Virus record (IMG/VR): IMGVR_UViG_3300042553_000425
Coordinates: 1 to 20,765 of that record
Origin: a virus
DNA: 20,765 nucleotides
Reading direction: 5' to 3' (one strand)
The position numbers and the translations under genes are program-made. The notes below the pieces were generated by a model, which was given only the letters and a program-made list of their open reading frames with translations, was not told where the DNA came from and searched no databases. Every line of letters begins with the position of its first letter. Within the stretch, counting starts at the first letter, position 1. Shown one piece after another: positions 1 to 20,765 of the stretch.

Positions 1-9
1 GCGAACCAT
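1..9 (-). CDS. Start of a further downstream gene, cut by the window edge
   Basis: An ATG at 9-7 overlaps the TGA of the exonuclease gene in the arrangement TGATG, the coupling used throughout this operon. Only three codons (Met-Val-Arg) are visible, so nothing can be said about the product. The start is inferred only from the junction pattern. Confidence 0.35.
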
Positions 10-800
10 CAGGTCTTTCGCCTTTTTGGTGACGTCGGAGTGGATGTCGAGGGGGTGGATGTCGACGCGCTTTTCGGGGGTGTCCATAGTGTGATCCTTC
101 CAGTTTCGATTGAGTAGTCAGACGGGTTCTTGAGGATGTAAGCGAGACGGGCCTGGACCAATGCGTCCTTCTCAGTAAGCCCCTCCTGCTCGTACGCCTC
201 GACGACCGCTGCCCAAGTGCAGTTGCCGTCCAGGATCTTCTCTGCGGTCTTGGGTCCGCACCCAGGCAGTCCAGTGTAACCGTCTACACGGTCACCAGTC
301 AGGACCTGGGTCAGGAACCATTCCCACCCCTGCTCGGGAGTGACGGAGAAGGTCTTGTTCTGCCGGGGATCGTAGTGCCGTCCAGGGATCTGGCACATAT
401 CCTTGTCCCAGCTCACGATGATCGCGTTGTCCATGTCCGCGGACAGGAGGCCCAGCGTGTCGTCGGCCTCGAGGCCGAGGTAGACAACAGCGTTGAAGTG
501 CTCATGGGCCCACTCCTTGATCGGTTTGAATCCAACAGGCTTGGCTCCACGGGCCGACTTGTACGACGGATGCAGCCCCTTGCGGAAGTTGACCGCATCG
601 GACAGGCAGAACGTGAACCGATCCGTCCGAAACTTCTTGAGCAGGCGGCAGACCTCCGACTGGATGTCGCTGCGAGCAAGAGCGGTGTCCGCGTGGACAG
701 TGACCAGGCCGTCGGCCCATTGGATCTCTTTGGCTTGGGCCGCAGAGAAGCGGTAGACGATCAGGTCGCCGTCGATCAGGAGATGGGGCTTACTGCTCAT
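9..800 (-). CDS. 5'-3' exonuclease, FEN/T7 gp6-like
   Basis: A 263-residue protein of the 5'-nuclease (FEN) family, the counterpart of T7 gene 6 exonuclease, which removes RNA primers and degrades duplex DNA from 5' ends during phage replication and recombination. Visible metal-binding acidic residues are D10 and D12 (IDGD), D68, the E111/D113/D114 cluster, D132 and D134 (WDKD) and D170/D173 (GDRVDG). They are followed by a helix-three-turn-helix-like LPGCGPKTAEKIL at 178-190. The C-terminus is a Ser/Thr/Pro-rich tail ending in basic residues. The ATG at 800 is chosen because conserved sequence begins there; a 26-residue upstream extension would run through the homing endonuclease gene. It overlaps that gene by 11 bp and is last in the visible replication operon. 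Confidence 0.9.
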   Translation of the reverse strand: MSSKPHLLIDGDLIVYRFSAAQAKEIQWADGLVTVHADTALARSDIQSEVCRLLKKFRTDRFTFCLSDAVNFRKGLHPSYKSARGAKPVGFKPIKEWAHEHFNAVVYLGLEADDTLGLLSADMDNAIIVSWDKDMCQIPGRHYDPRQNKTFSVTPEQGWEWFLTQVLTGDRVDGYTGLPGCGPKTAEKILDGNCTWAAVVEAYEQEGLTEKDALVQARLAYILKNPSDYSIETGRITLWTPPKSASTSTPSTSTPTSPKRRKT

Positions 801-1140
801 AGGTGACTTTCTTGAGGCCCCGCAGTACACCGTCGTACATGGGGCGCTCTGCTTTCTCACAATAGCGCATCTTCTCAACTAGGTCTACCTGTGCGCGTTT
901 GATTACAAGATGAGGCTTGATGAAGTTGAGGAACCTCATGGCCTCGTCCCCGCTGGCCGTCCATACATAGCACCGTCGACCCTTATTCGAGTTAAGACGG
1001 AGAGCCCCACCGTAGTCCTCTTTCAAGACCCGCAAGATTGGTAAGTAGGTGTTCGTTATCGAGACCCGCGGTGTATTCCCCCACCACACGCAACCCTCAC
1101 CGTCGAACAGTCCTGCCCAGTACGCTACGTTGTGCCTCAT
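790..1140 (-). CDS. Freestanding LAGLIDADG homing endonuclease
   Basis: A 116-residue protein with one LAGLIDADG motif near the N-terminus (YWAGLFDGEGCV, residues 7-18), two acidic residues in the catalytic turn and a basic C-terminal half. Single-motif members act as homodimers that cut a specific DNA site and promote spread of their own gene. It sits between the DNA polymerase and exonuclease genes, with no sign that either is interrupted by an intron or intein. Its ATG overlaps the polymerase stop (TGATG at 1142-1138) and its end overlaps the exonuclease start by 11 bp, so it is fully embedded in the coupled operon. It uses AT-ending codons such as ATA and TTA more than its neighbours, consistent with separate acquisition. 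The family call is firm; activity and target are unknown. Confidence 0.85.
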   Translation of the reverse strand: MRHNVAYWAGLFDGEGCVWWGNTPRVSITNTYLPILRVLKEDYGGALRLNSNKGRRCYVWTASGDEAMRFLNFIKPHLVIKRAQVDLVEKMRYCEKAERPMYDGVLRGLKKVTYEQ

Positions 1141-2876
1141 CAGTGTGTCTCAGCCCAGTTGTTACCCACTCGGAACTCGCCAGCCAGAGGACACTGGAAA
1201 CCCAGGATCTGCCCTGCCTCAGCGATAGACCCTGCCGCCACCTTGCCAACCTCTTGGGCGTGCTCGGGGCGACACTCGAACTGCATCTCATCGTGGACGT
1301 GGAGGATCAAGTGGGCCTTGCCTGCCAGCCGTTCACAAGCCAGGTTCGTCGCCACCTTCATGGCGATGGCCCCGGCCGATTGCAGTAGCGTGTTCAGCGC
1401 AGCGTGCTTGTGACGGATCTCCAGACGCCGTCCGTCGATGCCGTAGAGGATGCCGTTGCGCCGCTGGGCGGCCTCCCCAATGTCGCTGATGAGCTGGGCG
1501 TAGGCCGGGATGGCGGACATGAACCTGTCTCGCAGCTCAGCTCCAGCCGCACGGCCCTTCCCAGTGATGGCCCCCAGCTTGGCGTCACCTGCACCGTAGA
1601 GCAGGCCGTAGATGAACGTCTTGGCATTGTCTCGAGTGGGCAGACCCGCGGCCTGTTGATTGGCAGTGTGGATGTCCCCAGAGATCACCACCGTCGCATA
1701 GGCCCCGGCGTCGTACTTCGCCAGGTAGTGCCCAAAGCATCGCAGCTCCAGACCGCTGGCATCGCAGCCAACCATGACCAGCCCCTCTGTGGGACGGAAC
1801 AGCTTGCGGAAGCGGGGACCCTTGGGCACCTGAGCCAGGTTGGGCCCAGAGTGCGTACAGCGGGCTGTCACAGCTCCACAGTGGTTGATGAAGGCGTGGA
1901 TGTGGCCGTCGTCCTTGACCGCCTGCAGCCAGTTCTTGGCCCCCTCAGAGAGCTGACCCAACTGCTTCTGGATGGTCAGGTAGTTGAGGATCAGCTTGGC
2001 CTCGGGCCACTCCAACCCAGCCAGCACTTCTTCGTCGACCTTCGGCTCACCAGTGTCGGTGAACTCAGTGGGCTTCCACCCATACTTGATGCCCAGGGCT
2101 CGGGCGGCGTGGGCACGGGACCCAGGGTTGAATGGGGTGGTCTTGGTTCGCTGGAGCTTCTTCGCCGGAGTGACGTAGCTGTCCACGAACGGGGGGATCA
2201 GCGCCATCAGCTCAGCCTCGAGCTTGGCTCGCTCGATTGACAGCTCCTTCGCCAAAGCTAGGCCCTCGGGGACATCAAACCTAACTCCTCGCCGCGTACA
2301 CAAGTCGATGTTCCGAGCAAAAGCGTGCTCGATCTCGACTGCCTTCTTGCTGGGCCCCGTCTCTGCCAGGTGCCTGAGCAGCCGGAAGGTGACCTCCGTG
2401 TCGCGGACACAGTAGTCCAGCATCTCCTGGCTGAACTCTTTCCAGTCAGTGGTCTTGGCGAAGCTGCCCTTGTGGAATCCCAGGCGGTAGCCCCAGGCCT
2501 CCAAGCTGTGCTTGCCCATCATCGGCGCGGGGATGCGTCCCTTCTTCTGCAGGCCGAAGTCCCTGGGCTTGATGTCTGGGTAGACCAGGCGGGACATCAC
2601 CAGCGTGTCCAGGACTGGCCCCTTGTGGACGTACCCAAACAGTTTCTCCAGGACAGCCAGGTCGTAGTTCACCAGGTTGTGCCCCACCAGGGTGATGCCC
2701 ATCGCTTCGTAGGACCTGAGCAGGTCCAAGAAGGACGTGTCCCCCGGCAGGAAGGCCAGAGGCTCCTCACTTGAAGAGCGGATCACGGCGCAGTGGACCT
2801 TGGTGACAGCCTCCAGGAGGTTGTCCGTTTCCAGGTCCAACACTACGCACTTAGAAAGATTGATGTGTGAATCCAT
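1140..2876 (-). CDS. Family A DNA polymerase with 3'-5' exonuclease domain, T7 gp5-like
   Basis: A 578-residue replicative DNA polymerase. The proofreading domain shows Exo I (D14, E16 in LDLETD), Exo II (HNLVNYD, D72) and Exo III (YCVRD, D159). The polymerase domain shows motif A (GCDASGLELR, D372), motif B (RDNAKTFIYG with R415, K419, Y423) and motif C (HDE at 528-530), all close to T7 gp5. It is about 125 residues shorter than T7 gp5 (704 aa), and the thumb between roughly 215 and 255 has no room for the thioredoxin-binding insertion. It therefore probably does not use host thioredoxin as T7 does. The ATG at 2876 is chosen because homology starts there; the reading frame extends 55 codons further into the helicase gene. 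It overlaps the primase-helicase gene by 26 bp. Confidence 0.95.
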   Translation of the reverse strand: MDSHINLSKCVVLDLETDNLLEAVTKVHCAVIRSSSEEPLAFLPGDTSFLDLLRSYEAMGITLVGHNLVNYDLAVLEKLFGYVHKGPVLDTLVMSRLVYPDIKPRDFGLQKKGRIPAPMMGKHSLEAWGYRLGFHKGSFAKTTDWKEFSQEMLDYCVRDTEVTFRLLRHLAETGPSKKAVEIEHAFARNIDLCTRRGVRFDVPEGLALAKELSIERAKLEAELMALIPPFVDSYVTPAKKLQRTKTTPFNPGSRAHAARALGIKYGWKPTEFTDTGEPKVDEEVLAGLEWPEAKLILNYLTIQKQLGQLSEGAKNWLQAVKDDGHIHAFINHCGAVTARCTHSGPNLAQVPKGPRFRKLFRPTEGLVMVGCDASGLELRCFGHYLAKYDAGAYATVVISGDIHTANQQAAGLPTRDNAKTFIYGLLYGAGDAKLGAITGKGRAAGAELRDRFMSAIPAYAQLISDIGEAAQRRNGILYGIDGRRLEIRHKHAALNTLLQSAGAIAMKVATNLACERLAGKAHLILHVHDEMQFECRPEHAQEVGKVAAGSIAEAGQILGFQCPLAGEFRVGNNWAETH

Positions 2877-4521
2877 GGTCCTTAGCTGTCGCCCTCTTGT
2901 CCTTCTGCTTCTTCGGTTTGGCCACGTGATGGCACTCGGCAACGGTGCCAGTGACTGGGTCGTACTTGAGAGTACACGCAATCCCCGTGTCTCCACTGTA
3001 CCGATTCTTGAGAACGCGGACAGTGGTGAAGTTGCGTTCATCGTCAGACTGCTGGTTTCGCTCCAGGGCGATCACCATGTCCGACAACTGGGCAATCGAC
3101 TGGGATCCACGTAGGTGAGACAGGGAGACCTCACTGCCGTTCTCATGGGCAGGCCCCTCCCCAACACGACGAAGGTGGGACACGACGAACAGGCCCATGC
3201 CTGTCTCCTCGACCATTGACCTGAGCAACGTCATTGTGCGGTCGATGCTACGACGCTCGTCCTCGCCTGGGTCCAGTCCAGAGACCACGATGCTCAGGTG
3301 ATCCAGCACGATCCATTGACAGCCACAGGCCTTTTGCAGGTAGCGGATGCGGTTGAGGAGATTGGTGCTGTCCACAGAACCGAAGTGGTCGTAGGCGAAG
3401 AAGCGTTCCTCGCCCATCAGCTTGTCGAACGCTGGCCGCAGCTCCTCAGGCTTGAAGTCAGTCAGGTGCAGGGGCCGCTGCATCTCGATGCTCAGGATGC
3501 CCAGCACGGATCGTCGGACTGACTCCTCAAGAGCGATGTAGCCGACCTTGTACCCACGCCTGAGCAGGTCGTGAGCGAGCGTGCGGCAAATGAGTGACTT
3601 GCCCACCCCAGTTCCCGCGGTGAATGTCACCAGCTCACCCATGCGCATCCCGTGGGTCAGGCGGGTCAACCCTTCCCAGGGATAGGCGACCGACAGGCGC
3701 TTGTCCTCGACGGCCACCTTCTCCCACACGGCCTCGCCAGACACCACCCCGTCAGGGCGGTAGACCTTGGCCGACCACATGGCCTCCACCAGTTGGACGC
3801 TCTTGCCCTTCAAGAGCATATCGTTGGCGTCCTTCTCAGGGAGGACAGCGATGCAAGCCTTGCCTGGAGTCAGGACCTCGGCAGCCTTGACCGCAGCAGC
3901 TTTGCCGGGCTCGTCGTTGTCGAACATGAGCACGACTTGGTCGTACCCCTCGAGCATCGACAGGTTGGCCTTGAGCGTGGCGACAGCACTGTCCGCCCCA
4001 TTCGGGATGGACACGACGGGCCACTTGTTCTGTTGGACTTGACTGAGGGAGAGCGCGTCCAGCTCCCCTTCCGTGATGCAAATCTTCCGACCAGTCGCGG
4101 GCCAGAGGTTGCCTCCGAAGAACCGCTTGCTGACGGTCCCGAGCACTTTGAATTCCTTGTTGGGGTAGCGCAGCTTCTGACCGCAGAGCTGCCCCTGGTC
4201 GTCGTAGTAGTTGGCAACATGGACTTTGGTTCCTGCCGAATCGGTCCCGTAACCATACCCAAACTTTCGACCTGTGTCTTGCGTGATCCCTCTGGCTGTG
4301 CAGCCAAACTCGGTGATCTCGACTGGCGTCCACGCCTTGGGCTTAGCGACCTTGACTGCTTCCACGGCTCCCCTTCCTCTTGCTTTGCACTTGAAACAGA
4401 AGCGGCTGCCATCCGTGTAGACAGCAACCGCATCAGATGAACCGCACGCCGGACAGGGCGCGTGGTATAGAAACGCTCGATCAGTCGTCGGGAATGAGTC
4501 CGAGGTTCGACCTGATTTCAT
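2851..4521 (-). CDS. Primase-helicase, T7 gp4-like
   Basis: A 556-residue bifunctional protein. The N-terminal zinc-binding primase domain has C23, C26, C42 and C45. A TOPRIM fold follows, with EGELD at 151-155 and DND at 201-203. The C-terminal RecA-like, DnaB-family helicase has a Walker A GTGVGKS at 303-309, a Walker B ending at D407 (WIVLDH), an LRGSQSIAQLSD motif near 470-481 and a probable arginine finger in LKNRYSGDTG near 507. It should unwind DNA at the fork and make primers for the adjacent polymerase. The ATG at 4521 lies 41 bp inside the upstream endonuclease gene; no better start precedes the zinc motif, so the overlap is accepted. Length matches T7 gp4 (566 aa). Confidence 0.95.
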   Translation of the reverse strand: MKSGRTSDSFPTTDRAFLYHAPCPACGSSDAVAVYTDGSRFCFKCKARGRGAVEAVKVAKPKAWTPVEITEFGCTARGITQDTGRKFGYGYGTDSAGTKVHVANYYDDQGQLCGQKLRYPNKEFKVLGTVSKRFFGGNLWPATGRKICITEGELDALSLSQVQQNKWPVVSIPNGADSAVATLKANLSMLEGYDQVVLMFDNDEPGKAAAVKAAEVLTPGKACIAVLPEKDANDMLLKGKSVQLVEAMWSAKVYRPDGVVSGEAVWEKVAVEDKRLSVAYPWEGLTRLTHGMRMGELVTFTAGTGVGKSLICRTLAHDLLRRGYKVGYIALEESVRRSVLGILSIEMQRPLHLTDFKPEELRPAFDKLMGEERFFAYDHFGSVDSTNLLNRIRYLQKACGCQWIVLDHLSIVVSGLDPGEDERRSIDRTMTLLRSMVEETGMGLFVVSHLRRVGEGPAHENGSEVSLSHLRGSQSIAQLSDMVIALERNQQSDDERNFTTVRVLKNRYSGDTGIACTLKYDPVTGTVAECHHVAKPKKQKDKRATAKDHGFTHQSF

Positions 4522-4882
4522 TGATGGAATTCTTGTTGGCTAAGATCGACTCGATGAACTTGGAAGTGTCTTCGATGGGAAAGGCTACCACCCAGCCAGA
4601 CATCTTACGGCCCTGTCCCTGGAAGCCGTTGTTGTGCTTCATGAGGACGACTGGTATTTCCCCCAGCTTTCGGTCCCTCTCGGCCTGAGCCAAGAACGCC
4701 ATGGCCCCGATGGAAGCAATCCGCTTGACCTCTACGTGAAGATCTTTCCCAGCCTCTAAGAGGTCAGCGGAGTGCTTGCCATTGGATTGGGCAGCGCGGA
4801 TGCAGTTGGGTGATGACCAGTGTTCGCGCACATGGTCCCTCGCCTCCCGCTCTCCACGCTTGCCCTTTTCCCTTGAGTCCAT
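4481..4882 (-). CDS. PD-(D/E)XK nuclease, Holliday-junction-resolvase-like
   Basis: A 133-residue protein with the spacing of an Hjc/VRR-type PD-(D/E)XK nuclease: a Glu in KRGEREA near residue 12, an Asp in HSADLL near 40, and EVK at about 51-53. An Arg/Gln-rich stretch between them fits DNA backbone contact. It occupies the place taken by endonuclease I (gp3) in T7-like phages, between the single-strand binding protein and the primase-helicase, so it probably resolves branched DNA before packaging or breaks down host DNA. Its ATG overlaps the stop of the single-strand binding protein gene (TGATG at 4884-4880). The fold is supported by the motif pattern; substrate preference is inferred from position. 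Confidence 0.75.
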   Translation of the reverse strand: MDSREKGKRGEREARDHVREHWSSPNCIRAAQSNGKHSADLLEAGKDLHVEVKRIASIGAMAFLAQAERDRKLGEIPVVLMKHNNGFQGQGRKMSGWVVAFPIEDTSKFIESILANKNSINEIRSNLGLIPDD

Positions 4883-5487
4883 CAGAACGGGCGTTCCTCG
4901 CCCTGCTCGCCTTCAGCCTCAGCTTCAGGGTCGACCTCGAAGCCGAACTCGGTAGCGGTCTCGCGGCCACCAACGCCAGCCTCGTACACCTGGTAAGCGT
5001 CCAGGGCCAGCGTGAGACCAGCACCAACCGACGCCACATAGAACGGGCGGGCAGTGATGGCCAGGGCCAGCTTGGCGTTGTGGTTGACCTGCCCAGTGTA
5101 GGGCTCGCCCTTCGGGGTGAACCCGCGGGGCTTAAACGACCAGTCGGTGCCGTCGTCACGGGTGCCGCCAGCCGTGGCCTTCGCACGGAGAGCGAACAGG
5201 CCCGTCTCGTTACCTTCCTTGTCGGTCAGCGGACGGATCGGGGGATCGCACCGCTTGATCTTGGGCTTCTTCTCGAGCATCGCCATCTCGGCAATCGCCT
5301 CCTCGTACAGCTCATTGACGCGGTCGATGAACGGAGCGTGCTTCTCATTGCTGGGATCCAGAACGATCTGGACCTCGTAGCTGCCCTTGGTTCCCGGCTT
5401 GGCGAACTTGGTGGTTGGGATGGTCAGCTTGGGCCAAAGGGCGACACAGACAGGGGTAACCAGATTGGTCTTCTTGGTGGACTTCAT
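4882..5487 (-). CDS. Single-stranded DNA-binding protein, T7 gp2.5-like
   Basis: A 201-residue protein with the features of phage single-strand binding proteins of the gp2.5/DUF2815 type: a beta-rich OB-fold-like body and a strongly acidic C-terminal tail (about residues 184-200) ending in Phe. In T7 that tail docks onto the polymerase and helicase. The stretch near 155-178 (ITARPFYVASVGAGLTLALD) resembles this family in marine podophages. It starts with ATG overlapping the RNA polymerase stop as ATGA, and its own stop overlaps the next ATG. It should coat and organise single strands at the fork with the neighbouring polymerase and helicase. A promoter-like motif lies about 190 bp upstream, inside the RNA polymerase gene. 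Confidence 0.85.
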   Translation of the reverse strand: MKSTKKTNLVTPVCVALWPKLTIPTTKFAKPGTKGSYEVQIVLDPSNEKHAPFIDRVNELYEEAIAEMAMLEKKPKIKRCDPPIRPLTDKEGNETGLFALRAKATAGGTRDDGTDWSFKPRGFTPKGEPYTGQVNHNAKLALAITARPFYVASVGAGLTLALDAYQVYEAGVGGRETATEFGFEVDPEAEAEGEQGEERPF

Positions 5488-7925
5488 GAGAAGAAGTATT
5501 CGCTTTGTTGGAGTGTGTTGATGTCGAAGGTTCCCTGCTCAGGCGGCGGGGGCAGCTTCGACGGATCTTTGAGTAGGTGCTGTGCTTCCTGATACAGGTC
5601 GTCCAACAGGTTGCCCTGGAAGATCTCCATCGCAGCTCGACGCACAGCAGCACCGAGCTTGTCTACGTTGTTTGCGAGTGTACCAAAGCTGTCGTGGACG
5701 GCAGTCACTTGGTAAATGCCCTCCGCGGCCAGCAGGTTCATCGTCCGCATCATGATCGAAGCGTCCACCGAGTGGACAAAGTTGGGGCTGGCAGCCGACT
5801 TCTGACGGCGCCTGGACAGCTTGTCCGTCGGGACCTTGGTTCGGAAGATCAAGAACTTCTGGCCCACGTGGGTTCGCACGAAGGCCGACCTCATGTCCTT
5901 GTAGGCGTGCTCGATGCGCATCCCACTGGGGGCCGTCCAGCCAAAGGACATACCCTCAGCGTTGTAGGCGTCGGCCACAGTCTGGATCCACGACATGGCC
6001 TTGCGGGCACCCACCAAGCGGGAGTCCACGGCCTCGAACATCTTGTCCGTCAGGTAGGTCAAGTACCTGAACACCATCCCAGGGCTGGCAATCGGCTGCT
6101 TCTTCCGACCACTGATGCTGTCCATGTAGGCTGACCGCACGTACTCCAGGCAGCCGCGGTAGGTCGCCCCGTAGGGCAGGACCATCACGACGCGCTTGGT
6201 GTAGTCACGGGGGATGGCAGTGCCGAAGAACTCCAGCCAGGCCTTGGCCATGGGGTTCTCGTAGTCGTCCAGCAGACGCTGCCAAGTGTCCTTGCCAACC
6301 AGGGTGTAGATGTCCTGGGGGTTCCCAGTTCCACAGTTGGTAGCACCCGCTCCCAAGGGGTCCCTGAGCATGAGGGAGAAGAGCTGCAGCCCATTGTTCG
6401 AGCCGTCGATGTTCACAGGGAGGCGCGACAGGAAGGTCGTAGGGTTGGCCTTCCAGGCCACGTACTCCAAGCACGCTGCCAGGAACTGCCAGGGCTTGCT
6501 CGCCTCCATCCACTTGTGGTGCTCGACCGCATTGGCGGCCGTGGCAAGGATCAGCTCCTCATTGTCCACGGACCACTTCTCGCGCTCGGCCCAGGTGGCC
6601 TTGTCGAAGCCCCAGGTGTTGGCCAGGTGGCGACGCAGCCAGCGGACACCCGTCGCAGTGAGGACTTCGCCGTCACGGAACATCAGGAGACCGCGGGCGA
6701 AGTCGGGCCCCTGGGGCTGGAGGAAGCTCACGACGGGGTAGGCCCGTCCACGGAAGTCGACCTGATGAGGGTAGAAGAACGGGTCGATGCCCACCTCCTT
6801 GCACACAGTGAAGGTGCGGGAGATCAGGATGCGCTGAGCACGACACTCCTCCTCACGGCTCAGGGTCTGAGCGCAGGTGCGGGCCCAGACCTTGTACTCC
6901 TCGCTCTCCCGGTCCTTGGGCCGAGGGGGAATGTCGAAGTCCGTCCGCTTGGGCATGGCCGGGGCGTCAAGGTCGCGCTCCCACAGGACCAGCGCAATGT
7001 CGTACACGGGGCGGTTGACCAGGTAGGGTACCCGCTGGAGGTGGCTGATTGCCGAGTACACCTCAGGGCAGGAGTCCTTCGTGTTCCCCGTGTCCTCGTC
7101 GTAGTCCTTGAACAGGCACAGGCGGGGCAGCTCGTCGGTCCAGTAGCCCCCATCCCACGGGCTGGCCCAGTCCTTGGGGGGCTGGGGAATTGGCAGCCAG
7201 AACGGTGCCATGGCGGCCACGTTCTCATGCGCCTTCTTCAACCAATCGACCGTTTCGGGCAGCGGGATGATCTTCTTCCGACGGTTCTTAAAGCCCTTCG
7301 CTTTGACCAGGTGGTCAGGCTTGACCTCGAAGGTGATGCACCCGCCGACCTCCATCATGATCTGGACCATGAAGGCCCCGACCTCAGCTCGTCCACGGTG
7401 TGACCACAGGGACACGCCAGCGTGGGTTGCCGCCTTGGCCAGGGTCTTTTCGATCACTGGAATGCGCGAGCGAGTACGACGACGTAGGACGGTCTTGTCG
7501 TACTGGTCCCAGTGGCCCCGGCTCAGCTTCTTCATCGCACGCAGGCAGTGCTCGTGGTGGAGGGCGTTGCCGACAGCACCGACAGTCCGCTGCCAGTCCC
7601 CGTCACGGGCCAGGTTGTCCAGCACGTGCTTGGCCGTGATCACGCAGCACACCGCGGGAACCAGCTCAGACAGGTAGCGGACGGCCCCGCAGTATTTGCC
7701 TGCCTTGCCGTCCTTGTACTCCTCGATCAGTTCCTTGAGGCGCACTTCCATTCGCCGCGTGGCCTCAGCCATGAGCAGCCGCTCAGGGCCGAAGTACGTG
7801 GGCAGGGACGTGCCCGATGCTCCCTTGAGTCCATAGGCAGCCGCTTGGTTGGCGTGGTAGCGGGACAGGCCGAGGGCCCGTGACCGCTTTTCCCGTGCTC
7901 GAGTGGACTTGGAGAGATCGCTCAT
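5484..7925 (-). CDS. Single-subunit DNA-directed RNA polymerase, T7-like
   Basis: An 813-residue phage RNA polymerase (T7: 883 aa). Visible landmarks are DFRGRAY at 390-396, the first catalytic Asp D507 in DGSNNG, K577 and Y585 in KRVVMVLPYG with the same 8-residue spacing as T7 K631/Y639, the ASPNFVHSVDAS stretch at 712-723, and the second catalytic Asp D745 in HDSFGT. The promoter-specificity loop should lie near 668-692. The C-terminus ends FFS rather than the FAFA of T7. It would transcribe middle and late phage genes from phage-specific promoters; GTACACTC(G/A)CA motifs in this window are candidates. It is coupled by ATGA overlaps to the integrase upstream and to the single-strand binding protein gene downstream. 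Confidence 0.97.
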   Translation of the reverse strand: MSDLSKSTRAREKRSRALGLSRYHANQAAAYGLKGASGTSLPTYFGPERLLMAEATRRMEVRLKELIEEYKDGKAGKYCGAVRYLSELVPAVCCVITAKHVLDNLARDGDWQRTVGAVGNALHHEHCLRAMKKLSRGHWDQYDKTVLRRRTRSRIPVIEKTLAKAATHAGVSLWSHRGRAEVGAFMVQIMMEVGGCITFEVKPDHLVKAKGFKNRRKKIIPLPETVDWLKKAHENVAAMAPFWLPIPQPPKDWASPWDGGYWTDELPRLCLFKDYDEDTGNTKDSCPEVYSAISHLQRVPYLVNRPVYDIALVLWERDLDAPAMPKRTDFDIPPRPKDRESEEYKVWARTCAQTLSREEECRAQRILISRTFTVCKEVGIDPFFYPHQVDFRGRAYPVVSFLQPQGPDFARGLLMFRDGEVLTATGVRWLRRHLANTWGFDKATWAEREKWSVDNEELILATAANAVEHHKWMEASKPWQFLAACLEYVAWKANPTTFLSRLPVNIDGSNNGLQLFSLMLRDPLGAGATNCGTGNPQDIYTLVGKDTWQRLLDDYENPMAKAWLEFFGTAIPRDYTKRVVMVLPYGATYRGCLEYVRSAYMDSISGRKKQPIASPGMVFRYLTYLTDKMFEAVDSRLVGARKAMSWIQTVADAYNAEGMSFGWTAPSGMRIEHAYKDMRSAFVRTHVGQKFLIFRTKVPTDKLSRRRQKSAASPNFVHSVDASIMMRTMNLLAAEGIYQVTAVHDSFGTLANNVDKLGAAVRRAAMEIFQGNLLDDLYQEAQHLLKDPSKLPPPPEQGTFDINTLQQSEYFFS
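5672..5684 (-). promoter_or_regulatory. Promoter-like motif inside the RNA polymerase gene
   Basis: The minus strand reads GGTACACTCGCAA, matching the shared core at 19651 and 14151. It encodes part of the conserved SFGTLA segment of the RNA polymerase, so coding constraint alone could explain the match. If used, it would drive the single-strand binding protein and replication genes from about 190 bp upstream. Confidence 0.35.
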
Positions 7926-8878
7926 AGGTTCTGGACTGCCGAGGTCAGATCGCTGAGGTCAGTGTGGACATACCGCTGGGTGGTCGTGATGGACGAGTGC
8001 CCCAGAAGAGCTTGGACCAGCACGATGTTAACACGAGCCTGGATCAGGCGGGTGGCATACGTGTGTCGAAGCGTGTGGATGCAGTAGCCCTTGCCCAATC
8101 CAATTGCAGCCAGGGCCGCGTTGAACTTGCGACGTAGGTAGCTGATCGACGGAAGGCCCTTCCCGCTGGTGATCAGGGTGGCGATCACGCTGCAGTCCGT
8201 CGCCAGATGCTGGCGAGGGATGGGGACGGTGCGGGGTTTGGAGGTCTTGGTTCCACGGACAACCACACAGTCGTAGCCGAAGTCGTCAGGCTGGAGAGCG
8301 TACAGCTCACCCAAACGCAGGCCCGTGTACAGCAGGAATCGAACGATGTTGCAGCAGACATCAGGGCTGAGCTGCTGGATTAGCGCCTGCTCCTGTGCCT
8401 TCGAGAACACGTAGGACCGGGGCTCAGGCTCACGGTCCTTCTCGATCTTGGGAATGCGGCTCAGCCATCCCCGGCCATGAGCATAGGTCAGGAGGCGACT
8501 CAAGGCAGACAGGTAGCGGTTGATCGTGGCGGGGGAGGACCCCATCGCCTTGATCCCAGCGCGGACGCGGTCGACGTGGACGGCCCCGATGGACTCGACC
8601 AGGGTCTTGGGACCAACTAGGTCGACCACCTTGCGGCCGCGGGAATACAGCCCTTCCCAATCCTTGGCTGAATCCCAGACGTCACGGGCACAGTCCTTGA
8701 GCAGGTCCTCCATGGTGGGCTGCAGCGTCGCAGCTTCCAGGGGCATCCCACAAGCGAGGGCTTCCTTGGCCTCAGCTTTCCAGGCCTTCGCCTCCTGGCG
8801 GGAATCAAAGGTGCGCTTCACACGCTTGCCTTCGTGTTGAACGATCACGGCCACACGGCCGTTGCGGTCAGCCTTCAT
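7922..8878 (-). CDS. int: Tyrosine recombinase / phage integrase
   Basis: A 318-residue integrase. The N-terminal 45 residues resemble an arm-type DNA-binding domain, followed by a SAM-like core-binding domain (about 52-145). The catalytic domain carries all expected residues: R188 (TGLRLGE), K211 (TKTSKPR), H268 and R271 (HTLRH), H294 (LLGHSS) and nucleophile Y303 (QRYVH). It would join the phage attachment site to a bacterial one and, with an excisionase, reverse this. It lies directly upstream of the RNA polymerase gene and overlaps it as ATGA, the order known from some marine T7-like phages. No attachment site or excisionase gene could be recognised here. Its start overlaps the end of a tiny membrane-protein gene by 11 bp. 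Confidence 0.93.
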   Translation of the reverse strand: MKADRNGRVAVIVQHEGKRVKRTFDSRQEAKAWKAEAKEALACGMPLEAATLQPTMEDLLKDCARDVWDSAKDWEGLYSRGRKVVDLVGPKTLVESIGAVHVDRVRAGIKAMGSSPATINRYLSALSRLLTYAHGRGWLSRIPKIEKDREPEPRSYVFSKAQEQALIQQLSPDVCCNIVRFLLYTGLRLGELYALQPDDFGYDCVVVRGTKTSKPRTVPIPRQHLATDCSVIATLITSGKGLPSISYLRRKFNAALAAIGLGKGYCIHTLRHTYATRLIQARVNIVLVQALLGHSSITTTQRYVHTDLSDLTSAVQNL

Positions 8879-8966
8879 CTTTGTCCTTCAAGATCAGCCC
8901 GGAGAACACCACGAAAAACACCCCGAGCAGGATGTAGCTCTGGACGAGAATCTCAATGTAACGCAT
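8868..8966 (-). CDS. Small single-pass membrane protein (32 aa)
   Basis: A short frame from ATG 8966 encodes 32 residues, mostly hydrophobic (about residues 4-26, ILLGVFFVVFSGLIL), then a charged KDKDEG tail, as in a single transmembrane helix. An AAGGTGG Shine-Dalgarno-like sequence lies about 10 nt upstream, and the stop falls 11 bp inside the integrase gene, fitting the coupled operon. It has no recognisable homologue by eye. A holin-like or regulatory role is possible but unsupported. Confidence 0.6.
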   Translation of the reverse strand: MRYIEILVQSYILLGVFFVVFSGLILKDKDEG

Positions 8967-8997
8967 GGTCAGAACACCCACCTTTCGTTCGTGGAAC

Positions 8998-9627
8998 TCA
9001 TCGTGCGTCTCCAGTCACCCGAGCCTCGCCAGACACCCTAGCGAAGCCAGACACCCGAGCGATGTCGCACACCCGAGCCTCGCCAAACACCCAAACGTTG
9101 TCGAACACCCGAGCGTTGCCGTACACCTGAGCTTTGCCGGACACCCAAGCGTTGCCACACACCCGAGCGTAGCCAAACACCGAAGCGTTGTCGGACACCC
9201 GAGCGTTGTCGGACACCTGAGTGTCGCCGTACACCCGAGCGTCACCAGACACCCAAGCATCGCCGGACACCCAAGCGTTGTCGAACACCCGAGCGTTGCC
9301 GAACGCTCGGGCGTCACCGTACACCTGAGCGTTGTCGCACACCTCAGCGTTATCGAACACCTCAGCGTTGTCGTACACCCGAGCCTTGCCGCACACGTGA
9401 GCGTTGCCGTACATCTCAACGTCGCCAAGCACCTCAGCGTTGCCGTACACCCGAGCGTTGCCGGACACCCAAGCGTTGTCAAACACCCCAGCTTTGCCAA
9501 ACACCCGAGCATCCGGGCCGACATATGCAGTGTCAGATACGGTTGCCGTCTCCGCCACCCAGCCACCGCCGTTGGCGTGTCGATGAGCAGCGACGGGGCC
9601 GTTGCCGTCGCAAAAGTCAAAGGTCAT
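8998..9627 (-). CDS. Left-handed beta-helix (hexapeptide-repeat) protein, short paralogue
   Basis: A 209-residue protein. After a short N-terminal segment (GPVAAHRHANGGGWVAETA), nearly all of it is hexapeptide repeats of the form A-(R/E/Q)-V-x-(G/D)-(N/D), the pattern of a left-handed parallel beta-helix. The DNA repeats every 18 bp. It has no acyltransferase or carbonic anhydrase active-site loop or C-terminal catalytic domain, so a scaffold, binding or mimicry role is likelier than an enzyme. The start at 9627 is preferred over the frame's first ATG because it matches the paralogue's N-terminus, has a GGGAGAA ribosome site, and overlaps the upstream stop as ATGA. The paralogue at 11163-11906 carries an extra C-terminal domain missing here; this copy stops inside the repeats. 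Confidence 0.8.
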   Translation of the reverse strand: MTFDFCDGNGPVAAHRHANGGGWVAETATVSDTAYVGPDARVFGKAGVFDNAWVSGNARVYGNAEVLGDVEMYGNAHVCGKARVYDNAEVFDNAEVCDNAQVYGDARAFGNARVFDNAWVSGDAWVSGDARVYGDTQVSDNARVSDNASVFGYARVCGNAWVSGKAQVYGNARVFDNVWVFGEARVCDIARVSGFARVSGEARVTGDAR

Positions 9628-9734
9628 TGGTTGCTGTTCTCCCACAGATTTACCACGAGGTTGAGCAAGATCAACCCACACACGACTCCAAAGGCGATCA
9701 CCACGATCGACACAACAAACTGCTCAAAGCTCAT
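9624..9734 (-). CDS. Small single-pass membrane protein (36 aa)
   Basis: The frame from ATG 9734 encodes 36 residues with one long hydrophobic stretch (about 6-30, FVVSIVVIAFGVVCGLILLNLVV) and a polar NLWENSNQ tail. The start has a good ribosome site (GGAGGG, 7 nt upstream). It overlaps the previous stop as ATGA and its own stop overlaps the beta-helix start as ATGA. It resembles the 32-aa membrane protein at 8868-8966 in size and placement, since each follows a larger early gene. Function is unknown. Confidence 0.65.
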   Translation of the reverse strand: MSFEQFVVSIVVIAFGVVCGLILLNLVVNLWENSNQ

Positions 9735-10009
9735 CGCTTACCCTCCTCTTCAAGGTACTCCTCGGTACTAACATCCAAGATGTCCAGCAGGTCCATGAGG
9801 CGCTGGTTGTTCCTGTCGGTCTCATCCAACCTCAGGAAGCCGCCCCACATGGACCTGCTGTCTCTCTCTACGAGTGTACCGTACCCCAGTTCGATGCAGA
9901 GCTTCTCGACTAACGCTTTGCGCCAAACAAGGAGTACGGTACGGAACTCTGCTGAACGCCGCTCGACGGCGTAGTAAGCAGCCATCGCCTCAGCGTCCAG
10001 CGTCAGCAT
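9731..10009 (-). CDS. Hypothetical protein (92 aa)
   Basis: A 92-residue, mostly helical protein with an acidic C-terminus (STEEYLEEEGKR). No family recognised. It is real by context: its ATG overlaps the upstream stop (TGATG) and its stop overlaps the downstream ATG (ATGA). An internal Met at residue 9 could be an alternative start, but the overlap supports the first. A GTACACTCGTA promoter-like match lies inside the gene at 9867-9878. Confidence 0.7.
   Translation of the reverse strand: MLTLDAEAMAAYYAVERRSAEFRTVLLVWRKALVEKLCIELGYGTLVERDSRSMWGGFLRLDETDRNNQRLMDLLDILDVSTEEYLEEEGKR
9867..9879 (-). promoter_or_regulatory. Weak promoter-like match
   Basis: The minus strand reads GGTACACTCGTAG, sharing GGTACACTCG with the intergenic motifs but diverging after it. 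It lies within a coding gene about 130 bp upstream of the small membrane protein gene at 9734. It may be chance. Confidence 0.2.
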
Positions 10010-10347
10010 CAGTCGTTCAGCTCATTCAAGATGAACTCGGCGTAGGGTTCCCGACCGATGCAGTACATGACGTCCCACTCGCCGTCGCGGATGCGAAGAC
10101 GGATGGCCAACAGGGTAGCCTCGTTGGCGGCGTCACCATTGTGCCACTTGACATGGGCGATCACGTTGAAGCGGCCCGCCGTCTCGCTGGTAGTGGCGTG
10201 GGCATCGACCGCCGCATTGAAGGAGTCAGCGAACGCTTGTAGGTCCTCGATCTCTCCGAAGTTGGAGGTCTCGATGGTGGAGTCAGCCAGAGTGCTGTAC
10301 TCCACGTCGTCCAGGTCAGTGATTGCGTAGGTGCAGTGATAGAACAT
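10009..10347 (-). CDS. Hypothetical protein (112 aa)
   Basis: A 112-residue acidic protein with an alternating hydrophobic pattern suggesting a small alpha/beta fold. No family recognised. The start at 10347 overlaps the upstream stop and the end overlaps the downstream ATG as TGATG, so it belongs to the same translationally coupled early operon. No signal peptide or membrane segment is evident. Confidence 0.7.
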   Translation of the reverse strand: MFYHCTYAITDLDDVEYSTLADSTIETSNFGEIEDLQAFADSFNAAVDAHATTSETAGRFNVIAHVKWHNGDAANEATLLAIRLRIRDGEWDVMYCIGREPYAEFILNELND

Positions 10348-10901
10348 TAGGATCCTTTGTTGATGGACCCAGCGCCACCACGGCGACTGGGGTACTTGAG
10401 CAGACCGAGCGTCCTGAGGTTCCGTTGAAAGCTCCTGATGGGGATCGTCACGGACGACGAGTCAACTTGGATGGTAATCCCGCTCCTGCTCACTGACAAG
10501 GTTGCGTTCTTGTACACCGCGGGATGCCTCTTCTTGGTGCGCGTGATCTCCTCCCGCTCAATGGCATCCTCGACCTCCCCGGCGGGGACCAACTCACCCT
10601 CTAAGTAGAGGGTTGCGTCCCCTCCGGCGTGGTTACTGGGGCGGTCCTTGACGAAGCGGTAGATGGTCCGACCCACGGCTTTACCTGCCTCATTGAGGGC
10701 CTCCTCAACATCCTGAGGATTGTTGTCTACGGACAGGTAGAATGCTAGTAGCGCCTCCTGGTCACAGTCCTCTCGGAGGCCAGCATCCTTGACCTTGGCC
10801 ATACGCATCCTGCTGTTGACGATGCCACGGAGGCGCTTCTCAACGTCCAAGTAGCTGCTGGGGGTAGTGTGAGTCATGGGCAGCTTGATCTGGTCGAACA
10901 T
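10347..10901 (-). CDS. Hypothetical protein, possibly sigma-region-2-like N-terminal half
   Basis: A 184-residue protein. Residues about 20-75 (VEKRLRGIVNSRMRM ... LREDCDQEALLAFYLSVDNN ... VGRTIYRFVKDR) loosely resemble sigma-70 region 2, in which an (E/D)DxxQEA motif precedes a hydrophobic helix and a basic stretch. The C-terminal half looks beta-rich and ends in a basic tail, without an obvious region 4. The ATG at 10901 is preferred over the frame's first start because AGGGAGG lies 6-7 nt upstream and the start overlaps the preceding stop (TGATG). If sigma-like, it might redirect or block host RNA polymerase early in infection. The resemblance is by eye and weak; a DNA-binding protein of another kind is equally possible. 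Confidence 0.65.
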   Translation of the reverse strand: MFDQIKLPMTHTTPSSYLDVEKRLRGIVNSRMRMAKVKDAGLREDCDQEALLAFYLSVDNNPQDVEEALNEAGKAVGRTIYRFVKDRPSNHAGGDATLYLEGELVPAGEVEDAIEREEITRTKKRHPAVYKNATLSVSRSGITIQVDSSSVTIPIRSFQRNLRTLGLLKYPSRRGGAGSINKGS

Positions 10902-11113
10902 CACCTGCCTCCCTTCTTCGCCCACTCAGCCCGTCGCTGAGAGCAGTGCGGGCAGTAGGCTTTCTCGTCGTCAAAGGTCCATCCTTCGCCCTTGGCTTGG
11001 TCGATGGCCTCGCCTCGGATGGCTACATCCGACCGCATGATGCAGCCGCCAGACAGACCCTTTTGGTAGTCACACACGAAACGGTCGTCGCATCGGATTG
11101 AGAGAATGAACAT
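10901..11113 (-). CDS. Small Cys-containing protein, possible zinc-binding (70 aa)
   Basis: A 70-residue protein with Cys residues near 8, 14 and 24 and a C-terminal CPHC followed by basic residues, suggesting a small metal-binding domain. A GTG precedes the ATG directly; the ATG at 11113 is preferred because GGAGG is 6 nt upstream of it but only 3 nt from the GTG, and because it overlaps the mini-ORF stop as TGATG. Function unknown. Confidence 0.65.
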   Translation of the reverse strand: MFILSIRCDDRFVCDYQKGLSGGCIMRSDVAIRGEAIDQAKGEGWTFDDEKAYCPHCSQRRAEWAKKGGR

Positions 11114-11166
11114 CACGCGCCTCCATTCGGCGGTTGCGGGAGCGGCATCCAGTAGAGCTTGGTCAC
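11113..11166 (-). CDS. Mini-ORF (17 aa) bridging two genes
   Basis: A GTG-initiated frame of 17 codons (V/M-TKLYWMPLPQPPNGGA) starts in a GTGA overlap with the beta-helix gene's stop and ends in a TGATG overlap with the next start. It carries that gene's GGAGG ribosome site near its end. Its start context (GGTGACACCGTGA) matches the start of the long beta-helix gene at 11906. It may keep translation coupled rather than make a functional peptide. Confidence 0.4.
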   Translation of the reverse strand: MTKLYWMPLPQPPNGGA

Positions 11167-11906
11167 GGTGTCACCCCCAGCCCCTTTCGCCACTGCCCCA
11201 CCAGCGTCACGATCCCCGCGATCTCAGCATGGAGATCCTTGTGGCCGTGCTTACTGCAAAGTTCAGCAATCAGCTTAGGGGTCCACGCATCGAACGGATG
11301 CCACTCACAGCCATAGCCTAGGTTGCCATTGTAAGCCCACCAAGTGTATGTGGCTTGGCCGGACAGTAGAGGCAGCTTTTGCGACACGTGATCGGTGCCA
11401 AACACCCGAGCGGTGCCAGACACCTGAGCGGTGCCAGACACCCGAGCGTCGCCAAACACCCAGGCGTCGCCAAACACCCAGGCGCTGTCGAACACCCGAG
11501 CGGTGCCAGACACGCGAGCGTTGCCGTACACCTGAGCGTAGCCGTGCGCCCGAGCGTTGTCGAACACCTGAGCGTTGCCGTACACCTGAGTGTTGCTGTA
11601 CACTCGGGCGTCGCCGTACACCTGAGCGTTGCCGAACACCTGAGCATTGCCAAACACCCGAGCGTTGTCGGACACCCAAGCGTCGCCAAACACCGCAGCG
11701 TTGCCGAACACCTGAGCGTCGCCAAACACCCGAGCGTTGTCGAGCACCCGAGCGTTGTCGAACACCTGAGCGGTGCCGAACACCTGAGCGTTTGCACCGA
11801 CATACACCGTAGGTTCCACAGACGCTGTGCTGGCCACCCAGCCGCCGCCATTAGGGTGTTGGTGGGCAGGGACAGGCCCATAGGCGAAATCGTAGGTGGT
11901 GCTCAC
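11163..11906 (-). CDS. Left-handed beta-helix (hexapeptide-repeat) protein with C-terminal domain
   Basis: A 247-residue paralogue of the protein at 8998-9627. The N-terminus (YDFAYGPVPAHQHPNGGGWV) is shared, followed by about 25 hexapeptide units of the type A-Q-V-F-G-N that should form a left-handed beta-helix. A distinct C-terminal domain of about 65 residues follows (from SQKLPLLSGQ, with an aromatic YTWWAYNGNLGYGCEWHPFDAW stretch near its start). The start is GTG at 11906, with GGAGGTG 5-10 nt upstream and a GTGA overlap with the previous stop; longer ATG/GTG starts would run through that gene. The repeats are Asp/Asn-rich and lack enzyme loops. Possible roles are a decoy, a DNA mimic like the pentapeptide-repeat gyrase inhibitors, or a scaffold; none is shown by sequence. 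Confidence 0.8.
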   Translation of the reverse strand: MSTTYDFAYGPVPAHQHPNGGGWVASTASVEPTVYVGANAQVFGTAQVFDNARVLDNARVFGDAQVFGNAAVFGDAWVSDNARVFGNAQVFGNAQVYGDARVYSNTQVYGNAQVFDNARAHGYAQVYGNARVSGTARVFDSAWVFGDAWVFGDARVSGTAQVSGTARVFGTDHVSQKLPLLSGQATYTWWAYNGNLGYGCEWHPFDAWTPKLIAELCSKHGHKDLHAEIAGIVTLVGQWRKGLGVTP

Positions 11907-12148
11907 GGTGTCACCTCCAGCGGACGCCCGCGGGCGCTGTACTCCAGCTCGAGCTGGGCGATCAGGTCGTACAGCGCGCACACCTTAGGACGAAGCGGAT
12001 CGTCCACAGGCGTGCAGCTCACGGCTTCACTGACCCTGAGACCAGCGTGATTCAAGGCCCGCTGAGCTGCCTTGTAGAGCAGTGCTTTGCACCACTCCAT
12101 GCGGGCTTGGATCTCAGCCACGCTCTGCTCGCCAGTGTAGGTTTCCAT
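11903..12148 (-). CDS. Hypothetical protein (81 aa)
   Basis: An 81-residue, largely helical protein with two Cys residues near 20 and 45. No family recognised. A GTG lies directly before the ATG at 12148; the ATG is chosen because it overlaps the preceding stop (TGATG) and has GGATGG 6 nt upstream. It ends EVTP in a GTGA overlap with the beta-helix gene; that gene also ends VTP in the same nucleotide context. Confidence 0.65.
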   Translation of the reverse strand: METYTGEQSVAEIQARMEWCKALLYKAAQRALNHAGLRVSEAVSCTPVDDPLRPKVCALYDLIAQLELEYSARGRPLEVTP

Positions 12149-12387
12149 CACAGGCCATCCATTCCCGACGCGTCGGCCCAGGCGTTGAGGTCCGCGACTC
12201 TCGCCAGACTCTTGCGAAGGAGTCCATCCAGCCTCTGCTGGAGGTCGAACACCATCTTGCGGTCGGCATCGTCGTCTGGGCTGACCTCAAGGATGTCCTC
12301 AACACAGCCCAGAGCGTTCTTGAAATTGACTGTCTTGATCATGGCCAGCATCAGCTCGGCCCGTTCCCGCGCTTCTTGCTTGTTCAT
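12148..12387 (-). CDS. Small helical protein 3 of a three-gene set (79 aa)
   Basis: A 79-residue, highly charged helical protein (MNKQEARERAELML...). The ATG at 12387 is chosen over the longer frame because it follows the leader AAGGGAGCAAGAAC shared with the two genes upstream and overlaps the preceding stop (TAATG). Its central helices (ALGCVEDILEVSPDDDADRK...LDGLLRKS) loosely resemble those of the next two genes. No family recognised. Confidence 0.65.
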   Translation of the reverse strand: MNKQEARERAELMLAMIKTVNFKNALGCVEDILEVSPDDDADRKMVFDLQQRLDGLLRKSLARVADLNAWADASGMDGL

Positions 12388-12677
12388 TAGTTCTTGCTCC
12401 CTTGGTCCTTGTTGAACTGGTTTTGGATGGTTTGGGCGGTGGACTGCTCGAGGCGGTCTAGGTGGATGTTGGCGTGCTCTTTGCACACCCGATTCAAGTG
12501 GCTGAGGGAAGCGCGGGCATCCTCAAACGCACGGATCACGTCTGGATGCAGACCGCGTGTAACACCAGACAGCTCGGTGAATCCCATGTTCGCGGTGAAG
12601 GCCACAGCGGTCACTCCCAAGAGGGAGGCGTAGGCCAGGGAATCGTTCATTTCGACATAGACTTTGGGTTCGATCAT
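12387..12677 (-). CDS. Small helical protein 2 of a three-gene set (96 aa)
   Basis: A 96-residue protein, apparently a paralogue of the 79-aa protein upstream (12692-12931). Both have an (L/T)AYAS/TYAT segment near residue 15 and then a PDVIRAFEDARASLSHL / PEDVREAHRKAVEALANL helix ending in (H/K)xLD. The ATG at 12677 sits 9 nt after GGGAG in the repeated leader. A moderately hydrophobic stretch near 15-35 is too polar for a confident membrane call. Function unknown. Confidence 0.65.
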   Translation of the reverse strand: MIEPKVYVEMNDSLAYASLLGVTAVAFTANMGFTELSGVTRGLHPDVIRAFEDARASLSHLNRVCKEHANIHLDRLEQSTAQTIQNQFNKDQGSKN

Positions 12678-12947
12678 CGGTTCTTGCTCCCTTAGGTGAT
12701 GTAGACGGTGTCTAGAAACTTCCCGCACTCAACTTGACTGGCGGTGACCAGATTGGCCAGCGCCTCAACAGCCTTCCTATGGGCTTCCCGAACGTCCTCG
12801 GGCGTTTCCCGAACCATAGGCCCGAGGTCAGTCAATGTCTTCATGGCCGCTCGGGCAGTGGAGAACGTGGTCAGGTGGGTTGCATAGGTGAGGGCCGCGT
12901 TTTGGTCGACGAGTTTGTTAGACCGCTTCATTGGTTCTTGCTCCCTT
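12390..12947 (-). repeat. Shared translation-initiation sequence, three copies
   Basis: The 14-nt minus-strand sequence AAGGGAGCAAGAAC occurs at 12947-12934, 12693-12680 and 12403-12390. In each case 5 nt of spacer, starting C or T, lead to an ATG, so GGGAG is exactly 9 nt from the start. The match extends only a few bases beyond, so it is a conserved ribosome-binding module rather than leftover gene duplication. Confidence 0.75.
12692..12931 (-). CDS. Small helical protein 1 of a three-gene set (79 aa)
   Basis: A 79-residue helical protein whose pattern parallels the 96-aa protein that follows. The ATG at 12931 lies 9 nt after GGGAG in the shared leader; the longer frame would translate the hairpin repeat. 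The TAA stop at 12692 is immediately followed by the GGGAG of the next gene. It is first in the set, directly downstream of the 83-bp hairpin repeats. Function unknown. Confidence 0.65.
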   Translation of the reverse strand: MKRSNKLVDQNAALTYATHLTTFSTARAAMKTLTDLGPMVRETPEDVREAHRKAVEALANLVTASQVECGKFLDTVYIT

Positions 12948-12964
12948 ATTGGACTCGATGAAGA

Positions 12965-13012
12965 GGCCAGCCCTGCCCCAAGAGGCTTCACATTCTTGAG
13001 ACAGGACTGACC
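12965..13012 (-). terminator. Hairpin copy 1, upstream of the small-gene set
   Basis: The same 19-bp stem and 10-nt loop as at 13048-13095. The two stem substitutions turn U-A into U-G and C-G into U-G, so pairing is kept only in the RNA sense to the genes. It ends about 35 nt before the ATG at 12931. Confidence 0.6.
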
Positions 13013-13047
13013 GGGGACTTCTCACATCCCGAACTCACTCAGGAAGA

Positions 13048-13095
13048 GGCCAGTCCTGCCCCAAGAGGCTTCTCATTCTTGGGACAGGACTGACC
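13048..13095 (-). terminator. Hairpin downstream of DUF932 (copy 2), attenuator or processing site
   Basis: The minus-strand RNA forms a 19-bp stem (arms 13095-13077 and 13066-13048, including U-G wobbles) with a 10-nt loop. It begins about 10 nt after the DUF932 stop. There is no long U-tract after it, so it may be an RNase III-type processing site or partial terminator rather than a classic intrinsic terminator. Confidence 0.6.
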
Positions 13096-13104
13096 GGGGA
13101 CTTC

Positions 13105-14064
13105 TCACATCCCGAACTCACTCAGGAGGAAGCTGCGAACCTTCACCTTGAGGTCGGCACCCGACCCCAGAAGATTGCTCGCCGCCCGCTCCTGAACCTT
13201 GCCCCGCTTGTGATCCACCCAAGCGGTCACTGCGTTGTACGCTTCCCAGAGGGACCCGTCAGCCTCATTGCCGAGGCGCGTGATCGGAGAGCGACGCAGG
13301 GCCGCCCACTCGCTCAAGATCGTGACCGCCTTGGCCTTTTGAGCATCCGTCTCAGGCGTGCCGTACAGGTGCTTATAGATGCGACCGAAGACCTCGTCGC
13401 GGGCTTGGATCTCGGCCATCAGGCGTGCCTGCCGCATATCCATCTCAGCGGCGTCGCAGGCCATCAGGATGCGACTCATGAGCAGGGGCACGTCGACGAT
13501 CAGGCCAGAGGTGTGGCGGCGGCTCGTCATGGTGCGGTTCGTGATGCCCTCCATCAGGGCGATGCGCTCGGTGTTGGCGCACACGACCCGCTCATTAGCG
13601 GCCCAGACGCGCACCGACTGCTTACCATCGTGGCCGTTGGTGACGATGCCGTACTGGCGAACGATGTCGCCCTTGGCCACCTCGCCCTCACCGAGAGCGA
13701 CGCAGACGACCACGGTGCGGCCGCCACGGAGAGAGCCCGCGCTGTGCAGGTAGACGCTGCTGCGACCGACTGCAGACGCAGCCTGCCGCACGTCCTCGAG
13801 CATCGCGTGATTCTGGTACGGGGTGTAATCCGCACCGACCACGGCCAGAGGCTCAGCGATGCCCTCGCGGACCACGGCGCGGTAGCCTTCGACAGGGACA
13901 GCGGAGGAGGAGACTTGGATCGGCTCAAGGGAGACCGTCCAGTCAAGGCCAGCTTGGGCGATGGCCTCGTCGATTGTGAAGGAACGATCGAGGACGATGC
14001 CCAGACCGTGCCAAGCGGGCTTGTTGAAGAGGAACGTGTCCGTTGAAGTGATTTCGTGCGACAT
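13105..14064 (-). CDS. DUF932 / phage-plasmid-like protein (TIGR03299 type)
   Basis: A 319-residue protein with the hallmarks of the DUF932 family: an N-terminal MSHEITSTDTF...PAWHGLGIVLD, then VVREG/VGADYTPYQNHAMLEDV, a GGRTVVVCVALGE strand and a VVCANTERIAL motif. The family is widespread in phages and plasmids, especially of actinobacteria; its biochemical role is not established. The start at 14064 matches the family's usual MSHE and has AAGGA about 9 nt upstream. It is preceded by a promoter-like motif at 14140-14152 and followed by the hairpin repeat. Length is normal and nothing is missing. Confidence 0.85.
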   Translation of the reverse strand: MSHEITSTDTFLFNKPAWHGLGIVLDRSFTIDEAIAQAGLDWTVSLEPIQVSSSAVPVEGYRAVVREGIAEPLAVVGADYTPYQNHAMLEDVRQAASAVGRSSVYLHSAGSLRGGRTVVVCVALGEGEVAKGDIVRQYGIVTNGHDGKQSVRVWAANERVVCANTERIALMEGITNRTMTSRRHTSGLIVDVPLLMSRILMACDAAEMDMRQARLMAEIQARDEVFGRIYKHLYGTPETDAQKAKAVTILSEWAALRRSPITRLGNEADGSLWEAYNAVTAWVDHKRGKVQERAASNLLGSGADLKVKVRSFLLSEFGM

Positions 14065-14137
14065 TGTGAGAAGTCCTTAGCTTGCTGGTAGTTGGTTTAC
14101 GGTGTCGGCGGACCAGCATCCGTCGACATCGTTGGAT

Positions 14138-14170
14138 CGGTGCGAGTGTACCTTAGGTCAGGCGGGTCAC
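14138..14170 (-). promoter_or_regulatory. Candidate phage RNA polymerase promoter upstream of DUF932
   Basis: The minus strand reads GGTACACTCGCACC (14152-14139) in a longer block that is nearly identical to the one at 14905-14930: both have CCTGACCTA before the core and ATCCAACGAT after it. It lies in the gap between the 98-aa gene and the DUF932 gene, 75-90 bp upstream of the DUF932 ATG, pointing at it. Confidence 0.55.
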
Positions 14171-14178
14171 GGTTTTGG

Positions 14179-14475
14179 TCATGGCGCCCGCTTGCGGTGG
14201 ACGGTCGAACGCGCGACAACCTCGTCAACCGCGAGCAGATCGGCGCCGTACAGGGAGTACACCTCTCGCAGCATTTCCAGCCTGCGGCGGGCCTCGTCGG
14301 CGTGCGCTTCATACGTTCCGGCCGGGCTGTTCTGGTAGTCTCGAGGGTGCGGGAACACGGCCTCGGCCTTGCGTATCGCAAGATTCAGCGCCTCGCACGC
14401 TTCCCACGTGAAGTAGACCATTTCCGTGGGATCGCCGCCGTTCAGATTTCCGTCTGGGCAGATGATCACGCTCAT
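14179..14475 (-). CDS. Hypothetical protein (98 aa)
   Basis: A 98-residue protein, helical in the C-terminal two thirds (WEACEALNLAIRKAEAVF ... EARRRLEMLREVYSLYGADLL) and ending basic. No family recognised. The ATG overlaps the stop of the 136-aa gene as ATGA. It is the second gene of a two-gene unit lying between two promoter-like motifs. Confidence 0.65.
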   Translation of the reverse strand: MSVIICPDGNLNGGDPTEMVYFTWEACEALNLAIRKAEAVFPHPRDYQNSPAGTYEAHADEARRRLEMLREVYSLYGADLLAVDEVVARSTVHRKRAP

Positions 14476-14882
14476 GACATCCCCCAGGACGGGTCATTCA
14501 TCGGATCACAATCGGACACGAACATCTTGAGGCGGAGGAGTTCGACTCCGGGCCAGCCATGAACAGGGATGCCGCGCGAATCGAGGCCGAGCAGATCATT
14601 TCGCAAGTCGCGAGCGTCCACGATGTAGGTTCGGTGCATATCGTAGGCCAGCCAGCGCAGGATGTCGGCCGAGTCCACGCCGCCGTCGACGTGCTCAGTC
14701 GGCGCATCTTCATCGGTGGTGGCGATGCTTTGCGCAAGCATGATCAGCTCATGCAGGTCGGCCGCTGGGAGGATGTCGGCCGGGCCGCTGTGCGGGATCG
14801 CGATGATGAGCACAGGGTACTGCAGGCCGCTAACATCGACTGGGCGGCTGCGTTGAGAGTGGGGCTCGTGAATTGTGATCAT
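14472..14882 (-). CDS. Hypothetical protein (136 aa)
   Basis: A 136-residue acidic protein with a hydrophobic strand (YPVLIIAIP) near residue 25 and mixed helix/strand character. No family recognised. The ATG at 14882 has AAGG 8 nt upstream and lies 36 nt downstream of the promoter-like motif at 14907-14919, making it the first gene of its transcription unit. Confidence 0.65.
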   Translation of the reverse strand: MITIHEPHSQRSRPVDVSGLQYPVLIIAIPHSGPADILPAADLHELIMLAQSIATTDEDAPTEHVDGGVDSADILRWLAYDMHRTYIVDARDLRNDLLGLDSRGIPVHGWPGVELLRLKMFVSDCDPMNDPSWGMS

Positions 14883-14904
14883 GGATTGTGCCTTATCGTT
14901 GGAT

Positions 14905-14930
14905 TGGTGTGAGTGTACCTAGGTCAGGTC
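14905..14930 (-). promoter_or_regulatory. Candidate phage RNA polymerase promoter upstream of the 136-aa gene
   Basis: The minus strand reads CCTGACCTAGGTACACTCAC followed by ACC. The core GTACACTCAC matches the other copies and the flanks match the site at 14138-14170. It overlaps the last codons of the 69-aa gene and faces the ATG at 14882. Confidence 0.55.
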
Positions 14931-15128
14931 AAGCTGCTTGAGCTGCACCCAGAGACAGTCGGGCCTGTGGTACTTGGGATCATGGTGCCCGGAAAGATTC
15001 TTGCAGTACAGGCAGCGGTGGTCGCCCCATTCGTCGATGAAAGCGGGCTCCCCATAATCTTGGAACTTGCGTAGGAATTCGATGGCCTCGGCGCCGTTCA
15101 GCTTTTGGCTCTTGAGCTTCTTACCCAT
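14919..15128 (-). CDS. Small zinc-finger-like protein (69 aa)
   Basis: A 69-residue protein with a basic N-terminus (MGKKLKSQKLNG) and a C-x2-C ... H-H ... H-x3-C pattern in HRCLYCKNLSGHHDPKYHRPDC, suggesting one zinc site. It is preceded by one copy of the GP88-end remnant (AAAAGTGAGTGAG), part of which may serve as its ribosome site. The end overlaps the candidate promoter at 14905-14930. Function unknown. Confidence 0.65.
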   Translation of the reverse strand: MGKKLKSQKLNGAEAIEFLRKFQDYGEPAFIDEWGDHRCLYCKNLSGHHDPKYHRPDCLWVQLKQLDLT

Positions 15129-15132
15129 TGTT

Positions 15133-15161
15133 GGAACTCACTCACTTTTCAGGGGTCTATG
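15133..15161 (-). repeat. Short remnant of the GP88 gene end
   Basis: The bases at 15133-15155 are identical to 15472-15494 (the stop and following bases of GP88, containing CCCCTGAAAAGTGAGTGAG on the minus strand). Preceding CAGCAT suggests an internally deleted GP88 end. It supplies sequence just upstream of the 69-aa gene start. Confidence 0.65.
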
Positions 15162-15173
15162 CTGGCCGTTTGC

Positions 15174-15386
15174 TCACTGTGCGGGCTCTTCCTTGACCCA
15201 GACACGCATTAACCTTTTGAAGATTGTTGAACTCTTCGCGTCGTGGTATTCGACTAACTTGCGCCAATAGTCCACTTGCGCAGAGTCAGTGGATCGCATC
15301 ATGCTTGCCACGGCGGATTCAAGATCCCTGTGGGCGTTGACTAGATCGGTCAGTAGATGGTCAAGTAGCTCTTGATGGGTGCTCAC
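15174..15386 (-). CDS. Hypothetical helical protein (70 aa), GTG start
   Basis: A 70-residue, almost entirely helical protein (HQELLDHLLTDLVNAHRDLE...). It starts at GTG 15386 with TGAGGA about 5 nt upstream. The DNA before it is a diverged remnant of a GP88 gene end and the DNA after it another shorter remnant, so the gene appears inserted between copies of that gene end. Function unknown. Confidence 0.6.
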   Translation of the reverse strand: MSTHQELLDHLLTDLVNAHRDLESAVASMMRSTDSAQVDYWRKLVEYHDAKSSTIFKRLMRVWVKEEPAQ

Positions 15387-15390
15387 AGGT

Positions 15391-15471
15391 CCTCACTTTT
15401 CAGGGGTCTACGTTGATCGTTGGTGCAGAGAACTCGGCACCACGGACGAATCCACGATGCTGGGCGGGTCT
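15391..15471 (-). pseudogene. Remnant of a second GP88 gene 3' end
   Basis: The minus strand encodes QHRGFVRGAEFSAPTINVDP followed by TGA, aligned without gaps to the intact GP88 C-terminus (QHRGFVREAEFTAAAGNVVP). About 45 of 65 coding bases plus all 14 bases around the stop match, and many differences are at third codon positions. No start codon or upstream GP88 part is present. It is a leftover from a different GP88 gene rather than a fresh duplication. Confidence 0.75.
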
Positions 15472-15487
15472 GGAACTCACTCACTTT

Positions 15488-16252
15488 TCAGGGGACCACG
15501 TTGCCCGCGGCCGCCGTGAATTCGGCCTCGCGGACAAACCCACGATGCTGAGCGGACTTGGCAATGCCCTTTTGGCGAAGCGCCACAACTACGCCCTTAG
15601 GCTGCACGAAAGTAGCGTCATGCTGGTCGCCGTCGACGATGTACACGCCGTTCCAAGTGAGTCCGCCGATGTCGGCATTTCGAGGGAGGTTGAAGGGTAC
15701 TGCGACCCGGATGCCCTTGCCGACAAGCTCTTGAATTCGCTCGATTGAATCACGTTCGGACGCACTATATGTCCGGTCGACGCCGTCATCCGGCCATTGT
15801 TCCGGGGGCTTCTTCGAGTATTCGTACTGGATTAGACGGACCCCCGAAGAGCGGGCCAGACCGTCGATCCATTGCCGCAATTCGATCGGCCATTCGATGT
15901 CGCTGGTGCCGTTCAGACGCAGGCTAACCGTGGGCGGGTTGGCCGGATCGCGACCCTTGCGCAACTTGCGGAAAGTTGCGACAAGCTCTTGCCCGAGCTG
16001 TTCGCGGAAGCGCACAGGATCGGTTTGCCAGAGGTCGAGCCTACGCTTCTGCGCTTGGCTAACGCTATCCATGCGGAAGCGGAAGCTCCCGAGAGCCTTG
16101 CTCCCGAAACATGCCGCCTTGCAACCCGGGGTTGCGTTTGGGCAGACATTCTTGCTGCCGGGCGGCAGGTAGAGGATAAGGGCGGCATCGACGATGCCAG
16201 CGGCGACAGTCTTGGCCGTCTTGCCAGACACGGTGAGGAGCTTAGTTGCCAC
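15488..16252 (-). CDS. GP88-family protein (mycobacteriophage gene product 88-like)
   Basis: A 254-residue protein of the GP88 family. It shows KLLTVSGKTAKT at the N-terminus, a Cys cluster CPNATPGCKAACFG near 35-48, the signature RLNGTSDIEW, YEYSKKP, a Ser-rich DRTYSASER segment, and NGVYIVDGDQHDATF then KGVVVALRQKGIA at the C-terminus. The family is common in actinobacteriophages and is often described only by name; function is not established. The GTG at 16252 is chosen because GGAG lies 7-8 nt upstream and the conserved region starts there. A longer frame begins at 16282 or 16459 but would overlap two upstream genes. It overlaps the previous gene by 11 bp. Confidence 0.85.
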   Translation of the reverse strand: MATKLLTVSGKTAKTVAAGIVDAALILYLPPGSKNVCPNATPGCKAACFGSKALGSFRFRMDSVSQAQKRRLDLWQTDPVRFREQLGQELVATFRKLRKGRDPANPPTVSLRLNGTSDIEWPIELRQWIDGLARSSGVRLIQYEYSKKPPEQWPDDGVDRTYSASERDSIERIQELVGKGIRVAVPFNLPRNADIGGLTWNGVYIVDGDQHDATFVQPKGVVVALRQKGIAKSAQHRGFVREAEFTAAAGNVVP

Positions 16253-16466
16253 TGCTCTGCTCCTGCCGCAGGTAGGCTTCATAATCGAGACGCGTCCATC
16301 GATTGATGTCGTCAATCCATGCCAAAGCGCGATTAGTTGCGTGCACCTCCGTCTCGCCGTGGAACATGACCTGCTCCCATCGGTTCGCGAGCTGCACGCC
16401 CCCATCGGGTGTGATGACGATGCAGACCCTGCGCACGGCGACAAGCCACATTCGCTCATTCATCAT
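16242..16466 (-). CDS. Hypothetical protein (74 aa)
   Basis: A 74-residue protein with two hydrophobic strands (MWLVAVRRVCIVI) and an aromatic helical C-terminus (NRALAWIDDINRWTRLDYEAYLRQEQ), possibly a small alpha/beta fold. Two ATGs stand in tandem at 16466 and 16463, with GGAG 9 nt before the first. The earlier start of the frame (16532) lies inside the 33-aa gene and has no ribosome site. It overlaps the 33-aa gene by 11 bp and GP88 by 11 bp. No family recognised. Confidence 0.55.
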   Translation of the reverse strand: MMNERMWLVAVRRVCIVITPDGGVQLANRWEQVMFHGETEVHATNRALAWIDDINRWTRLDYEAYLRQEQSSGN

Positions 16467-16557
16467 TGAAGCACACTCCGTGGCGATCGAGATAATCTTG
16501 AACGATCGCGGCATCATTTTGATCATCGTCACCGATGATCAGGTCAGTAGGATTCAT
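16456..16557 (-). CDS. Small acidic protein (33 aa), first gene after the hammerhead ribozyme
   Basis: An ATG at 16557 opens a 33-codon frame encoding an Asp-rich peptide (MNPTDLIIGDDDQNDAAIVQ...). GAGAG lies about 9 nt upstream. The start is one base after a 9-nt segment that pairs with sequence upstream of the ribozyme, and 72 nt after the predicted cleavage site. The stop overlaps the next gene, fitting the operon. Coding support is moderate; no homologue recognised. Confidence 0.5.
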   Translation of the reverse strand: MNPTDLIIGDDDQNDAAIVQDYLDRHGVCFNDE

Positions 16558-16558
16558 G

Positions 16559-16673
16559 GTCTAAGCTCTCGTTTGATTGTGAGAAGTTTCGCCCATACCG
16601 TGGGCTCATCAGACCGGACAGTATCCGGTGACCTAGGCCACGTGTACTAACCTACACGTAACCTAGCTTAGAC
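16559..16673 (-). promoter_or_regulatory. Long-range stem bracketing the ribozyme and next to the start codon
   Basis: On the minus strand GTCTAAGCT (16673-16665) is fully complementary to AGCTTAGAC (16567-16559), which ends one base before the ATG at 16557 and abuts the GAGAG ribosome-site candidate. Between them lie a 34-bp imperfect hairpin (16633-16666: inner arms ACGTGTA/TACACGT, outer CTAGG/CCTAG) and the ribozyme. Self-cleavage would separate the two arms. The outer two bases of the hairpin compete with the long stem. Confidence 0.6.
16584..16634 (-). ncRNA. Hammerhead ribozyme, type III topology
   Basis: In minus-strand RNA, the GUC cleavage triplet is at 16632-16630 with cleavage predicted before A16629. 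Stem I is ACCGGA/UCCGGU (16629-16624 with 16618-16613) and its loop is UACUG. The core CUGAUGA is at 16612-16606. Stem II is GCCCA/UGGGC (16605-16601 with 16595-16591) and its loop is CGGUA. GAAA is at 16590-16587. Stem III is open: A16587-U16631, C-G, U-G and U-A are visible, only four pairs. Loops I and II are complementary over all five bases (one U-G), the tertiary contact expected for fast hammerheads. Every conserved core base is present. It lies in the 5' leader of the small-gene operon. Confidence 0.9.
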
Positions 16674-16896
16674 GTCGATTCTCGCGCGGGTTGGCTTGTT
16701 GCCTCTCGCCTTTTCCGCGCGTGCCCGCCTTGCTGCATCCTATTGCCCAGCGGGTTTTGAATTGGAAGACTCGATTCATCGGCAAAAACGCTGGCCCCAA
16801 GTGAAATTACTCAGAACTGCATTCTTGGCAGGCTCGATGCGGGTGGCGCCACCATGCGCCACCTATGATCCTGCGGGGTTGAAGAGCCGTCGATTA

Positions 16897-16917
16897 GGTC
16901 CCCCTGTCACAGGGACC
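16897..16917 (-). other. Stem-loop near the predicted transcript 5' end
   Basis: The minus strand reads GGTCCCTG, TGA, then CAGGGGGACC: an eight-base stem with two bulged G residues, about 20 nt downstream of the promoter-like motif at 16937. It could protect the 5' end of the transcript. A perfect 12-bp palindrome, GGTGGCGCCACC, lies further on at 16842-16853. Apart from these and the ribozyme region, 16674-16936 holds no gene I can support. Confidence 0.45.
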
Positions 16918-16936
16918 CCACCGACACTATGCAACC

Positions 16937-16950
16937 GATGTGAGTGTACC
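16937..16950 (-). promoter_or_regulatory. Candidate phage promoter upstream of the ribozyme operon
   Basis: The minus strand reads GGTACACTCACATC. It matches the shared core and is followed by the stem-loop and a leader of about 380 nt that contains the hammerhead ribozyme before the first gene at 16557. Orientation agrees with the downstream genes. Confidence 0.5.
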
Positions 16951-16986
16951 GGATGGAGCCGGATTCGGGATCCGATCAGGGAGGAT

Positions 16987-17014
16987 CGCGCGCGCGCGTG
17001 CGTCTATATATGTG
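16987..17014. other. Alternating CG tract next to TA tract
   Basis: Sixteen bases of alternating CG/TG (16987-17002) are followed by an alternating TATATATGTG stretch (17005-17014). Such sequence can adopt Z-form or melt easily. It lies 40-65 bp upstream of the candidate promoter at 16937. The rest of 17015-17162 contains only a 7-bp dyad, CTCCAAA-aacc-TTTGGAG (17079-17096), about 65 nt past the end of the tail-fibre gene, which could be a weak terminator. Confidence 0.4.
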
Positions 17015-17162
17015 CCGAACGTGTGCCCATGGGGGGGCCGCCATGCTCGTTCGTTCTATTAACCACTTCGGAATTTTGCTCCAAAAACCTTTGGAGACGA
17101 GGCCACGGTTAAGTGGCAAGGACGGTCACCGATGAAACCGACCAGTAAACGCTGTAGACCAA

Positions 17163-18281
17163 CTACGGACCGAAGTCCATGAAGCACGCTGTGATGCTTC
17201 CCGTCGACCGGGACCAGGCTTCCGTGCCGTCGTAGGACGTCGGCGCTGCACTTTCGTACAACGCGACCGTAGCCCGCGGCAGGGTGGTCCCCGTGGGCAC
17301 AGGAAAGCCCAGCCAGGACTGAGCACCGCCTACAGGAAGTTGCCTGATCGTCACGGAGTTCTCCGTGTAGCAGGCGAGCCAGTAGACCCTGCAGGGCTCC
17401 AGGTCAGCGTTCAGGGTGAACGTGTAAACGCCCGTCGCGCTCAGGGGAAGCGTCTCACTGCCCAGGGCAGCCCCGTCGGGACGGAGGTCGTCCTGTACGA
17501 GCACGCCGTCCCCGTCGCTCTTGGAGTCGTACACGGCGATGGTCATGTCCCCGGTGGGCGAGCCCCCAGTGATCTGGATGTAGACGCGGACGAGGGTCCC
17601 ACCACGACGAGGGCTGATGAACGGGATGAACTCAGTCCTGCCCGCCGTGCTCGAAGCGGCCGTCAGGGCGACACCGTTGATGCAGCCAGCGACGTAGGTT
17701 GCTTCGTACCCATTGCCAGTGGAGTCCTGGTACAGGTCGGTCGCCGTAAAGTCTTTGCCGTAGCCAGGTTGCGTCCGAGCATCTGCTCCACTGAGCACAA
17801 TGCTGTCCGCGGTAGGAGTCTCAGCGGGCAGGGGCCATCCAGTCCGAGTACCGTCAGCGAGGACGTACTGGGTGTGGTCGTCGTCCCCAAGGCCAGTCAG
17901 AGCACCGTGATCGGTGACACCACCGCTGACCGTACCCCAGGTTCCATTGCCCTTGAGCACGTCTGTGGCATTGCCAGACAGGGCAGGGAGCAGCCCTGAG
18001 GAGGTCGTGGTGGCATCGGGAATGACGTCCGCACCACCAGTGATGTGCCTGTCGGAATGGTCATTGAACTCGACAGCGAGGGCGTCCACGTCATTCGTCA
18101 ATGACAGGAGGGACCCATCCAGAGCAGTGAGTGCCTGGAGGGTTCCCTCAATTACTGACTGCTGACTAGCGTCGATAACGTCATTTGAATCAGCCCGAGC
18201 AATCAGTTGTTCGATCAGTCCGAGCAGGCGGGTCTCTACCTGTCGGACTTCATTCTTGTCTGCGGGTCGGGGGAGTCCCAT
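17163..18281 (-). CDS. Tail-fibre-like / receptor-binding protein
   Basis: A 372-residue structural protein. The N-terminal 100 residues are heptad-rich and probably coiled coil (EVRQVETRLLGLIEQL ... LQALTALDGSLLSLTNDVDAL). A Gly/Thr/Asp-rich linker follows with the phage-fibre motif DHGALTGLGDDDHTQYV at about residues 122-138. The C-terminal half is beta-rich (TLVRVYIQITGGSPTGDMTIAVYDS ... VYTFTLNADLEPCRVYWLACYTE), like a jelly-roll receptor- or sugar-binding domain. The ATG at 18281 lies 2 nt after the stop of the HExxH gene; the longer frame would run through that gene and has no ribosome site. Trimeric fibre assembly is inferred from the repeats, not shown. Confidence 0.75.
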   Translation of the reverse strand: MGLPRPADKNEVRQVETRLLGLIEQLIARADSNDVIDASQQSVIEGTLQALTALDGSLLSLTNDVDALAVEFNDHSDRHITGGADVIPDATTTSSGLLPALSGNATDVLKGNGTWGTVSGGVTDHGALTGLGDDDHTQYVLADGTRTGWPLPAETPTADSIVLSGADARTQPGYGKDFTATDLYQDSTGNGYEATYVAGCINGVALTAASSTAGRTEFIPFISPRRGGTLVRVYIQITGGSPTGDMTIAVYDSKSDGDGVLVQDDLRPDGAALGSETLPLSATGVYTFTLNADLEPCRVYWLACYTENSVTIRQLPVGGAQSWLGFPVPTGTTLPRATVALYESAAPTSYDGTEAWSRSTGSITACFMDFGP

Positions 18282-18283
18282 AA

Positions 18284-18598
18284 CTATTTGCCGTGCAAGA
18301 GGTGTTGAGCTAGTTGAGGGTTCTGACGGAGGGCAGCAATCACCGTTTGCTCGAGCACTTTGACCTGCGCTTCGGACAGCCCCAGCTCGTACAAATCGCT
18401 GATTCCGTGGAGGATTTCGTGCAGGAGAGTGCCTGCGACCTCCGAGTGGTGCTGGTTGCCCAGGGAGATTGTCGGACGGGGCCATTGAGTCCACGTTCCG
18501 AACTCAGCTTGACCGTCATTGAAGACCACTTCGATAGTGGTCCCACCCAGGACAATCGGATTGAGGAACCAAGGAGTTTGCTTTTTGCTCTTAGCCAC
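18284..18598 (-). CDS. Small HExxH metallopeptidase-like protein
   Basis: A 104-residue protein with a zincin motif H60-E-I-L-H64 (LLHEILHGISDLY) and a downstream Glu (E71) that could be a third ligand. It begins MAKSKKQTPW. The start is GTG at 18598 with GGAGG 5 nt upstream; the frame extends four codons to a TTG that overlaps the ribosome site. It is the first minus-strand gene after the 1.1-kb non-coding region and ends 2 nt before the tail-fibre ATG. Similar short HExxH proteins are common in phage genomes without known substrate. It might process a structural or host protein. Confidence 0.7.
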   Translation of the reverse strand: MAKSKKQTPWFLNPIVLGGTTIEVVFNDGQAEFGTWTQWPRPTISLGNQHHSEVAGTLLHEILHGISDLYELGLSEAQVKVLEQTVIAALRQNPQLAQHLLHGK

Positions 18599-18615
18599 GA
18601 TCACCTCCAAACTTT

Positions 18616-18628
18616 GGGGCCGCGCCCC
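18616..18628 (-). other. GC hairpin in the leader of the HExxH gene
   Basis: GGGGC-cgc-GCCCC forms a 5-bp GC stem just upstream of the GGAGG ribosome site at about 18607. It could protect the transcript 5' end or attenuate reading from the right. No U-tract follows on either strand. Confidence 0.4.
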
Positions 18629-18649
18629 GGCTCAGACGACGAAAACGGA

Positions 18650-18684
18650 TTGACCTAAGTAAGTATATATGTATGATATATACT
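18650..18684 (+). promoter_or_regulatory. Sigma70-like promoter overlapping a 9-bp dyad
   Basis: TTGACC (18650-18655) and TATGAT (18672-18677) are separated by 16 bp on the plus strand, resembling a host promoter pointing toward the zinc-ribbon genes. The -10 lies inside a perfect dyad with arms AGTATATAT (18662-18670) and ATATATACT (18676-18684), which could be an operator. AT-richness makes chance matches likely. Confidence 0.35.
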
Positions 18685-18920
18685 CCATGGTAGTCATTTT
18701 ATAGAAGAGATTGTAATTGTTTATAGCTTGCTGAACAGTTCACAATAGTTAACTATAACTAACGTTAACTGGTCTTTCTTCTCTTCTTCTTCTGTCTTTC
18801 TTCCTTCTTTGTAGTAGTTCACCTTAACTCACTTTAGTTTAAGTATGGTTTAGTTAACTCAACTTAGGTAAGTTTAACTCAACTAAGGTTAGTTAGGGTG
18901 AGTTAAGTATATGTTTGCCC
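18650..18920. other. AT-rich non-coding region with repeats and a polypyrimidine tract
   Basis: About 270 bp of very AT-rich DNA in an otherwise GC-rich genome. It holds a 38-nt pyrimidine tract with a single G (18773-18810), a dyad AGTTAAC/GTTAACT (18747-18770), a 20-bp tandem repeat starting TTAACTCAACT (18854-18872 and 18874-18892), and 10-bp inverted repeats CTTAACTCAC/GTGAGTTAAG (18823-18832 and 18898-18907) enclosing that repeat. No gene is supported. The layout fits a replication origin or a control/packaging region between the terminase and early genes. Confidence 0.65.
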
Positions 18921-19002
18921 TGCCCGAAACCGTATCCCCTCCGTAAGTCCTTGTTTTGCAAGGGGTTAGGACTGAAGTGAACTGGCTTCGAGCAGGAGTC
19001 AG

Positions 19003-19348
19003 GACTGGTCTTCCTGATTGAGCTTGGGGTCAAGCTGGCTCTGAGGTCCTGATTAGACCTGGATTCAAGCTGGCTCTGAGGTCCAGACCGACCCCCTCGC
19101 TTCGCTCGGGATCGGTCTCCTTGCCGAGCAAGACTGGTCTTCCTGATTGAGCTTGGGGTCAGGACCGGTCTTCGAGATCGGTCTCCTTGCCGAGCAAGAC
19201 TGGTCTTCCTGATTGAACCTGGGTTCAGAACCGGTCTCCTGATTGAACCTGGGTTCAAGCTGGCTCTGAGGCCCAGACCGACCCCCTCGCTTCGCTCGGG
19301 ATCGGTCTCTTGCCAAGCAAGGCTGGTCTCCTGGTTGAACCTTCAACC
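19003..19348. repeat. Dense direct and inverted repeat array, non-coding
   Basis: A 77-bp unit at 19064-19140 recurs, nearly identical, at 19254-19330, and smaller pieces (CTGGTCTTCCTGATTGA) recur between them. Perfect small dyads include AGCTTG-gggt-CAAGCT (19021-19036), CTTGC-cga-GCAAG (19120-19132 and 19186-19198), CTTGC-caa-GCAAG (19309-19321), TTGAACC-tg-GGTTCAA (19243-19258) and GGTTGAA-cc-TTCAACC (19333-19348). The minus strand carries GCGAAGC twice, known as an unusually stable DNA mini-hairpin. Open frames here simply translate the repeats. From 19365 to 19650 nothing further is recognisable. Confidence 0.8.
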
Positions 19349-19350
19349 AA

Positions 19351-19370
19351 TCTACCCTCACTGGGGGCTT
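19351..19370 (+). promoter_or_regulatory. Variant T7/T3-class promoter-like sequence
   Basis: CTACCCTCACTGGGGGC at 19352-19368 resembles the T3 promoter core (ACCCTCACTAAAGGG) and partly the local GTACACTC(G/A)CA motif. It lies 4 nt after a perfect dyad and faces the plus-strand zinc-ribbon genes. It lacks the TATA/AAA element of T7/T3, so confidence is low. Confidence 0.25.
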
Positions 19371-19650
19371 TGGACTGTCGACTCTGTCTCCGGGTTTCGG
19401 ACCTGTCTGTCCGTTGTCCACTCCGAGCACGCGGTCGACTGGTTGGGCCCACTGGCTGGGTGCGGACCCCACCACTTCCGCAACTGCAGGGGGCGGTACC
19501 GGGCCAGCGTCCTCTGTGGCTGCGTGGGCTTGCGCAGGCTGCACTTTGAGGGGTGGGTGGCTACCCTAGGACCTTTTCCGCCCGAAATCGTTTATACGCG
19601 ATCCTGGAGCGTTACAGAGGGTGCCCCTGTTTGGGCCCATTCTAGGGCGG

Positions 19651-19662
19651 GTACACTCGCAC
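19651..19662 (+). promoter_or_regulatory. Candidate phage promoter of zinc-ribbon gene A
   Basis: GTACACTCGCAC starts 24 nt before the ATG at 19675. The identical 12-mer starts 24 nt before the ATG of gene B. It faces the gene, as the minus-strand copies do. The remaining space holds only a GGGG ribosome-site candidate, so the transcript would have a very short leader. Confidence 0.55.
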
Positions 19663-19674
19663 TTTGGGGTAAGC

Positions 19675-19965
19675 ATGACCATTCATGTCTGCCCTAAGTG
19701 TTCTGGTAGTACGGGTGGGGGCTTCGTAACTGCCAACCAAGTGCTGTGCAACACTTGCCGCAAGACGCACCGTCGATGCCCAGACTGCGGACGGATTCTG
19801 CGACAACGGAGCTTCTCAAACCTCGGCATCTACTGCACTACGTGCAGTAAGGTGAGAGAGAAGAGCTTGCGAAGACTTCGAGCTGAAGGGCGTGCCCGTA
19901 GCGGAGTTCAGACCCCCGTTCCAGGCTCCCCAACAAAGTACACTCGCACCCCCGGACAATCATGA
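19675..19965 (+). CDS. Cys-rich zinc-ribbon protein A (96 aa)
   Basis: A 96-residue protein with four CxxC knuckles (C6/C9, C25/C28, C35/C38, C54/C57), so probably two zinc ribbons, then a basic tail (KVREKSLRRLRAEGRARS). It is a paralogue of protein B immediately downstream; the CSGSTGGGF(V/A)TANQVLCN segment is almost identical while the DNA differs mainly at third codon positions. Its last residues (SPTKYTRTPGQS) are encoded by the promoter-like sequence of gene B, suggesting truncation or an overlay created by tandem duplication. The stop overlaps B's start as ATGA. Nucleic-acid binding is likely, but no nuclease motif is visible. It is on the strand opposite to nearly everything else. 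Confidence 0.75.
   Translation: MTIHVCPKCSGSTGGGFVTANQVLCNTCRKTHRRCPDCGRILRQRSFSNLGIYCTTCSKVREKSLRRLRAEGRARSGVQTPVPGSPTKYTRTPGQS
19938..19949 (+). promoter_or_regulatory. Candidate phage promoter of zinc-ribbon gene B
   Basis: GTACACTCGCAC inside the 3' end of gene A, 24 nt before the ATG of gene B. Sequence and spacing are identical to the copy before gene A, showing that promoter and gene were duplicated together. Confidence 0.5.
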
Positions 19966-20645
19966 CCACGCCCACCCGTACCTGCCTCAAGTGCTCTGGA
20001 AGCACAGGCGGCGGCTTCGCAACCGCCAACCAAGTCCTGTGCAACATCTGCTCAACGACGCACCGTCGATGCTCGGATTGCAGACATGTTTTGCCCTTGC
20101 AGGACTTCAACAACCGCAGCGGTTACTGCCGTATGTGTAAGTCGGTCAGATCTACAAAGTCGCAAAGGGCTAAGGCGGGCAACTGTACCCAGTGCAACGG
20201 TCCTAAGTCCAGTGTTACCACTAGGTTATGTCAACGGTGCCACATCGGCAACTTACGCGAAAGTCGACGCCAAAAGATGGCCGCCAAGTCCAAAACACTC
20301 TCTGCCAAGACGATCAAGGCGGTTGAGACTGTCCTGAACGACCCCATGTTGGGCCTCCCCGCGGGCACCAAAGCCATCCTCAAGATGGTTGCGGCGAGGG
20401 CTACAGCGGCCGCAGACCGGGAGGCTTCCCCGTCGGATCAATCGCGTGCTAACGAGGACGTAGACCGGGCAGTCGCTGAGACCCCCGACTTGACTGCAAC
20501 CACGACGGCTGAGGCTCAGGAGGCTTCCCCGTTGGATCAATCGCGTGCTCAAGGAACTGCTCCAGCTCCTTCTCCCACAACTCTGCCTTTCGACGTGCAA
20601 GAGCCTCATCAACTGATGCTCCCATTCGCTCCACCCAGTAGTTGA
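19962..20645 (+). CDS. Cys-rich zinc-ribbon protein B (227 aa)
   Basis: A 227-residue paralogue of A with six CxxC knuckles (C8/C11, C27/C30, C37/C40, C56/C59, C75/C78, C90/C93). The CSDCRHVLPLQDFNNRSGYCRMC segment resembles zinc ribbons found before endonuclease VII/HNH domains, but no catalytic HNH or His-Asn segment follows. A helical, basic stretch covers about 97-150, then a low-complexity Ala/Thr/Pro/Ser region containing a duplicated EASPxDQSRA. The last 197 bp lie antisense to the terminase 3' end, so the C-terminal tail may have been read through from terminase-coding DNA. The ATG at 19962 is coupled to gene A. A host-takeover or DNA-binding role is guesswork. Confidence 0.7.
   Translation: MTTPTRTCLKCSGSTGGGFATANQVLCNICSTTHRRCSDCRHVLPLQDFNNRSGYCRMCKSVRSTKSQRAKAGNCTQCNGPKSSVTTRLCQRCHIGNLRESRRQKMAAKSKTLSAKTIKAVETVLNDPMLGLPAGTKAILKMVAARATAAADREASPSDQSRANEDVDRAVAETPDLTATTTAEAQEASPLDQSRAQGTAPAPSPTTLPFDVQEPHQLMLPFAPPSS
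20421..20549. repeat. 30-bp direct repeat, copies 99 bp apart
   Basis: The bases at 20421-20450 and 20520-20549 match at 29 of 30 positions. The right copy encodes EHAIDPTGKP in the terminase; the left copy surrounds the terminase TAG stop. On the plus strand both encode EASPxDQSRA in protein B. The spacing is a multiple of three. Confidence 0.8.
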
Positions 20646-20763
20646 CTGCGATGGCCAGGGAGTCCAGGCGGTCGTCGTGAATGAGCGACCCGCGATCCAG
20701 CGTTATGTGCGAAAGCTGGTACATTAGGCTGTACTTGAGGCGCTGTTCAACACCCAGCTCAGG
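20449..20763 (-). CDS. Terminase large subunit, C-terminal part (5' end outside window)
   Basis: The frame is open to the right window edge; 104 residues are visible. YQLSHITLDRGSLIHDDRLDSLAIAVNYW matches the end of the nuclease domain of T7 gp19-type large terminases, where HDDRLDALA is characteristic. A charged helix (EALARRKAELWEKELEQFLEHAID) and a Pro/Arg-rich tail follow. This protein is the ATP-driven motor and nuclease that cuts and packages the genome. The tail beyond about residue 65 lies over the 30-bp repeat and antisense to the zinc-ribbon gene B, so the present stop may be secondary. In T7-like genomes terminase lies next to the genome end, consistent with the repeat region to its left. 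Confidence 0.8.
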   Translation of the reverse strand, partial: PELGVEQRLKYSLMYQLSHITLDRGSLIHDDRLDSLAIAVNYWVERMGASVDEALARRKAELWEKELEQFLEHAIDPTGKPPEPQPSWLQSSRGSQRLPGLRPR

Positions 20764-20765
20764 GT

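Follow-up and report, generated by a model that had tools for sequence, protein, structure and literature searches.

A putative type III hammerhead ribozyme in the early-gene 5' leader of a T7-like phage

A complete type III hammerhead ribozyme was found on the minus strand of the window (the whole 20,765-base stretch of DNA analysed here), which is a fragment of a T7-like phage with a single-subunit RNA polymerase, integrase, primase-helicase, and DNA polymerase. It probably represents a working ribozyme that forms part of the leader preceding the early operon of this phage (probability of approximately 0.8), as judged from its sequence and position. The leader RNA would fold and cut itself between 16630 and 16629, a site predicted from the GUC adjoining stem I and the established chemistry of hammerheads, and the upstream leader would be discarded; the downstream early mRNA would then start with a 5'-hydroxyl group and two stable hairpins, formed by stems I and II, ahead of the ribosome-binding site. 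A predicted leader cut at this site, by a type III hammerhead that precedes early genes in a T7-like phage, had already been proposed in the sequence-only reading, and the present analysis agreed with it.

Structure and assignment of the ribozyme

Positions 16637-16581 of the minus strand read CCUAGGUC/ACCGGAUACUGUCCGGUCUGAUGAGCCCACGGUAUGGGCGAAACUUCUC (Table 1). The core segments CUGANGA and GAAA and an NUH triplet were arranged in the type III order; loops closed stems I and II, and stem III was open, with 6, 5, and 4 pairs, respectively. The only pairs of stem III were U-A, G-C, G-U, and A-U. The earlier description of a complete hammerhead at these minus-strand coordinates, with its parts in the correct order and no core mismatch, was confirmed.

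Table 1. Features of the ribozyme, its leader, and the surrounding genes, and the hammerheads of the nearest relative.
Feature	Positions	Strand	Basis or remark
Type III hammerhead ribozyme	16581..16637	(-)	Whole RF00008 match, all 54 model positions
Predicted cleavage site, C17 (16630) / 16629	16629..16630	(-)	
GUC cleavage triplet	16632-16630	(-)	Sequence
Stem I, 6 pairs: ACCGGA 16629-16624 / UCCGGU 16618-16613, loop I UACUG	16613..16629	(-)	Sequence
Core CUGAUGA	16606..16612	(-)	Sequence
Stem II, 5 pairs: GCCCA 16605-16601 / UGGGC 16595-16591, loop II CGGUA	16591..16605	(-)	Sequence
Core GAAA	16587..16590	(-)	Sequence
Stem III	5' strand 16634-16631 with 3' strand 16587-16584	(-)	Sequence
14-bp hairpin CUAGGUUACGUGUA/UACACGUGGCCUAG	16633..16666	(-)	Directly 5' of GUC; occupies some of the 5' strand of stem III
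Long-range complement, 5' arm, 9 nt, GUCUAAGCU	16665..16673	(-)	Fold
Long-range complement, 3' arm, AGCUUAGAC	16559..16567	(-)	Fold; between SD-like GAGAG and AUG
SD-like GAGAG	16566..16570	(-)	Sequence
First downstream ORF, 33 aa, MNPTDLIIGDDDQND...	16456..16557	(-)	Head of early genes
GP88-family gene (PF17338)	15488..16276	(-)	Early block, after the 33-aa ORF
Phage integrase (PF00589)	7922..8878	(-)	Context; adjoins RNA polymerase
T7-like single-subunit RNA polymerase (PF00940)	5484..7925	(-)	Context
Three type II hammerheads of the nearest relative, G046 (L350 with L351)	near 9225, 7543, 6447	(-)	

The covariance-model search that had been suggested as a check gave a match to RF00008 (Hammerhead_3) over positions 1-54 of 54 with a score of 32.4 bits: E = 0.0016 against all 4227 Rfam families and 3.8e-7 with this model alone. 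This was the only convincing RNA in the all-Rfam scan of the window, though its score was lower than the gathering cut-off of 48.5 bits, which was also missed by every RF00008 match in the phage records searched, including HTVC031P, Eistla, and RHEph01. The cut-off is strict, and both the E value of 0.0016 and a second, independent covariance model support membership. The latter was constructed from 31 type III sequences of other viral contigs, with the window left out, and gave 40.8 bits for the window element (E = 4.7e-9 in 331 kb) and no match in T7, LUZ100, CRP-113, or CRP-143. Furthermore, the element was found with 16 pairs by a descriptor for types I, II, and III, and when the window was dinucleotide-shuffled 300 times, neither strand gave a descriptor match that good. 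The hammerhead of the window is not a product of chance.

Covariation of the stems was strong in the 31 other phage members: 98.3% of the cells were paired, and 182 were changed on both sides versus 52 in shuffled ones, while slid versions of the alignment all failed the test. Since these members were preselected by a stem filter, matches found by the core only provided a fairer test: stem I had at least 5 pairs in 108 of the 122 distinct matches listed (0.9 expected), and stem II had at least 4 pairs in 119 of these 122 (approximately 6 expected). On the other hand, the two close relatives of the window were approximately 99.4-99.9% identical to it, with an unchanged ribozyme score, and were rejected as a source of covariation. 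Covarying stems, as had been expected, were seen in the wider phage set; in both close relatives, the core and stems of the homologous leader were intact. In the search for further relatives, neither the GP88-family protein nor the second of the small ORFs nor the single RNA polymerase sequence brought up anything but near-identical phages or distant ones with no ribozyme.

Loops I and II were complementary over 5 of 5 positions, including one U-G pair. The tertiary contact proposed from this complementarity stood as five pairs on paper, but not as a general property of phage type III hammerheads: five contiguous loop pairs were present in 2% of the wider type III set and 1% of shuffles, and loop pairing was rejected as a general feature.

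The 5' leader and its fold

The ribozyme was located in an intergenic stretch of approximately 600 nt upstream of the early genes, and the start codon of the 33-aa ORF (16557-16555) was 30 nt past its core. No second hammerhead was detected in the window record by the Rfam scan or the descriptor. Among the promoter-like repeats of the window, the best was GGTACACTCRCACC, a candidate phage promoter: it was clear at 14151 and 14918 (-), its minus-strand copies being preceded by TGACCTA(A/G)G, and was also found at 19651 and 19938 (+), ahead of two similar Cys-rich ORFs. The copy upstream of the ribozyme (16949) was a poor match (19/32 positions), and no sigma-70 promoter was found on the coding strand near the leader. 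The ribozyme had been placed between a candidate promoter and the early genes; its position in the 5' leader held, but the promoter was weak. The RNA polymerase was at most 30.5% identical to those of named phages. Elsewhere in the window, two repeat-built proteins with an 18-nt unit (DNARVFGNA-like) were encoded at 8998-9681 and 11163-11981 (-), and an 83-bp tandem duplication (96% identical) was present at 12960-13125.

The leader (16556-16680) folded far better than shuffles (z = -4.67). Besides the stems of the ribozyme, it contained a 14-bp hairpin, across which the two relatives were nearly identical, and a long-range stem of 9 nt. The best computed fold (-51.2 kcal/mol) differed from that of the ribozyme and paired the core otherwise, which may be taken to indicate a relic: a ribozyme complete on paper, but slow or dead, with the 14-bp hairpin capturing a strand of stem III and leaving this stem with 4 pairs at most. 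In line with this, stem III of the window was weaker than in most phage members, and only one hammerhead was left in this phage. However, a stem III of 2-4 pairs was compatible with both the hairpin and the long-range stem; the energies of such folds were -46.9 to -47.7 kcal/mol, i.e., 3.5-4.3 kcal/mol above the best fold with no loop contact or tertiary energy credited. The core and stems were also unchanged in the window and its two relatives, and the five-pair contact between loops I and II was retained. We consider a relic to be unlikely.

The long-range stem and a small hairpin covered the SD-like GAGAG and the spacer to AUG, and the ribozyme may alternatively act as a translation switch, in which this stem hides the ribosome-binding site and cleavage frees it. 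By calculation, cleavage hardly freed this site: accessibility increased only from 0.07 to 0.11 for the SD and from 0.12 to 0.25 for the spacer. The mean gain among 112 type III leaders was 0.05, of which 0.02 persisted when the upstream piece was shuffled. A switch is, therefore, not favoured and appears quite improbable, and exposure of the ribosome-binding site by cleavage was rejected as a general mechanism because the gains were too small in the window and in the 112 leaders.

Hammerheads in other phages

A scan of IMG/VR viral contigs for the core pattern gave at least 120 matches. All three type III stems were present in 100 of the 122 distinct core matches listed, and at least 117 type III hammerheads were found by descriptor in the loci gathered. 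According to PMC3088659, none of the three types (I, II, and III) is more frequent than the others in bacteria, and the earlier statement that type III is less usual in bacteria and phages is not supported by these frequencies.

Sufficient flanking sequence was available for 106 type III members. In 54% of these, an ATG that was preceded by a Shine-Dalgarno site and opened an ORF of 40 codons or more lay within 40 nt, compared with 5.5% of random points in the same contigs; some ATG was present within 40 nt in 82% of the core matches listed. In loci L176-L333, which surround T7-like RNA polymerase genes and were oriented by these genes, the ratios of hammerheads on the coding and opposite strands were 30:1 for type I, 9:2 for type II, and 9:4 for type III, and most were directly upstream of start codons. 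Since strand and place recur, the hammerhead is a leader element rather than a random one. A type I match within a gene of L191 and its counterpart at 8286 in HTVC142P were weak and probably due to chance. It is very unlikely that the ribozyme acts on a small or circular RNA of the kind known from viroids, retrozymes, and satellite RNAs instead of on an mRNA leader: type III is the form known from viroids and one ribozyme suffices for rolling-circle RNA processing, but this one belongs to a DNA phage, lies on the coding strand 30 nt ahead of an ORF with no flanking second copy, and has a start-codon position that recurs in many phages.

Isolated pelagiphages contained several hammerheads each: four in HTVC031P, three in Eistla, HTVC168P, and HTVC109P, and two in HTVC019P and HTVC142P (one weak match left out for the latter). 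They were of mixed types, in the early region and on the coding strand, and most were directly before ribosome-binding sites; none is present in the annotation of these phages (L352-L357). The predicted cleavage sites of HTVC031P were 296, 1333, 2148, and 40986. In HTVC109P, the annotated starts of gp03 and gp05 (589 and 1121) were inside hammerheads, and the true starts are probably further downstream. Rhizobium phage RHEph01 had a good type III hammerhead and a weak one of type I, and T7, LUZ100, CRP-113, and CRP-143 had none. At the gathering score, Rfam gave no hammerhead in HTVC031P, Eistla, or RHEph01; standard annotation would miss such elements because the tested matches score below this cut-off. 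No report of hammerheads in T7-like phages was found in the open-licence literature.

Type III was first in 23 of 27 contigs with mixed types and, after removal of duplicates, in 19 of 23 versus 7.7 expected (permutation p <5e-6); when five pelagiphage-like contigs were left out, it was first in 14 of 18 (p = 0.0003). Because the contigs are partly related, both p values are too small. The exceptions were L062, L103, L116, and L142, and other contigs carried type III only. In the long arrays of L150 and L159, a single type III preceded eight type II and six type I hammerheads, respectively.

The only contig of intermediate similarity to the window was IMGVR_UViG_3300024346_000435 (G046), with an RNA polymerase identity of 47% and a shared order of RNA polymerase, integrase, DUF932, GP88, and virion gene. 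Its leader had a type II hammerhead and no type III. A second type II was located further down, both being well paired, and a third, with a one-base insertion, was before DUF932. The stem III loops of these three hammerheads contained GGACACTCTCC, which also occurred once alone and may be a phage promoter inside the ribozyme. The leader position thus appears to keep a hammerhead while its topology differs (type III in the window and type II in G046). Alignment of the two leaders gave no homology above shuffles, and the replacement of a type II by a type III is a guess. A tRNA-like gene with the anticodon TTA (L350, 3610-3684 (-)) adjoined the integrase of this relative and is possibly an ochre suppressor tRNA or an attachment-site copy.

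The early transcript of T7 is cut by RNase III of the host. In related T7-like phages, types I and II between the later early genes would cut the long transcript into gene-sized mRNAs, and such ribozymes would free the phage from dependence on host RNase III. The three forms differ in the fate of the ribozyme body after cleavage: that of type III remains on the downstream RNA and that of type I on the upstream RNA, while that of type II is divided. Since no upstream message needs protection in a leader, type III may be favoured there. We tentatively propose, at somewhat less than even odds, that T7-like phages of alphaproteobacteria replace RNase III with hammerheads: a type III in the leader, with its body kept at the 5' terminus of the first mRNA, and then types I or II between genes, with their bodies on the 3' end of the preceding mRNA. 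By the same tentative proposal, the window would show the leader element alone, and the leader of its nearest relative holds a type II. The single hammerhead in the window record, itself a fragment, counts against gene-by-gene cutting in this phage.

Comparison with known systems

The window element itself is of a known kind, and the wider pattern found here is that of hammerhead arrays in T7-like phages, which suggests that related ocean phages process their own messages by a series of ribozymes with no host enzyme. Hammerheads are now placed in T7-like phages including cultured pelagiphages and a Rhizobium phage, and ribozyme processing of phage mRNA becomes directly testable in cultured phages. 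If true, the rule that type III comes first would explain the three permuted forms, the form deciding which fragment keeps the structured end.

In the sections of Perreault et al. 2011 (PMC3088659) used here, clusters of prophage hammerheads of types I-III near genes are described, three tandem sets of which cleave in vitro. The window element resembles these phage and prophage hammerheads in its full core, three stems, and loop complementarity. It differs from the members described there, and from those of RF00008, in that stem III is accompanied by an additional 14-bp hairpin and a 9-nt long-range complement; from the clusters, in that the record has one hammerhead rather than several flanking genes; and from the hammerheads of the same source, in that the host phage is T7-like. 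The HHphage of haloviruses HF1 and HF2, a hammerhead located 13 nt ahead of the ORF that opens an early polycistronic unit according to the same sections of PMC3088659, is similarly a single hammerhead just before the first early ORF; however, its core is a variant and the virus is archaeal, whereas the core of the window element is canonical.

Pelagiphages HTVC031P, HTVC142P, HTVC168P, HTVC019P, HTVC109P, and Eistla are likewise T7-like and have a type III that precedes a ribosome-binding site and is located in the leader or first gap, but carry 2-4 hammerheads of several types, in contrast to one in the window, and their RNA polymerases are distant (approximately 30% identical). The proposed cutting of the early transcript near gene starts is similar to that at the RNase III sites of T7, which has no hammerhead: T7 uses a host protein enzyme and simple hairpins, whereas the window phage would use a self-cutting RNA.
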